Source: Shinella curvata (GTDB taxonomy: Bacteria > Pseudomonadota > Alphaproteobacteria > Rhizobiales > Rhizobiaceae). From it: a DNA stretch of 64,000 nt. Where the stretch lies: NCBI RefSeq assembly GCF_022899935.1, contig NZ_JALJCJ010000001.1, forward strand, positions 828,053 to 892,052. The letters are read 5' to 3'. This document shows, one piece after another, positions 1 to 64,000 of the stretch. Under the pieces are notes generated by a model that was given only the letters and a program-made list of their open reading frames with translations, searched no databases and was not told where the DNA came from. The position numbers and the translations under genes are program-made. The stretch's first letter is position 1; the number at the start of each line of letters is the position of its first letter.

Positions 1-775
1 AGATCGACAGCAGCTGGATCTGCGAGGAGATACCGAGCTTACGGTAGACGTTGCGGCGATGGACCTTCACCGTGCCGGTGGAGATGTCGAGCTTAAGGCC
101 GATCGATTCCGAAGAATGGCCCTGCAGCACCAGCTCAATGATCGAAGCCTCGCGGTCGGTGAGGTTGAGCTTGCGCCACACCTTGTCAGCCTCGCTGACT
201 GGCTCGCTGCGCCGGCCGCGCCCTTGTCCGGTCTCAGCGAAACGCCGCGCGAGATCGCTCCAGGCCTGCCGCACGAAGGCGGCGACGAAGGGTTCGGCGT
301 CGTTGAGTAGCACGAATTCTTGTGCGGGGAAGATACCGGTCTTTTCGCGACGCATCAGGGACATCACCACCGTAACCCCATCCGCCACCGGCACGAAGAA
401 GCCGAGTTCTTCCGCAAGACGGGTCTGCGAATAGTAGGTGCGATAATATTCGCTCGAGAAGAAGCGGTCGGGCGCGAGCTCGCGCATGCGGAAAACGCCG
501 GAGCGGCCGGCACGGGTGGTATGGAAGAACGGATCGAGCAGGTAGGGGCCGGCCTGGTAGAGCGTCACGAAGATATTGTGATCTTCGGCCTCGAAGGTGC
601 TGAAGAGGTCGATCGGCCGCGCCTTGTCGCGATAGGCGAAAATAACGATGTCGTCGAAACGCACCAGCGCGTGCATCATGGCAAGCAGGGTTTCGCCCGT
701 TTGGCGGTCGGACTGCTCCGAACCGCTGGTCCAATCGGCAAGTGCCCGGAAAAATGCCGTGAAATCGACCCGCAT
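1..775 (-). CDS. LuxR-family transcriptional regulator (3' end cut by window edge)
   Basis: The minus-strand frame is open from an ATG at 773-775 to the left edge with no stop, so at least 258 residues are present and the C-terminus is missing. The last 60 or so residues form a LuxR/GerE helix-turn-helix, with LTDREASIIELVLQGHSS followed by STGTVKVHRRNVYRKLGIS. The N-terminal 170 residues are a sensory domain that I do not recognise; they lack the clear tryptophan/aspartate pattern of acyl-homoserine-lactone receptors. The gene is divergent from the ABC importer operon starting at 971 and probably controls it. The family call is firm; the ligand is unknown. Confidence 0.85.
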   Translation of the reverse strand, partial: MRVDFTAFFRALADWTSGSEQSDRQTGETLLAMMHALVRFDDIVIFAYRDKARPIDLFSTFEAEDHNIFVTLYQAGPYLLDPFFHTTRAGRSGVFRMRELAPDRFFSSEYYRTYYSQTRLAEELGFFVPVADGVTVVMSLMRREKTGIFPAQEFVLLNDAEPFVAAFVRQAWSDLARRFAETGQGRGRRSEPVSEADKVWRKLNLTDREASIIELVLQGHSSESIGLKLDISTGTVKVHRRNVYRKLGISSQIQLLSI

Positions 776-861
776 GGCGTTTTCGCTCCCCGATTTGCCC
801 GCAGGAGGCGTTGACCGCCACCAACGAGATATACTCCTCCCACAGCCAATTTACGGATAAA

Positions 862-879
862 ATACCTCTCTCGGGGTAT
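862..879. promoter_or_regulatory. candidate operator in divergent LuxR/ABC promoter region
   Basis: The 195-base region between the divergent starts at 775 and 971 contains the inverted repeat ATACC-N8-GGTAT in an AT-richer patch. This is a plausible binding site for the adjacent LuxR-type regulator. Assignment rests only on position and symmetry. Confidence 0.3.
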
Positions 880-970
880 ATACCAACCCGCCAGCACATG
901 ACTAGCTTTGGCAAGACGGTGGCCAAGGCGACACAGAGCGCCCAGAGACCAACAACCGCAGGGAACAGAC

Positions 971-2044
971 GTGATATCCGCCCCAACGAACGACATCGAG
1001 TTCCGTTCGGTGACCAAGCGCTATGGCGCGGTGACCGCGGTCTCCGACATCAATCTCACGGTGCCGAAAGGTGCCTTCGTTGCCCTGCTCGGCCCTTCCG
1101 GCTGCGGCAAGACGACATGCCTCAGGATGATCGGCGGCTTCGAGCAGCCGAGCGAGGGCGAAGTGCTGATCGCAGGCAAGGTCGCCAATGGCGTGCCGGC
1201 CTATCGCCGCCCGGTCAACATGGTCTTCCAGCAATACGCACTCTTCCCGCATTTCGACGTGGAGAAGAACGTCGCCTATGGCTTGAAGCAGCTGCGGCCG
1301 AAATTGCCGGTGGCAGAGATATCCCGCCGGGTCGGCGAAGCCTTGGAAATGGTGCGCCTGTCGGGCTTCGCCAAGCGGCGCATCCATGAAATGTCCGGCG
1401 GCCAGCAGCAGCGCGTGGCGCTTGCCCGCGCGCTGGTCAACAAGCCCTCCGTGCTCTTGCTCGACGAGCCGCTCGCCGCCCTCGACAAGAAGCTGCGCAC
1501 CGCCATGCAGATCGAGTTGCAGACCCTGCAACGCGATCTCGGCATCACCTTCGTGCTCGTCACGCACGACCAGGAAGAGGCGCTGTCGATGAGCGACCTC
1601 GTCTGCGTGATGAGCGCCGGCCGCATTCGCCAGCTCGCCACCCCGCAGGAGGTCTACGACCGCCCGGCCGATCTCTTCGTCGCCGATTTCGTCGGCAAGA
1701 CCAATCGCTTCGATGGTACCTTGGAGGCCGGCGGCACCGTCAGGCTCGGCAACGGCGCGGCGCTCCCCGTGTCTCGCAAGGATCTCGCCCCCGGCGCCGT
1801 CACCGTGGCGCTGCGCCCCGAAGCGATCCGCCTGTCGCGCGGAACGGGCAATGCCGCGACGCTGGAAGGCACCGTCACGCACCGCATCTTCCTTGGCTCC
1901 GCCGCCGAATATTCCATCGCCATCGACGGCTTGGGCGACATGCTCGTCACCGCCGAACGCCAGACACAAAACGACCTCGTCGCGCCGGGCGAGCGGGTCG
2001 CAATAAGCTTCGATCCCGGTACAGCGCATATCTTTCCGGCCTGA
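971..2044 (+). CDS. Polyamine-type ABC importer ATP-binding protein (PotA-like)
   Basis: This 357-residue ATPase would power import by the downstream binding protein and permeases from the cytoplasmic face. It shows Walker A GPSGCGKTT, Q-loop, signature MSGGQQQR, Walker B LLLDEPLAALD and a C-terminal TOBE-like regulatory region, as in the spermidine/putrescine class. I chose the GTG at 971 because AGGGA lies just upstream; the frame is open further upstream but without family similarity. It is the first gene of a five-gene operon (971-5794). Substrate is not determined by sequence; polyamines or other small cationic or amino compounds are typical. Confidence 0.9.
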   Translation: MISAPTNDIEFRSVTKRYGAVTAVSDINLTVPKGAFVALLGPSGCGKTTCLRMIGGFEQPSEGEVLIAGKVANGVPAYRRPVNMVFQQYALFPHFDVEKNVAYGLKQLRPKLPVAEISRRVGEALEMVRLSGFAKRRIHEMSGGQQQRVALARALVNKPSVLLLDEPLAALDKKLRTAMQIELQTLQRDLGITFVLVTHDQEEALSMSDLVCVMSAGRIRQLATPQEVYDRPADLFVADFVGKTNRFDGTLEAGGTVRLGNGAALPVSRKDLAPGAVTVALRPEAIRLSRGTGNAATLEGTVTHRIFLGSAAEYSIAIDGLGDMLVTAERQTQNDLVAPGERVAISFDPGTAHIFPA

Positions 2045-2083
2045 AGGGAAACAGGCTCGTCACAACAACAAGGGAACAGTGTG

Positions 2084-3244
2084 ATGTCGAAATGGTTCAG
2101 AGAGAATGCCCCGATCAGCGCCCGTGAGTTAACGGACGAATTCATGCGGCTGAAACGTGGCTCGGTCAGCCGCCGCCACTTCCTCGGCATTACCGGCCTC
2201 GGCCTTGCCGCAGCCGTTCTTGCCCGCCAGCCCGGCTTCCTCGCCTCGCCGGCCTATGCCGAAGACCTGGGCTCCACCATGTCGCTGGCGACTTGGCCGA
2301 ACTACCACGATCCGGCGACCTTCGAAGCCTTCACGGCCGCCACGGGCGTTGCCGTCGAAGTCAATGTCTTCGGCTCGAACGAGGAAATGCTGGCCAAGCT
2401 CCAGGCCGGCGGTACCGGCTGGGACCTGTTTGTGCCGACGAACTACACAATCTCGACCTATGCCGGCCTCGACCTGATCGAACCGCTTGATCTCGCCAAG
2501 GTGCCGAATTTCGATCCCAAGACGCAGAACACCCGCTTCACCAACGAGGGTACGGTCGACGGCAAGGTGTTTGCCCTGCCGAAGAACTGGGGCACGACGG
2601 GCATCGCCTTCAACTCCGACAAGGTAAAATCGAAGGTCACGAGCTGGAAGGACTTCTTCGAGGTCGCACAGGGCGAGGCAACCGGTCGCGCCATGGTGCA
2701 CGACTACCAGCTCACCACCATCGGCAACGCGCTGGTCTCGCTCGGCTTCTCGTTCAATTCCATCAAGCCGGAAGAGCTCGCCAAGGCCGAGGAGCTGCTG
2801 ATCAAGGTCAAGCCGCATCTCTATGCGATCAACAGCGACTACCAGCCCTCGATGCGTGCCACCGATGCGTGGATGACCATGTGCTGGACCAATGACGGCG
2901 CACAGCTCAACCGCGACATCCCGGAAATCCAGTTCGTGCTCGGCACCGATGGCGGCGAGATCTGGTCGGATTTCTACGCGATCCCGAAGAGCGCAGCCAA
3001 CAAACCGGCTGGCTATGCACTGCTCAACTTCCTGATGGATCCGGCAAATGCCGTGAAGGAGCATATCGCCAACGGCGCACCCACGACCGACAGCCGCGTT
3101 CTCGCGCTGCTGCCGGCAGAAGTCACCGGCAACAAGATCGTCTATCCGGACGAAGCAGCGCTGACCCCGCTCGAATTCGGCGCCGCCGTGACCCTGACGG
3201 ATCCGGCACGCGCCGAGCTGATGGCACGCTTCAAGTCGGCTTAA
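2084..3244 (+). CDS. ABC importer periplasmic substrate-binding protein, PotD/F family, Tat-exported
   Basis: The product, about 386 residues, is a periplasmic solute-binding protein of the spermidine/putrescine-binding class. The N-terminus carries a twin-arginine signal (SRRHFLGITGLGLAAAV) ending near SPAYAED, which points to Tat export of a folded protein. ATG at 2084 has AGGGA eight bases upstream; GTG at 2081 is an in-frame alternative. It lies between its ATPase and permease genes and is followed by a strong GC-rich hairpin, which fits the usual need for excess binding protein. The substrate is unknown. Confidence 0.88.
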   Translation: MSKWFRENAPISARELTDEFMRLKRGSVSRRHFLGITGLGLAAAVLARQPGFLASPAYAEDLGSTMSLATWPNYHDPATFEAFTAATGVAVEVNVFGSNEEMLAKLQAGGTGWDLFVPTNYTISTYAGLDLIEPLDLAKVPNFDPKTQNTRFTNEGTVDGKVFALPKNWGTTGIAFNSDKVKSKVTSWKDFFEVAQGEATGRAMVHDYQLTTIGNALVSLGFSFNSIKPEELAKAEELLIKVKPHLYAINSDYQPSMRATDAWMTMCWTNDGAQLNRDIPEIQFVLGTDGGEIWSDFYAIPKSAANKPAGYALLNFLMDPANAVKEHIANGAPTTDSRVLALLPAEVTGNKIVYPDEAALTPLEFGAAVTLTDPARAELMARFKSA

Positions 3245-3252
3245 AGCCCAAA

Positions 3253-3307
3253 CGGCCCCCGACCGCCGCTCCGCAAGGGGCGGCTGCGCGGACCGGGACG
3301 GGGGCCG
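3253..3307 (+). other. GC-rich intra-operon mRNA hairpin
   Basis: A perfect 9-base inverted repeat (CGGCCCCCG / CGGGGGCCG) encloses a second stem (GCCGCTCC-GCAA-GGGGCGGC). It sits just after the binding-protein stop and before the permease gene, with no T-run. It looks like a 3' stabilising or attenuating structure that would raise binding-protein levels over the membrane components. Confidence 0.55.
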
Positions 3308-3336
3308 GCATTCTCCAGACACAACACGGATTTCCC

Positions 3337-4203
3337 ATGGCTTTGACGATGACGGCAAAGAGACGGCTTGTGACGACCGCGCTACTGGCGCCGGCGTCCG
3401 TCTGGCTGTTCGTCTTTCTCGTGTTGCCCTTCATCGCCATGGTGATCTTTTCCGTCGGCGAGCGCGGACCGGCGGGCGGCTATCAGGCGGCGTTCACCTT
3501 CGCACAATATGCCAACCTGCCGGCCCGCGCCGCTGCCTACTGGAACACCTTGCTGCTCGCCCCCGTCGGCGCCTTCTTCTGCCTGGTCGTCGCCTATCCC
3601 ACGGCTTATTATCTTGCTGTCAAGGCAAGCCCGCGCCATCGGCTGCTGCTTGTCTCGCTGGTCGTCGTGCCGTTCTGGACGAGCCTGCTCGTGCGCACCT
3701 ATGCCTGGATGTATATCCTCGGCTCGCGCGGTATTCCGAACCTTCTCGACATGATCGGCATTGCGGATGTGCGCCTGCTCAACACGCCCGGTGCGGTGCT
3801 GCTCGGCATCGTCTACGGCTACCTTCCGCTGATGATCATGCCGATCTATGTCAGCCTCGAAAAACTCGACCGCCGCCTGCTGGAGGCGTCCGCCGATCTC
3901 GGCGCAAAGCCGGTCTCGACCTTCTTCTCCGTCACCCTGCCGCTCTCGCTGCCCGGTGTCATGACCGGCGTCGCGCTGGTGACGATCCTGCTGCTCGGCG
4001 AATATCTCATTCCCCAGCTGCTCGGCGGCGGAAAGGTCTTCTTCATCGGCAATGCACTGGTCGATCTCTTCCTGCAATCGCGCAACTGGCCCTTCGGCTC
4101 GGCAATTGCCGTCACCCTCGTCGCCATCGTCGTGGTGGTGCTGATGGTCGCCATGCGCATCGCCTGGCGCATATCGGGCACAAGACAGGTGGATCTCATC
4201 TGA
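3337..4203 (+). CDS. ABC importer permease (PotB-like)
   Basis: This is a 288-residue inner-membrane permease with about six hydrophobic segments; the first begins after the start (LLAPASVWLFVFLVLPFIAMV). The cytoplasmic EAA-type loop that docks with the ATPase reads LLEASADLGAKPVSTFFSVTLPL around residues 185-205. It partners with the permease that starts inside its stop codon at 4203. The family is BinPDT_transp_1 of the polyamine/opine type. Confidence 0.9.
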   Translation: MALTMTAKRRLVTTALLAPASVWLFVFLVLPFIAMVIFSVGERGPAGGYQAAFTFAQYANLPARAAAYWNTLLLAPVGAFFCLVVAYPTAYYLAVKASPRHRLLLVSLVVVPFWTSLLVRTYAWMYILGSRGIPNLLDMIGIADVRLLNTPGAVLLGIVYGYLPLMIMPIYVSLEKLDRRLLEASADLGAKPVSTFFSVTLPLSLPGVMTGVALVTILLLGEYLIPQLLGGGKVFFIGNALVDLFLQSRNWPFGSAIAVTLVAIVVVVLMVAMRIAWRISGTRQVDLI

Positions 4204-5027
4204 TGCGCGCGCTGATCACCTCCGTCTATGTCTTCCTCTATGCGCCGATCGCGCTGGTCGTGCTGTTCTCCTTCAATGCGGGGCGCAATGCGAGCGAGTT
4301 CACCGGCTTCTCCGCGCAATGGTACGGCAAGGCGCTCGCCAATCCGTTCCTCGTGACCGCCTTGCAGAACAGCCTGATCATCGCGCTGGTAAGCGCCACG
4401 CTCGCCGCGGTCTTCGGCACCATGGCCGCACTCGGGCTGGAGCGCCTCGGCGCCCGCACCCGCGCGATCTTCGACGGCCTGCTGGCCGCCGCCATCGTCG
4501 TGCCTGGCGTCGTCATCGGCATCGCGACGCTGGTGGCGCTGGTCGCCGTCTTCGGTGCCATCAACCCGGCCATCGCCGCGCTCTGGCCGGGTGATAGGCC
4601 GCCGCAGCTCGGCCTCGGCTACGGCTCGATCATCGCCGCCCACGGCCTCTTCACCATGGCGCTCGTCACGATGATCGTGAAGGCGCGCATCGCGACGCTG
4701 GGACGCGATATCGTCGAAGCCTCGGCCGATCTCTATGCCACGCCCTTCACCACCTTCCGCGATATCGTGCTGCCGCAGATCCTGCCGTCGGTGCTGTCGG
4801 GTTTCCTGCTCGCCTTCACCTTCTCCTTCGACGATTTCATCGTCGCCTTCTTCGTCGCTGGCTCGAAGACCACGCTGCCGATCTACGTCTTCGCCTCGAT
4901 CCGCCGCGGCGTGACGCCGGAGGTCAACGCCATCGCAACCATGGTGCTGGTTGCCTCGCTGCTGCTCATCCTGATTTCCCGCCTTCTGATGCGGGACAAA
5001 ACCCAGAAATCGCCTGCCGGGGAGTGA
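4203..5027 (+). CDS. ABC importer permease (PotC-like)
   Basis: This 274-residue second permease has an N-terminal membrane anchor and multiple membrane spans. Its EAA loop is IVEASADLYATPFTTFRDIVLPQILP near residues 175-200. The ATG overlaps the stop of the previous permease (ATCTGATG), indicating translational coupling. FSFDDFIVAFFVAG is typical of PotC/YdcV-type permeases. It forms a heterodimer with the 3337-4203 product by family analogy. Confidence 0.9.
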   Translation: MRALITSVYVFLYAPIALVVLFSFNAGRNASEFTGFSAQWYGKALANPFLVTALQNSLIIALVSATLAAVFGTMAALGLERLGARTRAIFDGLLAAAIVVPGVVIGIATLVALVAVFGAINPAIAALWPGDRPPQLGLGYGSIIAAHGLFTMALVTMIVKARIATLGRDIVEASADLYATPFTTFRDIVLPQILPSVLSGFLLAFTFSFDDFIVAFFVAGSKTTLPIYVFASIRRGVTPEVNAIATMVLVASLLLILISRLLMRDKTQKSPAGE

Positions 5028-5032
5028 GACCG

Positions 5033-5794
5033 ATGATCCTGAAGAACCGTGTCGCCATCGTCACCGGAGCGGGCTCCGGCATCGGCCGGGCCGGCGCGCG
5101 CATCATGGCGCGCGAGGGCGCCACCGTCTGCGTCGCCGATCTCGACGAAACGCGCGCGCACGAGACGGTCGATTTCATCCGCGCCGAAGGCGGCAAGGCC
5201 GAGACCGTCATCGTCGACGTCACCGACGATGTCGAACTGAAGATGGCGATCGCCTCGGTGCTGTCGCGCCACGGCCGCATCGATATCCTGCACAACCATG
5301 CCGGCGCACAGGTGGCCGGCGATCTCGAAAGCGTGCCGATCGACGGGCTGGATTTCTCCTGGAACCTCAATGTGCGCGCCCATCTGATGGCGGCGCGCTA
5401 TGTCATGCCCGTCATGAAGGCGCAGAAGAAGGGTGTGATCCTCAACACCGCCTCCTCCTCCGGCGTGCTCTACGACCGCGAGATGATCGCCTATACGACG
5501 ACCAAACACGCCGTCATCGCCATGACCAAGCAGATGGCGGGCGACTATGCGGGCCACGGCATCCGCGTCAACGCGCTCTGCCCCGGCTGGGTCGACACGC
5601 CCTTCAACGCGCCCTTCATCACCCAGATGGGCGGGCGCGAGGCGATCGAAAGCTATATCAAGGAAAAGGTGCCGATGGGGCGCTGGGCCGATGTCGAGGA
5701 GATCGCCGAGCCGATCCTCTTCCTCGTCTCCGACCGGTCAAGCTACATGACCGGCCAGATTCTTGTCGTCGATGGGGGCGAGACGGTGACCTAA
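5033..5794 (+). CDS. Short-chain dehydrogenase/reductase (SDR)
   Basis: The product, about 253 residues, is a classical SDR: cofactor motif TGAGSGIG near residue 12, NHAG in place of NNAG, a catalytic YxxxK as YTTTKHAV, and the C-terminal VVDGGETV. ATG at 5033 is preferred because GGGGAG lies eight bases upstream. It is the last gene of the importer operon, so it probably oxidises the imported compound or an early intermediate. The substrate cannot be read from sequence. NAD is likely, since an acidic residue (VADLDE) follows beta strand 2. Confidence 0.85.
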   Translation: MILKNRVAIVTGAGSGIGRAGARIMAREGATVCVADLDETRAHETVDFIRAEGGKAETVIVDVTDDVELKMAIASVLSRHGRIDILHNHAGAQVAGDLESVPIDGLDFSWNLNVRAHLMAARYVMPVMKAQKKGVILNTASSSGVLYDREMIAYTTTKHAVIAMTKQMAGDYAGHGIRVNALCPGWVDTPFNAPFITQMGGREAIESYIKEKVPMGRWADVEEIAEPILFLVSDRSSYMTGQILVVDGGETVT

Positions 5795-5838
5795 GCAATT
5801 CCAGCAAAAGCGCGCAGCGGTTTTGCGTCCGGAATTGC
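5795..5838. terminator. Bidirectional hairpin terminator between convergent genes
   Basis: The arms GCAATTCC and GGAATTGC (perfect, 8 bases) close an inner stem GCAAAAGCGC / GCGGTTTTGC. The element lies between the convergent SDR and L,D-transpeptidase genes, with A- and T-runs on both sides of the inner stem. Its sequence resembles intergenic elements seen repeatedly in Rhizobiaceae. Confidence 0.6.
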
Positions 5839-5852
5839 GTCAACAGGAAAGT

Positions 5853-6575
5853 TTACACGCCGACCGGCGTGCCGAGCGAGCCCTGATGCACGACGATGCG
5901 GGCGTGATAGGGCACGCGCTTGTAGAGATCGAGCACATCCTGGTTGATCAGCCGCACGCAGCCCGACGACGTCGCCTTGCCGATCGACTTCCACTCCGGC
6001 GAGCCGTGCAGGCGGTAGAGCGTGTCCTTGCCGTTCTGGAAGATATAGAGCGCACGCGCGCCGAGCGGGTTCTTGATACCCGGCTCCATGCCGCCGTTCT
6101 CGACGGAATATTTCGCAAGGCTCGGCGTGCGGGCGATCATGTCGGCCGGCACCTTCCAGCGCGGCCAGGGCTGACGCCACTGGATGACGCCCTCGCCCTC
6201 CCAGGCAAAACCGTCGCGGCCGATACCCACGCCATAACGCATCGCCGTGCCGCCGGGCTCGACGACATAGAGGAACCGGTTCGGCGTATCGACGACGACG
6301 GTGCCCGGAGCCTCGCCCGTCGGGTCCTGCACGCGCTGGCGATAATATTTCGGGTCGATCTGCGTGTAGGGAATGGCCGGAATCTGGTGGCCGCCGTCTT
6401 CCAGCGCGGCATAGCGCGCGGCCAGTTCCTCGTCCGTCGCCGGCGTGATGGGGTAACGGATCTTCTGCGGAACCGGAACAATCTTGGTAGACGGCTGCGT
6501 GGTCGCGCAGCCCGCAAGCGTCGCGGCAGCGCCAAGGAAAAAGGCTCTGCGCGACAAAGTGCACACCGTGGACAT
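5853..6575 (-). CDS. L,D-transpeptidase (YkuD/ErfK family) lipoprotein
   Basis: The product is a 240-residue predicted periplasmic enzyme that crosslinks peptidoglycan or attaches proteins to it. The N-terminus has a signal peptide beginning SRRAFFLGAAATLAGCA; the LAGC lipobox suggests a lipoprotein, and the SRR pair may also allow Tat export. The YkuD domain has the catalytic LHGSPEW histidine segment and SSGCVRL with the nucleophilic cysteine. ATG at 6575 places the signal peptide directly at the N-terminus. Rhizobiaceae carry many paralogues, so the exact role is open. Confidence 0.9.
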   Translation of the reverse strand: MSTVCTLSRRAFFLGAAATLAGCATTQPSTKIVPVPQKIRYPITPATDEELAARYAALEDGGHQIPAIPYTQIDPKYYRQRVQDPTGEAPGTVVVDTPNRFLYVVEPGGTAMRYGVGIGRDGFAWEGEGVIQWRQPWPRWKVPADMIARTPSLAKYSVENGGMEPGIKNPLGARALYIFQNGKDTLYRLHGSPEWKSIGKATSSGCVRLINQDVLDLYKRVPYHARIVVHQGSLGTPVGV

Positions 6576-6739
6576 TCTCGATAGGACTCCAATGGGATAG
6601 ACGGGTTGAGGCCGATGGCTATCCAAAGCGTCGGGTGGCTGGCAAGAAGAACGGGCTTCACATCTTCGGCATCGCCCCTTCGTTTTATAGAGGCGATGCA
6701 AAGCGGTCACGCCCGGCCCGGCGCAACGAGGAAAACACG

Positions 6740-7339
6740 ATGGCCCCTGTGGAAATCAATCCGGCGCATGTCCGCGAATTCGTCGATCTCGACAGCTTCT
6801 ATCGCTGGCTCGACGAGAACCATGCCAGCGCGCCGGAAGTCTGGATCAAGCTTCACAAAAAAGCATCCGGCCTGCCGTCAATCACCTCCGAGGAGGCGAT
6901 CGAGGTCGTGCTCTGCTGGGGCTGGATCGACGCCATCCGCAAGAGCCATGACGAAAAGAGCTTCTTCCAGCGCTACTGCCCGCGCGGCAAGAAAAGCGTG
7001 TGGAGCAAGAAGAATGTCGACACCGTCGGCCGACTGACCGAGAGCGGGCGGATGACCAAACATGGGCTGAAACAGGTGGAAGCCGCAAAGGCCGATGGAC
7101 GCTGGGAGAAGGCCTATGGCAGCGGCAAGGACCTGAAAATCCCAGACGATTTCCAAGCCGCTATCGATGCGGAACCTGCGGCCAGGGAGATGCTCGGCAA
7201 GCTGACCGAGCAGAACCGCTTTGCGCTGGCCTTTCGCCTGCACAACGTCAAGACGGAGGCTGCGCGCAAGCGGCGGATCGAGGCTTTCGTGGAGATGCTG
7301 AAACGCGGCGAGACGATCTATCCGCAAAAGCAGAAATAG
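6740..7339 (+). CDS. YdeI/OmpD-associated family protein
   Basis: The product, about 199 residues, matches the YdeI/OmpD-associated (bacteriocin-protection-like) family by its pattern: WLDENHASAPEVWIKLHKK near the start, CWGWIDAIRKS, RYCPRGKKSVWSKKN, and the C-terminal TEQNRFALAFRLHNVKTEAARKRRI. The ATG at 6740 follows GAGG. It is an isolated gene between two minus-strand envelope genes. The biochemical function of the family is unclear; stress or antimicrobial-peptide protection has been proposed. Confidence 0.8.
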   Translation: MAPVEINPAHVREFVDLDSFYRWLDENHASAPEVWIKLHKKASGLPSITSEEAIEVVLCWGWIDAIRKSHDEKSFFQRYCPRGKKSVWSKKNVDTVGRLTESGRMTKHGLKQVEAAKADGRWEKAYGSGKDLKIPDDFQAAIDAEPAAREMLGKLTEQNRFALAFRLHNVKTEAARKRRIEAFVEMLKRGETIYPQKQK

Positions 7340-7363
7340 ACCGTCCCGTTAAGCCGCGTTCGA

Positions 7364-8404
7364 TCAGTTGGCGCTGGCCGTGCGCGTGCCGGACTGGCCG
7401 GCGAGCCAGTTGTGCCAGTCGCTCTCGCTGCCGGCGAAGACATTGAGATCGATCTTGCCGGAAACGCCGTGCGACAGGCCCGAGCCGGAATATTGCCAGA
7501 AGGTCCAGCGGCGGTTCGGATAGCGCTTCGACGGGTGGGCTGCGACCGAGCGCAGCCAGAACGGATATTGCGTCAGCTCGCCCGAGAGATTGTCCTCATA
7601 GAAGTCAGGCGCCGTGTAGATGATCGGGCGCTTGCCATAGTGGCGCTCCAGCATCTCGGCGAAGACCTTGATCTTCTCGACATACTGCGCACGCGTCAGG
7701 CGCTTCTTGCACGCGGATTCGCCATTGTACTCGGCGTCGATAACCGGCGGCAGAGCATCGGGATCGCGCGGCACGTTGCGGATGAACCACTCGGCCTGGG
7801 AGCTCGCCACGCGGCACCAGTAGAAGAAGTGGTAGGCGCCGCGGCGAATACCGGCCTCCTTCGCCAGACGCCAGTTCTTCTGGAACATCGGATCGAGATG
7901 GTCGCCGCCATCCGTCGCCTTGATGAAAGCGAAGTTGGCACCCTGCGTGCGCAGCTTCATCCAGTCGATATCACCCTGCCAGCGCGACACGTCGACGCCG
8001 TGCACCTGATAATGTTTCGGTGCACGCTTGCCGAAGTTGATGGGATGGGCATCGCGGAACTGCTGGCTGTAGACGCGCGAGCGCTTGGCCGAACGCCCGA
8101 CGGACGGCTCGATGGCGAAGACAGCGTTTTCCGGCCGCGTCTCGGGAACGGCAGACTGCTTTTCCATGGTTTCGAAGACGTGATTTTCCGGCGTGGCACC
8201 GGCCCAGGCGAGCATTTCCGCACCGCCATCCGCCTTCACCTTGCCTTCGCCGACCGCGACTTCCGGGACAGGCCCTGATTTCACGGAGCTGGTGACCTCT
8301 GCCGACGGTTTTATCGACAGGGCAGTCTCGGGATTGGAGCTTGAGGCACAGCCCGCCATGGAGGCGCAGCCGAGCAGGATCGCTGTCAGGACCGAAAGAC
8401 GCAT
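7364..8404 (-). CDS. Glycoside hydrolase family 25 lysozyme lipoprotein
   Basis: The product is a 346-residue predicted cell-wall muramidase. The signal peptide (ILLGCASMAGCA) ends in a lipobox. Residues about 20-125 are a low-complexity linker, and the rest is a GH25 barrel: HGVDVSRWQGDIDW carries a catalytic aspartate, FAFIKATDGGD and PPVIDAEYNGE supply the acidic active-site pair, and RRWTFWQYSGSG is the conserved final strand. ATG at 8404 is chosen because the signal peptide begins there. It may remodel peptidoglycan. Confidence 0.92.
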   Translation of the reverse strand: MRLSVLTAILLGCASMAGCASSSNPETALSIKPSAEVTSSVKSGPVPEVAVGEGKVKADGGAEMLAWAGATPENHVFETMEKQSAVPETRPENAVFAIEPSVGRSAKRSRVYSQQFRDAHPINFGKRAPKHYQVHGVDVSRWQGDIDWMKLRTQGANFAFIKATDGGDHLDPMFQKNWRLAKEAGIRRGAYHFFYWCRVASSQAEWFIRNVPRDPDALPPVIDAEYNGESACKKRLTRAQYVEKIKVFAEMLERHYGKRPIIYTAPDFYEDNLSGELTQYPFWLRSVAAHPSKRYPNRRWTFWQYSGSGLSHGVSGKIDLNVFAGSESDWHNWLAGQSGTRTASAN

Positions 8405-8588
8405 AGGCACTCGCACGCAAAACAAACCGAAGCCCCCGCCCACAGCACGCAGACGGAATTACTAACGGAAGATTACCGCGAAATGTTAAATGCAAGGTTT
8501 ACGCTGGCCGTGACATTTCAGGCACTTAGCAGCACTTACCTTCACTACTCCTGCTGGTTTCGGTCACGAAAGCGTGTCCGACAACCCG

Positions 8589-10256
8589 TCAGGCATTGCC
8601 GATCCTGATGTAGCCGATGTCCTTCTTTTCGATTTCGTCGAGCGATTCCTCGTAGCCGGCATCCGCATAGCGGATCACGCCAAGCGCGGTATCATTGGTC
8701 AGCGCATGCTGTAGTCGCTCCGCACCGCCAGCCGTGCCATCAGCCACCAGTGTCACGCCGCAGCTCGTCATGTAACCGGCATAACCGCCGCCGCCCGAAT
8801 GGATGACGACGAGGTCGGCCATCGAGGAGGAAAGCAACATGGCATCCAGCAGCGGCCAGTCGGCGATGGCATCCGAACCGTCCTTCATGCGCTCCGTCAT
8901 GATGTTCGGATGCGCCATGGCACCGGCATCGAGATGGTCGCGCGAAAAGGCGATCGGCCCCTTAAGCTCACCCGCCGCGACCAGCTTGTTGACGGCCAGC
9001 GCCAATTCCGTGCGCTCGCCATGGCCGAGCCAGGCAATGCGCGCCGGCAGGCCCTCGAAAGGCACGTTCTCGCGGGCAAGGCGAATCCAGTTGGTGACGA
9101 TGAAATTGTCCGGGAACATCTCCAGCACGAGATCGTCGATGCGGGCGATATCGCTTTCCTCGCCCGACAGCGCCATCCAGCGGAACGGCCCGATGGCACG
9201 CGCGAAGAGCGGCCGCAGATAGGCTTCTGTGAAGATCGGAATATCGAAAGAGTTGGTCACACCGCCCTCCCGCGCCTGCGTGCGGATGAGGTTGCCGTTG
9301 TCGAAAACCTCCGAACCCATCCTCTGGAAATCCAGCATGGCGGAGACATGTTCGACGATCGAGGCGCGGCTTGCCGCCATCAGCTGCCCCTGCCCGTCAT
9401 CGCGCAGACCCTTCACCTGATCGAGGCTCATGCCCTTCGGCACATAGCCGTAGACAAGGTCGTGCGCCGAGGTCTGGTCCGTGACGATGTCCGGCACGAT
9501 GCCGCGCCGCGCGATCTCCGGATAAATCTCCGCCGCATTGCCGACGAGACCGATCGAGGTCGCGCGCTTGTCCTTCACCGCTTCGTCGATCATGGCGAGC
9601 GCCGTATCGAGATCCGGCGCGACATGTTCAAGGTAACCGACGGCCTTGCGCGCAGCGGCGCGTGCCGGATCGATATCGACGCAGAGAATGGCCGCCCCCG
9701 CCATGCGCCCGGCGAGCGGCTGCGCGCCGCCCATGCCGCCAAGACCAGCCGTCAGGATGAAACAGCCGGCGAGACTGCCGCCGAAGCGTTTTTCCGCAAT
9801 GCGCATGAAGATTTCATATGTGCCCTGGATGACGCCCTGACTGCCGATATATTGCCAGGCGCCAGCGGTCAGCCCGCCCCAGCAGATCAGGCCCTTGCGC
9901 TGGAGTTCATAGAAGACCTCCGCCTTCGCCCATTGCCCGACGATATTGCAATTCGCCATGATGACGAGCGGCGCCTTCGCATGGGTTTTCAAGAGCCCGA
10001 CCGGCTTGCCGGACTGGATGACCAGCGTCTGGTCCTCGTCCATCTCCGTCAGCGCCTTGACGATGGCCTTGTGCGCCGCCCAGTTGCGCGCCGCCTTGCC
10101 GAGTGCGGCGTAGACGATGAGATTGTCCGGGTCCTCGCCGACCGACAGCACGTTTTCGAGCAGCCGCAACAGCCCCTCCTGCCGCCAGCCCTTGGCACGC
10201 AGCACATCGCCGCTGGGGATCGGATAATTCGGATGGCGCGGATTGGCTTTGGGCAT
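8589..10256 (-). CDS. Urocanase-family protein, probable thiourocanate hydratase
   Basis: This 555-residue protein is full length for the urocanate hydratase family and has the NAD-binding LTAGLGGMGG motif and RDHLDAG. Two hallmark positions differ from classical HutU. The conserved cysteine of ARICWLG is alanine here (ARIAWLG, near residue 408), and the HHGGG stretch is HSGGGG. There is no adjacent hutI or hutG; instead the operon holds an MIO-less HAL homologue, a DUF917 protein, a hydantoinase and an N-carbamoylase. I infer hydration of thiourocanate in ergothioneine breakdown. ATG at 10256 has AGAGGGA upstream. Ordinary urocanase remains the alternative. Confidence 0.8.
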   Translation of the reverse strand: MPKANPRHPNYPIPSGDVLRAKGWRQEGLLRLLENVLSVGEDPDNLIVYAALGKAARNWAAHKAIVKALTEMDEDQTLVIQSGKPVGLLKTHAKAPLVIMANCNIVGQWAKAEVFYELQRKGLICWGGLTAGAWQYIGSQGVIQGTYEIFMRIAEKRFGGSLAGCFILTAGLGGMGGAQPLAGRMAGAAILCVDIDPARAAARKAVGYLEHVAPDLDTALAMIDEAVKDKRATSIGLVGNAAEIYPEIARRGIVPDIVTDQTSAHDLVYGYVPKGMSLDQVKGLRDDGQGQLMAASRASIVEHVSAMLDFQRMGSEVFDNGNLIRTQAREGGVTNSFDIPIFTEAYLRPLFARAIGPFRWMALSGEESDIARIDDLVLEMFPDNFIVTNWIRLARENVPFEGLPARIAWLGHGERTELALAVNKLVAAGELKGPIAFSRDHLDAGAMAHPNIMTERMKDGSDAIADWPLLDAMLLSSSMADLVVIHSGGGGYAGYMTSCGVTLVADGTAGGAERLQHALTNDTALGVIRYADAGYEESLDEIEKKDIGYIRIGNA

Positions 10257-10285
10257 GGACGTCCCTCTTTGAAAAACAGAATTCG

Positions 10286-10615
10286 TTACTTCGGCGGCAG
10301 CGTATCGACAAAGGCGATGGCCTCGGAAATCAGGCGCCGGCGCAGCATTTCGTCGGCGCAGGCGTCGGGCGAGGCGCGCACCCAGCCCTCCATCACCCGT
10401 TCGCCCATCACCATCGGCGCGATGCCGTCGATGGCGAGCGCCCAGGCATCGTTGCCCTTGCCGAGGCGAGTAAGCATGCCCTCCTTGCGCGCGCCACACA
10501 GAAGGTGCCCGTCCAAGAGCCAGGCAAGCCCGCCGAACATCGGCTTTTCCGAAAGGCCCGCGCGAAAGCCGAGATCGGTGCGGACGATGTCTTCCAGTTC
10601 CCTGTCCCGTGCCAT
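10286..10615 (-). CDS. TfoX N-terminal domain protein
   Basis: This 109-residue protein matches the TfoX/Sxy N-terminal domain: KPMFGGLAWLLDGHLLCGAR in the first half and PMVMGERVMEGWVRA in the second. The C-terminal TfoX domain is absent, as in most proteobacterial stand-alone versions. It lies 15 bases after the DUF917 gene and 30 bases before the urocanase-like gene, within the predicted ergothioneine operon. Its role there is unknown; the family is often described as regulatory but without a defined biochemical activity outside competence. Confidence 0.75.
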   Translation of the reverse strand: MARDRELEDIVRTDLGFRAGLSEKPMFGGLAWLLDGHLLCGARKEGMLTRLGKGNDAWALAIDGIAPMVMGERVMEGWVRASPDACADEMLRRRLISEAIAFVDTLPPK

Positions 10616-10630
10616 CGCCCGCTCTCCCGC

Positions 10631-11722
10631 CTATTTCGCCAGGGCGTAGCTGACGAGGTCGATCCCCATCGCCTTTTCGACCGAGGGATAGACCGTCGGG
10701 TCGAGCACGCTGGAGGCGAGTGGGATGATCGACTTCGGCACATGCAGCACGAAGACTTTCATGCCGACTTCGAGCTGCCCGACGCTCAGCGGCTCGCCCT
10801 CGGGCGAGAGCGTGGTGATGACATCGGGGAAGGTCGCGCGGCGCTTTCCGTCCGCCGATTCCACCGCCATATATTCATTCATGACATGCAGCACCGAGGC
10901 GGTATCGCCCTTGCCGACCGTCACCGTGCCGATGTCGAAGGCCTCCTTGGTATAGACCACCGACTTGTCGGTGATCACACCCTCGGAGAGGATCGAGCCG
11001 CCGGTCGTCTTGACGATCGCGTCGATGATCGCCGAGCCGCCCTTGCCTTCCGCCGCGATGATCGCCTCGCCAAGCGTCAGTGCCAGCGAGATGCCGCCGA
11101 GTGCAGCATTCTTGCGCACATAGGAGGCGCGCAGCGGGTTGCGGCAGGAGGCGATGAAGCCGCCGGACATGTCGGAGGCGGTGCGCAGGATCGGCGAGAC
11201 CTTTGCCGTCGCACCACGCACGACGAGCTCGATATAGCGGTTCTCGTCGCGATTGCCGCCGACGGCCGTCTGGATCATCTGCTCGGGGGAGCCCGCCATG
11301 CCGATCGAGCCCATGTCACCGGTCGGATGCGCGCGCATGTCACCCACGGCATCCAGCACCTTGGTGCCGAGGATGGCCGAAGGCAGCCAGCCGTTCAGCG
11401 TCGAGGACTTACCGTTCTGGCCGACCATCAGCGCCGCGACTTTCTCGCCGAGCGCCTCCTGCAGAAGCTCCACCGCCTTCACATAATCGACGCCGCGCAT
11501 TTCCCAAGGCGTGGTCGAGGCCGGAGCGCCGATGGCCGCCGCCGTCGCCACCCAGTCGTCATCGGAGAGCTCATCGATGGAGACCAGTTCCGGCTTGCCG
11601 ATCGACACCGCGGCATAGCCGAGCATGCGCCCATGGTCCGCCCAACCACCGCCGCCGGCGGCATAGACCGAGCCGCCCTTGACCGCCGCCTCGACGTCTT
11701 TTTCCTTTAAAATCCGGCCCAT
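10631..11722 (-). CDS. DUF917 family protein, candidate thiohydantoin-propionate desulfhydrase
   Basis: The product, about 363 residues, belongs to the DUF917 family, recognised by the N-terminal EKDVEAAVKGGSVYAAGGGG and TTPWEMRGVDYVKAVELLQ. Its start overlaps the stop of the N-carbamoylase gene by one base (TAATG), so it is co-translated. Members usually sit with hydantoin-type genes. In a known ergothioneine route one step removes sulfur from 3-(5-oxo-2-thioxoimidazolidin-4-yl)propionate to give hydantoin-5-propionate, and this is the only gene in the operon left for that step. That function is inferred by elimination; the family call is firm. Confidence 0.75.
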   Translation of the reverse strand: MGRILKEKDVEAAVKGGSVYAAGGGGWADHGRMLGYAAVSIGKPELVSIDELSDDDWVATAAAIGAPASTTPWEMRGVDYVKAVELLQEALGEKVAALMVGQNGKSSTLNGWLPSAILGTKVLDAVGDMRAHPTGDMGSIGMAGSPEQMIQTAVGGNRDENRYIELVVRGATAKVSPILRTASDMSGGFIASCRNPLRASYVRKNAALGGISLALTLGEAIIAAEGKGGSAIIDAIVKTTGGSILSEGVITDKSVVYTKEAFDIGTVTVGKGDTASVLHVMNEYMAVESADGKRRATFPDVITTLSPEGEPLSVGQLEVGMKVFVLHVPKSIIPLASSVLDPTVYPSVEKAMGIDLVSYALAK

Positions 11723-12990
11723 TAGACGCTCTCCTGACTCAATTTCTGATCCAGCTGAATCACTGCATTAAAAAGCACCGCCGCCCCGAGCGCGATATCG
11801 TCGGTCTCGGCAAATTCCTCCGGCGCATGGCTGCGCCCACCGAGACACGGCACGAAGATCATCGCCGACCGCGTCACCTTCGCCATGAAGGCGGTGTCGT
11901 GACCCGCACCCGAGGCCATGCGCCGATGGCTGGCGCCGGCCGTCTCGCAGGCGGCATCCAGCACGTCGAGCACCAGCGGATCGCCCGGCGTCGGCATGTT
12001 ATCGGAAATGCGCCGCGGCCCGGCGATGGTTGTGCCGGTCTCGCGCGCGATCCCATCGGCAAGCTGGTCGACCGAGGCGGCGAAGAGGTCCATCGCGTTG
12101 CGCTCCTCCGCCCGAGCATCGATCAGCAGGCGGGCGCGCGACGGCACGACATTGGCGGCATTCGGCTCGATGGAGAATTCGCCGACGGTTGCCGTGAAGT
12201 GGCCCGGTCCTTCCGAGAGCGATTTCGCCAAGGCCTCGATGCCCGAGACCAGCCGCGCGGCCGCCGCCAGCGCATCGGCACGCGAACCCATCGGCGTCGT
12301 GCCGGCATGATCCGCCCGGCCCTCGACGATGATCTCGATGCGCGTGATCCCGGCAATCGCGGTCACCACGCCGATATCAAGCCTTTCGGTCTCCAACACC
12401 GGCCCCTGCTCGATATGCAGTTCGAGAAATGCGGAAATATCCTTGCGCGCTTCGGCGGCGATGCGCGCAGGGTCGCCACCGACATCGCGGATACCTTGCT
12501 CCAGTGTCAGTCCGTCCCTCTCCCGCAACAGCCAGTCCGCAGGCAGCACACCCGCCATGCCGCGACTGCCGATGCAGGAAACGCCGAAGATCGAGACCTC
12601 CTCGGCGAGGAAATCGACGACCTCCAGATCATGATTGAGTTCGATGCCCTTGTCGGCCAGGGCCTGCGCCACTTCCAGCGCCACCGCTACGCCGGCAATA
12701 CCGTCATAGCGCCCGCCATCCGGCACCGTATCGGAATGCGAGCCGAGCATGATCGTGCCGAGACCGGGCTTTTTGCCCGGCCGCCGGGCAACCAGATTGC
12801 CGGCGGCATCAATGCGTGTCTCGAGCCCCGCGGCCCGAAATCTTTCGTCGAGAAAATCCCGCCCCGCCGGGAACAGAGCGGTAAAGGCACGCCGTGTGTA
12901 GGGCCGGCCGGGCTCGGTGAGCTTGGCCAGCCCGTCGATCACATCCGCGATGCGGGCAGGATCGACCGGCAGATTGCTTGCACGAGCCAT
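11722..12990 (-). CDS. N-carbamoyl-L-amino acid hydrolase / allantoate amidohydrolase family (M20)
   Basis: The product, about 422 residues, is a metal-dependent amidase of the M20 family. Visible metal ligands are GSHSDTVPDGG (H85, D87), D96 in GRYDGIAG, and the E130-E131 pair in LAEEVSIFG. HIEQGPVLE and GHDTAFMAKV are also conserved. It would release glutamate, CO2 and ammonia from N-carbamoyl-L-glutamate, the last step of the proposed pathway. The ATG at 12990 shares ATGA with the stop of the hydantoinase gene, and another in-frame start 156 bases upstream lacks support. Allantoate amidohydrolase is the alternative within the family. Confidence 0.88.
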   Translation of the reverse strand: MARASNLPVDPARIADVIDGLAKLTEPGRPYTRRAFTALFPAGRDFLDERFRAAGLETRIDAAGNLVARRPGKKPGLGTIMLGSHSDTVPDGGRYDGIAGVAVALEVAQALADKGIELNHDLEVVDFLAEEVSIFGVSCIGSRGMAGVLPADWLLRERDGLTLEQGIRDVGGDPARIAAEARKDISAFLELHIEQGPVLETERLDIGVVTAIAGITRIEIIVEGRADHAGTTPMGSRADALAAAARLVSGIEALAKSLSEGPGHFTATVGEFSIEPNAANVVPSRARLLIDARAEERNAMDLFAASVDQLADGIARETGTTIAGPRRISDNMPTPGDPLVLDVLDAACETAGASHRRMASGAGHDTAFMAKVTRSAMIFVPCLGGRSHAPEEFAETDDIALGAAVLFNAVIQLDQKLSQESV

Positions 12991-12992
12991 GA

Positions 12993-14369
12993 TCAGGCCC
13001 TCGCGGAAACAAGCGTCGGCAACGGACGCACGAAGGCGCCGGTGCCGGGTTCGGAAAGCACGTTCGTGCCGTCGAAGGCGAGTTTTCCGCGCAGATAGGT
13101 CGCGGAGACACGCCACGGCAATCGAATACCATGATAGGGCGACCATCCCACGACATTGTTGCCGCTTGCTGCCGCGTCATACGTATAGGGCTCGGGCGTC
13201 AGCACGGTGATGTCGGCATCTTTGCCGGCTTCCAGCGCGCCCTTCACATGGTCGAGCCGGAAATGGCGCGCCGGGTTTAACGTCATCAGCTCGGCGGCGC
13301 GCGTCAGCGGAATGCCGCGCTCCAGCGCGCCCTTGACGAAGAGCGGCACCATGACCTCCAGCCCCGGCACGCCCGACGCATTGGCCAGCATGTCCGAATT
13401 GGTCTTGCGGTCCTCCGACCAGCTGACATGGTCCGTCGAGACCAGCGTGACATTGCCCTCGGCGACATGGCGCCAGAGCTTTTCCACCTCGGCGCGCGGG
13501 CGGATCGGCGGATTGATCTTCGCCTTGCCGCCAAGCCTGGCGACGTCGTTCTCCTCGTCGAGAACGAGATAGTGGATGCAGCATTCGATGGTCGCGCGAA
13601 AACCTTGCGCGCGGTAGACGGCGGCGATCTCGTAGCCGCGGCCGAGCGAGCAATGCACGACATGGGCCGGGCAGCCAGTCTCCGCACCGGTTTCATAAAT
13701 CTGGTTGGAGGCAAGCAGTTCCGTCAGCGGCGGGCGCGACAGGCCGTGGGCGCGATAATCGGTGATGCCGGCCGCCTTCACCTTGGCGATTGCCGCGCGC
13801 ACCGCCTCGTCATCCTCATTGTGCACGCCGGCCGTCAGGCCCGTGGGTGCGATGGCGCGGAAACAATCCTCCAGCAGGGCTGCCGGAATGCGCGGAAAAC
13901 GCTTCGGGTCCGTGCCGAAGGTGGAGAACTTGAAGGCGGCAACGCCCGCCTCAACCATTTCCGCGATGCGAGCCGGTCCTTCTTCCGGGTCGACGGTGCC
14001 ATAAAGCGCGAAATCGACGCGCGCCTGCGGCCTCGCGTGATCGACCTTGATCTTCACCGCCTCGGCGGAGCAGACGAGATTGCCCTCGTCATAGGGCATG
14101 TCGACGATGGTGGTAACGCCACCCGCCGCCGCCGAACGCGTCGACCAGATGAAATCCTCCTGGTTCTTCTGCGACAGCGAATGGACCTGCGCATCGATGG
14201 CGCCGGGCAGGATGAGCGCGCCGGACAGGTCGTGCCGCTCCTTCGCCGCCGGCATCGTGCCCTGGCCGACATGCACCACCTTGCCGTCCCGCACCGCGAC
14301 ATGGCCGCCTTCGACGATGCGGTCCGGCAGAACCACGGTGCCTTTCAGAACGAGATCGAAATCGGCCAT
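12993..14369 (-). CDS. Hydantoinase/dihydroorotase-like amidohydrolase
   Basis: This 458-residue amidohydrolase resembles allantoinases and hydantoinases. The usual first metal motif D-x-H-x-H reads D59-A-Q61-V-H63, so one histidine is replaced by glutamine. The carboxylated lysine appears as K147 in VAAFKFSTFG, followed by GVHNED, AHVVHCSLG and STDHVSW. It lies between the HAL-like and N-carbamoylase genes with 2 to 10 base gaps. The inferred reaction is ring opening of hydantoin-5-propionate to N-carbamoylglutamate. The substituted ligand may define a subfamily rather than loss of activity. Confidence 0.85.
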   Translation of the reverse strand: MADFDLVLKGTVVLPDRIVEGGHVAVRDGKVVHVGQGTMPAAKERHDLSGALILPGAIDAQVHSLSQKNQEDFIWSTRSAAAGGVTTIVDMPYDEGNLVCSAEAVKIKVDHARPQARVDFALYGTVDPEEGPARIAEMVEAGVAAFKFSTFGTDPKRFPRIPAALLEDCFRAIAPTGLTAGVHNEDDEAVRAAIAKVKAAGITDYRAHGLSRPPLTELLASNQIYETGAETGCPAHVVHCSLGRGYEIAAVYRAQGFRATIECCIHYLVLDEENDVARLGGKAKINPPIRPRAEVEKLWRHVAEGNVTLVSTDHVSWSEDRKTNSDMLANASGVPGLEVMVPLFVKGALERGIPLTRAAELMTLNPARHFRLDHVKGALEAGKDADITVLTPEPYTYDAAASGNNVVGWSPYHGIRLPWRVSATYLRGKLAFDGTNVLSEPGTGAFVRPLPTLVSARA

Positions 14370-14379
14370 CGGCGGGTCC

Positions 14380-15918
14380 TCACGGTTTCAGGGCAAAGAA
14401 GCTGTCGACATCCGCCATGGGCGCGGCATCGACGAAGGCGGCGAGTGCTTCGGGGCTGGCAAGGTCGCGGTCGAGCGCCTCGATTTCGGCGGAGAGCGGC
14501 CGGTCCTTGCGGTAGAAGGGGCTGATCGCCCGCGTGCGCTGGTACGCGATGGCGACGACACCCTCGGTGTTGTCACCGGAAAGATCGATCGCCTGGGCAG
14601 ACAGCATGGCCTCCAGCGCCGCGAGCTGGCGCAGGTCGCGCACTTGGCTTTCCATGCGCTCGACGATGAGCGGCAGGAAGGTCGCCTCCTCCTCCAGCCC
14701 GCCGGCCACGACGATCGACTGCGCCGAGATCGGCACCGCCAGCGACTGGATGCGCATGTAGAGTTCGACGGCGAGTTTCAACAGCGGCCCGAAGCCCGTC
14801 GCCGCCTCGCCGGGCGCCACGAGATTGACCGGCAGGTTGCGGCGCACGCCGTTCGACAGCAGCACGCAGCGGTTCAGCACATTGCGGGCGAGATGGGCAA
14901 AGCCCGTCTGCGCCGCCTCGACATAGAGCGTGGTCGACAGCGGCAGCGAGCCGCCCGAGGCCATGACATGGCTGTCCATCACGACCGGATTGTCATCCGA
15001 CTGCGCCGTCGCCTCGACGAGGCGCTCGGCGGCGGTCATCAGCGTATCCAGGCACGCGCCGAACACCTGGGCAGTCATGCGCAGGCTCAGCGGATCGTGG
15101 ATGGCCGACGGTTTTGGCCAATGCCCCGAGGTCGCCTGCGCCTCGAACCACGTACCCGCCAGCGCCTCGCCATGCGCCGAAAGCCGTGCCGCCACCCGCC
15201 ACGGATCGGCCGACGCGCCGAGCGCCAGCGACGACAGCACGCCCGTCACCATCAGATTGCGGATCGCTTTCGCTGCCTCGCGCACGACATTGGCAGCGGC
15301 GGCATGCGAGATGGCGTTGACGCTGAGTGCCGCCAGCGCATCGCGGGGCTGCATGCGGTAGGGTTTCAGGCCGGCACGCTTCAGCGCCTCCGGCGCCGGC
15401 AGGCGTTCGCCGCCATACCAGGCCTCGCCCTCGCCGGTCATGACGGCGGCGATCTGCCCCATCAGGCCGATATCGGCGCAGCCCATCGAGCCATGGCGCC
15501 GCACGACAGGCACGACATCCTTTTCGAGCAGCGCCAGGAAGGCATCGATCAGCTCCGGGCTGCAACCGGAATAGCCGCCGAGCGCCGTGTTGACGCGGAT
15601 CGCCATCGCCTTGCGCACGATCGGCAGCGTGAAGGGCTCGCCGGTGCCGAAATGATGCGCCTTGACGAGATTGTTGTTGAATTCGACGAGATCGTCCGCC
15701 GTCCAGAGCTTGTCCTTCATCGACCCGACGCCGGTATTGGCGCCGTAGATCGGCAAGCCCGTGGCAAGACGGTCGGTGATCACGAGGCGCGACGTGCCGA
15801 CGCGGCCCATGCCGATCTCGCAGGCCACCGGACGCCGCGCACCCGTACCGATCGCCTCCAGCGTGGCGAAATCGAGCGGTTGACCGGTGAGATAGAGCGT
15901 ATCGGCGGAAGCGAGCAT
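14380..15918 (-). CDS. HAL-superfamily lyase lacking the MIO triad, probable ergothionase
   Basis: The 512-residue protein has the aromatic amino acid lyase fold signature: YGANTGVGS near residue 58, GYSGCSPELI, and MQPRDALAALSVNA. The Ala-Ser-Gly triad that cyclises to MIO is absent: the expected GSxGASGDL reads GSMGCADIG, giving C147-A148-D149. Ergothionase, which eliminates trimethylamine from ergothioneine to give thiourocanate, is a known HAL relative without MIO. The neighbours supply every later step. It is the first gene of the six-gene operon, divergent from a LysR gene. Histidine ammonia-lyase activity is unlikely. Confidence 0.85.
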   Translation of the reverse strand: MLASADTLYLTGQPLDFATLEAIGTGARRPVACEIGMGRVGTSRLVITDRLATGLPIYGANTGVGSMKDKLWTADDLVEFNNNLVKAHHFGTGEPFTLPIVRKAMAIRVNTALGGYSGCSPELIDAFLALLEKDVVPVVRRHGSMGCADIGLMGQIAAVMTGEGEAWYGGERLPAPEALKRAGLKPYRMQPRDALAALSVNAISHAAAANVVREAAKAIRNLMVTGVLSSLALGASADPWRVAARLSAHGEALAGTWFEAQATSGHWPKPSAIHDPLSLRMTAQVFGACLDTLMTAAERLVEATAQSDDNPVVMDSHVMASGGSLPLSTTLYVEAAQTGFAHLARNVLNRCVLLSNGVRRNLPVNLVAPGEAATGFGPLLKLAVELYMRIQSLAVPISAQSIVVAGGLEEEATFLPLIVERMESQVRDLRQLAALEAMLSAQAIDLSGDNTEGVVAIAYQRTRAISPFYRKDRPLSAEIEALDRDLASPEALAAFVDAAPMADVDSFFALKP

Positions 15919-16026
15919 GTTTCAAAAAGCCTGTTTTTCAGAGGCAATCCCAAGACAGTGACGTGCGATTTCCGTCAGGAATTGCGTGTGGATGTTATGC
16001 GGAACGGGAAAGGATCGTATATCCCA

Positions 16027-16041
16027 AAACCCGTACGGTTT
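16027..16041. promoter_or_regulatory. Near-palindrome, candidate LysR operator
   Basis: In the 166-base divergent region between the HAL-like gene and the LysR gene, AAACCC-GTA-CGGTTT is a near-perfect dyad just upstream of TATGCTATA. It is a reasonable site for the adjacent regulator to control both directions. It is supported by symmetry and position only. Confidence 0.35.
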
Positions 16042-16084
16042 ATGCTATAGGTCGAACAGCCAGCAAGACGCCGAAGGACCACCC

Positions 16085-17239
16085 GTGGATCTATCCACCC
16101 TCTGCCTTGTGCACAGCATTCTCGAAGAACGCGGCATCCGCAGGGCAGCCGCCGCTTGCGGCCGCCCGGCCTCCAGTGCCAGCGCCGCCCTTCGACGGGT
16201 CGAGACCGTTTTGTCCGTGCCGCTCGTGCGCCGGGACGGCCAGGCCCTCGTGCCGACACTGGAGGCGGAAGCCCGCCTGCCGCGCTTCGCCGACATCGCG
16301 CGCGCCGCCGCAGCACTCGCCGCATTGGGCGAGGGTGATGGCAGCATCCCGCTTACCGCCCTCTCCCGTTTCGCCGCTGCGGCCCGTGCCGGCAGCATCA
16401 ACGCGGCCGCCAAAAGCCTCGGCCTTGGCCAGCCGCAGCTCACCCGCCAGCTCAGCCATCTGGAAGCCGCCATTGGCTGCAAGCTGCTCGACCGTTCGGC
16501 TTCCGGCATCAGCTGCACGCCAGAAGGCCTGGAGGCGCTGGCGCTCGCCGAACGCATCGGCGGCACGTGGGAACAGCTCTTCGCCGCCTCCGCCGAACGC
16601 TTCCGCCGCAGCGCCGCCACCTGGCGGCTCGGCACGATCATCCCCTTCGGCCACGAAAGCGAAATCGCCGCCATGCTGGCGCGGCTTGCCGTGGAATGGC
16701 GAAGCGCACGCCCCCGCCAGCCGCTCTTCCTGTCCTCCACCACCGCGGACGAACTCGTCTCCGGCCTGAAAAACCGCCGCTTCGACCTGATCCTGCTCGA
16801 CACGGACCGCTATCCAGCGGAATTCGACGGACAGCTGATCGGCCGCTCCCAACTCGCGCTCGCCGCCCCGCGGGCACTGAAGGAGACCGAACGGCAAGAT
16901 TTCGCCGCACTGTTACGCCGCTACCCCATCGCCGTCCCGAGCCCGAAGAGCGGCCTGCGCCAGATGACTGACCGCTTTCTGGAAGCGACCCTTTCCCCGG
17001 CCGAACGCTCCCGCCTGACGCTGGTCGAAGTCGATTCGATCCCCGTCATCATCAATCTCGTGCTGGACCACGGCCACCTCTCCGTTCTGCCGGAACATTC
17101 CGTCGCCAACATCAACTCGCCGCCGACGCTGCTGCCACTCGACACCGCCTACCAACAATCCCTCAGCCTCGTCTGGCCGCGCGACGCACTCTCCCGGCAG
17201 GCGGCGGAGGCGATGGTCAAGCTGCTCGCAAGATCCTAG
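16085..17239 (+). CDS. LysR-type regulator with duplicated helix-turn-helix domains
   Basis: The product is about 384 residues, longer than the roughly 300 usual for the family. It appears to carry two LysR-type DNA-binding domains in tandem: residues 1-60 (LCLVHSILEERGIRRAAAAC then LRRVETVLSVPLVRR) and about 93-155 (LSRFAAAARAGSINAAAKSL then RQLSHLEAAIGCKLLDR). A normal effector-binding domain follows from about residue 180. GTG at 16085 has AAGGA seven bases upstream. It is divergent from the ergothioneine-type operon and is its likely regulator. The first domain is more degenerate and may not bind DNA. Confidence 0.82.
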   Translation: MDLSTLCLVHSILEERGIRRAAAACGRPASSASAALRRVETVLSVPLVRRDGQALVPTLEAEARLPRFADIARAAAALAALGEGDGSIPLTALSRFAAAARAGSINAAAKSLGLGQPQLTRQLSHLEAAIGCKLLDRSASGISCTPEGLEALALAERIGGTWEQLFAASAERFRRSAATWRLGTIIPFGHESEIAAMLARLAVEWRSARPRQPLFLSSTTADELVSGLKNRRFDLILLDTDRYPAEFDGQLIGRSQLALAAPRALKETERQDFAALLRRYPIAVPSPKSGLRQMTDRFLEATLSPAERSRLTLVEVDSIPVIINLVLDHGHLSVLPEHSVANINSPPTLLPLDTAYQQSLSLVWPRDALSRQAAEAMVKLLARS

Positions 17240-18231
17240 CCCTTCGCCCCCGCCCTCAGCCGTCGCCGGGTCTCCGTCGGGCTTTCGTGATAGTGCGCGC
17301 GGTAGCTGCGCGAAAAGGCGGAGGAGGAGTTGAAGCCGGTAAGGGCGGCGATGTCGGCGAACTCGGCCTTGGTCTCGATGACCTTGCGCCGGGCGGCATT
17401 GAGGCGGAGCGCAAGATAATGCTGGTGGGGGGCGACGCCCATCGATTCCTGGAAGAGGTCCTGGAGGTGGCGGGCGCTGATGCCGACGCGCTTGGCAAGC
17501 CGTGTCAGGGTGAGCGGCGCATCCACCGTCTCTTCCATCAGCCGCACGGACTGGCTGACGCGCTGGTCGGCGACGCGCATGTTGCCGAGTGCCGGCACCT
17601 GCAAAAGGCCGCCTGTGCGCTCGTGCTCGTAGATGAACAGCCGCGAGACTTCGAGCGCCAGTGAATAGCCCTGGCGACGGCGGATGATTTCCAGCATCAG
17701 GTCGAGTGTCGGCAGCGAGCCGCCGGTTGTGATACGCTTGCCGTCGATGACATAGCGTTCGCGCATCACCGCGATCTGCGGGTAACGCGAGGCGAATTCC
17801 TCCATGTCCTCCCAGTGGATCGTCACGGAATGGCCGTTGAGCAGGCTCGCCTCGGCAAGCAGCCAGCTGCCTGATTCGATGCCGGCCATCATCGAGCGGT
17901 AGCGCGCCGTCTGCGAAAGCTGGCGCCGCAACAGAGGCGTCGCACTCATCTGCCATTGATAGCTCGAGAGCACGAAGAGCGGATGGGCCTCCTTCTCCGG
18001 CCGGAACACGCCGTCGACGGGCACGGGAATGCGGCTGCGCGTCTCCACCGGCGCGCCATCCGGCGAGAAAATGCGCCAGCGATAGAGGTCCTGGCCGGAG
18101 ATGCGGTTGGCCGCGCGCAGGGGTTCGATGACCGAGGCGACGAGGATGAGGTTCGTCTCGGGCAACACGAGAATATCGATGTCGAGTGTATCGGCGGATG
18201 GATCGAGCATGGCGATATCCTGCTTTTTCAT
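17236..18231 (-). CDS. cdhR: AraC/GlxA-family regulator, CdhR-like
   Basis: The product is about 331 residues, with an N-terminal DJ-1/PfpI-like domain (ILVLPETNLILVASVIEPLRAANR, then MMAGIESGSWLLAEASLLNG) and a C-terminal AraC helix-turn-helix pair (LTLTRLAKRVGISARHLQDLF and FADIAALTGFNSSSAFSRSYR). This is the architecture of CdhR and GbdR, activators of carnitine and betaine catabolism in Pseudomonas. It is divergent from the carnitine cluster, separated by 93 bases. Start 18231 (MKKQDIAM) is preferred; 18210 is possible. Its stop overlaps the convergent LysR gene by four bases. Confidence 0.82.
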   Translation of the reverse strand: MKKQDIAMLDPSADTLDIDILVLPETNLILVASVIEPLRAANRISGQDLYRWRIFSPDGAPVETRSRIPVPVDGVFRPEKEAHPLFVLSSYQWQMSATPLLRRQLSQTARYRSMMAGIESGSWLLAEASLLNGHSVTIHWEDMEEFASRYPQIAVMRERYVIDGKRITTGGSLPTLDLMLEIIRRRQGYSLALEVSRLFIYEHERTGGLLQVPALGNMRVADQRVSQSVRLMEETVDAPLTLTRLAKRVGISARHLQDLFQESMGVAPHQHYLALRLNAARRKVIETKAEFADIAALTGFNSSSAFSRSYRAHYHESPTETRRRLRAGAKG

Positions 18232-18324
18232 CTCTCGAATTGTCAAGGATGGATCCGAAAAGTGAAAGCACTGCGCCTTCTCTTGGCTCGTAATGGACCC
18301 AACAAGAATTCTGGGAGAGACCAC

Positions 18325-19236
18325 ATGCCCTTAGCCATGAACCGTGATGTCTTCATCACCTGCGCCGTCACCGGCTCCGGCGACACCGCCGGCAAATCGC
18401 CCCACGTTCCGCGTTCGCCAAAGCAGATCGCCGAATCGGCCATCGACGCCGCCAAGGCCGGTGCCGCCGTCGTGCACTGCCACGTCCGTGACCCGGAAAC
18501 CGGCGCACCGAGCCGCCGCAACGATCTCTACCGCGAAGTGACCGAGCGCATCCGTGACGCTGAGGTGGACGTGGTGCTGAACCTCACCGCCGGCATGGGC
18601 GGCGACATGATCTTCGGCAATACCGAACAGCCGCTGCCGCTCAACCCCGTCGGCACCGACATGGTGGGCGCGACCGAACGTGTCAGCCACGTCGCCGAAT
18701 GCCTGCCGGAAATCTGCACGCTCGATTGCGGCACGATGAACTTCTCGCTCGGCGACTACGTGATGACCAACACGCCGTCGATGCTGCGCGCCATGGGCAA
18801 GATGATGACCGACCTCGGCGTGCGTCCCGAAATCGAAGCCTTCGACACCGGCCATCTCTGGTTCGCCAAGCAGCTCGTCGAGGAAGGCGTCATCGAGGAT
18901 CCGGTCCTCATCCAGCTCTGCATGGGCATTCCGTGGGGCGCACCCGACGACCTCAACACCTTCATGGCAATGGTCAACAACGTGCCCGCCAACTGGACCT
19001 TCTCTGCCTTCTCCATCGGCCGCAATGCGATGGCCTATCCGGCAGCCTCGATTCTCGCTGGCGGCAATGTTCGCGTCGGTCTTGAAGACAATCTCTATGT
19101 CGGCAAGGGCCAGCTCGCCACCAATGCACAGCTCGTCGAAAAAGCCGTGAACGTCGTTGAAAGCATGGGCGCCCGGATCATCGGCCCGGCCGAAGTGCGC
19201 GAGAAGCTGAAACTCCAGAAGCGGGCACCGAAATGA
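18325..19236 (+). CDS. cdhC: 3-dehydrocarnitine:acetyl-CoA cleavage enzyme (BKACE family)
   Basis: The 303-residue protein belongs to the beta-keto acid cleavage (DUF849/BKACE) family: AAKAGAAVVHCHVRDPETGAPSRR, LNLTAGMGGDM, TLDCGTMNF, and the C-terminal AGGNVRVGLEDNLYV. In carnitine breakdown it converts 3-dehydrocarnitine and acetyl-CoA into acetoacetate and betainyl-CoA. The zinc-binding HCH is visible near residue 52. ATG at 18325 follows GGGAGA. Its stop overlaps the start of the carnitine dehydrogenase gene by four bases, which strongly supports this substrate over other BKACE substrates. Confidence 0.88.
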   Translation: MPLAMNRDVFITCAVTGSGDTAGKSPHVPRSPKQIAESAIDAAKAGAAVVHCHVRDPETGAPSRRNDLYREVTERIRDAEVDVVLNLTAGMGGDMIFGNTEQPLPLNPVGTDMVGATERVSHVAECLPEICTLDCGTMNFSLGDYVMTNTPSMLRAMGKMMTDLGVRPEIEAFDTGHLWFAKQLVEEGVIEDPVLIQLCMGIPWGAPDDLNTFMAMVNNVPANWTFSAFSIGRNAMAYPAASILAGGNVRVGLEDNLYVGKGQLATNAQLVEKAVNVVESMGARIIGPAEVREKLKLQKRAPK

Positions 19237-20726
19237 GCCAGATCAACAAGGCAGCCTGCGTCGGCGGCGGCGTCATCGGCGGCGCGTGGGTCGCGCGCTT
19301 CGCGCTCGCCGGCATCGACGTCAAGATTTTCGATCCACATCCGGAGGCCGAGCGCATCATCGGCGAAGTGATGGCGAATGCGGAGCGTGCCTATGGCATG
19401 CTCACCATGGCGCCGCTGCCGCCGAAGGGCAAAGTGACCTTCTGCAAGAGCTTGGAAGAAGCCGTCCAAGACGCTGACTGGATTCAGGAAAGCGTGCCGG
19501 AGCGGCTGGAGCTGAAACGCGGCGTCATCACCCAGATCGACGCGGCCGCCAAGCCCGATGCGCTGATCGGCTCGTCCACCTCAGGCCTGATGCCGACCGA
19601 TCTGCAGCGCGACATGAAGCACCCCGAGCGGCTGTTCGTGGCGCATCCCTACAACCCTGTCTACCTGCTGCCGCTCGCCGAACTCGTCGGCGGCGAGAAG
19701 ACGAGCAAGGCGACGCTCGAAGCCGCCAAGGCCAAGCTCGCACCCATCGGCATGAAGGGCGTGATCATCAAGAAGGAAATCGAAGCCTTCGTTGGTGACC
19801 GCCTGCTCGAAGCCGTCTGGCGCGAAGGCCTCTGGCTGATCAAGGACGACATCTGCGACACCGAGACGCTCGACGACGTGATCCGCTATTCGTTCGGCAT
19901 GCGCTGGGCGCAAATGGGCATGTTCGAGACCTACCGCATCGCCGGCGGCGAAGCCGGCATGCGCCACTTCCTCGCCCAGTTCGGCCCCTGCCTGTCCTGG
20001 CCGTGGACGAAGCTGACCGACGTCGTCGATCTCAACGACGAGCTGGTCAACAAGATCGCCGACCAGTCGGACGCCCAGTCCGGCGCGCGCGGCATCCGCG
20101 AGCTGGAGCGGATCCGCGACCAGAACCTCGTCGGTATCATGCATGCGCTGAAGGCCGGCGATGACGGCAAGGGCTGGGGTTCGGGCAAGCTGCTCGCCGA
20201 GTTCGAGGAGCACCTTTGGGCCAAGGCCGGCAAGGCGAAGGTCGAGGTTTCCGCAAGCGAACCGCTGCGCCTGATCGATACCAAGGTCAATGCCGCCTGG
20301 GTCGACTACAACGGCCACATGACGGAACACCGTTATCTCCAGCTGTTCGGCGATACGTCCGATGCGCTGCTGCGGCTGATCGGGGTCGATTTCGCCTATG
20401 TCGAGGCCGGCCACAGCTACTACACGGTGGAGACCCACATCCGCCATCTCGGCGAAGGCAAGCTTGGCCAGGCGCTCTACACGACGCTCCAGCTTCTCTC
20501 CTCCGATGGCAAGCGGCTGCATTTCTTCACCCGTATCCACGACGCGGCAAGCGGCGACGTGATCGCAACGGCCGAACAGATGATGGTGCATGTCAACTCG
20601 AAGGCCGGCAAGAGCGTCGAGGCACCTGCAGAGGTGCTGGCGAAGATCAAGCCGATCGCCGACGCCCATGCCAAGCTCGCAACGCCTGACGGTGCAGGCC
20701 GCAGCGTCGGCCAGAAGCGCGCCTGA
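19233..20726 (+). CDS. L-carnitine dehydrogenase fused to betainyl-CoA thioesterase
   Basis: The 497-residue protein has two parts. Residues 1-320 resemble 3-hydroxyacyl-CoA dehydrogenases, with the NAD motif CVGGGVIGGAW at 9-19 and SSTSGLMPTDLQ. Residues about 345-475 form a hot-dog thioesterase domain (VDYNGHMTEHRYLQLFGD, then TVETHIRHLGEGKLG). The first would oxidise L-carnitine to 3-dehydrocarnitine; the second would hydrolyse betainyl-CoA to glycine betaine. In Pseudomonas these are separate CdhA and CdhB proteins; fused forms are known in rhizobia. ATG overlaps the upstream stop. Confidence 0.88.
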   Translation: MSQINKAACVGGGVIGGAWVARFALAGIDVKIFDPHPEAERIIGEVMANAERAYGMLTMAPLPPKGKVTFCKSLEEAVQDADWIQESVPERLELKRGVITQIDAAAKPDALIGSSTSGLMPTDLQRDMKHPERLFVAHPYNPVYLLPLAELVGGEKTSKATLEAAKAKLAPIGMKGVIIKKEIEAFVGDRLLEAVWREGLWLIKDDICDTETLDDVIRYSFGMRWAQMGMFETYRIAGGEAGMRHFLAQFGPCLSWPWTKLTDVVDLNDELVNKIADQSDAQSGARGIRELERIRDQNLVGIMHALKAGDDGKGWGSGKLLAEFEEHLWAKAGKAKVEVSASEPLRLIDTKVNAAWVDYNGHMTEHRYLQLFGDTSDALLRLIGVDFAYVEAGHSYYTVETHIRHLGEGKLGQALYTTLQLLSSDGKRLHFFTRIHDAASGDVIATAEQMMVHVNSKAGKSVEAPAEVLAKIKPIADAHAKLATPDGAGRSVGQKRA

Positions 20727-20858
20727 TTTCATCACCCGGACGCCGAGAGGAACGGCGCCCGGCGTGACACTTCAGTCTCTCCCGGCTTTCGGGGGAGACG
20801 CCCGCCAAGGGCACCGGCCGCGACAGGTGGCCAGCAAAAGAATTCGAGGGGGAATGCC

Positions 20859-22019
20859 ATGAATTTCGCATTGACCGACGAGCAGCAGATGATCGTGGAT
20901 ACGGTCCGCTCCTTCGTCGAAACAGAAATCTATCCGCACGAAAACGAAGTCGAGCGCACCGGCCATGTGCCGCCGGAACTCGGCCAGGAAATCGCCCGCA
21001 AGTGCAAGGAAATCGGCTTCTTCGGCTGCAACATGCCGGAAGAAGTGGGTGGTGCGGGCCTCGACCATACCTCGTTTACGCTCGTCGAACGCGAACTCGG
21101 CCGCGGCTCGATGGCGCTCACCGTCTTCTTCGGCCGCCCCTCCGGCATCCTGATGGCCTGCAACGACGAGCAGCGCGAACAGTACCTTCTGCCCGCCGTG
21201 CGCGGCGAGAAATTCGATGCGCTGGCCATGACCGAACCGGATGCCGGCTCCGACGTGCGCGGCATGAAGTGCTTCGCCCGCAAGGACGGCGACGACTGGG
21301 TCGTCAACGGCACCAAGCACTTCATCAGCCATGCCAATATCGCCGATTTCGTCATCGTCTTCATCGCGACCGGCGAAGAGGACACGCCGCGCGGCAAGAA
21401 GAAGCTCATCACCTGCTTCCTCGTCGACCGTGGCACGCCGGGCTTCGAAATCCGTAACGGCTACGAATCGGTCTCGCATCGCGGCTACAAGAACTGCATT
21501 CTCAACTTCGACGAATGCCGCCTGCCCTCCTCCCAGATCCTCGGCGAGGTGCACAAGGGTTTCGACATCGCCAATGACTGGCTCTATGCGACCCGCATCA
21601 CGGTTGCCGCGACCTCTGTCGGCCGCGCCCGCCGCGCTTTCGACTATGCCCTGAACTATGCCGCCGAGCGCAAACAGTTCGGCAAGCCGATCGGTGCGAA
21701 CCAGGGCGTTTCTTTCAAGCTCGCCGACATGATCACCGAGATCGACGCCGCCGACCTGCTGACGCTCAACGCCGCCTGGCGGCTGGATCAGGGCCTGCCG
21801 TCGAACCGCGAGATCGCCTCGGCAAAGGTCTATGCGACGGAAATGCTCGCCCGCGTCACCGACGAGGCGATCCAGATTTTTGGCGGCATGGGCCTGATGG
21901 ATGACCTGCCGCTCGCCCGCTTTTGGCGCGACGCGCGCGTCGAACGCATCTGGGACGGCACGTCGGAAATCCAGCGGCACATTATCAGCCGCGATCTGCT
22001 CCGGCCGCTGGGAGCGTAA
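20859..22019 (+). CDS. Acyl-CoA dehydrogenase (gamma-butyrobetainyl-CoA / CaiA-like)
   Basis: The 386-residue protein is a standard FAD acyl-CoA dehydrogenase: MTEPDAGSDVRGM for flavin and substrate binding, ERKQFGKPIG, IQIFGGMGLMDD, and WDGTSEIQ near the C-terminus. Between carnitine dehydrogenase and CaiD, it is best placed to interconvert gamma-butyrobetainyl-CoA and crotonobetainyl-CoA. AGGGGG is present upstream of ATG 20859. A 132-base gap with a hairpin (20775-20799) separates it from the dehydrogenase gene, so it may begin a second transcript. Chain-length specificity is not visible. Confidence 0.85.
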   Translation: MNFALTDEQQMIVDTVRSFVETEIYPHENEVERTGHVPPELGQEIARKCKEIGFFGCNMPEEVGGAGLDHTSFTLVERELGRGSMALTVFFGRPSGILMACNDEQREQYLLPAVRGEKFDALAMTEPDAGSDVRGMKCFARKDGDDWVVNGTKHFISHANIADFVIVFIATGEEDTPRGKKKLITCFLVDRGTPGFEIRNGYESVSHRGYKNCILNFDECRLPSSQILGEVHKGFDIANDWLYATRITVAATSVGRARRAFDYALNYAAERKQFGKPIGANQGVSFKLADMITEIDAADLLTLNAAWRLDQGLPSNREIASAKVYATEMLARVTDEAIQIFGGMGLMDDLPLARFWRDARVERIWDGTSEIQRHIISRDLLRPLGA

Positions 22020-22026
22020 TCAGAGA

Positions 22027-24087
22027 ATGGTACGCTCCCTCGACCGTCTGATCCGGCCCAAATCCATCGCCGTCTTCGGCGGCAAGGAGGCGCGGCGGGT
22101 CATCTTCCAGTGCGACAAGATGGGTTTTTCCGGCGAGATCTGGCCGGTACACCCGCGTGAGGACGAAATCCTCGGGCGCAAATGCTACCGCTCGGTCGCC
22201 GATCTCCCCGGCGCGCCGGATGCCTCCTTCGTCGGCGTCAACCGCGAACTGACCATCGGCATCATCAGGGACCTGTCGGCGCGCGGTGCCGGCGGGGCCG
22301 TCTGCTATGCCTCCGGCTTCCGTGAGGCGGTCAGCGAACTCGCCGATGGCGACGATCTGCAAAAGGCGCTGGTGGAAGCGGCCGGCGACATGCCGATCCT
22401 CGGGCCGAACTGCTATGGCTTCATCAACATGCTGGACGGCGCCCTGCTGTGGCCCGACCAGCACGGCATGCTGCGTATCGACAAGGGCGTGGCCGTCCTC
22501 ACGCAATCCTCCAACATCGCCTGCAACATTTCCATGCAGCAGCGCGGCCTGCCGCTCGCCTATATCCTGACGGCCGGCAACCAGGCGCAAACCGGCCTTG
22601 CCGATCTCGCCTGCGCCGTTCTCGAAGACCCACGCGTCACCGCCGTCGGCCTGCATATCGAAGGTTTTGATAGTCTCGAATCCCTAGAACGGCTCGCCCT
22701 TCGTTCGCGGGAGCTGAAGAAACCGGTCGTGACCCTCAAGGTCGGCAAATCCGAGCAGGCACAGCTGGCGACCGTCTCGCACACCGCCTCGCTGGCCGGC
22801 AACGACGCCGTGTCCTCCGCCCTGCTTTCCCGCCTTGGCATCGGCCGCGTCGAGACACTGCCGGAGCTTCTGGAAACGCTGAAGCTGCTGCATGTCGCCG
22901 GCCCGCTGCCGAACCACGACATCTCCTCCATGTCCTGCTCGGGCGGCGAGGCCTCGCTGATGGCGGATGCGGGTGTGAAGCGGAAGGTCAACTACCGGGA
23001 CCTCAAGGATTTCCAGCGCCAGCCGCTGCGCGAAACCCTCGGCCAGATGGTGACGATCTCCAATCCGCTGGATTACCACACCTTCGTCTGGGGCAACCGC
23101 GAGAAGCAGACCGACGCCTTCACCACGATGATGAAGGGCGACTACGGCCTGAACCTCGTCGTGCTGGATTTCCCGCGCCTCGACCGCTGCGACGCCGCCG
23201 ACTGGATCACCACCTGCCACGCCGTCATCGACGCCTCCAACGCCTCGGGCGCCAACGCCGGCATCGTCGCCTCGATGGGCGAGAACATGCCGGAAGCGAC
23301 CGCTGAAATGCTGATGCAGAACGGCGTCGTGCCTTTCTATGGCATCGAGGAGGCGCTCGCCGCCGCCGATGTCGCGGCCGGCATCGGCGAGGCCTGGTCG
23401 AAACCGCAATCCGCCCCTCTGCTCAAAGCCGCTGCGGGTGAAGGCGAAACCGTTACGCTGAGCGAACACGAGGCCAAGCAGGCGCTCGCCGCTCATAGCC
23501 TGCCCGTTCCGCAGGGCCTCACCGCCGAGACGGCAGAGGCTGCCGCCGATGCCGCCGAAACGCTCGGTTTCCCCGTCGTGCTCAAGGGTCTCGGCGTCGC
23601 CCACAAGACGGAAGCGGGCGCGGTGAAGCTCAATCTGGCGAACCGCGACGCCGTCATGGAGGCCGCCAATGCCATGGCCGGCGTCGCCTCGGGTTTTCTC
23701 GTGGAAAAGATGGTGGGCAAACCCGTAGCCGAACTCATCGTCGGCGCGATGCGCGATCCTGTCGCCGGGCCGGTTCTGACGATCGGCGCCGGCGGCATCC
23801 TCGTCGAACTGCTTGAAGACTCAGCCATTTTGACGCTGCCGACCGACGAGAAGGCGATCCGCGAGGCACTTTCCGGGCTCAAGATCGCCAAGCTCTTGAA
23901 CGGCTATCGCGGCGGTCCGAAGGGCGATATCGACGCGCTTGTCGCCGCCGTCGCATCAGCGGCATCCTATGTCGTTTCAAACGCTTCAATAATCGAAGAA
24001 CTGGACGTTAATCCCATAATGGTGCTGCCCGCTGGCGACGGTGTCGTCGCAGCCGACGCGCTGATCCGTCTGAGGAAAAACCCATGA
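22027..24087 (+). CDS. NDP-forming acyl-CoA synthetase (acetate-CoA ligase family), candidate betaine-CoA ligase
   Basis: The 686-residue protein fuses the alpha-type region (RLIRPKSIAVFGGKEARRVI, GPNCYGFIN, VLTQSSNIACN, and TVSHTASLAGNDA near residue 253) to a beta/ATP-grasp region (FPVVLKGLGVAHKTEAGAV and SIIEELDVNPI). Such enzymes form acyl-CoA from acid, CoA and ATP, giving ADP. Flanked by a CaiA-like dehydrogenase and CaiD, it is the only ligase available to activate gamma-butyrobetaine, crotonobetaine or carnitine; classical CaiC and BbsG-type ligases are AMP-forming. It starts seven bases after the upstream stop and overlaps caiD by four. Confidence 0.85.
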   Translation: MVRSLDRLIRPKSIAVFGGKEARRVIFQCDKMGFSGEIWPVHPREDEILGRKCYRSVADLPGAPDASFVGVNRELTIGIIRDLSARGAGGAVCYASGFREAVSELADGDDLQKALVEAAGDMPILGPNCYGFINMLDGALLWPDQHGMLRIDKGVAVLTQSSNIACNISMQQRGLPLAYILTAGNQAQTGLADLACAVLEDPRVTAVGLHIEGFDSLESLERLALRSRELKKPVVTLKVGKSEQAQLATVSHTASLAGNDAVSSALLSRLGIGRVETLPELLETLKLLHVAGPLPNHDISSMSCSGGEASLMADAGVKRKVNYRDLKDFQRQPLRETLGQMVTISNPLDYHTFVWGNREKQTDAFTTMMKGDYGLNLVVLDFPRLDRCDAADWITTCHAVIDASNASGANAGIVASMGENMPEATAEMLMQNGVVPFYGIEEALAAADVAAGIGEAWSKPQSAPLLKAAAGEGETVTLSEHEAKQALAAHSLPVPQGLTAETAEAAADAAETLGFPVVLKGLGVAHKTEAGAVKLNLANRDAVMEAANAMAGVASGFLVEKMVGKPVAELIVGAMRDPVAGPVLTIGAGGILVELLEDSAILTLPTDEKAIREALSGLKIAKLLNGYRGGPKGDIDALVAAVASAASYVVSNASIIEELDVNPIMVLPAGDGVVAADALIRLRKNP

Positions 24088-24866
24088 CCGGACCGATAAG
24101 ACAGCGCCGCGAAGGCGGCATTCTGGAAGTCACGATCGATCGCCCCAAGGCGAACGCCATCGATCTCGCGACCAGCCGCATCATGGGCAAGATTTTTGCC
24201 GATTTCCGCGACGACGACAGCCTGCGCGTCGCGATCATCACCGGCGCGGGGGAGAAATTCTTCTGTCCAGGATGGGACCTGAAGGCGGCCGCCGCAGGTG
24301 ACGCGGTGGACGGCGACTATGGTATCGGCGGTTTCGGCGGCATGCAGGAACTGCGCGACCTCAACAAGCCGATCATCGCGGCGATCAACGGCATTTGCTG
24401 CGGCGGCGGGTTTGAAATCGCCTTGTCCACAGATCTCATCCTTGCCGCCGAGCACGCGACCTTCGCACTGCCGGAAATCCGCTCCGGCACGGTGGCGGAC
24501 GCCGCCTCGATCAAGCTTCCGAAGCGCATTCCCTACCATATCGCGATGGACATGCTTCTGACCGGCCGCTGGCTGGACGTGCAGGAGGCGCACCGCTGGG
24601 GCTTCGTCAACGAGATCCTGCCGGCCGACAAGCTGCTTGATCGCGCCTGGGAACTGGCGCGCCTGCTCGAAAGCGGCCCGCCGCTCGTCTATGCCGCCAT
24701 CAAGGAGGTGGTGCGCGCCGCCGAGGGCGACACCTTCCAGGGCACCATGAACAGGATCACCAAGCGGCAGTTCCGCACGGTCGATGTGCTCTATTCCAGC
24801 GAGGATCAGCTCGAGGGCGCACGCGCCTTCGCCGAAAAGCGCGATCCGGTCTGGAAAGGACGATAG
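24084..24866 (+). CDS. caiD: Carnitinyl-CoA dehydratase / crotonobetainyl-CoA hydratase
   Basis: The 260-residue protein of the enoyl-CoA hydratase superfamily closely resembles E. coli CaiD, with shared stretches such as DRPKANAID, RVAIITGAGEKFF, GWDLKAAA and the identical tail FAEKRDPVWKGR. It would hydrate crotonobetainyl-CoA to L-carnitinyl-CoA. The oxyanion-hole loops (CPGWDLKAA and GICCGGGFEIA) are present. The canonical glutamate-bearing helix reads LPEIRSGTVADAASIKLPK. ATG overlaps the ligase stop. A hairpin follows at 24871, so this is probably the end of the carnitine transcript. Confidence 0.92.
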   Translation: MTGPIRQRREGGILEVTIDRPKANAIDLATSRIMGKIFADFRDDDSLRVAIITGAGEKFFCPGWDLKAAAAGDAVDGDYGIGGFGGMQELRDLNKPIIAAINGICCGGGFEIALSTDLILAAEHATFALPEIRSGTVADAASIKLPKRIPYHIAMDMLLTGRWLDVQEAHRWGFVNEILPADKLLDRAWELARLLESGPPLVYAAIKEVVRAAEGDTFQGTMNRITKRQFRTVDVLYSSEDQLEGARAFAEKRDPVWKGR

Positions 24867-24870
24867 GAAA

Positions 24871-24889
24871 GCGCCCCTGCATCGGGCGC
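24871..24889 (+). terminator. Hairpin after caiD
   Basis: GCGCCC-N7-GGGCGC lies four bases after the caiD stop. No T-run follows, so termination may be weak and some read-through into the importer genes at 25143 is possible. The 253 bases that follow (24890-25142) hold no gene that I can support and probably contain the importer promoter. Confidence 0.45.
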
Positions 24890-25142
24890 AATCCAACGCC
24901 TTCCATAAGCCTGGCTTGTGGCAGAAATAGATATTTTAGGGCGTTACATGCCGCCTGTGGATAGATAGCTTTATAGATCACGAGCCGCGCAGCGGCGGGA
25001 ACAGGAGGCTTCCGGGAGACGTGACGAAACCGGCATCTGCACAAAAAAGCCGGTCGTAAGGTTGCCTTAGAGGCAAAAAACAGAAATTCTGCCAACCATA
25101 ACGACAAATGCCCAAAATGGGCGCAGCAAAGGGAACAGGGGA

Positions 25143-26732
25143 ATGACTGACTACACCAAATATCTCACCGACCAGGTTTCGCTCGGCAAAATGAACCGCC
25201 GCGAATTCATGGGCCGCGCAGCCGCCTTCGGCGTCACGCTCGCCGTTGCCGGCACGATGTTCGACACCGCCGCCAAGGCGCAGGAGCCGAAGCGTGGGGG
25301 CAACCTCAAGCTTGGCCTCGAAGGTGCCGCCGCAACCGACTCGAAGGACCCTGCAAAGGCGCTCTCGCAGTTCATGTTCGTCGTGAACCGCAATTGGGGC
25401 GACATGCTGGTCGAATCCGAGCCGCTGACCGGTCAGCCGGTGCCGGCGCTCGCCGAATCCTGGGAACCGTCCGCCGACGCTTCGACCTGGACGTTCAACA
25501 TCCGCAAAGGCGTAAAATTCCACGACGGCAAGGAGCTGACCGTCGATGACGTGATCAAGACCCTGCAGCGCCACACCGACGAGAAATCGGAATCGGGCGC
25601 GCTCGGCGTCATGAAGTCGATCAAGGAAATCAAGGCCGACGGCGACAAGCTCGTGCTCGTCCTCTCGGAAGGCAATGCCGACCTGCCGCTGCTTCTGACC
25701 GACTACCACCTCGTCATCCAGCCGAATGGCGGCCTCGACGATCCGAATGCGATGATCGGCACCGGGCCGTTCAAGGTCACCAGCTTCGAAGCCGGCGTGC
25801 GCGCCACCTTCGAACGCAACAAGGACGACTGGCGCCAGGACCGCGGTTATGTCGACACGGTCGAAATGATCGCCATGAACGATGCGACCGCCCGTATCGC
25901 AGCGCTGTCTTCCGGCCAGGTGCACTACATCAACCGCGTCGATCCGAAGACCGTCGACCTTCTGAAGCGTGCGCCGACCGTCGAAATACTTTCCACCTCC
26001 GGCCGCGGCCACTACGTGTTCATCATGCACGCCAACACCGCGCCGTTCGACAACAATGACCTGCGTCTCGCGCTGAAATATGCGATGGACCGCGAGACGA
26101 TGCTGGAAAAGGTGCTCGGCGGCTACGGCAAGGTCGGCAACGACTTTCCGATCAACGAGACCTATGCCCTCTTCCCTGAAGGCATCGAGCAGCGCGCCTA
26201 TGACCCGGACAAAGCCGCCTTCCACTACAAGAAGTCCGGCCACAGCGGCTCGGTCCTGCTGCGCACGTCGGACGTTGCCTTCCCGGGCGCCGTCGATGCG
26301 GCCGTGCTCTACCAGGAAAGCGCCAAGAAGGCCGGTATCGAGATCGAGGTGAAGCGCGAACCCGGCGATGGCTACTGGTCGAACGTCTGGAACGTCCAGC
26401 CCTTCTCGACCTCCTATTGGGGCGGTCGCCCGACGCAGGACCAGATGTATTCCACCGCCTATCTCTCGACGGCCGACTGGAACGACACCCGCTTCCTACG
26501 CCCGGACTTCGACAAAATCCTGCTTGAAGCCCGCTCGGAGCTCGACGAGGCCAAGCGCAAGGACATGTATCGCACCATGGCCATGATGGTCCGTGACGAG
26601 GGCGGCCTCATTCTTCCGATGTTCAACGACTTCGTGAACGCCTGCTCCAAGCAGGTGAAGGGCTATGTCCACGACATCGGCAACGACATGTCGAACGGCT
26701 TCGTCGCAACCCGCGTGTGGCTCGACGCCTGA
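25143..26732 (+). CDS. Oligopeptide-type ABC importer substrate-binding protein (family 5), Tat-exported
   Basis: This 529-residue periplasmic binding protein belongs to the dipeptide/oligopeptide/nickel class (SBP family 5), recognised by WTFNIRKGVKFHDGKELTVDDV, GTGPFKVTSFEAG and the family's usual length. A twin-arginine motif NRREFMGRAAAFGV begins the signal, and cleavage is likely after TAAKA. ATG at 25143 follows AGGGG. It lies next to the carnitine cluster and in the same direction, which suggests import of carnitine, gamma-butyrobetaine or a related compound. That substrate is inferred from position only. Confidence 0.88.
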   Translation: MTDYTKYLTDQVSLGKMNRREFMGRAAAFGVTLAVAGTMFDTAAKAQEPKRGGNLKLGLEGAAATDSKDPAKALSQFMFVVNRNWGDMLVESEPLTGQPVPALAESWEPSADASTWTFNIRKGVKFHDGKELTVDDVIKTLQRHTDEKSESGALGVMKSIKEIKADGDKLVLVLSEGNADLPLLLTDYHLVIQPNGGLDDPNAMIGTGPFKVTSFEAGVRATFERNKDDWRQDRGYVDTVEMIAMNDATARIAALSSGQVHYINRVDPKTVDLLKRAPTVEILSTSGRGHYVFIMHANTAPFDNNDLRLALKYAMDRETMLEKVLGGYGKVGNDFPINETYALFPEGIEQRAYDPDKAAFHYKKSGHSGSVLLRTSDVAFPGAVDAAVLYQESAKKAGIEIEVKREPGDGYWSNVWNVQPFSTSYWGGRPTQDQMYSTAYLSTADWNDTRFLRPDFDKILLEARSELDEAKRKDMYRTMAMMVRDEGGLILPMFNDFVNACSKQVKGYVHDIGNDMSNGFVATRVWLDA

Positions 26733-27841
26733 TGACCGGCGGCGGACCGGCGCACGGTCCGGAGCTGACAGCAACGGCTGCTGCGGGCGATAGCCCGCAG
26801 TCTGCCGGCGTTGCCGGGTCGGTTGCGTCCACTGGAGCGCCCATCAGCGAAGGCACGCCTTCGTTCTGGGCAAAACTCAGCAAGAGCAGCCCCCTGGTTG
26901 CGCTCATCCTGCAACGGCTCGCACTCAGCGTGGCCTTGCTCTTCGCCGTGTCGCTGATGATCTTCGGCGGGGTGGAAGCCCTGCCCGGCGACTTTGCCAC
27001 CACCTATCTCGGCCAGTCCGCGACACCGCAGGCCATCGAGAACATCCGCAAGGATCTCGGCCTCGACCAGCCGGCAACGACGCGCTACGTCAAGTGGCTC
27101 GGCGGTGCGCTGCAGGGCGATTTCGGCAAATCCTGGGCTTCGAAAAACTCGGTCAGCGAGCAGATCGGCAAGCGTCTCGGCAATTCGCTGTTCCTCGCGT
27201 TCTTCGCGGCGATCATCTCCGTGCCGCTGGCCGTCGGCCTGGGCATGCTGGCGGTGCAGTTCCGAAACCGCCTGCCCGACAAGATCATCAACGTCGTCTC
27301 GCTTGCGGCGATCTCGTTGCCGGAATTCTTCGTCGGCTACCTGCTGATCCTGTTCTTCGCCGTGCAGCTGGGTGTCGCGACCTTCCCGGCGACGGTCTAT
27401 GACTCGATGACGATCGGCCAGCGCCTGTCAGCCATCGCGCTGCCCACGGCCACCCTCGTTCTCGTGGTGCTCGCCCACATGATGCGCATGACGCGGGCGG
27501 CAATCCTCAACGTCATGTCATCGGCCTATGTCGAGACGGCGGAATTGAAGGGCCTTTCGGGCCTGCGCATCATCGCCAAGCATGCGGCGCCGAATGCGCT
27601 GGCGCCTGTCATCAACGTCATCGCGCTCAACCTCGCCTATCTCGTGGTCGGCGTCGTCGTCGTGGAAGTGGTGTTCGTCTATCCCGGCATGGGCCAGTAC
27701 ATGGTCGACGCTGTGACGGTACGCGACATGCCGGTCGTGCAGGCCTGCGGCCTGATCTTCGCCGCCTTCTACATTTTCCTCAACATGTTCGCCGATATCC
27801 TTGCGATCATCGCGAACCCCAGATTGAGGCACCCGCGATGA
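26732..27841 (+). CDS. ABC importer permease (DppB-like) with N-terminal extension
   Basis: The 369-residue permease starts inside the previous stop (TGATG). The first 55 residues are a low-complexity, Gly/Ala/Ser/Thr-rich stretch not usual for DppB proteins, which normally begin near the first membrane helix (LILQRLALSVALLFAVSLMIF). The rest is typical: ARAAILNVMSSAYVETAELKGL forms the ATPase-coupling loop, followed by VVVEVVFVYPGMG. An internal start is possible, but the frame runs cleanly from 26732 and overlaps the upstream gene, so I keep the long form. Confidence 0.85.
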   Translation: MTGGGPAHGPELTATAAAGDSPQSAGVAGSVASTGAPISEGTPSFWAKLSKSSPLVALILQRLALSVALLFAVSLMIFGGVEALPGDFATTYLGQSATPQAIENIRKDLGLDQPATTRYVKWLGGALQGDFGKSWASKNSVSEQIGKRLGNSLFLAFFAAIISVPLAVGLGMLAVQFRNRLPDKIINVVSLAAISLPEFFVGYLLILFFAVQLGVATFPATVYDSMTIGQRLSAIALPTATLVLVVLAHMMRMTRAAILNVMSSAYVETAELKGLSGLRIIAKHAAPNALAPVINVIALNLAYLVVGVVVVEVVFVYPGMGQYMVDAVTVRDMPVVQACGLIFAAFYIFLNMFADILAIIANPRLRHPR

Positions 27842-28665
27842 GACTTTCCTCTATTCCCGTCAGCGCATGGGTCGGCATTTTGGGCATTGCCCTTGCCGTC
27901 TTCTGCGCCCTGTTCGCACCCATCATCGCGCCCTATAGCGAGAGCCAGATCGTCGGCTCCGTCTGGGAACCGATTGGAGGCGACTATCTGCTCGGCACAG
28001 ACAATCTCGGCCGCGACCTCTTCTCGCGTCTGATCTTCGGCGCCCGCACCACGATCTTCGTGGCGCTGGCGGCAACCGTGCTCTCCTTCTCGCTCGGCAT
28101 GCTTCTGTCCTTTACGGCAGCGGTCACGGGCGGGCTGATCGACCAGGCCTTCTCGCGCTTCAACGACCTGATGATGGCGATCCCCACACTGATCTTCGCC
28201 CTCGTCGTTCTGGCCGTGCTGCCGCAGCAGCTCTGGATCCTCATCCTCGTCATGGCGGTGCTCGACAGTACGCGTGTCTACCGCATCGGCCGCGCCGTAG
28301 CGCTCGATGTGGCCGTCATGGAGTTCGTGGAAGCCGCACGGCTGCGCGGCGAAGGCACCGGCTGGATCATCTTCCGGGAAATCCTGCCCAACACGCTCTC
28401 GCCGTTGCTCGCCGAGTTCGGCCTGCGTTTCGCCTTCTCGATCCTGTTTCTCTCCACCCTCTCCTTCCTCGGCCTCGGCATCCAGCCGCCGGCAGCAGAT
28501 TGGGGCGGCATGGTGAAGGACAACAAGGACGGCATCATCTTCGGCATTTCGGCCGCCCTCATTCCGGGCGGTGCGATCGCGGGGCTCGCCATCTGCGTCA
28601 ACCTCGTCGTCGACTGGCTGATGAAACGCACCTCGAGCCTCAAGGGAGGGCGCGGCGATGCCTGA
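27838..28665 (+). CDS. ABC importer permease (DppC-like)
   Basis: This 275-residue membrane protein starts four bases inside the preceding gene. LLGTDNLGRDLFSRLIFGARTT is the family hallmark, and the EAA-type loop is FVEAARLRGEGTGWIIFREILPNTLSPLLAEF. About five to six hydrophobic segments are visible. It partners with the DppB-like permease and the double ATPase immediately downstream. The stop overlaps the ATPase start by eight bases. Confidence 0.9.
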   Translation: MRLSSIPVSAWVGILGIALAVFCALFAPIIAPYSESQIVGSVWEPIGGDYLLGTDNLGRDLFSRLIFGARTTIFVALAATVLSFSLGMLLSFTAAVTGGLIDQAFSRFNDLMMAIPTLIFALVVLAVLPQQLWILILVMAVLDSTRVYRIGRAVALDVAVMEFVEAARLRGEGTGWIIFREILPNTLSPLLAEFGLRFAFSILFLSTLSFLGLGIQPPAADWGGMVKDNKDGIIFGISAALIPGGAIAGLAICVNLVVDWLMKRTSSLKGGRGDA

Positions 28666-30289
28666 TCTTCTTTCCGTCCGCAACCTCAAGATCGAGGCGA
28701 CCAGCTACCCGCCGGGCGAGCCGCCGAAAACCGTGACGCTCGTCGAAGGCGTGAACTTCGACGTACAGAAGGGCAAGGTTCTCGGCCTGATCGGCGAATC
28801 GGGCGCCGGCAAATCCACCATCGGTCTCACCGCGCTCGCCTATGGGCGCGGCGGGGTGCGGATCACCGGCGGCGAGGTCAAGCTCAACGGTGAAGACCTG
28901 CTGAAACTCGGGCCCAATGGCATCCGCAAGGTGCGCGGCGCAAAGGTCTGCTACGTCGCGCAATCGGCGGCCGCGGCCTTCAACCCGGCCCATCGCCTCG
29001 GTGAACAGGTGATCGAGGCCTCGCTGAAGCACGGCATCATGAGCCGTGCGGAGGCGGAAAAGCGCGCGCTCTACCTGTTCAAGGTGCTCGGCCTACCAAG
29101 CCCGGAAACCTTCGGCCAGCGTTATCCGCACCAAGTCTCCGGCGGCCAGTTGCAGCGCGCCATGACGGCCATGGCGCTCTGCCCCAATCCGGAGCTTATC
29201 GTCTTCGACGAGCCGACGACGGCGCTCGACGTGACGACGCAGATCGACGTGCTGGCCGCCATTAAGCACGCGATCGAGGAAACCCACACGGCCGCGCTCT
29301 ACATCACCCATGACCTTGCGGTCGTGGCGCAGATCACGGACGACATCCTCGTGCTGCGGCACGGCAAGATGATCGAGTACGGCTCGGTGAAGCAGATCAT
29401 CGAGGCACCGACGCAGGACTATACCCGCGCATTGGTCAATGTGCGCGGCACCAGACGGGACGAAGCGCCCGACCAGACGGACACGCTCCTCAAGGTCGAT
29501 AACATCACGGCCGGCTATTCCAACGGCTTCAAGGTGTTGCAGAACGTTTCCCTGCATCTGCCGAAGGGCCAGACGCTGGCGGTGGTGGGCGAATCCGGCT
29601 CGGGCAAATCGACGCTCGCCCGCGTCATCACTGGCCTGCTTCCCCCGCAGGAGGGCACGATCAGCTTCGACGGCAAGGCCTTGCCGAAGGCGCTGAAGGG
29701 CCGCTCGAACGATGAGCTTCGCCGCATCCAGATGATCTACCAGATGGCCGATACGGCGATGAACCCGCGTCAGACGGTGCGCGACATCGTCGGCCGGCCG
29801 CTCACCTTCTATTATGGCCTGCGCGGCCGTGAGAAGACGGAGCGGGTGAAGGAACTGCTGGAACAGATCGAGATGGGCGGCCGCTTCGCCGATCGCTACC
29901 CGGCCGAGCTTTCGGGCGGGCAGAAGCAGCGCGTCGCCATCGCCCGCGCCCTGGCGGCCAAGCCCGAGCTCATCCTCTGCGACGAGCCGACCTCCGCCCT
30001 CGACCCGCTGGTGGCCGAAGGCATCCTCAAGCTCCTCCTGAAGCTGCAGGAGGAAACGCAGGTCTCCTACATGTTCATCACGCACGACATCGCCATCGTG
30101 CGCGCCATCGCCGACTCAGTGGCCGTGATGCATCGCGGACGCCTCGTGCGCTTCGGCCCGAAATCGAAGGTGCTCTCGCCGCCCTTCGACGACTACACGG
30201 ACCTGCTGCTGAAATCGGTTCCGGAAATGGAAATCGGCTGGCTGGAGCGGGTGCTCACCACCCGACGCATGGCCAGCGCCGGTAACTGA
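28658..30289 (+). CDS. ABC importer dual ATP-binding protein (DppD-DppF type fusion)
   Basis: The 543-residue cytoplasmic protein contains two complete ATPase cassettes. The first has Walker A GESGAGKST, signature VSGGQLQRA and Walker B LIVFDEPTTALD. The second has GESGSGKST, LSGGQKQRV and LILCDEPTSALD. This replaces the usual separate DppD and DppF subunits. It is the last gene of the importer operon and is followed by a strong terminator at 30296. Confidence 0.92.
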   Translation: MPDLLSVRNLKIEATSYPPGEPPKTVTLVEGVNFDVQKGKVLGLIGESGAGKSTIGLTALAYGRGGVRITGGEVKLNGEDLLKLGPNGIRKVRGAKVCYVAQSAAAAFNPAHRLGEQVIEASLKHGIMSRAEAEKRALYLFKVLGLPSPETFGQRYPHQVSGGQLQRAMTAMALCPNPELIVFDEPTTALDVTTQIDVLAAIKHAIEETHTAALYITHDLAVVAQITDDILVLRHGKMIEYGSVKQIIEAPTQDYTRALVNVRGTRRDEAPDQTDTLLKVDNITAGYSNGFKVLQNVSLHLPKGQTLAVVGESGSGKSTLARVITGLLPPQEGTISFDGKALPKALKGRSNDELRRIQMIYQMADTAMNPRQTVRDIVGRPLTFYYGLRGREKTERVKELLEQIEMGGRFADRYPAELSGGQKQRVAIARALAAKPELILCDEPTSALDPLVAEGILKLLLKLQEETQVSYMFITHDIAIVRAIADSVAVMHRGRLVRFGPKSKVLSPPFDDYTDLLLKSVPEMEIGWLERVLTTRRMASAGN

Positions 30290-30295
30290 TCAAAG

Positions 30296-30326
30296 CGGGC
30301 GGCTCTCGGGCCGCCCGTTTCCTTTT
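30296..30326 (+). terminator. Rho-independent terminator
   Basis: A perfect 8-base stem CGGGCGGC / GCCGCCCG with a six-base loop is followed by TTTCCTTTT, seven bases after the stop of the dual ATPase. It closes the importer operon. Confidence 0.8.
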
Positions 30327-30351
30327 ACGGAATGCCCTTACCTTTCCACTC

Positions 30352-30428
30352 GTCATCCTCGGGCCCGAGAATACACGTGGCAAACTCAGCGAATGTGGAT
30401 GGATCCTCGGGTCAAGCCCGAGGATGAC
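30352..30428. repeat. Palindromic intergenic repeat, copy 1
   Basis: A 77-base element is bounded by GTCATCCTCGGG and its exact reverse complement CCCGAGGATGAC. It is related to the element at 55491-55573: both contain GGGTCAAGCCCGAGGATG and a GTGG-containing middle. It lies between converging transcripts. It resembles the small palindromic elements scattered through Rhizobiaceae genomes. Confidence 0.7.
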
Positions 30429-30477
30429 GTCAAGGGTGGGTTAGCCCTCCGCGCAAAGCCGCCGAAGGTCTCTCCCC

Positions 30478-30828
30478 TCAATTCTGCTTGCAGTTCACAT
30501 CCCCGACGCGGCTCGTCGTCTCGCCTTCGGCCATCACGGTCTCTTCGCCGCGCGCCGTGCAATTGCCCTTCTCGCCCACACCGCTGCGGAACTTCACCAT
30601 GGGCTGGCCCTCGATCATGATGCTCGGCACGATCTCGTAAAGCTCCGGCGGGCAGTTCACCACGTCGGAGAGCCTCAACGCCGGCGCGCCGCCGATGAAG
30701 ACGCTCTGAGCACCGGTGAGCGCGCAGGCCGGAATGGGCGGAGCGGCGTCCTCGGCCACGGATAGAGACGGCAACGCCGTTGCAAGACCAAGAGCCAGAA
30801 CAGCTCCTGCGAACCGGAAAAATCTCAT
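30478..30828 (-). CDS. Small exported protein with PAAR-like repeats
   Basis: This 116-residue protein has a clear signal peptide (FAGAVLALGLATALPSLSVAED). The mature part shows short repeats that look PAAR-like: SVFIGGAPALRLSDVVNC, IMIEGQPMVKFRSGV and ETTSRVGDVNC. Conserved cysteines occur at each repeat. PAAR proteins cap type VI secretion spikes, but no type VI gene is present here and this one carries a signal peptide, so a different role is likely. It is the last gene of a three-gene operon and overlaps the ACT gene by four bases. Confidence 0.7.
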   Translation of the reverse strand: MRFFRFAGAVLALGLATALPSLSVAEDAAPPIPACALTGAQSVFIGGAPALRLSDVVNCPPELYEIVPSIMIEGQPMVKFRSGVGEKGNCTARGEETVMAEGETTSRVGDVNCKQN

Positions 30829-31244
30829 CGTCCCTCTCCCTTTTCACGCGCCGAACGGGACAGTGCGAAAAGGGCGTCGAGCGCCCGTTCCGCATCCCGC
30901 TCCGGCACGAATATATGGTCGTGATGGTAGGCAGCAACCACGTTGGCGCTGATGCCCTCCCGCGTCAACGCCGCGGCAAAGGCGCCCGTCAGTCCCACCG
31001 CCTCCAGCGAGGAATGCACGGTGAGCGTGATCATGCGCATCGGCGGGCTGGCAGCAAGCCCTTCGGCAGCCTCCGCAGGCACGATCAGCGTCAGACCCTC
31101 CGCCTCCCGAAAGATGCCGATCGGCTTGCGGAAAAGGTGGGTCGCCAGTTCGTCCATGGGCACACAGGCATAGACGAAACGCCCCTCGGCCAGCGCCGGC
31201 TCCATCGTCTTCAGGAGTTCGTCGAGATCGGTGACGCCGCTCAT
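30825..31244 (-). CDS. ACT-domain protein
   Basis: The 139-residue protein resembles the small stand-alone ACT proteins: MEPALAEGRFVYACVPMDE at the start, EGLTLIVPAEAAE, and a second half with ITLTVHSSLEAVGLTGAFAAALTREGISANVVAAYHHDHIFVP. These are thought to bind amino acids, although the exact function is unknown. ATG at 31244 overlaps the esterase stop by four bases and the downstream PAAR-like gene also overlaps by four, so the three are co-translated. Confidence 0.78.
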   Translation of the reverse strand: MSGVTDLDELLKTMEPALAEGRFVYACVPMDELATHLFRKPIGIFREAEGLTLIVPAEAAEGLAASPPMRMITLTVHSSLEAVGLTGAFAAALTREGISANVVAAYHHDHIFVPERDAERALDALFALSRSAREKGEGR

Positions 31245-32152
31245 GAACGGGCCATCCGGCTGACGGCATCGCACAGCGCCGCAAAGCCGGCCTTCGCCCC
31301 CTCGCTCATGAAGCGGGCGCGGAGCCAGGCATGAATCATCTGCTTTTCCTCGCGATATTCCACCGGCACGCCAGCCAGGATCAGCCGCGCCGCATAGGCC
31401 CGCGCATCGTCGCGCAGCGGGTCGAAATAGGCGCTGGTGATAAAGGCCGGCGGCAGGCCAGCCAGCTCGGCCGCCCGGAGCGGAAAGGCATGGGTCGCAT
31501 CGTCAGGCGCCTTGTAGACATCGCGGTAATAGGCGACATCAGCGGTGGAAAGGCCGAGCGCCTCGGCCATCTCCACATAGGAGCCGGACACAAGATCGCC
31601 CCCCAGTCCCGGATAGATCAACGCCTGCCCGACGATGCCTTTCAGCCCCTCGTCGCGCGCCTTCAGCACGATCCCGGCCGCCAGATTGCCGCCAGCACTG
31701 TCGCCGATGACGACAACCGGCCGCCCTTCCCGCAAGAGCGAGACAAGCACGGCCCAGCAATCCTCGAAGGCAGCCGGCCAGACATGCTCCGGCGACAGGC
31801 GATAGTCGATGGAAACGAGTTCGGCACCCGCCGCTTCGGACAGTTCGGCGCAGATCGCATCGTGGCTATCGAGCGATCCCACGACGAAACCGCCACCATG
31901 AATATAGTAGAGCCGCGTCCCCGTCGCGACGGCGGCCGGCCGGTAGCGCCGCACCGGAATGCGCCCCGCCACCAGCCCATCCTCCTTGACCATGCCGGCC
32001 GGCGGCGGCGCGTCGAAGGCCGCGCACAGGGCATCGTACCAGGCGCGCTGCTGCGTGATATCGGCATCCACGGCATCGGCGGGGTAAAAATCCTCGCAGC
32101 GCTTGTGGAAGGCCAGAATGCCTTCTTCGGTCGGCATGGGACGTTCGGTCAT
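31241..32152 (-). CDS. Alpha/beta hydrolase, hormone-sensitive-lipase family esterase
   Basis: The 303-residue esterase has the family oxyanion motif as YIHGGGFVVGS, the nucleophile elbow as IGDSAGGNLA, and a C-terminal segment KQMIHAWLRARF supplying the catalytic histidine. It would hydrolyse short-chain carboxylic esters in the cytoplasm. It is the first gene of the three-gene operon and is divergent from a LysR gene whose product probably controls it. The natural substrate is not visible. Confidence 0.87.
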   Translation of the reverse strand: MTERPMPTEEGILAFHKRCEDFYPADAVDADITQQRAWYDALCAAFDAPPPAGMVKEDGLVAGRIPVRRYRPAAVATGTRLYYIHGGGFVVGSLDSHDAICAELSEAAGAELVSIDYRLSPEHVWPAAFEDCWAVLVSLLREGRPVVVIGDSAGGNLAAGIVLKARDEGLKGIVGQALIYPGLGGDLVSGSYVEMAEALGLSTADVAYYRDVYKAPDDATHAFPLRAAELAGLPPAFITSAYFDPLRDDARAYAARLILAGVPVEYREEKQMIHAWLRARFMSEGAKAGFAALCDAVSRMARS

Positions 32153-32275
32153 GGCGGCTCCTCGTCTTGTCCCGGCAGCATAGCAGCGCCCTTCCCCGCC
32201 GCCTGTCCTGCAAGCGGCTTTCCCAAGGAATTTTCGGCGCTTGCCTCGCCTGCCGCCGGCATATTAACTGCCGCC

Positions 32276-33184
32276 ATGGCATTCACCTTCCGGCAATTAC
32301 AGTATTTCGTCGCCGTCGCGGAACAGGGATCCGTGACGCGCGCCGCGCAGAACCTCTCAATCTCGCAGTCTTCAATAACCGAGGCGATCAAGGAGCTCGA
32401 ATCGGATCTCGGCGTCGAGCTTTTCGAGCGCCATCCGCGCGGGCTGACGACCACGCATAACGGCCACCAGTTCCTGCGCCACGCCACAAAAATCCTCGCC
32501 AATGTCTCGGATGCGCGCTCGTCCTTCTCGGACAACCGCACGCCGGAAAAGGGCCAGCTCAATCTCGGCGTCACCTCGCTCGTCGCCGGTTACGTGCTGT
32601 CGGACCTCCTATCGCGCTACCGCCGCGCCTTTCCCGGCATCGATGTCAGCGCGATCGAGGACAACGGCTCCTATCTCGAACACCTGCTGGTCGGCGGCGA
32701 GCTCGACGTCGCCGTCATGGTCATCTCGAACCTGCGCGACCGCATGGCGCTGCAGGCGGAGATCATCGAAACCTCGCCCTACCGGCTCTGGTTGCCGATC
32801 GGCCATCCTCTCGTCTCGGCAGATATCATCTCCGTCAGCGATATCGCCAAGGAGCCGCTGATCATGCTGACGGTCGATGAAATCGAGGAGAACACCGGAA
32901 AGCTGCTCTCGGCACTCGGCGCCCGGCCGCATGTCGCCTTCCGCACGCGTTCCGTGGAAGCCGTGCGCAGTCTTGTCGCGACGGGCGCCGGCATCGCGCT
33001 CTTGCCCGATCTCGTCTATCGCCCCTGGTCGCTGGAAGGCGACCGCATCGAAAGCCGCGACGTCTCCGGCGCGCTGCCGGTGGTGCAGATCGGCATGGTC
33101 TGGCGCAAGGGCTCCAGCCTGCCGCAAGCGGCGCGGGATTTCGTCGGCCTGGCGGAAGCGCTGCGCGGCGGACGGGGGCGCTGA
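32276..33184 (+). CDS. LysR-family transcriptional regulator
   Basis: This 302-residue protein has a standard LysR helix-turn-helix (LQYFVAVAEQGSVTRAAQNLSISQSSITEAIKELESDLG) and an effector domain beginning near GQLNLGVTSLVAG. It is divergent from the esterase operon across a 123-base region and is the likely regulator. ATG at 32276 begins the canonical N-terminus; the frame is open far upstream through the esterase gene but that part is not coding. Confidence 0.9.
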   Translation: MAFTFRQLQYFVAVAEQGSVTRAAQNLSISQSSITEAIKELESDLGVELFERHPRGLTTTHNGHQFLRHATKILANVSDARSSFSDNRTPEKGQLNLGVTSLVAGYVLSDLLSRYRRAFPGIDVSAIEDNGSYLEHLLVGGELDVAVMVISNLRDRMALQAEIIETSPYRLWLPIGHPLVSADIISVSDIAKEPLIMLTVDEIEENTGKLLSALGARPHVAFRTRSVEAVRSLVATGAGIALLPDLVYRPWSLEGDRIESRDVSGALPVVQIGMVWRKGSSLPQAARDFVGLAEALRGGRGR

Positions 33185-33187
33185 CGA

Positions 33188-34255
33188 TCAGCTGCGGCTT
33201 GATGCCGGAACCTCGCCCTTTCCTGCGGGCGCCTGGATCAGCCCGCTGCGCAAGCGGCTCTTTCGCCACAGGCCGACCAGCCATTGCCTGGCCGGCATCT
33301 CGATCGTCACGTGCAGGAACCATGCCGCAAGCACGGCGATCAAGAATGTCAGCGGAATGACGACCGGTTCAGGAAGCAGGCCATCCAGCGTGTGTCGCGC
33401 CAGGAACATGGCGGGCACATGGAACAGATAGAGCGAGAAGCTGATGGCACCGAGAAACCGAAGTGGCGACGACGCGAAGATCCTCGCCGAGAGCGGTGAC
33501 TGCCAGGCGACGAGCGCCACGATGACAGCCGAAGCGAAAGCACTGTGCATGCCCCAGAAATCGGGATCGATCGCCGGCAGGACATAGCGATAGCTCATGA
33601 ACAGAAGCGGCAGCAGGAGCGCCAGCAGCCCGACCAGCAGGGAGTGCGAAGCCGGACGCCAAACGACATGCAGGCGACCGGCGACGGTACCGAAGACAAA
33701 ATACGGCAGCTTCGACAGGAGCAGAATACCCGGCCCCGGCAGACCGAGCAGACCGTCCACGGCCACGAGCGCCATCAGAATCGCAATCAGGCCCGGAAAA
33801 CGGCGCGGTTGGCCCAGGCAAAGCCAAAGGACTGGAAAGAAGATATAAAACTGGATCTCGGGCGGCACCGACCAGAAGACACCGCTCGAGCCGAGCAGCA
33901 CGACATGCCGCACGAAATCCATCGTGCTATGGATCGGCTGGATATAGTCGAGGCCGGGCGTCATCGAGAGGATCATCACCAGGACCACGGCAGCGAGGTA
34001 GACCGGATAGATCCGGGCAAAGCGGCTGACGAGAAAATCGAGTACGGCGCCCCGCGTCACCGGCTGCGCCCCGTAGAGATAGGCCATCAGGAAGCCGCTG
34101 AGCGCAAAGAACAGGCCGACGGCTTCGCTACCCATGATCGGAAGGTGAAGGGTCGCCAGGCTTGGAAAGACGAGGCCGACATGCGCCATGACCACCATTG
34201 CGGCGGCAAGGCCGCGCAAACCATCGAGGCTGGCGATGTGATCCGGTCGGCCCAT
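33188..34255 (-). CDS. Acyltransferase family 3 membrane protein
   Basis: The product, about 355 residues, has roughly ten hydrophobic segments. The N-terminus has the acyltransferase-3 motif ASLDGLRGLAAAMVVMAHVG; FFALSGFLMAYL and RFARIYPVYLAAVVL with its conserved arginines follow, and SFSLYLFHVPAMF lies near the C-terminus. Such proteins O-acylate surface sugars or lipids. It is convergent with the LysR gene (three-base gap). ATG at 34255 fits the family start. No polysaccharide cluster is nearby. Confidence 0.87.
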   Translation of the reverse strand: MGRPDHIASLDGLRGLAAAMVVMAHVGLVFPSLATLHLPIMGSEAVGLFFALSGFLMAYLYGAQPVTRGAVLDFLVSRFARIYPVYLAAVVLVMILSMTPGLDYIQPIHSTMDFVRHVVLLGSSGVFWSVPPEIQFYIFFPVLWLCLGQPRRFPGLIAILMALVAVDGLLGLPGPGILLLSKLPYFVFGTVAGRLHVVWRPASHSLLVGLLALLLPLLFMSYRYVLPAIDPDFWGMHSAFASAVIVALVAWQSPLSARIFASSPLRFLGAISFSLYLFHVPAMFLARHTLDGLLPEPVVIPLTFLIAVLAAWFLHVTIEMPARQWLVGLWRKSRLRSGLIQAPAGKGEVPASSRS

Positions 34256-34480
34256 GGTCCCGCTCCTTCGTCCCAAAGCGCCAGCTTTACGCGAGACAAT
34301 TTGACAGACACTTAAAACGGCCGGAAGCGGGCCATGCCCTCCGGAATAGCGGCCAGCACCCTGCGTTCGGAATTTCCGATAGCGACATTCTGATTAATGA
34401 ATTTGCGAAAGCGGCAAAAGCGCGGCACCTTTTCACTCGGGAACAATACCGCTCAAAGCGGATCAAACCGGGAGACTGTC

Positions 34481-35641
34481 ATGAAGCGACTTCTGCATTC
34501 CTGCACCGCGCTTACCCTTTCGCTCGCCTTCACCACGGCCGCCATCGCACAGGAGCCCCTGAAGGAGCTCGGCGCTGGCGAAGGCGAAGTGTCCATCGTT
34601 GCCTGGGCCGGCTATATCGAGCGCGGCGAGACCGACAAGAACTACGACTGGGTCACCGAATTCGAGAAGAAGACGAGCTGCAAGGTCACCGTGAAGACCG
34701 CCGCCACCTCGGACGAAATGGTCGCCCTGATGAATGAAGGCGGCTTCGACCTCGTCACCGCCTCGGGCGACGCGTCGCTGCGCCTCGTTGCCGGCAAGCG
34801 CGTCCAGCCGATCAACACCGACCTCATCCCTAGCTGGAAGACCGTCGACGAGCGCCTGCAGAGCGCGCCATGGCACACGGTGAACGGCGTTCACTACGGC
34901 ACGCCCTATCTGTGGGGCCCCAATGTCTTGATGTACAACACCGAAGCCTTCAAGGGCGAAGCGCCGAAGAGCTGGAAGGTCGTCTTCGAAGAAATGACGC
35001 TGCCGGACGGCAAGTCCAACAAGGGCCGCGTGCAGGCCTATGACGGCCCGATCCACATCGCCGACGCCGCCCAGTACCTGATGGCGCACAAGCCGGAACT
35101 CGGCATCAAGAGCCCCTACGAACTCAACGAAGACCAGTACAAGGCCGCGCTCGACCTCCTGCGCGTCCAGCGTACCCTCGTCGGCCGCTACTGGCACGAC
35201 GCCATGATCCAGATCGATGACTTCAAGAACGAAGGCGTCGTCGCCTCGGGCTCGTGGCCGTTCCAGGTCAACCTGATGCAGGCCGAAAAGCAGCCGATCG
35301 CCTCGACCTTCCCGGAAGAAGGCGTGACCGGCTGGTCGGACACGACCATGCTGCATGCCGAAAGCCAGCATCCGAACTGCGCCTATATGTGGATGGAACA
35401 CTCGCTCTCCGCCAAGGTGCAGGGTGATGCTGCCGCCTGGTTCGGCGCCGTTCCCTCGGTTCCGGCCGCCTGCAAGGGCAATGCTCTTTTGACCGACGAA
35501 GGCTGCAAGGCCAACGGCTTCGACAACTTCGACAAGATCGCCTTCTGGCGCACGCCGGTTTCGAAGTGCGAAAGCCAGGGCGAATGCGTGCCTTACCACC
35601 GCTGGGTCTCCGACTATATCGGCGTGATCGGCGGCCGCTAA
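34481..35641 (+). CDS. Polyamine-type ABC importer substrate-binding protein (YdcS-like)
   Basis: The 386-residue periplasmic protein has a Sec signal peptide (LTLSLAFTTAAIAQE). VSIVAWAGYIERG and DLVTASGDASLRLVAGKRV are typical of the polyamine/YdcS binding class. It has five cysteines near the C-terminus, possibly forming disulfides. ATG at 34481 follows GGGAGA. It begins a ydcSTUV-patD-like operon. The E. coli counterpart is tied to putrescine metabolism. The alternative substrate here is a trimethylammonium compound. Confidence 0.87.
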   Translation: MKRLLHSCTALTLSLAFTTAAIAQEPLKELGAGEGEVSIVAWAGYIERGETDKNYDWVTEFEKKTSCKVTVKTAATSDEMVALMNEGGFDLVTASGDASLRLVAGKRVQPINTDLIPSWKTVDERLQSAPWHTVNGVHYGTPYLWGPNVLMYNTEAFKGEAPKSWKVVFEEMTLPDGKSNKGRVQAYDGPIHIADAAQYLMAHKPELGIKSPYELNEDQYKAALDLLRVQRTLVGRYWHDAMIQIDDFKNEGVVASGSWPFQVNLMQAEKQPIASTFPEEGVTGWSDTTMLHAESQHPNCAYMWMEHSLSAKVQGDAAAWFGAVPSVPAACKGNALLTDEGCKANGFDNFDKIAFWRTPVSKCESQGECVPYHRWVSDYIGVIGGR

Positions 35642-35656
35642 ACCCCCTCACCATAG

Positions 35657-35682
35657 CCCTCTCCCCGTAAACGGGGAGAGGG
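35657..35682. repeat. Perfect palindrome after binding-protein gene
   Basis: CCCTCTCCCCGT-AA-ACGGGGAGAGGG is a perfect 12-base inverted repeat. It lies 16 bases after the binding-protein stop in the 171-base gap before the ATPase gene. It may stabilise the upstream message, and the sequence type recurs in many rhizobial intergenic regions. Confidence 0.6.
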
Positions 35683-35812
35683 ACCATGCCCCACGACAGA
35701 TTTCGCTCCGGCGGCAACGGACCGCTGGCGGAAAGCGCATGACCGCGTCTTCCTTTCCGAAAAGAAGCCGGCGAGCGGATGCGGGGCAAATCGCACAACA
35801 CCGGGAGCCCCC

Positions 35813-36808
35813 ATGACCGCCGTCCTGTTCCAGCAAGTATCCCGCCACTTCGGCGCCGTGCGCGCCGTCGACAGCGTGGATCTCGCCATCGCCGAGGGCG
35901 AGTTCTTCGCGATGCTCGGTCCATCCGGCTCCGGCAAGACGACCTGCCTTCGCCTGATGGCGGGTTTCGAACAACCCACCGGCGGCCATATCGAGATATT
36001 CGGCGAGACGGCGGAAGGCGTGCCGCCCTACAGACGCAACGTCAACACGGTGTTTCAGGACTACGCCCTCTTCCCGCATCTCTCGATCCTCGAGAATGTC
36101 GCCTATGGCCTGATGGTCAAGGGCGTGGGCAAGGCGGAGCGGCTGAAGGCAGCGGAAGAAGCGCTCGCTATGGTGAAGTTGCCTGGCTACGGTGCGCGCC
36201 GCCCCGGCCAGCTTTCCGGCGGCCAACGCCAGCGCGTGGCGCTCGCCCGCGCCCTCGTCAACCGCCCCCGCGTGCTCCTCCTCGACGAACCGCTCGGTGC
36301 ATTGGACCTGAAGCTGCGCGAGCAGATGCAGGAAGAGCTGAAATCGCTGCAGAAGTCGCTCGGCATCACCTTCGTCTTCGTCACGCATGATCAGGGCGAG
36401 GCGCTGTCGATGGCGGACCGCATCGCCGTGTTCAGCGACGGCAAGATCCAGCAGCTCGGCACGCCGGAAGAGGTCTACAAGCGGCCGCAGACGCGCTTCG
36501 TCGCGGATTTCGTCGGCTCCTCCAACGTGCTTCCGCCGGACTTCGTGGAGCAACTTGGCTTCGGCAAACACTATGCCAGCCTACGCCCCGAGGCGATCGG
36601 GCTTGGTGACGGCCCCGGCCGCAAGCCGTTCTCCGGCCGCGTGACGGCCGCAAGCTTCCTCGGCGCTGCCAACCGCGTGACGGTCGAGACGAACGGCGCG
36701 CGTATCGCCGCCATGCTGCCGGCTTCCGTCGCCGTTCCCGCGCAGGGCGACATGGTCACCCTCTCTTTCCTGCCGCAGGACCTGCACACGATGGACGGCG
36801 CCCAATGA
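35813..36808 (+). CDS. Polyamine-type ABC importer ATP-binding protein (YdcT-like)
   Basis: The 331-residue ATPase has Walker A GPSGSGKTT, signature LSGGQRQRV, Walker B LLLDEPLGALD and the switch histidine in VFVTHDQGEAL. The C-terminal 80 residues form a short TOBE-like domain. It starts 171 bases after the binding protein and its stop overlaps the first permease by four bases. Confidence 0.9.
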   Translation: MTAVLFQQVSRHFGAVRAVDSVDLAIAEGEFFAMLGPSGSGKTTCLRLMAGFEQPTGGHIEIFGETAEGVPPYRRNVNTVFQDYALFPHLSILENVAYGLMVKGVGKAERLKAAEEALAMVKLPGYGARRPGQLSGGQRQRVALARALVNRPRVLLLDEPLGALDLKLREQMQEELKSLQKSLGITFVFVTHDQGEALSMADRIAVFSDGKIQQLGTPEEVYKRPQTRFVADFVGSSNVLPPDFVEQLGFGKHYASLRPEAIGLGDGPGRKPFSGRVTAASFLGAANRVTVETNGARIAAMLPASVAVPAQGDMVTLSFLPQDLHTMDGAQ

Positions 36809-37755
36809 GCATCGTCACCGACACATCCATCCTCGCCGGCAGAACCGGACCGTCCGGGCGACTATCCGATTTCTTCTGGCGCAACCCGAGGATCCTGCTG
36901 CTCCTGATGCTGACGCCGCCGCTGCTCTGGCTCGGCGTCATCTATCTCGGTTCGCTCTTCGCCCTGCTGTTGCAGAGTTTCTTCTCGATCGACGACTTTT
37001 CCGGGCTGATCAACTACGAATTCACGCTCGCCACATACAAGCAGCTGTTGATCCCATCGAACTTCGACATCATCCTCAGAACGGTCCTCATGGCCGCGCT
37101 GGTAACGCTCGCCTCCGCCGTCATCGCCTTCCCCATCGCCTATTACGCAGCGCGTTATGCCAAAGGAAAATGGAAGGTCATCTTCTATCTCGGCGTCATG
37201 CTGCCGCTGTGGTCGAGCTACCTCGTCAAGATCTATGCCTGGAAGCTGATCCTCGCCAAGGAAGGCATCCTCACCTGGTTCCTGGCGAAGCTGAACCTTC
37301 TGTGGCTGCTGGAGGCCTGGCTGTCGCTCCCCGTCGTCGGCGGTTCCTCGCTGTCGATCAGCTACACCGGCACGTTCATCGTCTTCATCTATGTCTGGAT
37401 GCCCTTCATGATCCTGCCGATCCAGGCCTCGCTGGAGCGCGTGCCCGGCAATCTGATCGAGGCCTCGGCAGACCTCGGCGGCAACCCGGCGCAGACCTTC
37501 CGCTTCGTGCTGTTCCCGCTGGCGCTTCCCGGCATCATCGCCGGCTCGATCTTCACCTTCTCGCTGACTTTGGGTGACTACATCATTCCGCAGATCATCG
37601 GCTCGTCCAGGCTGTTCATCGGCCAGGCCGTCTATGCCCAGCAGGGCACGGCCGGCAACATCCCGCTTGCCGCCGCTTTCACCGTCGTGCCGATCGTCAT
37701 CATGGGCCTCTATCTCTGGATGGCCAAGCGACAGGGGGCCTTCGATGCGCTCTGA
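36805..37755 (+). CDS. ABC importer permease (YdcU-like)
   Basis: The 316-residue permease has a hydrophobic helix after the first 30 residues (LLLLMLTPPLLWLGVIYLGSLFALLL) and an EAA loop LIEASADLGGNPAQTFRFVLFPLALPG. The stop TGA at 37753-37755 lies inside ATGCGCTCTGA, the same 11 bases that also begin the next gene. In the intact ancestor these 11 bases would have overlapped the start of the second permease, which now lies 604 bases further on. Confidence 0.9.
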   Translation: MSIVTDTSILAGRTGPSGRLSDFFWRNPRILLLLMLTPPLLWLGVIYLGSLFALLLQSFFSIDDFSGLINYEFTLATYKQLLIPSNFDIILRTVLMAALVTLASAVIAFPIAYYAARYAKGKWKVIFYLGVMLPLWSSYLVKIYAWKLILAKEGILTWFLAKLNLLWLLEAWLSLPVVGGSSLSISYTGTFIVFIYVWMPFMILPIQASLERVPGNLIEASADLGGNPAQTFRFVLFPLALPGIIAGSIFTFSLTLGDYIIPQIIGSSRLFIGQAVYAQQGTAGNIPLAAAFTVVPIVIMGLYLWMAKRQGAFDAL

Positions 37756-37757
37756 TA
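37745..37757 (+). repeat. 13-base direct repeat, left copy flanking inserted gene
   Basis: ATGCGCTCTGATA occurs here and again at 38349-38361. The left copy contains the end of the YdcU-like permease gene and the start codon of the inserted gene. Confidence 0.85.
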
Positions 37758-38359
37758 TTCGCGCTGCACTTCTTGATGAATTTCCCGAGCTTGCAGCGAA
37801 GAACGTTATCCTGCCGAAGGAGGTCTATGCCCACTTCGGGTTGGCTTTTTTCAAGTTCGCCTTGATCGAGCATTCGCTCATTAACATCATAGTCTTCTCA
37901 ACTGTCGGGCAAAAATTTGCGGCAGGTGAAGTAAGAAAAAAATCTGAATGGGAACAAGCCTTTGATGCAGCAGAGGCAAAAGCAGTTGCATGCACTTTTG
38001 GCAATCTCGTTCGATACGCCATCGAGATTCAGGAATTCTCTTCACTAGCGGACAAGCTCAAAGAAGCAAAAACTCTCCGCGATTACTTTGCTCACCATTT
38101 CATGAGGGAGGAAGCCGGATTTTTCTCGAGTGAGGATGGTTGCTGGCTACTTCTGGAGAAGATCCGCGAAGTGAGAAGAAAGGCAATGTCCCTTGAAGAG
38201 GATCTAAAACCGAGGTTCGAGCAAATGTGCCTTCGTTTCGAAATCCCGCTTCCAACTGAGGGTGATATTTCGAAGGTGATTGAGCGATATCTAAAGGAGC
38301 AAGAAGACGCACTTTCAGACGACAATCCAAACGTGGGGTGGGAGAAAAATGCGCTCTGA
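37745..38359 (+). CDS. Inserted hypothetical gene, possible HEPN-like protein
   Basis: This 204-residue protein has no obvious role in transport. Base composition is markedly different: counting bases 37921-37980 gives 26 G+C of 60, against well over 60 percent in its neighbours, with AT-rich codons throughout. It begins on the left copy and ends in the right copy of a 13-base direct repeat, overlapping each flanking permease gene by 11 bases. Residues around [14 protein letters not shown] contain R-x4-H, the active-site pattern of HEPN ribonuclease-like domains, in a largely helical protein. Translation probably uses the AGGGGG that once served the second permease. Confidence 0.8.
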
Positions 38360-38361
38360 TA
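38349..38361 (+). repeat. 13-base direct repeat, right copy flanking inserted gene
   Basis: This is the second copy of ATGCGCTCTGATA. It holds the start codon of the YdcV-like permease and the stop codon (TGA at 38357-38359) of the inserted gene. Removing one copy plus the 591 bases between would restore an 11-base overlap of the two permease genes. Confidence 0.85.
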
Positions 38362-39164
38362 GAAACGCCTCCGCACCGCTCGGTCTGAAGGTCGCCGCCG
38401 GTCTCGGCCTCGCCTTCCTGCACCTGCCGATCCTGCTCATCTTCCTCTATGCCTTCACCACGGAGGAGAAGAGCTACCAGTTCCCGCCGCCGGGCTACAC
38501 GCTGCAATGGTTCGCCGTTGCCTGGAACCGGCCGGATGTCTGGGAAGCGATGGGCCTTTCGGTTCGCGTCGCCTCGATCTCGACGGCCGTCGCACTGGTG
38601 CTGGGCACGCTCTGCGCCGCCGCCGTCAGCCGCACGAAATTCTTCGGCCGGGAGACGGTCTCGCTTCTGGTCATCCTGCCCATCGCGCTTCCCGGCATCA
38701 TCACCGGCATCGCGCTGCGCTCGGCCTTTTCCTTTGCAGAAATCCCCTTCTCCTTCTGGACTATCGTGCTCGGTCACGCGACCTTCTGCGTCGTGGTCGT
38801 CTATAACAATGCGGTCGCCCGCTTCCGCCGGATCTCGGGTTCGCTGATCGAGGCGTCGATGGACCTCGGCGCCGACAGTTTCCAGACCTTCCGCTACATC
38901 ATCCTGCCGAATATCGGCACGGCTCTGCTGGCCGGCGGCATGCTCGCCTTCGCGCTGTCCTTCGACGAGGTGATCGTCACCACCTTCACCGCCGGCCAGC
39001 AATCGACCCTGCCGATCTGGATGCTGGAAGAGCTCGTGCGCCCGCGCCAGCGGCCGGTGACGAATGTCGTCGCCATGATCGTCGTGCTCGTCACCTTCCT
39101 GCCGATCCTCGGCGCCTACTACCTCACCCGCGACGGCGACCAGGTCGCCGGCGGGGGCAAATGA
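38349..39164 (+). CDS. ABC importer permease (YdcV-like)
   Basis: The 271-residue permease starts with a membrane anchor ([18 protein letters not shown]) and has an EAA loop [26 protein letters not shown], then [14 protein letters not shown]. Codon usage returns to the high-GC norm at its second codon. It is separated from its partner permease by the inserted gene but keeps an intact start; GTGGGAG inside the insert now provides its ribosome-binding site. Confidence 0.9.
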
Positions 39165-39186
39165 ACCAACGATAGGGAGAACGTCC

Positions 39187-40614
39187 ATGGACACCCAGAT
39201 GCTGATCGGCGCGCGTTTCGAAGCCGGCACCGAGGCGGAAGAGCACATCCTCAACCCGAAGACCGGCGGCAAGATCGTCGATCTGCCCGAGGCGTCCTAC
39301 AGCCAGATCGACGCCGCCGTCGACGCCGCCGAAAAGGCCTTCGTCTCCTGGGCGACGACCACGCCCGCCGAACGCTCCGGCTACCTGCTGCGCATCGCCG
39401 ATGCCATCGAGAAGGACGCCGACGCCTTCGCAGCACTCGAATCGCTCAACTGCGGCAAGCCGATCAATTCCGCCCGCAATGACGAGCTGCCGGCCATCGT
39501 CGACTGCTGGCGCTTTTTCGCCGGCGCCATCCGCTCGCTCAATGCCCCCGTTGCCGCCGAATACCTGCCCGGCTTCACCTCCATGGTGCGCCGCGACCCG
39601 ATCGGTATCGTCGGCTCGATCGCGCCCTGGAACTATCCGCTGATGATGATGGCCTGGAAGCTGGCGCCCGCCATTGCCGGCGGCAACACCGTCGTCTTCA
39701 AGCCCTCCGAACAGACGCCGCTGACGGCGCTGAAGATGGCGAAGCTGCTCGCCGACATTCTTCCCGAAGGCGTGGTCAACATCGTGCTCGGCCGCGGCGA
39801 GACGGTCGGCAACGCGCTGATCAACCATCCGAAGATCAACATGGTCTCGATCACCGGCGACGTCGCAACCGGCAAGAAGGTGCTCGCCGCCGCGGCGAAA
39901 ACCGTCAAGCGCACGCATCTGGAACTCGGCGGCAAGGCCCCGGTCGTCGTCTTCGACGATGCCGATCTCGAAGCCGTCGTCGCCGGCATTCGCGCCTTCG
40001 GCTATTACAATGCCGGCCAGGACTGCACCGCCGCCTGCCGCATCTACGCGCAGGACGGCATCTACGAAAAGCTCGTCGCCGACCTCTCCGCCGCCGTCTC
40101 CACCATCAAGTACAACGATCCCGACGACACGCTGAACGAGATCGGCCCGCTGATCTCCAAGCGCCAGCGCGACCGTGTCGCGAGCTTCGTCGAGCGCGCA
40201 GCGGAAGTGAAGCACATCGAGATCACCGCCGGTGGCCGCACCGGCAGCGACGAGGGTTACTTCTTCCAGCCGACTGTCGTGGCGGGTGCGACGCAGGACG
40301 ACGAGATCGTGCGCCGCGAAGTGTTCGGTCCCGTCGTTTCCGTCACACGCTTCTCAGAGGCCGAGCAGGCAATCTCCTGGGCCAATGACAGCGACTACGG
40401 CCTCGCCTCCTCCGTCTGGACGAAGGATATCGGCAAGGCGATGAAGGCCGCGTCACGCCTGCAATACGGCTGCACCTGGATCAACACGCATTTCATGCTC
40501 ACCACCGAAATGCCGCATGGCGGTGTCAAACAGTCGGGCTATGGAAAGGACATGTCGATCTATGCGCTCGAGGACTACACCGCCGTGCGCCACGTCATGA
40601 TCAATCACGGCTGA
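39187..40614 (+). CDS. patD: Gamma-aminobutyraldehyde dehydrogenase (PatD/YdcW-like)
   Basis: The 475-residue NAD-dependent aldehyde dehydrogenase closely resembles E. coli PatD, including stretches such as [56 protein letters not shown] with the catalytic cysteine, and [12 protein letters not shown]. The catalytic glutamate is in HLELGGKAP. It would oxidise 4-aminobutanal to GABA in putrescine breakdown. The ydcSTUV-patD order is as in E. coli. Related enzymes also accept 4-trimethylaminobutanal, giving gamma-butyrobetaine, which would link to the carnitine cluster. A terminator follows at 40645. Confidence 0.88.
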
Positions 40615-40644
40615 TCCTCCCCGCCGCCCAAGCGCGCGGCCACC

Positions 40645-40678
40645 TTCCGGGACGTCCTCCGCGTCCCGGAACTTTTTT
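40645..40678 (+). terminator. Rho-independent terminator
   Basis: A perfect 10-base stem TTCCGGGACG / CGTCCCGGAA is followed by C and six T residues. It ends the importer-patD operon. Confidence 0.85.
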
Positions 40679-40721
40679 GCCCGTCACGCGTCTTGTCTGC
40701 GACTACATCGGAGGCATCGCC

Positions 40722-40895
40722 ATGCTGAAATGGGCACTGATTTTTCTCGTTATTTCGCTGATCACCGGCTTCCTCGGCTTCTCCGGCGTTTCCGCCGCCA
40801 CGGCCACCATCGCCAAGGTGCTTTTCGCGATCGCACTCATCATCTTCCTGATTTTCCTTGTGCTTGCATTGACCGCAGGCAGCCTCGTCTTCTGA
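40722..40895 (+). CDS. DUF1328 (YtjA family) small membrane protein
   Basis: The 57-residue protein has two hydrophobic helices: [20 protein letters not shown] and [19 protein letters not shown]. This is the standard DUF1328 pattern and length. Start 40722 has GGAGG nine bases upstream. Such proteins are widespread, often stress-induced, with no known function. It stands alone and is followed by a hairpin. Confidence 0.88.
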
Positions 40896-40910
40896 GTGCA
40901 ATCCATCCCC

Positions 40911-40940
40911 AGCCACTGTTGCACTCACGCAACAGTGGCT
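40911..40940 (+). terminator. Hairpin after DUF1328 gene
   Basis: The arms AGCCACTGTTGC and GCAACAGTGGCT (perfect, 12 bases) enclose a six-base loop. Only AAATC follows, so it is a terminator without a T-run. It separates the DUF1328 gene from the iron-regulated cluster. Confidence 0.65.
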
Positions 40941-40946
40941 AAATCA

Positions 40947-40961
40947 TGACCATTTTAGTCA
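40947..40961. promoter_or_regulatory. Iron-responsive operator (RirA-type IRO box)
   Basis: TGA-CCATTTTAG-TCA matches the TGA-N9-TCA pattern bound by RirA in rhizobia under iron-replete conditions. It lies about 75 bases upstream of the siderophore receptor start, in an AT-rich stretch that probably holds the promoter. The pattern is short, but its position before a TonB receptor makes chance unlikely. Confidence 0.65.
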
Positions 40962-41036
40962 TATAATTTGTTGCGGCGCACGGAATCCTGATAAAAACGG
41001 TCATCTTATAGATCGTCCCATCAGAAAGTGACCCGC

Positions 41037-43214
41037 ATGCAAAACCGCACCCGCACGCTGCTTCGGCTGGCGCTCGCCGGAACCTCCCTCCTGACGCTGG
41101 CCACCATGGCCTCTGCACAGGATCAGGCGGCGACTGCCGACAACGGCGCGACCGTTCTCGAAGAGGTCGTGGTCAACGGCGGCAGCGGCGGCGTCATCAC
41201 TGCCGATGGCTATGTCGGCAAGAGCAGCGCGACGGGCGCGAAGACGGACACGCCTTTCGTCCAGACGCCCCAGTCGATCTCCTCGGTCACCAAGGACCAG
41301 CTCGAAGACCGCAACCCGCAGACACTGCTCGAGACGATCGCCTATACGCCCGGTACCCGCGTCGGGGGCTACGGTTTCGACCCACGCTTTGACAGCTTCA
41401 CGCTGCGCGGCTTTGACGTGACCTATTCCAGCGTGTTCCGCGACAACCTGCGCCAGCCCGGCTTCGGCTCTTCGCTTTTCAAGACCGAGCCATACGGCCT
41501 CGAAGGCGTATCGATCCTGCGCGGCCCCTCCTCGGCCCTTTACGGCCCCGCCGGTGCCGGCGGTCTGTACAACCTCATCAGCAAGCGCCCGACGGAAGAG
41601 GCGATGCGCGAGGTGGAGGTGCAATACGGAAGTCATGACCGCTATCAGGGCCAGTTCGATCTCTCCGGCCCGATCAACGAGGAAGACCCGATCTACTATC
41701 GCCTGACCGGTTTGCTCCGCGACTCCGACACGGAACAGGTCGGGGTTCCCGACAACCGGGCCTACATTGCGCCGGCCATTACCTGGAAGCCGGACGAGGA
41801 CACGAAGTTGACCATCCTCGGCGAATATTCCCGAACCGAGACCGGCGGCACGGCCGCCTATTTCTTCGATGGCGTCGCCAATAAGGTCACCGACATCTTC
41901 GCGGGCAATCCAGCGTTCAACGACGCCGTCCAGAACCAGGGCCGCATCGGCTACGAGTTCGAACATCGCTTGAACGACGTCTTCGTGTTCCGTCAGAATG
42001 CCCGCGCCTCCTGGCTGAACATCGACGCCGACTGGGCCTTCGCTTCCGAGCGGAACGCGACGGATCCCACCCTGCTGGAAGGCACCGCCGGCACCTATGA
42101 AGAATGGCTGGATACCTATACGATAGACAACCAGCTTGAAGCGAAATTCGAGACCGGAGCTTTCGAACACACATTGCTCACCGGCATCGACATCACCAAG
42201 GTCTATTGGAAATCGCTCAACGGTTATGGCTCCACGCCGCCGATCGATACCAACAATCCCACGGTAGGCCGCCCGGTCGGCCCGATCGCCTTCCAGACCA
42301 AGACCGTGCAGGATCAGCTCGTGACCGGTCTCTATATGCAGGATCAGATCCGCTACGATGCGCTGACCGTGACCCTCGGCGGTCGCTACGATTGGGTATC
42401 GACGGATACCGATGACACCGACCTCGCATCCGGCGCCGTTGGCACGACCAAGCAGGATGACCGCGCGTTCACCGGGCGCATCGGCGTGAGCTATGAAACC
42501 CCGTGGGGGATCACCCCCTACGCCAGCTACTCGACCGCCTTCTTCCCGAATGGCGGCGTGGACATCGAAACGCGCGACCCGTTCAAGCCGACGGAGAGCA
42601 AACAGCAGGAAGTTGGTGTGAAGTACCTCCTGCCCGACAGCAACACGCTTCTGACCGCCGCTCTTTTCAACATCGATCAGAAGAACAGCCTGTATTACGA
42701 AGTCGTTGAACTCGACGACGGCACCGTCACCAATGCGCAGGTACAGCGCGGCGAAATCCGCTCGCGCGGCTTCGAGTTCGAAGCCAACACCTCGCTGGAC
42801 AACGGCCTGTCGCTTATCGCTTCCTACACCTACACAAAAACGGAAATCCTGGATGGGCCGACCGGTACGGTCGGAAACGAGGTTTCTTCCGTACCCAACC
42901 ACATGGCCTCGCTCTGGGCGCACTACGACCTGCCGGAGGATGGCCCCCTGGCCGGCCTCGGCATCGGCGCGGGCGTGCGTTTCCTCGGCTCCAGCTACGG
43001 CAGCGACTACAACACGACGAAGAACAGCGCACGGGCACTCGTCGACGCCTCGATCGATTTCGATTTCTCGGCAATCGACAAGGACTACGAAGGCCTCAAG
43101 CTGCAAGTCAATGCGACGAACCTGTTCAACCGGCAGGACTCCGTTTGCTCGGCCGGCTATTGCTATCGCGACCAGGGCCGCACGGTGATCGGCAGCCTGA
43201 AATATTCGTGGTGA
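41037..43214 (+). CDS. TonB-dependent siderophore receptor
   Basis: The 725-residue outer-membrane receptor has a signal peptide (LLRLALAGTSLLTLATMASAQD), a likely TonB box (LEEVVVN), a plug domain with TPQSISSVTKDQL, GFDVTYSSVFRDNLR and ILRGPSSALYGPAGAGG, then a beta barrel ending in the terminal aromatic residue (LKYSW). It resembles the ferrichrome/ferric-hydroxamate group. ATG at 41037 is preferred over GTG at 41028. FhuF and a binding protein follow, and an IRO box lies upstream. The exact siderophore is unknown. Confidence 0.92.
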   Translation: MQNRTRTLLRLALAGTSLLTLATMASAQDQAATADNGATVLEEVVVNGGSGGVITADGYVGKSSATGAKTDTPFVQTPQSISSVTKDQLEDRNPQTLLETIAYTPGTRVGGYGFDPRFDSFTLRGFDVTYSSVFRDNLRQPGFGSSLFKTEPYGLEGVSILRGPSSALYGPAGAGGLYNLISKRPTEEAMREVEVQYGSHDRYQGQFDLSGPINEEDPIYYRLTGLLRDSDTEQVGVPDNRAYIAPAITWKPDEDTKLTILGEYSRTETGGTAAYFFDGVANKVTDIFAGNPAFNDAVQNQGRIGYEFEHRLNDVFVFRQNARASWLNIDADWAFASERNATDPTLLEGTAGTYEEWLDTYTIDNQLEAKFETGAFEHTLLTGIDITKVYWKSLNGYGSTPPIDTNNPTVGRPVGPIAFQTKTVQDQLVTGLYMQDQIRYDALTVTLGGRYDWVSTDTDDTDLASGAVGTTKQDDRAFTGRIGVSYETPWGITPYASYSTAFFPNGGVDIETRDPFKPTESKQQEVGVKYLLPDSNTLLTAALFNIDQKNSLYYEVVELDDGTVTNAQVQRGEIRSRGFEFEANTSLDNGLSLIASYTYTKTEILDGPTGTVGNEVSSVPNHMASLWAHYDLPEDGPLAGLGIGAGVRFLGSSYGSDYNTTKNSARALVDASIDFDFSAIDKDYEGLKLQVNATNLFNRQDSVCSAGYCYRDQGRTVIGSLKYSW

Positions 43215-43218
43215 GCCC

Positions 43219-43977
43219 TTGACGACGCTTTCCCCAGAGGATCGCGGGACCGCTTTCAGGCCGGAAGGCCTGAGGGCGGTCTTTTCCGGCGAGCATGCGT
43301 GGTGCGGCGAGAAGATGATGCTCTCATCGGATCTCGAGGGTGCCATGCCGCTCGGCGAGTTCCTGGCGGGAGACGGTTTTTCCGACACGCTTGAGCGCTT
43401 CGCCGCAAGCTACGGCAAGGCGGACCGGCGCGCGGCCGCTTCCTTCTGGTCGCTCTACTACTTTTCCACCCTGACCATCCCCTATATCGTCGCCCGCCGG
43501 GCGGAACGGGCTCTGCCCGTCGCCTTCGACGATATGACCATTGCGATTGGCGAAGACGGCCTGCCACGCGCCTTCGGCCTGCCGCATGAAGGCGAATGGA
43601 GCGACGGCGACGATCTCGTCCGCTTCGTCACTCCCCTGGTCGATTGCCACCTTGCCCGCACTGTGGCACTCCTCAAGGAAAAGTCCGGCATTGCGCCGAA
43701 ACTCGCCTGGAACAATGCGGCCGTCTATATCGACTACGCCTTCAACGTGACCGACCGTGCGCCGCCCGAAGGCGACGATCCGTGGCCGTCGCGCCCACTG
43801 TTCGATTGTCCGTTGCTGGCCGACGGCAGCCGCAACCCTTTCCACGGATGCCTGCGCCACGAGCTGGACGCCGGCACGACGCAATGTCGCCGAAAGGTCT
43901 GCTGCCTGCGCTACATGCTGCCAGGCATTCCCGGCTGCGGCGAGCTGTGCGCCCTGCCCGAACTCAGAAAGCAATGA
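43219..43977 (+). CDS. fhuF: Siderophore-iron reductase FhuF
   Basis: The 252-residue protein has the FhuF [2Fe-2S] signature at its C-terminus: CRRKVCC, ten residues, then C-GEL-C. SLYYFSTLTIPYIVA is also typical. It would reduce ferric siderophores in the cytoplasm to release iron. The start is inferred as TTG at 43219, four bases after the receptor stop, with GGTGAG just upstream; no other start gives a full-length N-terminus. The stop overlaps the next gene by four bases. Confidence 0.88.
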   Translation: MTTLSPEDRGTAFRPEGLRAVFSGEHAWCGEKMMLSSDLEGAMPLGEFLAGDGFSDTLERFAASYGKADRRAAASFWSLYYFSTLTIPYIVARRAERALPVAFDDMTIAIGEDGLPRAFGLPHEGEWSDGDDLVRFVTPLVDCHLARTVALLKEKSGIAPKLAWNNAAVYIDYAFNVTDRAPPEGDDPWPSRPLFDCPLLADGSRNPFHGCLRHELDAGTTQCRRKVCCLRYMLPGIPGCGELCALPELRKQ

Positions 43978-45080
43978 TCATGCGCCTTCTCGCCTCCATC
44001 GCCGTCTTCCTGCTGCTTGCCGCTCTGCCACTGCGCGCCGAGGTCCAGTATCCGCTGACCGTCACGGACGCGCTCGGACGCGAGGTCACCATCCCTGCGC
44101 AGCCGAAGGCGATCCTGCTCGGCAGCGGTTTCAATCTGGTGGCGCTGTCGCTGATCCATCCCGACCCGGTTAGCCTGCTTGCCGGCTGGGCCAGCGACAT
44201 GAAGGGCGACAACCCCGAAATCTATGCCCGCTTCAAGGACAAGTTTCCTGCCATCGAGCAGGTGCCGATCATCGGCGACGGCATCACCATGTCCTTCGAG
44301 GCAACCCTGTCGCTGAAGGCCGACCTTGCCATTCTCGCCAACTGGCAGGCCGATACCGAACTCGGCAAACAGGCGATCGGCTATCTCGAACAGACCGGCG
44401 TTCCCGTCGTCGTGGTGGATTTCAACAGCGACGCGCTGAACAACACCGCCGGCAACATGCGCCTGCTCGGCAAGGTTTTGAACCGCGAGGAACAGGCCAA
44501 TGCCTTCGCCGATTTCTACGATGACCGCGTCAAGCGCATCCGCGACCGCGTGGCAGAACATCCGGAGCCCGGCCCGAGCGTACTGATGGACGCCTTCCCG
44601 AACCCGGAAAAATGCTGCTATGCCTATGGCACCGGCGGCCTCGGCGCCTTCATCGCCATCACCGGCAGCCGCAACATCGCCGAAAGCCTGCCGGCACAGG
44701 GCGGCATCGTCAATCTGGAATTCATCGTCGCCGCCGAGCCGGACGTCTATATCGCGACGGCCTCGCCGGGCGGCACATACAGCACCTTCTCCGTCGGCCC
44801 CGGCGTCGATCCCGCCGAGGCGCGCGAGACGCTCGGCCGCGCCGTGAAAGGCCCGCTGCTGTCAAGCCTCAAGGCCGTGAAGGAAGAGCGCGTCTATGGT
44901 CTCTGGAACTTCTTCAACGCCGTGCCGCTCAACATTCTCGCCGCCGAAGCCTTCGCCCACTGGCTGCGCCCGGACATCTTCGCCGATGTCGATCCCGATG
45001 CGACGCTGAAGGAAATCAACGAGCGCTTCGCCGCCGTTCCCTTTGACGGCGCCTATTGGATCGCGCTCAAGCCGAATTGA
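43974..45080 (+). CDS. Iron-siderophore ABC transporter periplasmic binding protein (FhuD/FepB-like)
   Basis: The product, about 368 residues, has a signal peptide (RLLASIAVFLLLAALPLRAE) and the two-lobed cobalamin/iron-siderophore-binding architecture. YPLTVTDALGREVTIPAQPKAI opens the N-terminal lobe and LEFIVAAEPDVYIATA begins the C-terminal lobe. Two start codons are possible (43974 and 43980). No permease or ATPase gene follows, so those partners must be encoded elsewhere. It is co-translated with fhuF. Confidence 0.85.
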   Translation: MIMRLLASIAVFLLLAALPLRAEVQYPLTVTDALGREVTIPAQPKAILLGSGFNLVALSLIHPDPVSLLAGWASDMKGDNPEIYARFKDKFPAIEQVPIIGDGITMSFEATLSLKADLAILANWQADTELGKQAIGYLEQTGVPVVVVDFNSDALNNTAGNMRLLGKVLNREEQANAFADFYDDRVKRIRDRVAEHPEPGPSVLMDAFPNPEKCCYAYGTGGLGAFIAITGSRNIAESLPAQGGIVNLEFIVAAEPDVYIATASPGGTYSTFSVGPGVDPAEARETLGRAVKGPLLSSLKAVKEERVYGLWNFFNAVPLNILAAEAFAHWLRPDIFADVDPDATLKEINERFAAVPFDGAYWIALKPN

Positions 45081-45139
45081 ACCGGCCTGCCCTTTCGGCG
45101 GCCCGCTGCGCACGCTATATCATGCCCAGGAGGACCTGA

Positions 45140-45655
45140 ATGATCTGGGCATTTGCGGTTGCGGCGGCGGCCATTCTTTATCTCGCACTGCGCTTCCGGC
45201 GTTTTCAGAGCTGGGTCGAACCCGTCCTCACCATCGTGGTGGCCATCGGCCTTGCGGCGGCCCTGCTGATCTGGTTCATGGAAGACCGCGCCCCCTCGGA
45301 CACGCCCGTCATGCCGGAAGTGGAAACATCGGCACTTTCCGCCGACGTCGTCACGCTCTCCGAAATGCAGGCGGTCGCCGGACAGACGCGAACCAGCTTC
45401 CGCATCACCGGACAGGTGACGAACGGCGGCACCGTGCCAATGCAGTCTTTCCGGCTGGATGTCGTTCTGTCCGATTGCCCTGACGGTACCTGCCGCGAGG
45501 TGGGACGCGACGACGCGCTCATCGTCTCGCGCGTCCTGCCGAACGAAAGCGCCGACATCTCGACCTTCGCCGTCTTCCCCGGCATCGACCTCACCCCCCT
45601 TACGGCTCCGAGGTTCGACTATGGGGTCCGCGAGATACGTGCCGTCCGGCGCTAG
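45140..45655 (+). CDS. Membrane-anchored hypothetical protein
   Basis: The 171-residue protein has two N-terminal helices (WAFAVAAAAILYLAL and VLTIVVAIGLAAALLIWFM) and a likely periplasmic domain of about 115 residues. That domain (SFRITGQVTNGGTVPMQSFRLDVVLSDC) looks like the immunoglobulin-like fold of FxLYD-type proteins, with two cysteines six residues apart. The start follows AGGAGG within a good spacing. It lies 59 bases after the siderophore-binding gene. I do not recognise a specific function. Confidence 0.75.
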   Translation: MIWAFAVAAAAILYLALRFRRFQSWVEPVLTIVVAIGLAAALLIWFMEDRAPSDTPVMPEVETSALSADVVTLSEMQAVAGQTRTSFRITGQVTNGGTVPMQSFRLDVVLSDCPDGTCREVGRDDALIVSRVLPNESADISTFAVFPGIDLTPLTAPRFDYGVREIRAVRR

Positions 45656-46212
45656 AGGCTGGCGACAGCGTCGGCCGTGGTCAGCACGGTCGCGAATTCG
45701 TGCCGCAGCGTCGCGACATGGGCACGATGGACATCGCGCGCCGCAATCGTCCCACCATTGCCATCCGGCAGATCGAAGCAGTCACAGGCATCCTCGATGA
45801 GAAACACCTGGTAGCCCAGATTGGCGCCGACGCGCACGCTGGTCGATACGCACATATCCGTCGAGATACCGAAGAGCACAACCGTATCGACGCCGAGACG
45901 GCGCAGACGCAGATCGAGATCCGTACCGATGAAGGCCGCGTTGACGCTTTTGCGCACCAGCGGCTCGTCAGCCTGCGGCTCGAAGCCGGGACGCAGCGCG
46001 TTGCCAGGGTTTTCACGGCGGAGCGTGGAATTAGGCTCCGTGCTGTCGTGACAGACATGGATGACTGGTCGGCCGGCATCACGCCAGGCGGCGAGAAGCG
46101 AAAGGCCATTCTCGTCCAGCCGATCGTTCCAGCGCGGCGCCCAGGGCGCAGCATCGAAAGCCTGTTGCATGTCGATCGGGATCAGGACGGCATTGTGCGG
46201 TAGGGTCGGCAT
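45652..46212 (-). CDS. Isochorismatase-like cysteine hydrolase
   Basis: The 186-residue protein has the isochorismatase fold: VLIPIDMQQAFD with the catalytic aspartate, VRKSVNAAFIGTDLDLRLR with the lysine, and VVLFGISTDMCVSTSVRVGANLGYQ with the nucleophilic cysteine. Family members hydrolyse amides such as nicotinamide or ureidoacrylate. It is divergent from an Lrp/AsnC gene 109 bases away that probably regulates it. The substrate cannot be told from sequence. Confidence 0.87.
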   Translation of the reverse strand: MPTLPHNAVLIPIDMQQAFDAAPWAPRWNDRLDENGLSLLAAWRDAGRPVIHVCHDSTEPNSTLRRENPGNALRPGFEPQADEPLVRKSVNAAFIGTDLDLRLRRLGVDTVVLFGISTDMCVSTSVRVGANLGYQVFLIEDACDCFDLPDGNGGTIAARDVHRAHVATLRHEFATVLTTADAVASL

Positions 46213-46284
46213 CGGTTTCTCCTTGAAGCGATATCCGACGAATAGTTGCTTTTCCGTCCGGTTTCGCGCAGCAAGGAGACGGAA

Positions 46285-46304
46285 TGCCGGACGATCGTCC
46301 GGCA
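46285..46304. promoter_or_regulatory. Perfect 20-base palindrome, candidate AsnC operator
   Basis: A perfect dyad centred on GATC (TGCCGGAC-GATC-GTCCGGCA) ends two bases before AAGGAG and 17 bases before the start of the Lrp/AsnC gene. Its place between two divergent starts fits autoregulation and control of the hydrolase gene. Confidence 0.6.
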
Positions 46305-46321
46305 AAAGGAGATTATTCCGG

Positions 46322-46768
46322 ATGAACGAGCTTGATGAGAAGGACAGATTGCTCATCGCCGCACTTCGCGCCGATGCCCGCCAGAGCCTTGTGGAGCTTG
46401 CCCGCCACACCGGCCTTTCGCGCAGCGCCGTGCACGAGCGCGTCCGGCGGCTGGAGGCGAAAGGTGTCATCGCCGGCTATACGGTGAAGCTCGGTATCGA
46501 CAGGGACCGGGCCGGCGTGGAGGCGCTGATCGCCGTCGGTTTCCAGCAGGGCCGCAACTGTGATCATGTCGTGCCGCACCTTACCGGTATTCCCAATGTC
46601 GTGACCTGCTGGTCGCTCGCCGGGCCGACGGATCTGATGCTGCTCGTCGAATGCACATCCAATGCCGAGCTCGACACGGTGCGCCGTCAGATCGCGACGA
46701 CGCCGGGTATCGCGAGCGTGCAGACGCATGTCTCGCTGCGCACCCATTTCGACCGTCGCGCAGGGTAG
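46322..46768 (+). CDS. Lrp/AsnC-family transcriptional regulator
   Basis: The 148-residue protein has an N-terminal winged helix-turn-helix (LDEKDRLLIAALRADARQSLVELARHTGLSRSAVHERVRRLE) and a C-terminal RAM/ACT domain (GVEALIAVGFQQ, then LAGPTDLMLLVECTS). AGGAG precedes the ATG. It is divergent from the isochorismatase-like gene, and a perfect palindrome lies between them. It probably senses an amino acid or a similar small molecule. Confidence 0.92.
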   Translation: MNELDEKDRLLIAALRADARQSLVELARHTGLSRSAVHERVRRLEAKGVIAGYTVKLGIDRDRAGVEALIAVGFQQGRNCDHVVPHLTGIPNVVTCWSLAGPTDLMLLVECTSNAELDTVRRQIATTPGIASVQTHVSLRTHFDRRAG

Positions 46769-46828
46769 ACAAAACAAGGAGATGGAGCGCTTCCGTGAAT
46801 CAACACACGAGAGCGCTCATCCATCCGC

Positions 46829-48370
46829 TCAGAAATAAATCCTGAATTTTTCGCGCACCGCCTGGTCCGTCGCGAAGTCGAAGAGCGGGCCGCCGGCTTC
46901 AGAGAGGATGCGGTTCTTGCGCTCGATAGCCTTCTGCACGAGGTCCGGGCGACCGATCTCGGCCCATTCCTTCGGGCTCGTGCGGTCGGCGACGGCGGGA
47001 TAGACATATTCCGTCTGCATCAGCGACAGCGTCTGCGGATCGCCGAGATAGTGACCAGGGCCATCGAGGCAGACGGAGCGCATGGTCTCCAGCGAGACGG
47101 AATCCTCGGTGACGTCGATGCCGCGCACGCAGCGCTGGACCTGGCCGAGCAGGTCGTCGCCCAGTACGAGGCTTTCCAAGCAGAAGCCGAGCAGCGAAGC
47201 ATGCATGCCGACCGCTTCATAGACCATGTTGAGGCCGGACAGGCCGGCCATGACGTTGGAGATCGCCTGCTCCCAGCCGGCCTGCATGTCCGGCAGCTTA
47301 CTATCCGCGATACCGGCGGCCGCACCACCCGGCAGACCGTAGAACTGGTGCATCTGCGCGCAGCCGGCCGTCAGCAGCGCCTGCTCGCCCGAGCCGCCGG
47401 ACATGGCGCCGGTTCTGAGGTCCGAGACGAAGGGCCAGGTGCCGAAGATCGCCGGATGGCCGGGCGCCATGGCGTTGACATAGACGACGCCCGCCAAGCA
47501 CTCCGCGACGGCCTGCACGATGGCCGTGGCGAGCGGCGCCGGCGCCGTCGCGCCCGCCTGCCCTGCCGAAAGCAGCAGGATCGGCATGCCGGCCCGGATG
47601 CAGGCCTCCATGGTGATGCAGCTCTCTTCGGCAAACTTCATTGGCGGCACGACGAAGCAATTGGAGTTCGACACGAAGGGCCGCGCCCGCCACTTGTCCT
47701 CGCCGCCCGCCATCATGTGGATGAGATCGAAGCAGCCTTCGACATGCGAGGGATCGGAGAAGCTGGTGCCGACATGTTTGGACGTGCCGGCGCAGCAGCC
47801 ATAGAGCGTGTTGATGTCCATCAGGAAATTGTCGGCCACGTCGCGGCAGACCATCGCACGCTGGAAGAAGTGGATGTTGTCGAGATGGTGGACGAGCTGG
47901 GCGGCGTTGAAGAGATCCTTCGCGGTCGATTCGCGGTATTCCCGCTTCTCGACATCGACGATATGCACCGCTGCACCCGCTGTGCCGTAATAGACGCGGG
48001 TGCCCGACAATTCGAGGTCGTATTTCGGATCGCGGCCGTGCAGCGTGATATCCCGCGCCGCGACAGCCAGCATATCCTCCACCAGCGCACGCGGGAAGCG
48101 CAGGCGCCCGTCCTCGCCGAGTATGGCGCCGGCGCGGGTCATGATCTCGATGCCGGATTTCGGCGCATTGGCGAGGCCGATATTTTCCAGGGCATCCAGC
48201 GCCGCCTCGTGGATGCGGCGCACATTCGCGTCCGTCAGCGGCCGGTACTGGCCGCCGGGCAGGCCTGGACGGATCGGGCGAACGTTTTCCGCAAGCGGCG
48301 CGGCACGCATGGCGACGCGGGCGGCGCGGCCGCCAGCGCGGCGGGAGGACAAGGCTGCTGCTTCACTCAT
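46829..48370 (-). CDS. Trimethylamine methyltransferase (MttB) family protein, candidate glycine betaine methyltransferase
   Basis: The 513-residue protein matches the MttB superfamily: GQYRPLTDANVRRIHEAALDALENIGL at the N-terminus, GRDPKYDLELSGTRVYYGTAG, and HQFYGLPGGAAAGIADSKLPD. The frame has no internal amber codon, so it is a non-pyrrolysine member. Such members are known to demethylate glycine betaine, carnitine or proline betaine to a corrinoid protein. No corrinoid protein gene is adjacent. It is last in a four-gene operon whose other members are dimethylglycine dehydrogenase-like. The start overlaps the previous gene by eight bases. Confidence 0.85.
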   Translation of the reverse strand: MSEAAALSSRRAGGRAARVAMRAAPLAENVRPIRPGLPGGQYRPLTDANVRRIHEAALDALENIGLANAPKSGIEIMTRAGAILGEDGRLRFPRALVEDMLAVAARDITLHGRDPKYDLELSGTRVYYGTAGAAVHIVDVEKREYRESTAKDLFNAAQLVHHLDNIHFFQRAMVCRDVADNFLMDINTLYGCCAGTSKHVGTSFSDPSHVEGCFDLIHMMAGGEDKWRARPFVSNSNCFVVPPMKFAEESCITMEACIRAGMPILLLSAGQAGATAPAPLATAIVQAVAECLAGVVYVNAMAPGHPAIFGTWPFVSDLRTGAMSGGSGEQALLTAGCAQMHQFYGLPGGAAAGIADSKLPDMQAGWEQAISNVMAGLSGLNMVYEAVGMHASLLGFCLESLVLGDDLLGQVQRCVRGIDVTEDSVSLETMRSVCLDGPGHYLGDPQTLSLMQTEYVYPAVADRTSPKEWAEIGRPDLVQKAIERKNRILSEAGGPLFDFATDQAVREKFRIYF

Positions 48371-49208
48371 GATCCGTCTCCCCCGCACCAGCGGCAAGCA
48401 TCCTGTTGATGAGATCCCCCGACGCGGCGGCGGACAGTTTGGCAAAGCTGCCATCCTTGACGATGGCATCCATCTGTTCGGCGATGGCCGCGTGGGTGAC
48501 GCGGGCGATCATCGAGCCGAGTGAAATCCGGCGCACGCCGATGGCGGCGAGTTGAGGCACGGTGAGTTGCCTCAGCGGCCCGGCAGCAAGCGCATTGACC
48601 GGCGTCGACACCGATTGCACGACGCGGCGCAGCTCCGCCTCACCCGGCGGCACCGGCACATAGACGAGATCGGCACCGGCCTTTTCGAAGGCCTGGATAC
48701 GGCGGATCGCCTCATCGAGATCGTAGACGCCGTTCATCACGCCATCGGCACGGGCGCAGAGAATAAAGGGGCGGCCAAGTGAGCGGGCGGCATCGACGGC
48801 GGCGCGGATGCGCTCGACGGCAAGGTCGAACGCATAGGCCGGATTGCCGTCCACCATCTGCGTGTCCTCGATCGAGCAGCCGGACAGGCCCACTTCCGCA
48901 GCAAGCCGGATCGTCTCGGCAACATCGTCGGGCGCATCGGCAAAGCCGTTCTCGAAATCGCCCGAGACGGGAAGCGGCGTGGCGCGCACGATCTCTTCGG
49001 CATGCTTGAGCGATTCTTCCCGCGTCACGCGGCCCATATCCGGCCGGCCGAGCGTGAAGGCAAAGCCCGCCGACGTGGTGGCGAGCGCTACGGCGCCCGA
49101 CGCCGCCATCATGCGGGCGGAACCGAGATCCCAGGGGTTCGGGATGACGAAGCAACCCGACTGGTGTAGGTCGTGAAACCGCTGATGGCGTTCGGCAAGC
49201 CCGGTCAT
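48363..49208 (-). CDS. Isocitrate lyase/PEP mutase superfamily protein
   Basis: The 281-residue TIM-barrel protein shows FVIPNPWDLGSARMMAASGAVALATTSAGFAF, SGDFENGFADAPDDVAETI and GCSIEDTQM, the pattern of the PEP mutase-like branch. The KKCGH loop of true isocitrate and methylisocitrate lyases is absent, so cleavage of isocitrate is unlikely. It overlaps its neighbours on both sides (four and eight bases) within the demethylation operon. Its reaction there is unknown; oxaloacetate- or pyruvate-type C-C or C-P chemistry is typical of the superfamily. Confidence 0.8.
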   Translation of the reverse strand: MTGLAERHQRFHDLHQSGCFVIPNPWDLGSARMMAASGAVALATTSAGFAFTLGRPDMGRVTREESLKHAEEIVRATPLPVSGDFENGFADAPDDVAETIRLAAEVGLSGCSIEDTQMVDGNPAYAFDLAVERIRAAVDAARSLGRPFILCARADGVMNGVYDLDEAIRRIQAFEKAGADLVYVPVPPGEAELRRVVQSVSTPVNALAAGPLRQLTVPQLAAIGVRRISLGSMIARVTHAAIAEQMDAIVKDGSFAKLSAAASGDLINRMLAAGAGETDHE

Positions 49209-51652
49209 GCCCGCACCCTTTCCGATTTCGGATCATACATCGGCATGAGCGAGGCTTCCGCCTTCACCCGCGTGCCGGCGATCTCGACCTCGTAGCTCGA
49301 GGCCAGCACATCCGCCTCGCTCTCACCCTCGCAAGGCACATAGCCCATTCCGATGGCGCCACCGAGGAAGTGGCCGTAGTTGCCCGACGTGATGGTCGAG
49401 ACGATCTTGCCGTCGCGCACCAGCGCCTCGTTGTGGAAGAGCAGCGGCTCGGCATCGGTGAGCCTGAACTGCACCATCCGGCGCTTCAGCCCCTCTTCCT
49501 CCTTGCGCAGCACCGCATCGCGGCCGATGAAATCGCCCTTCTTGGTGCGCACGGCAAACCCGAGGCCGGCTTCCAGCACATGGTCCTCGTCGGTGATATC
49601 ATGGCCGAAATGGCGGAAAGCCTTTTCGAGGCGGCACGAGTCGAGCGTATGGAGGCCGCAGAGCTTCAGGCCGACATCGGCACCGGCTTCCTCCAGTGCC
49701 TCGAAGACATGGGCCGTCTGGTCAGTGGAAACGTAAAGTTCCCAGCCGAGCTCACCGACATAGGTGACGCGATGTGCACGGGCGAGGCCCATGCCGATCT
49801 CGATCTCCCGTGCCGAGGCGAAGGGATGCGCGGCATTGGAAAAATCGTTCGGACTGACCTTCTGCATGAGGTCGCGCGCCTTCGGCCCCATGACGCAGAG
49901 CACGCTTTCGGCCGCCGTCACATCGGTGATGACGACGAACTCGTCCTTGAGGTGCTTGCGCAACCAGGCAAGGTCACGCTGCAAGGTCGCGCCGGGCACG
50001 ACGAGAAAGAACGCCGTCTCCGAGAGGCGCGTCACCGTCAGATCGCTCTCGATGCCACCGCGCGCATTGAGCATCTGGGTGTAAACGATCTTGCCGGGCG
50101 CGACGTCCATCTGGTTGGCGCAGAGCTTTTGCAGGAAGGCCAGCGCATCGCGGCCCTCCACGCGGATCTTGCCGAAGGAGGTCATGTCGAACAGGCCGAC
50201 GCCGCCCCGCACGGCGAGGTGCTCTGCCTTCTGGTTCTCGAACCAGTTCTGCCGCTTCCAGGAATAGCGGTATTCCCGCTCCTGCCCCTCTTTGGCGAAC
50301 CAGTTGGCGCGCTCCCAGCCGGCGACTTCGCCGAACACCGCACCGCGTGCCTTCAGGTGCTCGTGCAGCGGCGAACGGCGCACGCCGCGCGCCGTCGCCA
50401 TCTGGCGATAGGGGAAATGGTCGGCATAGAGCAGGCCGAGGGTTTCGGAGACACGGTCCTTCAGATAGCTGCGGTTGCGCTGGAACGGCTGGGCGCGGCG
50501 GATATCGACCTCCCAGAGATCGAACGGCGCCTCGCCGTCGTTCATCCATTGCGCCAGCGCCATGCCCGCGCCGCCGGAGGAGACGATGCCGATGGAGTTG
50601 TAGCCGGCAGCGACCCAGTAACCCTTCAACTGCGGCGCTTCGCCGAGATAGTAGCGGTCGTCGGGCGTGAAGCTTTCCGGACCGTTGAAGAAGGTGTGGA
50701 TGCCTGCCGTTTCCAGCATCGGCATGCGGTTGATGGCGTTTTCGAGGATCGGCTGGAAGTGATCGAAATCCTCCGGCAGCTGGTCGAAGCAGAAATCCTC
50801 CGAAATGCCGTCCATGCCCCAGGGTTTGGCCTTCAGCTCGAAGGCGCCGATCAGCATCTTGCCGGCATCCTCCTTGTAATAGGTGCACTCATCCGGGACG
50901 CGCAGCACCGGCAGGCGCTGGAGGTTCGGGATCGGCTCGGTGACGATGTAAAAATGCTCGCAGGCATGCAGCGGCAGCGTGACACCCGACATATCGGCCA
51001 GCGTACGGCCCCACATGCCGGCGGCGTTGACGACATTCTCCGTCTCGATGGTAAAGGTCTCGCCATTCTGCTCGCAGATCACGCCCGTTACGCGGCCCTC
51101 CTTGGTGACGACGGAGGTGACCTTAACGTTCTCGATGACAGTCGCGTCGTTCTGCCGCGCGCCCTTGGCCAAGGCCATCGCGATGTTCGCCGGATCGCAC
51201 TGGCCGTCGAGCGGCAGATGCACGGCCGCCTTCACATCCGCCGTGTTGAGGTGCGGATACATCGCCTTCACCTCGTCGACACTGATTTCGCGCACATCGA
51301 CATCGAAGGCACGGGCGAGCGAGGCCTGACGGTAGATCTCTTCCTTGCGCTCTTCCGTCAGCGCCACGGTCATCGAGCCGCACTGGCGCATGCCCGTGCC
51401 GATACCGGTCTCCGCTTCGAGCTTGGTGTAGAGATCGGCGGAATATTTGGCGAGCCGCGTCATGTTCTGCGAGGCGCGCAGCTGACCGATAAGGCCGGCT
51501 GCATGCCACGTCGTGCCCGACGTCAGCTGCTTGCGCTCCAGAAGCACCACATCCGTCCAGCCGAGCTTGGCCAGATGATAGGCGACCGAACAGCCGGAGA
51601 CACCGCCGCCGATGATGACGGCTCTGGCCTTGGAGGGAATGGGCTTGCTCAT
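49205..51652 (-). CDS. Dimethylglycine/sarcosine dehydrogenase-like flavoprotein with GcvT domain (2)
   Basis: The 815-residue protein has an N-terminal FAD-binding domain (AVIIGGGVSGCSVAYHLAKLG), a TTWHAAG motif whose histidine usually carries covalent FAD, and a C-terminal folate-binding aminomethyltransferase (GcvT) domain with GELGWELYV near residue 640. It would oxidise an N-methyl group and pass the carbon to tetrahydrofolate. It overlaps the upstream paralogue by four bases and the PEP mutase-like gene by four. Probable substrates are dimethylglycine or sarcosine; which paralogue takes which is not visible. Confidence 0.87.
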   Translation of the reverse strand: MSKPIPSKARAVIIGGGVSGCSVAYHLAKLGWTDVVLLERKQLTSGTTWHAAGLIGQLRASQNMTRLAKYSADLYTKLEAETGIGTGMRQCGSMTVALTEERKEEIYRQASLARAFDVDVREISVDEVKAMYPHLNTADVKAAVHLPLDGQCDPANIAMALAKGARQNDATVIENVKVTSVVTKEGRVTGVICEQNGETFTIETENVVNAAGMWGRTLADMSGVTLPLHACEHFYIVTEPIPNLQRLPVLRVPDECTYYKEDAGKMLIGAFELKAKPWGMDGISEDFCFDQLPEDFDHFQPILENAINRMPMLETAGIHTFFNGPESFTPDDRYYLGEAPQLKGYWVAAGYNSIGIVSSGGAGMALAQWMNDGEAPFDLWEVDIRRAQPFQRNRSYLKDRVSETLGLLYADHFPYRQMATARGVRRSPLHEHLKARGAVFGEVAGWERANWFAKEGQEREYRYSWKRQNWFENQKAEHLAVRGGVGLFDMTSFGKIRVEGRDALAFLQKLCANQMDVAPGKIVYTQMLNARGGIESDLTVTRLSETAFFLVVPGATLQRDLAWLRKHLKDEFVVITDVTAAESVLCVMGPKARDLMQKVSPNDFSNAAHPFASAREIEIGMGLARAHRVTYVGELGWELYVSTDQTAHVFEALEEAGADVGLKLCGLHTLDSCRLEKAFRHFGHDITDEDHVLEAGLGFAVRTKKGDFIGRDAVLRKEEEGLKRRMVQFRLTDAEPLLFHNEALVRDGKIVSTITSGNYGHFLGGAIGMGYVPCEGESEADVLASSYEVEIAGTRVKAEASLMPMYDPKSERVRA

Positions 51653-54099
51653 GCGCGCAGTCTTTCATTGTTGGGGTCGAAGAGCGGGCCGTCGGGCTGG
51701 ACCACCGCCTTGAAACGGTCGCCGTAGATTTCCACCTCGATTTCCGTGCCCGGCACGGCGAGATCGGCCTTCAGCATGCCGAGCGCGATGGATTTTCCGG
51801 TGCGGTAGCCCCAGTTGCCGGAGGTCGTCTCACCGACCACCTTGCCGCCATGCCAGAGCGTCGACATGTAGGGCGCATCGCAGTCACCGGCCTCCACCGT
51901 CAGCGTCACGAAGCGCTTGGTGACGCCCTGCTGCTTTTCCCGCTCCAGTGCCGCCTTGCCCTTGAAATCGGGCTTGGCCCAATCGACGAAGCGATCGAGA
52001 CCGCCTTGCAGGATCGTGTAGTCGGTCGAGAGATCGCCCTTCCAGGCGCGATAGCCCTTCTCAATGCGCAGGCTGTCCAGCGCTTCCATGCCGAAGGGTT
52101 TCAGGCCATGTTTCTGGCCCGCGGCCCAGACGGCGTCGAAAATCGCGGGAGTGTCCTCGATCTTCGTGTGGATTTCCCAGCCGAGTTCACCGGCAAAGGA
52201 GACGCGCACCAGCTGGCACCAGCGGCCGGCGATCTGGCAGCTCTGATGCGTCAGCCAGCCCTTGGAGAGGTCGGCATCGGTGACATCGGCGAGAATGGCG
52301 CGGGAATTCGGACCGGACAAGATCTGGCAGGAGAAGCTTTCCGTCACGTCGTCGATGGTGAAGGCAGCGCCCTTGGGCAGATGCTTTTGCAGCCACTCGA
52401 AATCATGCCACTGCGCCGTCGCGGCGGTGATGAGGAAGAAGAAATCCTCGTCCAGCATCATGACCGACATTTCCGTGACGATGCGGCCCTTGTCGTCGGA
52501 GAAATAGGCAAGGCCGATGCGGCCGGGCTTCGGCACCTTGCCGGTGATGAGCGAGGACAGCCACGCCGTCGCCCCCTCTCCTTTCACGCGGAAGCGCGAG
52601 AAGCCGGGAAGATCGAGAATGCCGGCGGCCTCGGTGACGGCGCGGCACTCCGCCTCGATACGCGGCCGCCAGGGACCCTCACGGTTCCAGGTCTGGGTCG
52701 ATTGTTCCGAAAGGTCATCGCCCGGCGCGGCATACCAGTTGGCGCGCTCCCAGCCATTATAGGGCTTGAACTGCGCACCGAGCGCCTTGATGCGATCATG
52801 GATCGGCGAGTGCTTCTGGTCGCGGCCGGCCGGCCAGGCGTATTTGGGGAAATGCATGGCATATTCGTGGCCGTAGATTTCCATGCCCTTGGCGACGCAA
52901 TAGTCCTTGTCGGCGGCAAAGGACGTGTAGCGGCGCGGATCGCAGGACCACATGTCCCATTCCGTCTCACCTTCCGTCACCCATTCGGCCAGCACCTTGC
53001 CGGCACCACCCGCCTGACAGATGCCGAAGGTGAAGACGCAGGCTTCATAGGCATTCGGCACACCGGGCATCGGACCGATGAGCGGGTTACCATCCGGCGC
53101 ATAGGGGATGGGACCGTTAATCATGCGCGACAGGCCGGCCGTGCCGAGGATCGGCACGCGCTCGACGGCATCGTTCAGATACCATTCGAGACGGTCGAGA
53201 TCGTCAGGGAAGAGCTGGAAGGAGAAATCGTCCGGCATCGGATCGTCTGGCGTCACCCAATGCGCCTTGCAATTGCGCTCATAGGGGCCGAGATTCATGC
53301 CCGTCTTTTCCTGACGGAGGTAGTAGGAGCTGTCGACGTCGCGCAGCAGCGGCAGCTTGTGGCCGGCCTCGCGCGACCAGGCTGCCAGTTCGGGGATTTC
53401 CTCGAACAACATGTACTGATGGCTCATCACCATCATCGGCACCTCGCGGCCGAACCATTTGCCGACCTCGCGGGCATAGTAGCCGGCGGCATTGACCACC
53501 TTCTCGCAGCGGATCTCGCCCTGCGGCGTGGAAATCACCCATTCCTCGCCCTCGCGGCGCGCGCCGGTCGCCGGGCAGAAACGGAAGATTTTCGCGCCCA
53601 TGTCGCGCGCGCCCTTGGCGAGCGCCTGGGTCAGCTGCGCGGGGTCGATATCGCCGTCATAGGGATCGTAGAGCGCGCCGGTCAGGTCATGGGTTTCGAG
53701 GAAGGGGTATTTCGAGCGCATCTCGTCGGGCGAGAGGATATCGAGGTCCATGCCCTGATAGCGGCCCATGCCGACGACGCGCTTGAACTCCTGCAACCGC
53801 TCCTTCGAATGGCCAAGGCGGATCGAGCCGGTGACGTGGTAGTTCATGGGGTAATCGACGAGATCGCCGAGATCGCGATACAGCGACGCCGAATAGCGCT
53901 GCATGTTCATGAGAGACCAGGAAGACGAGAAAGTCGGCACGTTGCCGGCGGCATGCCAGGTGGAGCCTGCCGTCAGCTCGTTCTTTTCGAGCAGCACGCA
54001 ATCCGTCCATCCGGCCTTGGCCAGATGATAGAGCGCCGACGCGCCCACGGCGCCTCCGCCGATGATGACGACACGGGCATGGCTTGGCAGTACGGACAT
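51649..54099 (-). CDS. Dimethylglycine/sarcosine dehydrogenase-like flavoprotein with GcvT domain (1)
   Basis: The 816-residue protein has the same architecture as its downstream neighbour: ARVVIIGGGAVGASALYHLAKAG, the covalent-FAD motif GSTWHAAG, a middle DAO domain, and a C-terminal GcvT-like region (FAGELGWEIHTK). The tails of the two proteins are similar (FDPNNERLRA and YDPKSERVRA), which indicates an old tandem duplication. It is the first gene of the operon and is divergent from a LysR regulator. It probably acts on an N-methylated glycine. Confidence 0.87.
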   Translation of the reverse strand: MSVLPSHARVVIIGGGAVGASALYHLAKAGWTDCVLLEKNELTAGSTWHAAGNVPTFSSSWSLMNMQRYSASLYRDLGDLVDYPMNYHVTGSIRLGHSKERLQEFKRVVGMGRYQGMDLDILSPDEMRSKYPFLETHDLTGALYDPYDGDIDPAQLTQALAKGARDMGAKIFRFCPATGARREGEEWVISTPQGEIRCEKVVNAAGYYAREVGKWFGREVPMMVMSHQYMLFEEIPELAAWSREAGHKLPLLRDVDSSYYLRQEKTGMNLGPYERNCKAHWVTPDDPMPDDFSFQLFPDDLDRLEWYLNDAVERVPILGTAGLSRMINGPIPYAPDGNPLIGPMPGVPNAYEACVFTFGICQAGGAGKVLAEWVTEGETEWDMWSCDPRRYTSFAADKDYCVAKGMEIYGHEYAMHFPKYAWPAGRDQKHSPIHDRIKALGAQFKPYNGWERANWYAAPGDDLSEQSTQTWNREGPWRPRIEAECRAVTEAAGILDLPGFSRFRVKGEGATAWLSSLITGKVPKPGRIGLAYFSDDKGRIVTEMSVMMLDEDFFFLITAATAQWHDFEWLQKHLPKGAAFTIDDVTESFSCQILSGPNSRAILADVTDADLSKGWLTHQSCQIAGRWCQLVRVSFAGELGWEIHTKIEDTPAIFDAVWAAGQKHGLKPFGMEALDSLRIEKGYRAWKGDLSTDYTILQGGLDRFVDWAKPDFKGKAALEREKQQGVTKRFVTLTVEAGDCDAPYMSTLWHGGKVVGETTSGNWGYRTGKSIALGMLKADLAVPGTEIEVEIYGDRFKAVVQPDGPLFDPNNERLRA

Positions 54100-54172
54100 T
54101 CTCTTCCCCTTGGTTGCCCAGGATTTGTGGCAATCAAACAGGCAAGCGACAAGCCGGTGGAATTCGCTTTAT

Positions 54173-54191
54173 TAATCGATAACACTGATTA
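54173..54191. promoter_or_regulatory. Candidate LysR operator
   Basis: TAATC-N9-GATTA is a perfect inverted repeat that also fits the T-N11-A rule for LysR binding sites. It lies in the 129-base divergent region, 38 bases upstream of the LysR start and 74 bases upstream of the flavoprotein operon. Confidence 0.55.
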
Positions 54192-54228
54192 CACTCTCGC
54201 CAAACATTTGGAAAAATACGGCGTATTC

Positions 54229-55077
54229 ATGCAAATCGTTCTGATTGAGACATTCCTCGACCTGATGGAAACCCGTAACTTCAACCGCACGGCGGAGCGG
54301 CTGAACATAACGCAGTCCACCGTCACCCACCGCATCAATGCGCTGGAGGTGCTTTTTGCCCGAAAACTCTTCGCCCGCAACAAGGGCGGCACGCAACCGA
54401 CAGCGGCCGGCCTACGTTTTCTCGACCACGCAAAAGCCCTGCAACATCAATGGCATGAGGCGACACGCGCAGTGGAGACGGCCGGCGCCTATGAGCGCTC
54501 GATGCGCATCGGCCTGCAGCACGATCTGGCTGCCCACTATGCAGGCGACTGGCTGGCCGCTGTCCGCAAGGAATTGCCTGCGACCTCGGTCTATCTCGAG
54601 GTCGACTATTCCAGTCAGATGAACCGCGATCTGGGCGCCGGCGACCTCGACCTCGCCATCCTTTTCACCCCGCATTACCTGCCCGACCTGCACTACGAGC
54701 GTATCGGCGACGTGCATTACGAGATGGTGAGCAACAAGGTGAGCCGGATCGAGGATGTACGACCGGAAGACTATATCCAGGCCGTCTATTCCCCTGCCTT
54801 CGACCGGCTGCACCGGCAGGCGCATCCCGGCCTCTCCACCGCGCCGATCGCAAGCGGCGAAACCACCGCCATCCTCGCTCTGATGCAGAAGCTCGGCGGC
54901 TCGGCCTTCGTGACGGAGGCGGATGCAAAAAAACTCCTACGGACAGGCGCCGTCAGCCGCGTAGCCGGCGCGGAACCGATTTCGCAGGCCGTCTATGCCG
55001 CCGTCAACGTGCGTACCCGCCATGCCCACCAGCATCGGCGCATCATCGCCGTGCTTCAGGCGCTACTTGCGGCATGA
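54229..55077 (+). CDS. LysR-family transcriptional regulator
   Basis: The 282-residue protein has a LysR helix-turn-helix (LIETFLDLMETRNFNRTAERLNITQSTVTHRINALEVLF) and an effector domain from about residue 90. The start ATG at 54229 gives the usual N-terminal length. It is divergent from the four-gene demethylation operon and is its probable regulator; a T-N11-A site lies between. The sensed ligand is probably a betaine or methylated glycine, by inference. Confidence 0.9.
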   Translation: MQIVLIETFLDLMETRNFNRTAERLNITQSTVTHRINALEVLFARKLFARNKGGTQPTAAGLRFLDHAKALQHQWHEATRAVETAGAYERSMRIGLQHDLAAHYAGDWLAAVRKELPATSVYLEVDYSSQMNRDLGAGDLDLAILFTPHYLPDLHYERIGDVHYEMVSNKVSRIEDVRPEDYIQAVYSPAFDRLHRQAHPGLSTAPIASGETTAILALMQKLGGSAFVTEADAKKLLRTGAVSRVAGAEPISQAVYAAVNVRTRHAHQHRRIIAVLQALLAA

Positions 55078-55142
55078 GGCATTGAAACACGCAGGACCGA
55101 TGCCTATTAACGGGCAAACCACACCGAATGAAGGAATCGCCC

Positions 55143-55400
55143 ATGGCCGCCCGTGACCGCTATTCGCGCAAACTCGAATGCGCCATGTGCGGCAATTCCG
55201 GCTATGCCGAGGTCTCGGAAGACGACATGCCGACGCGCAAGGATCCGGATTTCAAGATCGATGCGCTGCCCATCGGCTTCCTCACCGAGCGCCCGTCGAA
55301 ATATCCCGACAGGCACATGATCCGCTGCCGCTGCGGCCATATCTTCAAGTTCCAGCAGAAGACGGTCTATGCCGAGGGCGGCGAGCCACGACGGCGGTAA
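55143..55400 (+). CDS. Small zinc-ribbon-like hypothetical protein
   Basis: The 85-residue protein has C-x2-C near the start (LECAMCGNSG) and C-x-C further on (MIRCRCGHIFKF), spaced as in a zinc ribbon. AAGGA lies seven bases upstream of the ATG. It is highly charged with no membrane segment. I do not recognise a named family. Confidence 0.75.
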   Translation: MAARDRYSRKLECAMCGNSGYAEVSEDDMPTRKDPDFKIDALPIGFLTERPSKYPDRHMIRCRCGHIFKFQQKTVYAEGGEPRRR

Positions 55401-55490
55401 CGACGGTTGTCCTCGGGGGTGGCGAGCGCGGTTGCCGAGGCTTAGCAGTCTCTGTTTCTTTGTGATCGCGGCCCTCTCCTCCTCTCTGCC

Positions 55491-55573
55491 GTCATCCTCG
55501 GCCTTGAGCCGAGGATCCATGCGGCAACCTCAACGCTTGTGGCATGGGTCCTAGGGTCAAGCCCGAGGATGGC
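55491..55573. repeat. Palindromic intergenic repeat, copy 2
   Basis: An 83-base element runs from GTCATCCTCGG to CCCGAGGATGGC and contains the internal palindromes CCTCGG-CCTTGAG-CCGAGG and GGGTCAAGCCC. It is related to the copy at 30352-30428. It lies between the convergent zinc-ribbon and SDR genes. Confidence 0.7.
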
Positions 55574-55650
55574 GGATGAGAGGTTCGCGGCTTCCCCAAA
55601 AAGTAGCGCGTACCTTTAAAGTTCCGACATCGCGCATAGCCCGAAAAATA

Positions 55651-56427
55651 TTACCCCCGCCCGACGAAGGGCATGTTGGTCGCCATTACCGTCATCGTCA
55701 GGACATTGGCGTCGAGCGGCAGACTGGCCATGTAGATCACGGCATCGGCGACGTGCTTGACCGACATGGTCGGTTCGCTTGCGATCTCGCCGTTGGCCTG
55801 CAACACGCCGGCGTTCATCTTCGACGTCATGTCCGTCGCGGCATTGCCAATATCGATCTGGCCGCAGGCGATGTCGTATTTGCGCCCGTCGAGCGCCGTC
55901 GACTTGGTGAGACCGGTGATGGCATGCTTCGTTGCCGTATAGGGCGCGGAATTCGGACGCGGGGCGCTCGCGGAGATCGAGCCGTTATTGATGATGCGTC
56001 CGCCGCGTGGGGTCTGGTCCTTCATGATGCGGAAGGCGTGCTGCGTGCAGAGAAAGGCGCCCGTGAGGTTGGCGGCGAGGATGCTCGACCATTCCTCGAA
56101 GGGAATATCCTCCAACAGAGCCGGCGACACATTGGAGCCGGCATTGTTGACGAGCAGGTCAAGCCGCCCGAATTCCTGCCTGACCGCGGCGAACGCCGCA
56201 GCGACCGCGCCGGGATCACCGACGTCGCAGGTGATCGCGCGAACAGGATTGCCCGTTTCGCCGGAAATATCAGCCGACGCCTTCTCCAGCACGCCCGCAC
56301 GGCGGCCGGTGATGACCACGGCATACCCTTCGGCGCTGAGACCCCGTGCAATGGCAAGGCCAATGCCCGTGCCACCGCCCGTCACCAGCGCGATCCTGTC
56401 GTTTCCGGTCCTGCCCCAATCGGTCAT
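55651..56427 (-). CDS. Short-chain dehydrogenase/reductase
   Basis: The 258-residue classical SDR has TGGGTGIG near residue 16, NNAGSN, a catalytic serine in INNGSISA and [13 protein letters not shown] after beta strand 2 suggests NADP use. It is monocistronic, flanked by a repeat on one side and about 200 gene-free bases on the other. The substrate is unknown. Confidence 0.85.
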
Positions 56428-56634
56428 ATCAGCTCCCCGCCGTTCTCATCCAGATCCGCCTCGCCGCGCCCACCGAAAGCGACCGCCGAACGAGCCGGAC
56501 CAGAAGGAACGGTGCGGGACAGGCGCGGCGGCGCAGCGGGGCGTGCTTGCCCGTTCTACGTCGTGTCTCCGCACTTGACCAGCAGGGGCGTGATCGCCCG
56601 GCAGGGGCGGCCCGCCGGGAGAGATGACAGAGCG

Positions 56635-56856
56635 TCAGGAATGCAGATGGATTCGCTCGCGGCGTTCACGCATCGCCACAAGCTCTTGCTCGATATGAAC
56701 TTTCCGGGCGTCGTCCATCGCGGCTGCGATGGTCTGACTGATCACCTGGACACAATGCTCGGAGAGCGGTTCGGAGGCTCCGTGGCACTCTGCGGCATGG
56801 AGTTTGCTAAGTGCGCTGGCAAGAAGCCGCGCATAATCTTCCGGTTTGCGACCCAT
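56635..56856 (-). CDS. Small hypothetical protein
   Basis: The 73-residue, probably helical, soluble protein starts at ATG 56856, just after GGTGGGG; a GTG nine bases upstream is possible. It contains one cysteine pair (HAAECHG and SEHCVQV) and a charged C-terminus (RERRERIHL). I do not recognise a family. Coding status rests on the ribosome-binding site and composition. Confidence 0.55.
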   Translation of the reverse strand: MGRKPEDYARLLASALSKLHAAECHGASEPLSEHCVQVISQTIAAAMDDARKVHIEQELVAMRERRERIHLHS

Positions 56857-57027
56857 ATTCCCCACCTTTTTTGCTTATACCCACAGAAAACCACAAAATG
56901 CGGCAAAAAGCCACAGCTTTGTCACATGCAACACGAAAATATTTGGGGGTTTCACAGCACCATTCAGCGCCGGAATGCTGGAAAACGAGATAGTTCAGGC
57001 ATGAAGTAATGGGGCGCCGAAAAAAAC

Positions 57028-58413
57028 TCATCCGGCGGCAGGAAACACGATCTCGGCCTGAAAGCCGTCAACACGTCCCGGTATGGGCGAGGTCAGCACC
57101 AGGCTTGCCCGCATCTGCTGGAGCAGACGCTCCGCGATGGAGAGCCCCAACCCTGAGCCGGCGGCTGCGGTTCTGCCGCGCGCAAAGCGCTTGCGCACCG
57201 CTACAAGCTCCGCCTCGGAAAGACGCGGCGCCGCGTTGGAGATGCACACATTGCCCTCGCCCGTCAGCCGGATGTCCACCGGCGCGCCGGCCTTCCCATG
57301 CAGCAGCGCATTCTCGATCAGATTGCGCAGCACGATCGCAAAGGCATCGGCCGCGCCTTCGCAAAGCCGCGGTACGGCGAGTTCACTCGAAAACCGGATC
57401 CGCTGCGCATCGTCGGATGCGCGCTGGAAATCGGTGACGACGACACCGACGACGTCGGCGATATCGAATGTGGTTTCCGCGACACCGATGCCCGCTTCGG
57501 CGCGGGCGAGCTGCAGCAGTTTTTCGGTGAGCTTGGTCAGCTTCTGCAACGATGTCTCGATCTGCTGCGCGCGCGTGCGGGCCGGAGCGTCTTTCAGTTC
57601 CGTCAGCAGAAGCTGCGTCTGGGCCAGCGCACCGGCAATAGGCGTGCGCAATTCATGTGCACTGTTGGAGGTGAATTCCCGCTCGGCGGCGACCACCGCG
57701 CGCAAACGCGCAAGCAACAGGTTGACCGAGCGCAGGATCGGCTGCAGCTCGACCGGCAGATGCGTCGCCTCGATGGCCGCAAGATTGCCGCCATCCTTTT
57801 CCGCGATCGCCGCCCGCAGCGTCTCCACCGGTGCCAGTGCGCGCCTCACGGCTAACCAGACGGCGGCAATCGTGATTGGCACGATGAGCAGCACCGGCAG
57901 CAGCAAGGCGAGCGAGCCCTCCCGCGTCGCCTCCTCGCGCTCCTCCGCCGTATCCTTGACCTGCACGAAGATCGTGCCGTCAGCCGCCGTCGCGGTGTAG
58001 ATTCGCCCGTTCCCGGCCTGCCAGAACCCCGTCCTCAACGGCGCCTCGAACGGTCTGGCCGTGGCCGAGTGCGAATGCAGAAGCACACGGCCCGTCAGAT
58101 CGCGCACCTGATAGGACAGATATTCCTCCTCTGCCGGCGGGCGCGACGCGTCGATACGTTGCGGTGTTTCCAGATCATCGCGGCGACGCAGGTCGTCGAG
58201 AAGAAGCGGCGTCAGGCGCTCGGCCGTCTCCTGAAGGGCACTGTCGTAGATTTCGCCGAACTCGTCGTGCATGATGAGCGCACCAAACCCGACGGCGACC
58301 AGCCAAAGTGCCGTTATGGTCACGGTGATCCACAGCATCAATCGCCCGGCGAGGCTTTTCCGTCTCGGGCGAGCGGCCCGGCGGCCGCCCTTCTGAGGAG
58401 CGTCGTCCGTCAT
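57028..58413 (-). CDS. Sensor histidine kinase (PmrB/QseC type)
   Basis: The 461-residue membrane kinase has a first helix (LMLWITVTITALWLVAVGFGALI), a periplasmic sensor of about 110 residues, a second helix (LALLLPVLLIVPITIAAVWLAV), a HAMP-like linker, the H-box EFTSNSAHELRTPI, the N-box NLIENALLHG and the G-box GSGLGLSIA. Its start shares ATGA with the stop of the response regulator. With the upstream phosphoethanolamine transferase gene this forms a pmrCAB-like set, so it may sense cationic antimicrobials, metals or pH. Confidence 0.9.
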   Translation of the reverse strand: MTDDAPQKGGRRAARPRRKSLAGRLMLWITVTITALWLVAVGFGALIMHDEFGEIYDSALQETAERLTPLLLDDLRRRDDLETPQRIDASRPPAEEEYLSYQVRDLTGRVLLHSHSATARPFEAPLRTGFWQAGNGRIYTATAADGTIFVQVKDTAEEREEATREGSLALLLPVLLIVPITIAAVWLAVRRALAPVETLRAAIAEKDGGNLAAIEATHLPVELQPILRSVNLLLARLRAVVAAEREFTSNSAHELRTPIAGALAQTQLLLTELKDAPARTRAQQIETSLQKLTKLTEKLLQLARAEAGIGVAETTFDIADVVGVVVTDFQRASDDAQRIRFSSELAVPRLCEGAADAFAIVLRNLIENALLHGKAGAPVDIRLTGEGNVCISNAAPRLSEAELVAVRKRFARGRTAAAGSGLGLSIAERLLQQMRASLVLTSPIPGRVDGFQAEIVFPAAG

Positions 58414-59066
58414 CGTCCCAGCCTGTAGCCGATACCGCGCAGCGTCTCGACGCAATCCTTGCCGAGCTTCTTGCGCAGCCGGCTGACATAGACCTCCACC
58501 GTGTTGCTCTCGATCTCCGAGCCGAACGCGTAGAGCGCCTCCTCGATCTCGCCCTTGGAGACGATGGCGTCCGGGCGGTTGGCAAGCCGCGCGAGAACGG
58601 CCCACTCCCGGCCAGAGAGATCGACCGGCTCGCCATCGCGCAACACCCGGCGGTCGGCGAGCCGGATGCTCAGCCGGCCTGCCTCCAGCACCGGCAGCGA
58701 CGACGCGGCGTAGCGCCGCGCGACGGCCAGCATGCGCGCACCGAGTTCGCCGAGATTGAAAGGTTTCACGAGATAGTCGTCTGCACCGCTGTTGAGGCCT
58801 TCGATCCGGTCGGAAATCTGGTCGTGGGCGGTGAGGATGATCACAGGCGTCACGGCACCCGCACGACGCAGCTCCGTCAGCAACGCCAGTCCGCGGCCAT
58901 CGGGCAGGCGCAGATCGAGAAGAACAAGATCGTAATCGACCGTCCGCGCCGCCGTCCGGCCGTCGTCCAGCGTCTGCATCCAATCGACGGCATGGCCGAG
59001 GCCGGCGACATAGTCCCGCACCGCCTCGCCCAGAACGGCGTCGTCCTCGATCAAAAGAATTCTCAA
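58410..59066 (-). CDS. OmpR-family response regulator (PmrA/QseB type)
   Basis: The 218-residue protein has a receiver domain with phosphoacceptor D51 (VLLDLRLPDG), acidic residues D8-D9 and the conserved lysine in DYLVKPF, then a winged-helix DNA-binding domain (TVEVYVSRLRKKLG). Translation probably starts at TTG 59066 (reading MRILLIEDD), with GGGAG six bases upstream. A longer in-frame version adds 19 residues with no similarity. It is co-translated with the kinase gene. Confidence 0.9.
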   Translation of the reverse strand: MRILLIEDDAVLGEAVRDYVAGLGHAVDWMQTLDDGRTAARTVDYDLVLLDLRLPDGRGLALLTELRRAGAVTPVIILTAHDQISDRIEGLNSGADDYLVKPFNLGELGARMLAVARRYAASSLPVLEAGRLSIRLADRRVLRDGEPVDLSGREWAVLARLANRPDAIVSKGEIEEALYAFGSEIESNTVEVYVSRLRKKLGKDCVETLRGIGYRLGR

Positions 59067-59144
59067 GCCGTGCTCCCGGAACCGGTAGCCACAATAGGCG
59101 TCGCCCCTTCCGCTCGCAAGCATGCAGCCCGCCCGCCGATCCGG

Positions 59145-60791
59145 TCAACTCGTCGCGCCGAGCCGGCAGGCCGAAACGAGGTCGAGCGCGGGGTCCCGCA
59201 CCCTGGTTTCCACCCGCATCATGCCGAGCACGGAGTGAAACAGATTGTCGTGCGATTGCGGCCTCCTCGTTTCGTCGGCGAGGCAGTCCGCCGAATAGGC
59301 GGCCTTGGCATCCTTCCCGAGCCACAGCACGAAGGGCACATGCGTCTGCTGCGGCGGTGCGATCATGTAGGGCGCACCATGCAGATACAGGCCGAATTCA
59401 CCCAGAGATTCGCCATGGTCGGACATGTAGAGCATGGAGACGTCGAGCCGGTCTTCCTGCCCGACCAGCCGGTCGATCACACCTGCCAGGATATGATCCG
59501 TGTACGCGATCGTGTTGTCATAGGCGTTGACGATCTCCTCGCGCGAGCAGTCGGAGAATTCCGCGCTGCGGCAGTCGGGCTTGAAGCGGCGAAATTCTTC
59601 CGGGTAGCGCTGGGAATAGGCGGGACCGTGGCTGCCGATCTGGTGCAGCACCAGCACCGTGTCGGTCTTCACAGAACCGATCCAGGCGTCGAGATCCTCG
59701 AGCAGCACCTCGTCACGGCATTCGCCGTTGCCGCAATGGCGCGGATTGCCGTCCTTTATGACCGAGCGTTCCTTCACCCGTGCGGCGATCTTCTTGCTGC
59801 CGGTATTGTTATCCCACCATTCCACCTTCACGCCGGCATGGGAGAGCACATCCAGCAGGTTCTGGGTCTCAAGCCCCTTGCGGTGGGAATAGGCAGCACG
59901 GGTAAAGACGGAGAACATGCAGGGCAACGAGACCGCTGTCGCCGTGCCGCAGCTCGTCGTTTCCGGAAAATAGTAGATGTCCCTCTTCGCCAGCTCCGGA
60001 TTGGTGTCGCGACCATAGCCGCCGAGCGAAAAATTGTCGGCACGCGCCGTTTCTCCGGCAACGACGACCATGAGGCGCGGCTTGCGTTCGCTCAAAGGAA
60101 CGTCACCGACCCGCGCATCCTCACCGAGCGGCGCGGCGACGATGTTGACATCGCCGGATTCACCGACGGCGAATTGCACGGCCGTCACCATCGGCACGAA
60201 CGGGTTCAGCGCCTCGAACCAATCATGATGCGCGCGCACGGCGGCAGCATAGACACGGGCATGGGAAAGACCGGCGACGAGCGCGATGACCAGCGCCGGC
60301 ACGATGACGGCAAGATTACCCCGCACCTTCCACAGAAACGGACGGTGACGAACCCGGACCCAGACGAGTAGCAGTGAAGGCAGCACGCCGAAGGCCAGCA
60401 TATGCAGCATGAAACCGGGCGTGATCATGTGCCCCGCCTCGGCGCTGTTGGTTTCGGCGGCGTTGCGGATCATCTCGATGTCGATGACCACACCGAACTG
60501 GTCCATGAACCATGCGCCGGCAGCACTGGCCAGGATGAGAAAGACGAAGATCGGCTTCATCACATATTTCACCGAGACGGCGACGCAGAACGCGATATAG
60601 AGGAAGGCAATGCCGATGGCGATGGAGGCGAAGGTAGTCGGCCGCCCCTCGAGATAGAGCCAGCCCTTCGACCAGAAACTCTGATTGGAAACAACCAGCA
60701 GATAGAGCGCCGTCAGAACACTGACCGTTATGCTGCCGAGCTCGGGCCGCCACAGCCAATTGCCGTGCTTTGCTCCAGTGTCTTCACCCAT
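59145..60791 (-). CDS. eptA: Lipid A phosphoethanolamine transferase (EptA family)
   Basis: The 548-residue inner-membrane enzyme has five N-terminal helices and a periplasmic sulfatase-type domain. The nucleophile is T248 in VAGETARADNFSLGGYG; other zinc-site motifs are SLPCMFS, HQIGSHGPAY and LYMSDHGESLGE. Six or more cysteines in the catalytic domain probably form disulfides. It would add phosphoethanolamine to lipid A. The start at 60791 has GGAAGG upstream; an ATG 18 bases earlier lacks one. The two-component genes lie 78 bases downstream, as in pmrCAB. Confidence 0.9.
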   Translation of the reverse strand: MGEDTGAKHGNWLWRPELGSITVSVLTALYLLVVSNQSFWSKGWLYLEGRPTTFASIAIGIAFLYIAFCVAVSVKYVMKPIFVFLILASAAGAWFMDQFGVVIDIEMIRNAAETNSAEAGHMITPGFMLHMLAFGVLPSLLLVWVRVRHRPFLWKVRGNLAVIVPALVIALVAGLSHARVYAAAVRAHHDWFEALNPFVPMVTAVQFAVGESGDVNIVAAPLGEDARVGDVPLSERKPRLMVVVAGETARADNFSLGGYGRDTNPELAKRDIYYFPETTSCGTATAVSLPCMFSVFTRAAYSHRKGLETQNLLDVLSHAGVKVEWWDNNTGSKKIAARVKERSVIKDGNPRHCGNGECRDEVLLEDLDAWIGSVKTDTVLVLHQIGSHGPAYSQRYPEEFRRFKPDCRSAEFSDCSREEIVNAYDNTIAYTDHILAGVIDRLVGQEDRLDVSMLYMSDHGESLGEFGLYLHGAPYMIAPPQQTHVPFVLWLGKDAKAAYSADCLADETRRPQSHDNLFHSVLGMMRVETRVRDPALDLVSACRLGATS

Positions 60792-60954
60792 CGTCTTCCC
60801 TTCCGTCATTCACGCCGGCGTTCCGCATGAGGAAGCGCAGCCTGCCCGTCCCTGCCGGGACAAGCTGACAGTCGGCTGAACGGCGCCGACAACGCGTTCA
60901 GCGGCGCGTCAGCTTTTGCGGCTACAAGGGACCAGGCTATGCGTGAGGTGACAT

Positions 60955-61098
60955 TTGAAACCGAGACTGTTCCATCCGGGAACGCTGTTCGTGACCGCTC
61001 TGATCGTCACGATCCTTGTGATCCCCTTCGCGCAAATGCAGCTTTCCAGGCAGCACGCCGGTGACGTGCAACGCGTCCTGTTGTGGCGCGCCGGCTAG
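60955..61098 (+). CDS. Tiny hydrophobic membrane peptide
   Basis: This 47-residue ORF starts with TTG (GAGGTG six bases upstream) and encodes LFVTALIVTILVIPFAQM, a single membrane helix, followed by a charged tail. It occupies an otherwise gene-free stretch (60792-61194). Support is the ribosome-binding site and the clean hydrophobic helix; an overlapping ATG frame from 60940 is less convincing. Confidence 0.4.
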   Translation: MKPRLFHPGTLFVTALIVTILVIPFAQMQLSRQHAGDVQRVLLWRAG

Positions 61099-61194
61099 AA
61101 CCGTGCTTTTGCGCTTGGCGTTTCCAGGCTGCAAAAACAGATTGCATTTCGCAATCGGTTTTGCGACAAAGAAACACCAATCGCGGAGGTCGTC

Positions 61195-61854
61195 ATGAAG
61201 CCCGTTCTCTACGCTCATCCCTTTTCCAGCTATTGCCAGAAGGTGCTGACTGCCCTTTACGAAAACGGGACCGACTTCGAATACCGCCTGCTGGACCACA
61301 ACGACGCCGAGACACTCCTCGATTTCGAGACACGCTGGCCGATCAAACGGTTCCCCATCCTCGTCGACGGCGATCGTCAGGTTATGGAGGCGACGGTTCT
61401 CATCGAATATCTGGGGTTGCACTATCCGGGGCCGGTCAAGCTCATTCCGGAGGACCCGGACAAGGCGATCGAGGTGCGCATGCTCGACCGCTTCTTCGAC
61501 AACTACGTTTCAACGCCGCAGCAGAAGATCGTCTTCAACGCGATCCGCCAGGAAGCCGACCGTGACCCCTATGGCGTCAGGGAAGCGCGCGACATGCTGG
61601 AGCGCGCCTACGCCTGGCTGGACCGGCACATGGAGGGCCGCGTCTGGGCATCGGGCGATACATTCACGCTTGCCGATTGCGCCGCCGGACCGTTCCTGTT
61701 CTATGCCGACTGGACACATGCCATCGATCCGGCCCTCACCCATGTGCATGCCTATCGCAAGCGCCTGCTCGACCGCCCCTCCTTCGCCCGTGCCGTGGAC
61801 GAAGGCCGACCCTTCCGGAAGTACTTTCCGCTTGGAGCGCCCGACCGCGATTAG
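61195..61854 (+). CDS. Glutathione S-transferase family protein
   Basis: The 219-residue protein has an N-terminal thioredoxin fold with HPFSSYCQKV as the likely glutathione-activating site, the cis-proline region KRFPILVDGD, and MEATVLIEYL, followed by an all-helical C-terminal domain (ASGDTFTLADCAAGPFL). It may conjugate or reduce glutathione adducts. Its start follows GGAGG. Its stop overlaps that of the small opposite-strand gene by four bases. Confidence 0.9.
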   Translation: MKPVLYAHPFSSYCQKVLTALYENGTDFEYRLLDHNDAETLLDFETRWPIKRFPILVDGDRQVMEATVLIEYLGLHYPGPVKLIPEDPDKAIEVRMLDRFFDNYVSTPQQKIVFNAIRQEADRDPYGVREARDMLERAYAWLDRHMEGRVWASGDTFTLADCAAGPFLFYADWTHAIDPALTHVHAYRKRLLDRPSFARAVDEGRPFRKYFPLGAPDRD

Positions 61855-61994
61855 TCCACCGTCCAGGATGGGCATGGTGCCTTGAAGCAGCACAGGCCGT
61901 TGTCGCAGACGACATAGAGGCGGTCAGCCGCAGCAAATGACGTGACAAGAGAAACCGACAAGAGCGCTGTGCGAAAACCGCGGCGGAGCATCAT
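61851..61994 (-). CDS. Tiny Cys-rich exported protein
   Basis: This 47-residue ORF has a strong Shine-Dalgarno (AGGAGG, seven bases upstream of ATGATG), a signal peptide (ALLSVSLVTSFAAAD) and a mature part of about 22 residues with four cysteines (VVCDNGLCCFKAPC). It is convergent with the GST gene. I do not recognise the family. The ribosome-binding site and signal peptide make it probably real. Confidence 0.65.
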   Translation of the reverse strand: MMLRRGFRTALLSVSLVTSFAAADRLYVVCDNGLCCFKAPCPSWTVD

Positions 61995-62029
61995 GCCGCA
62001 TCCTCCTGTGAAGGGCGACCGCAGAGCAG

Positions 62030-64000
62030 TCAGTTCGGCCCCCGGTCTTCAGCGCGCATTTCGGCAAGGGCACGGATCGCGTCTTGCCGCCCGGTTTCGG
62101 CAAGCGCCTCCAGCAACCGCGCGGCATCGATGCGCATGCCGAGGTTCTTGTAGGAGAAGGCGCGCAGGATCATCAGGTCCGTCGGCTCCGCGCGAAGCTG
62201 GTTGCGCTGGTCGAGAAAACCGATCGTCTCGCGATAGCGCCGGGCGCGGAAACTGCTGATGGCCCGGTCGGCAAGAATGGCGACCTGAAGCTCGGCACCT
62301 CGGCTATGATCGAGCTTGGCCTTCGTCGCGGCAACGGCGGCATCGCTGGTCAGGCCGGCGCGCAGATAGGCAAGGCTCTGGCCATAGGCGGCATCGCTGC
62401 GCGTGCGCCCCTCACCCGTCAAGGCCACTTCGAAGGCCTGAGCGGCTTCCAGTGGCCGGTTGCGTTCCATCAGGCACCAGCCGAGCGTCAGCGCATGTGC
62501 TGGCGGGAGGCCCACAGGATTGCGCGTGCTGCGGCAATCCCCCACGGCATTGCTCGGACGCCGAGCCGTGCGCACGACGCGTTGCGGCCGCGCGGCAACG
62601 TCCTCGACGACCTCGCGGGTCACGACACGCTGCCCGGCATACGCAAGCCGTGGCTGACGCTCGGTGACAATCTGCGTCCTGTCGTCCGGATCGTCCTGTT
62701 CACCGAGCCGCGCTATGCGCTCCGAACGCCCCGCCCAGGCCTGCTTGACGGCCGCAAGGCCGGCTTCATCCTCAAGGCGCAGCCGCGCAACACCGAGACC
62801 GTAGGCGGCGGGTTCATAGTCCGCCTTCCATTTCAGCACCTGCGCGAACCATTCCCCGGCGGTAACCGGTTGGTCCATGGCCAGCGCATACCAGCCGAAC
62901 TGCTCGCCCGTCTCGGGATGCTTTTCCTCCAGCGTCACCTGCGCGATGCGGTTCAGCACCTTGGCATCGAGCTTTTGCGGCGGATCGAGAGCCAGGAGAT
63001 TGGTGGTCGCGGCGAGATAGGTCTGCATCGCCTGCTCGGAGGTGGTCCGCCAGGCATACATCACATCCTCCGCTTCGCCCGGCATCTTGCGGGCCAGGAG
63101 GATGAGGGCGAGCCCCTGCGAGGCAGAGGCGGAATCCTCGACCGCGCGCGCCTTGCGAAAGAACGGCTCGGCGACGGCGTTCTGGTCGCGCCGGAGATGA
63201 TACCAGCCGAGCAGCAGCGCGTCGGAGGCCAGCTCCTCGTCCGTCACCAGCTTCTCCACCAGCTTCAGATAGACGGGCGCCACGGTGATTTCGGCATTCT
63301 CGTCACCTTCGCCGACGAAACGGCGGGCGAGATCGGCGCGGATCGCATCGAATTCCTTGACGCCATCAGGTCCGGCGCGCTCCCGGGAGAGGAGGTCCTG
63401 CATGTCCTCGTAGTCGAGCAGCGTCGACGCCTTCTGCACCGTCGCCACGCGCACCGGCGCGTCCGTGCAATTGTCGAGCATATAGCCGTAGGCATCCTTG
63501 GCGCGCTGCATGCGGTCGGTCTTGACGAAGGCCTCGGCAACGCGCCACAGCACATCGGCATCCGAGCAGGTGAGCAGGCTCGGCGTTTCCGCGCCGAGAC
63601 GCACGACATCCTCGCTCTTGCCCGCATTCGAGGCGGTGATAAGTGCGGTGCGCTTCTCCGCAACATCAAGACGCTCGACGAGATCCGCCGGGGGTGTCCA
63701 TTGCGGATCCTCCTGCTGGCGCTTGGCGATCGCCGCACGCACGTCCGCATAGCGCGACTGGCTGTAAAGCGCCCACATCGCCTCCAGCTGCTTGTCTTCG
63801 TTGACAGGCACGGCAAGCGGGTTTTCCGGCGGGGTCCAGGTGGGATAGAGCGCACGCAGCCGCGCGATCTCCGCATTGAGACGGGCCGTGTCGCCACGCG
63901 ACGCGAAATACCGCAATGCGCTTTCATCGACCGCGGGGCGGCTTTCCGCCGTTTCGACAACGGTACCGGTCTTCGCCTGACTGCTTTCGACCTGTGCAAC
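62030..64000 (-). CDS. TPR-like hypothetical protein (5' end cut by window edge)
   Basis: The frame is open from the stop at 62030 to the right edge, giving at least 656 residues; the TTG at 63916 is not necessarily the start. The protein is Ala- and Leu-rich with helical pairs resembling tetratricopeptide repeats, for example ALTLGWCLMERNRPLEAAQAFEVAL and SYKNLGMRIDAARLLEALAE. Two segments with WTPP (TWTPPENPL and QWTPPADLV) look like a duplicated N-terminal unit. No catalytic motif is visible. A scaffold or polysaccharide-export role is possible but unproven. Confidence 0.75.
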   Translation of the reverse strand, partial: VAQVESSQAKTGTVVETAESRPAVDESALRYFASRGDTARLNAEIARLRALYPTWTPPENPLAVPVNEDKQLEAMWALYSQSRYADVRAAIAKRQQEDPQWTPPADLVERLDVAEKRTALITASNAGKSEDVVRLGAETPSLLTCSDADVLWRVAEAFVKTDRMQRAKDAYGYMLDNCTDAPVRVATVQKASTLLDYEDMQDLLSRERAGPDGVKEFDAIRADLARRFVGEGDENAEITVAPVYLKLVEKLVTDEELASDALLLGWYHLRRDQNAVAEPFFRKARAVEDSASASQGLALILLARKMPGEAEDVMYAWRTTSEQAMQTYLAATTNLLALDPPQKLDAKVLNRIAQVTLEEKHPETGEQFGWYALAMDQPVTAGEWFAQVLKWKADYEPAAYGLGVARLRLEDEAGLAAVKQAWAGRSERIARLGEQDDPDDRTQIVTERQPRLAYAGQRVVTREVVEDVAARPQRVVRTARRPSNAVGDCRSTRNPVGLPPAHALTLGWCLMERNRPLEAAQAFEVALTGEGRTRSDAAYGQSLAYLRAGLTSDAAVAATKAKLDHSRGAELQVAILADRAISSFRARRYRETIGFLDQRNQLRAEPTDLMILRAFSYKNLGMRIDAARLLEALAETGRQDAIRALAEMRAEDRGPN

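Follow-up and report, generated by a model that had tools for sequence, protein, structure and literature searches.

A predicted ergothioneine breakdown operon of Shinella curvata with a divergent tandem winged-helix LysR gene, and its linkage to an OsmF-type importer in relatives

The window, a stretch of 64,000 nucleotides from the soil bacterium Shinella curvata, contains six closely packed genes on the minus strand (8589–15918) and a divergent LysR gene (Table 1), at the positions given in an earlier note on this DNA. From the lyase gene to the urocanase-like gene, neighbours are separated by a 10-base gap, a 2-base gap, a 1-base overlap, a 15-base gap and a 29-base gap. The product families proposed in that note were also confirmed by Pfam, both for LysR and for the six minus-strand genes, whose domains are, in the same order, Lyase_aromatic, Amidohydro_1, Peptidase_M20, S-Me-THD_N/C (which we take to be the family formerly called DUF917), TfoX_N and three urocanase domains.

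Table 1. Features of the predicted operon and its divergent regulator gene, in window positions
Feature	Position	Strand	Evidence
Lyase, ergothionase-like (MIO-less HAL homologue)	14380–15918	-	PF00221, 278.9 bits
ErtD, predicted hydantoin-5-propionate amidohydrolase	12993–14369	-	NF058538, 799.6 bits (cut-off 600)
ErtE, predicted N-carbamoyl-L-glutamate amidohydrolase	11722–12990	-	NF058540, 596.2 bits (cut-off 520)
Predicted thiohydantoin desulfurase (DUF917 / S-Me-THD family)	10631–11722	-	NF058529, 601.6 bits (cut-off 440)
TfoX_N-domain protein, accessory	10286–10615	-	PF04993, 36.1 bits (cut-off 30.1)
Predicted thiourocanate hydratase (urocanase-like)	8589–10256	-	NF058530, 1039.7 bits (cut-off 930)
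LysR-type regulator, two tandem winged-HTH domains	16085–17239 (GTG start at 16085)	+	HTH_1 twice, LysR_substrate
Operator-like site CGTACGGGTTTTGGGATAT	16019–16037	-	Conserved; within the lyase/LysR intergenic region 15919–16084

The lyase has the HAL/PAL fold, as judged from its Pfam match and from fold comparison, and its best PDB match in both sequence (188.7 bits) and fold (TMq 0.88, TMt 0.91) is 6s7j, the ergothionase of Treponema denticola, although identity to this one solved ergothionase is about 28–29%. Its description as a HAL homologue without MIO was upheld by alignment with the HutH of the same genome (GSMG-CA-DIGL versus GSVG-ASG-DLAP), the triad being cut to two residues in both the window lyase and the T. 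denticola enzyme. These two proteins also have in common a conserved lysine and the leucine of a QDP(Y/L) motif, where HutH has tyrosine. The two-residue MIO remnant and the lysine of GFGPxxK occur in all 26 lyases visible in the stretches of 33 genomes, and Y58, H88, N201, R280, K381 and E409 are invariant in an alignment of 11 lyases and identical in T. denticola, for whose enzyme four catalytic residues have reportedly been named. Nevertheless, from the 81 invariant columns of that alignment, 15 are common to T. denticola and not HutH and 11 to HutH and not T. denticola, indicating that the specific kinship to ergothionase is modest; we thus rejected the shared columns as clean proof of it. 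No NCBIfam model, for ergothionase or otherwise, matched the lyase above its cut-off.

The hydratase, the desulfurase, ErtD and ErtE, four of the five enzymes, pass the curated NCBIfam cut-offs of the pathway, and ErtD and ErtE were found, respectively, in 28 and 27 of 33 genome stretches around the hydratase. For ErtE, the generic Zn hydrolase model NF009531 gives a higher score than the specific one (659.2, with a cut-off of 486), and the best PDB match of the hydratase is 7ned (810 bits). Together with the ergothionase match of the lyase, these assignments support the earlier view of an ergothioneine catabolic operon, and the six genes very probably include the machinery for breaking down ergothioneine, as predicted from sequence; that PF10017 (EgtD-type) has no match in the genome also counts for this reading. 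We infer the substrate and the order of the reactions as follows: the MIO-less lyase would split ergothioneine into thiourocanate and trimethylamine, the hydratase would turn thiourocanate into thiohydantoin-propionate, the DUF917 enzyme would exchange sulfur for oxygen with release of sulfide, ErtD would open the hydantoin ring and ErtE would remove the carbamoyl group, leaving glutamate.

The enzymes belong to an already known pathway of known chemistry: a five-step bacterial catabolism of ergothioneine was reportedly described by Beliaeva, Leisinger and Seebeck in 2021, and its thiourocanate hydratase, thiohydantoin desulfurase, ErtD and ErtE have the curated models used here, so that the novelty formerly attached to the operon was overstated. 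Unlike the known pathway, the alphaproteobacterial version has a distant lyase and a LysR regulator with tandem winged HTHs, to which relatives add an OsmF importer. An alphaproteobacterial enzyme is also in print already, because a passage of PMC13405746 names Agrobacterium radiobacter among the organisms with an identified ergothionase. As for the claim that every step is encoded, the predicted enzyme set stands, but completeness was overstated, the operon having no linked OsmF importer and a TfoX-domain protein without known role. Indeed, the TfoX gene is present in only six of the 33 surveyed genomes, Shinella included, and, among the named contig loci L006–L022, 17 in all, in L011 alone; we therefore rejected it as a pathway component, and its inclusion as an integral part of the operon did not survive the comparison. 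It is an occasional passenger.

Two other readings deserve consideration. Since the lyase and the hydratase fall in the HutH and HutU superfamilies, and the latter clears the hutU cut-off of 375 with a score of 681, the operon could be read as a second histidine utilisation (hut) system, but the likelihood of this is close to nil. The hydratase scores far higher on the thiourocanate model (1039.7), on which the second urocanase-like protein of the genome only reaches 697.9 (cut-off 930); the lyase lacks the MIO triad; neither Pfam nor NCBIfam identifies HutI, HutG or HutC among the six genes, so that the classical arrangement of a MIO-bearing HutH with hutI/hutG neighbours does not occur here; and HutH and HutU homologues already form a pair at another place in the genome (C12, L044). 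The latter pair also means that the reported lack of hut genes is correct for this stretch but not genome-wide. The distance of the lyase from the solved ergothionase, and the fact that NCBIfam models an S-methyl branch of these families separately, would suit a close relative of ergothioneine (such as S-methyl-ergothioneine, ergothioneine sulfonate or hercynine) as the substrate, and PMC13405746 cites a 2022 paper on an ergothioneine sulfonate catabolic pathway for A. radiobacter, also an alphaproteobacterium. We nonetheless consider such a substrate improbable: while passing the thio models, the hydratase and the desulfurase remain below the S-methyl cut-offs (726.9 on NF058531, cut-off 880, and 288.4 on NF058532, cut-off 450), and hercynine would need no desulfurase.

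The LysR product shows the winged HTH, linker helix and substrate domain of LysR-type regulators, plus one extra winged-HTH module. Pfam detects HTH_1 in two stretches, the N-terminal segment scoring 38.3 bits by itself (cut-off 26.6), and the AlphaFold model shows two complete winged-helix domains one after the other, each with its linker helix (residues 3–81 and 90–175). The alignment to ordinary LysR chains, as in CbnR, OxyR and BenM, which lack the additional N-terminal module, spans about 300 columns. The chains of the 50 PDB matches listed comprise 272–326 residues and are, therefore, too short for a second module. The two HTH domains do not figure in the earlier description made from sequence alone. 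An apparent single-HTH regulator in L035 was discarded, because it stemmed from an internal start, ahead of which the open frame continues through an HTH-like stretch. In L056 and L059, what carries the LysR label is a weak match (107–108 bits), with none at 1e-30 in those genomes. Among the literature matches listed, mostly outside subscription papers, none describes a tandem-HTH LysR or a regulated ergothioneine operon.

The operator-like site is conserved in an alignment of the window with 16 named loci, and these 17 training sites score 21.8–32.8. It lies upstream of the lyase in relatives with the tandem winged-HTH regulator, and no comparable site was found in 11 loci of genomes without it, the lyase being visible in six of them; L069 was left out of these negatives because its genome, G988, has the LysR gene on another contig. 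The Shinella genome contains one exact copy and two more at three mismatches, the same number as with a reversed-pattern control, and a search for a second strong site in it found none. Beside the unlinked LysR of G015, no site was found (score 2.9). LysR-type operators usually follow a T-N11-A pattern, which we dropped as a feature of the site since, in the register considered, its copy in the window departs from that pattern. The conserved site of the lyase promoter region is most likely where the divergent regulator binds, and we infer that this protein would switch the operon when it senses ergothioneine or an intermediate; effector and direction of control are part of this prediction.

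An OsmF/YehZ-type ABC importer adjoins the lyase in 19 of the 33 surveyed genomes, and its cassette genes appear in 20 of the 33 stretches around the hydratase; in five other genomes the LysR gene is the neighbour of OsmF instead. In many relatives, uptake of ergothioneine is probably the task of such an operon-encoded importer. Its binding proteins pass the NF049931 cut-off, like OsmF/YehZ it is an ABC importer (E. coli, PDB 4wep; also 5teu and 4nd9), and in these relatives gene order ties it to ergothioneine breakdown. The known ergothioneine importer EgtU (PDB 7txl) belongs, like OsmF, to the wide family of quaternary-amine binding proteins, its homologues being reported nearly exclusively from Firmicutes in PMC9732360, but is distant from OsmF: with the OsmF protein of L035, the score is 96 bits for 7txl compared with 450 for 5teu.

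It is somewhat doubtful, yet far from negligible, that OsmF in these operons is a general importer of glycine betaine or other osmoprotectants, placed there for reasons unrelated to ergothioneine. The operon-linked proteins form no clade of their own, an idea that we abandoned because the tree would require 10 changes of the linkage label; OsmF also occurs in 60 of 367 genomes of the order without the hydratase; Shinella's own OsmF is unlinked to the operon and no site was found upstream of it (the scores reach no more than -0.6 in L081 and 7.0 in L046); and the LysR/OsmF pairs of five genomes have only weak site-like matches (11.0–11.3). Against a general role, of the 30 genomes of the order that have the hydratase, 18 have a linked OsmF (17 judged by positions and one, G988, by cassette genes lying at the end of a contig), L033 has a second site in front of its divergent OsmF operon, and in those same five genomes a LysR homologue adjoins OsmF away from the lyase operon. 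Moreover, according to the passage of PMC5894108 on YehZ, glycine betaine is bound only at millimolar levels, while proline, choline, ectoine and carnitine are not bound; with the tested ligands showing very weak binding or none, ergothioneine becomes a candidate. Together, the relatives suggest that the ergothioneine system extends to an unusual double-headed LysR and to a transporter whose cargo is uncertain. We propose, giving it slightly less than an even chance, that the OsmF/YehZ family, of uncertain physiological ligand, imports ergothioneine in Gram-negative bacteria and that LysR proteins of a subfamily carrying two DNA-binding domains in each chain co-control import and breakdown by way of an operator common to both (about YGTNCNNNNTTTGGGATAT).

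As an antioxidant of the diet, ergothioneine is obtained from mushrooms, and fungi and some bacteria make it; to our knowledge, its destroyers in soil and a Gram-negative route of import are little described. What the comparison appears to add is the tandem winged-HTH LysR, the operator-like site and the linkage of OsmF in relatives. For the use of ergothioneine, the operon family would thus supply a regulator as well as candidates for the operator and the importer, the last of which may give OsmF/YehZ an assignable ligand, and a LysR protein with two winged-HTH modules would be an unusual DNA-binding arrangement.

The ergothioneine catabolic operon proposed in the earlier note is well supported from the sequence and we retain it as a prediction, its chemistry being already known. 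From 15918 to 8589, six minus-strand genes run head to tail, each separated from or overlapping the next by 1-29 bases, in a genome of 6.07 Mb whose nearest named relatives are Shinella (99% for the lyase of Shinella sp. WSJ-2). The 166 bases separating the operon from the LysR gene probably contain the control region. Four operon products exceed the curated cut-offs of NCBIfam equivalog models for steps of the ergothioneine pathway; the S-methyl variant models score under theirs. ErtE also exceeds a generic Zn-hydrolase model (659.2, cut-off 486), and the hydratase that for hutU (681 vs 375), far under its own thiourocanate score. In the PDB the hydratase best matches 7ned, an entry labelled urocanate hydratase, which we take to be the Paenibacillus thiourocanate hydratase.

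Features of the predicted operon and its surroundings, with NCBIfam scores
Feature	Position in window	Orientation	Score	Cut-off
Lyase	14380-15918	minus		
ErtD, hydantoin-5-propionate amidohydrolase		minus	799.6	600
ErtE, N-carbamyl-L-glutamate amidohydrolase		minus	596.2	520
Thiohydantoin desulfurase		minus	601.6	440
TfoX_N gene	10286-10615	minus		
Thiourocanate hydratase	8589-10256	minus	1039.7	930
Site core CGTACGGGTTTTGGGATAT	16019-16037	minus sense		
LysR gene	16085-17239	opposite to the six-gene unit		
Carnitine cluster	17236-20726			

With the lyase, no NCBIfam model scored above its cut-off. Its top PDB sequence match is ergothionase 6s7j (188.7 bits; runner-up 148.2), to which its predicted structure (pLDDT 88.2) is also closest (TMq 0.88, TMt 0.91), with lower values for HAL 1b8f (0.86 and 0.87). 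Its description as a MIO-less HAL homologue was borne out, because two residues replace the triad (GSMG-CA-DIGL; Treponema denticola ergothionase, SSIG-EG-DITT), whereas the HutH of the same genome retains it (GSVG-ASG-DLAP). The lyase was visible in the stretches of 26 of 33 surveyed genomes, all 26 with the two-residue replacement and the GFGPxxK lysine. The 11 lyases compared share 81 invariant columns; 30 of these recur in both HutH and T. denticola ergothionase, 15 in the latter only (including N201, L277 and K381) and 11 in HutH only, a pattern that favours ergothionase, though not overwhelmingly. Histidine, in turn, has its own likely route, since HutH and HutU homologues are neighbours on contig C12 of this genome. 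PF10017 (EgtD-type) had no match in the genome; this model is not specific, because 2 of 14 control genomes, one being E. coli, also match.

Contig C12 encodes a second HAL-like protein without the MIO triad (GSVGYLTH; C12:46499-47869, L047:8272-9963), directly behind genes that by eye resemble a betaine/histidine ABC transporter. Locus L038 (genome G086, 8814-13606) contains a HAL homologue with the triad, directly followed by the desulfurase (73%) and the thiourocanate hydratase (68%), and no ErtD or ErtE was found in this stretch. Such a set might serve a route in which an ammonia-lyase acts on a free-amine thiohistidine. In loci L043, L056 and L059 a HisJ-type amino acid ABC transporter accompanies the hydratase and desulfurase; the lyase was not found in these stretches and ErtD is present in L043 only. 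They may represent thiourocanate scavengers relying on others to split ergothioneine.

Of 33 genomes, 6 have the TfoX_N gene at the same spot, flanked by desulfurase and hydratase (the window, L039-L041, L053 and L054); Shinella kummerowiae (L011) also has it there, and Shinella sp. WSJ-2 carries a different insert of ~0.5 kb at this point (L006:15310-15848). The LysR gene is followed by a carnitine cluster comprising a GbdR-like regulator (206 bits, short of its cut-off of 480), BKACE and carnitine dehydrogenase (907, cut-off 592). This cluster adjoins the operon in L020 and in each of the ten named Shinella loci (L006-L015), is one gene more distant in L016-L019 and L022, and was not seen in the short L021, L033 and L034. 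Together, the carnitine genes and the operon, neighbours in Shinella and in several Rhizobium/Mycoplana loci, could possibly form a trimethylammonium catabolic island.

Pfam HTH_1 matched twice in the LysR protein, whose AlphaFold model (pLDDT 86.5, pTM 0.55) predicts complete winged-HTH (wHTH) and linker-helix modules at residues 3-81 and 90-175, ahead of the effector domain. Ordinary LysR chains aligned over ~300 columns in the fold search, the 50 matches listed having 272-326 residues. Run alone against Pfam, N-terminal segments reached the HTH_1 cut-off in eight of ten loci, L034 being narrowly under (26.2 vs 26.6) and the L035 entry being really the second HTH domain.

A conserved operator-like block emerged when the intergenic region of the window was aligned with those of 16 named loci. 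Four sites (window, L016, L020 and L021) served to train a matrix, whose stretch-wide top site precedes the lyase (OsmF in L033) in 19 of 21 further loci of LysR-bearing genomes or plasmids, as judged from frame ends. For the exceptions, L035 and L043, sites scoring 27.7 and 23.4 were located at the LysR gene by a 17-site matrix. The four-site matrix gives overlapping scores for positives (11.3-23.9) and negatives (7.3-15.4), so that position, not score, separates them. With the 17-site matrix, which is partly circular because most positives were in its training set, top scores in eleven loci from genomes without LysR at 1e-30 were 6.3-14.9, none preceding the lyase, visible in six of the eleven (L060, L061, L064, L065, L068 and L070); six untrained loci, some close kin of trained ones, scored 24.3-32.3. 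Two further matches elsewhere in the Shinella genome are at control level. Five genomes lacking the tandem LysR, all from one genus (L060, L061, L064, L065 and L070), have a different sequence in common, like CATACTCCATTTGGGGTAT, ~2.6-2.9 kb upstream of the lyase; it is perhaps another regulator's site.

Using the hydratase model at E 1e-250, we found 5/385 class, 6/398 phylum and 30/397 order genomes positive, the Shinella genome being counted in all three samples; they comprise 34 different genomes, of which 33 (all except G1053) had their stretches read. Genes of an OsmF/YehZ-type ABC importer occur in 20 of these stretches, 18 times together with the lyase, and G988 has lyase and OsmF binding protein on another contig, beside LysR and a site scoring 24.7, for a total of 19. 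In G993 (L062), ~9 kb separates the cassette genes from ErtD, in a stretch that did not show the lyase. Usually the genes are arranged as LysR, lyase, OsmF binding protein, permease, ATPase, permease, ErtD, ErtE, desulfurase and hydratase, except that LysR is missing from some loci and L068 is without ErtD and ErtE. The relatives' OsmF exceeds the cut-off of the binding-protein model NF049931. OsmF is present in 85 of 397 order genomes, 25 of the 30 hydratase-positive vs 60 of 367 others (Fisher p ~5e-14, with overlap hand-counted and kinship ignored). In plasmid locus L033 a second site precedes a divergent OsmF operon. Five genomes from one genus of the same family have a LysR homologue (32-35%) divergent and ~0.5 kb from OsmF, away from the lyase operon, which still has the site; site-like matches adjacent to these pairs are weak (11.0-11.3).

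The linked OsmF proteins form no single clade on the tree, G662 (hydratase and lyase present) has no OsmF match anywhere in its genome, and the Shinella OsmF, on contig C15, has neither LysR nor site alongside. As a hypothesis, OsmF would be the importer in the relatives' ergothioneine systems, less convincingly so in Shinella. The joint reading, that the OsmF/YehZ family imports ergothioneine in Gram-negatives and the tandem-wHTH LysR controls import and breakdown via a shared operator, is tentative, and we place it somewhat short of an even chance, slightly lowered because the site in G988 precedes the lyase and not OsmF. Of all parts of this system, those that merit follow-up are the tandem-wHTH regulator, the candidate operator for it and the link to OsmF.
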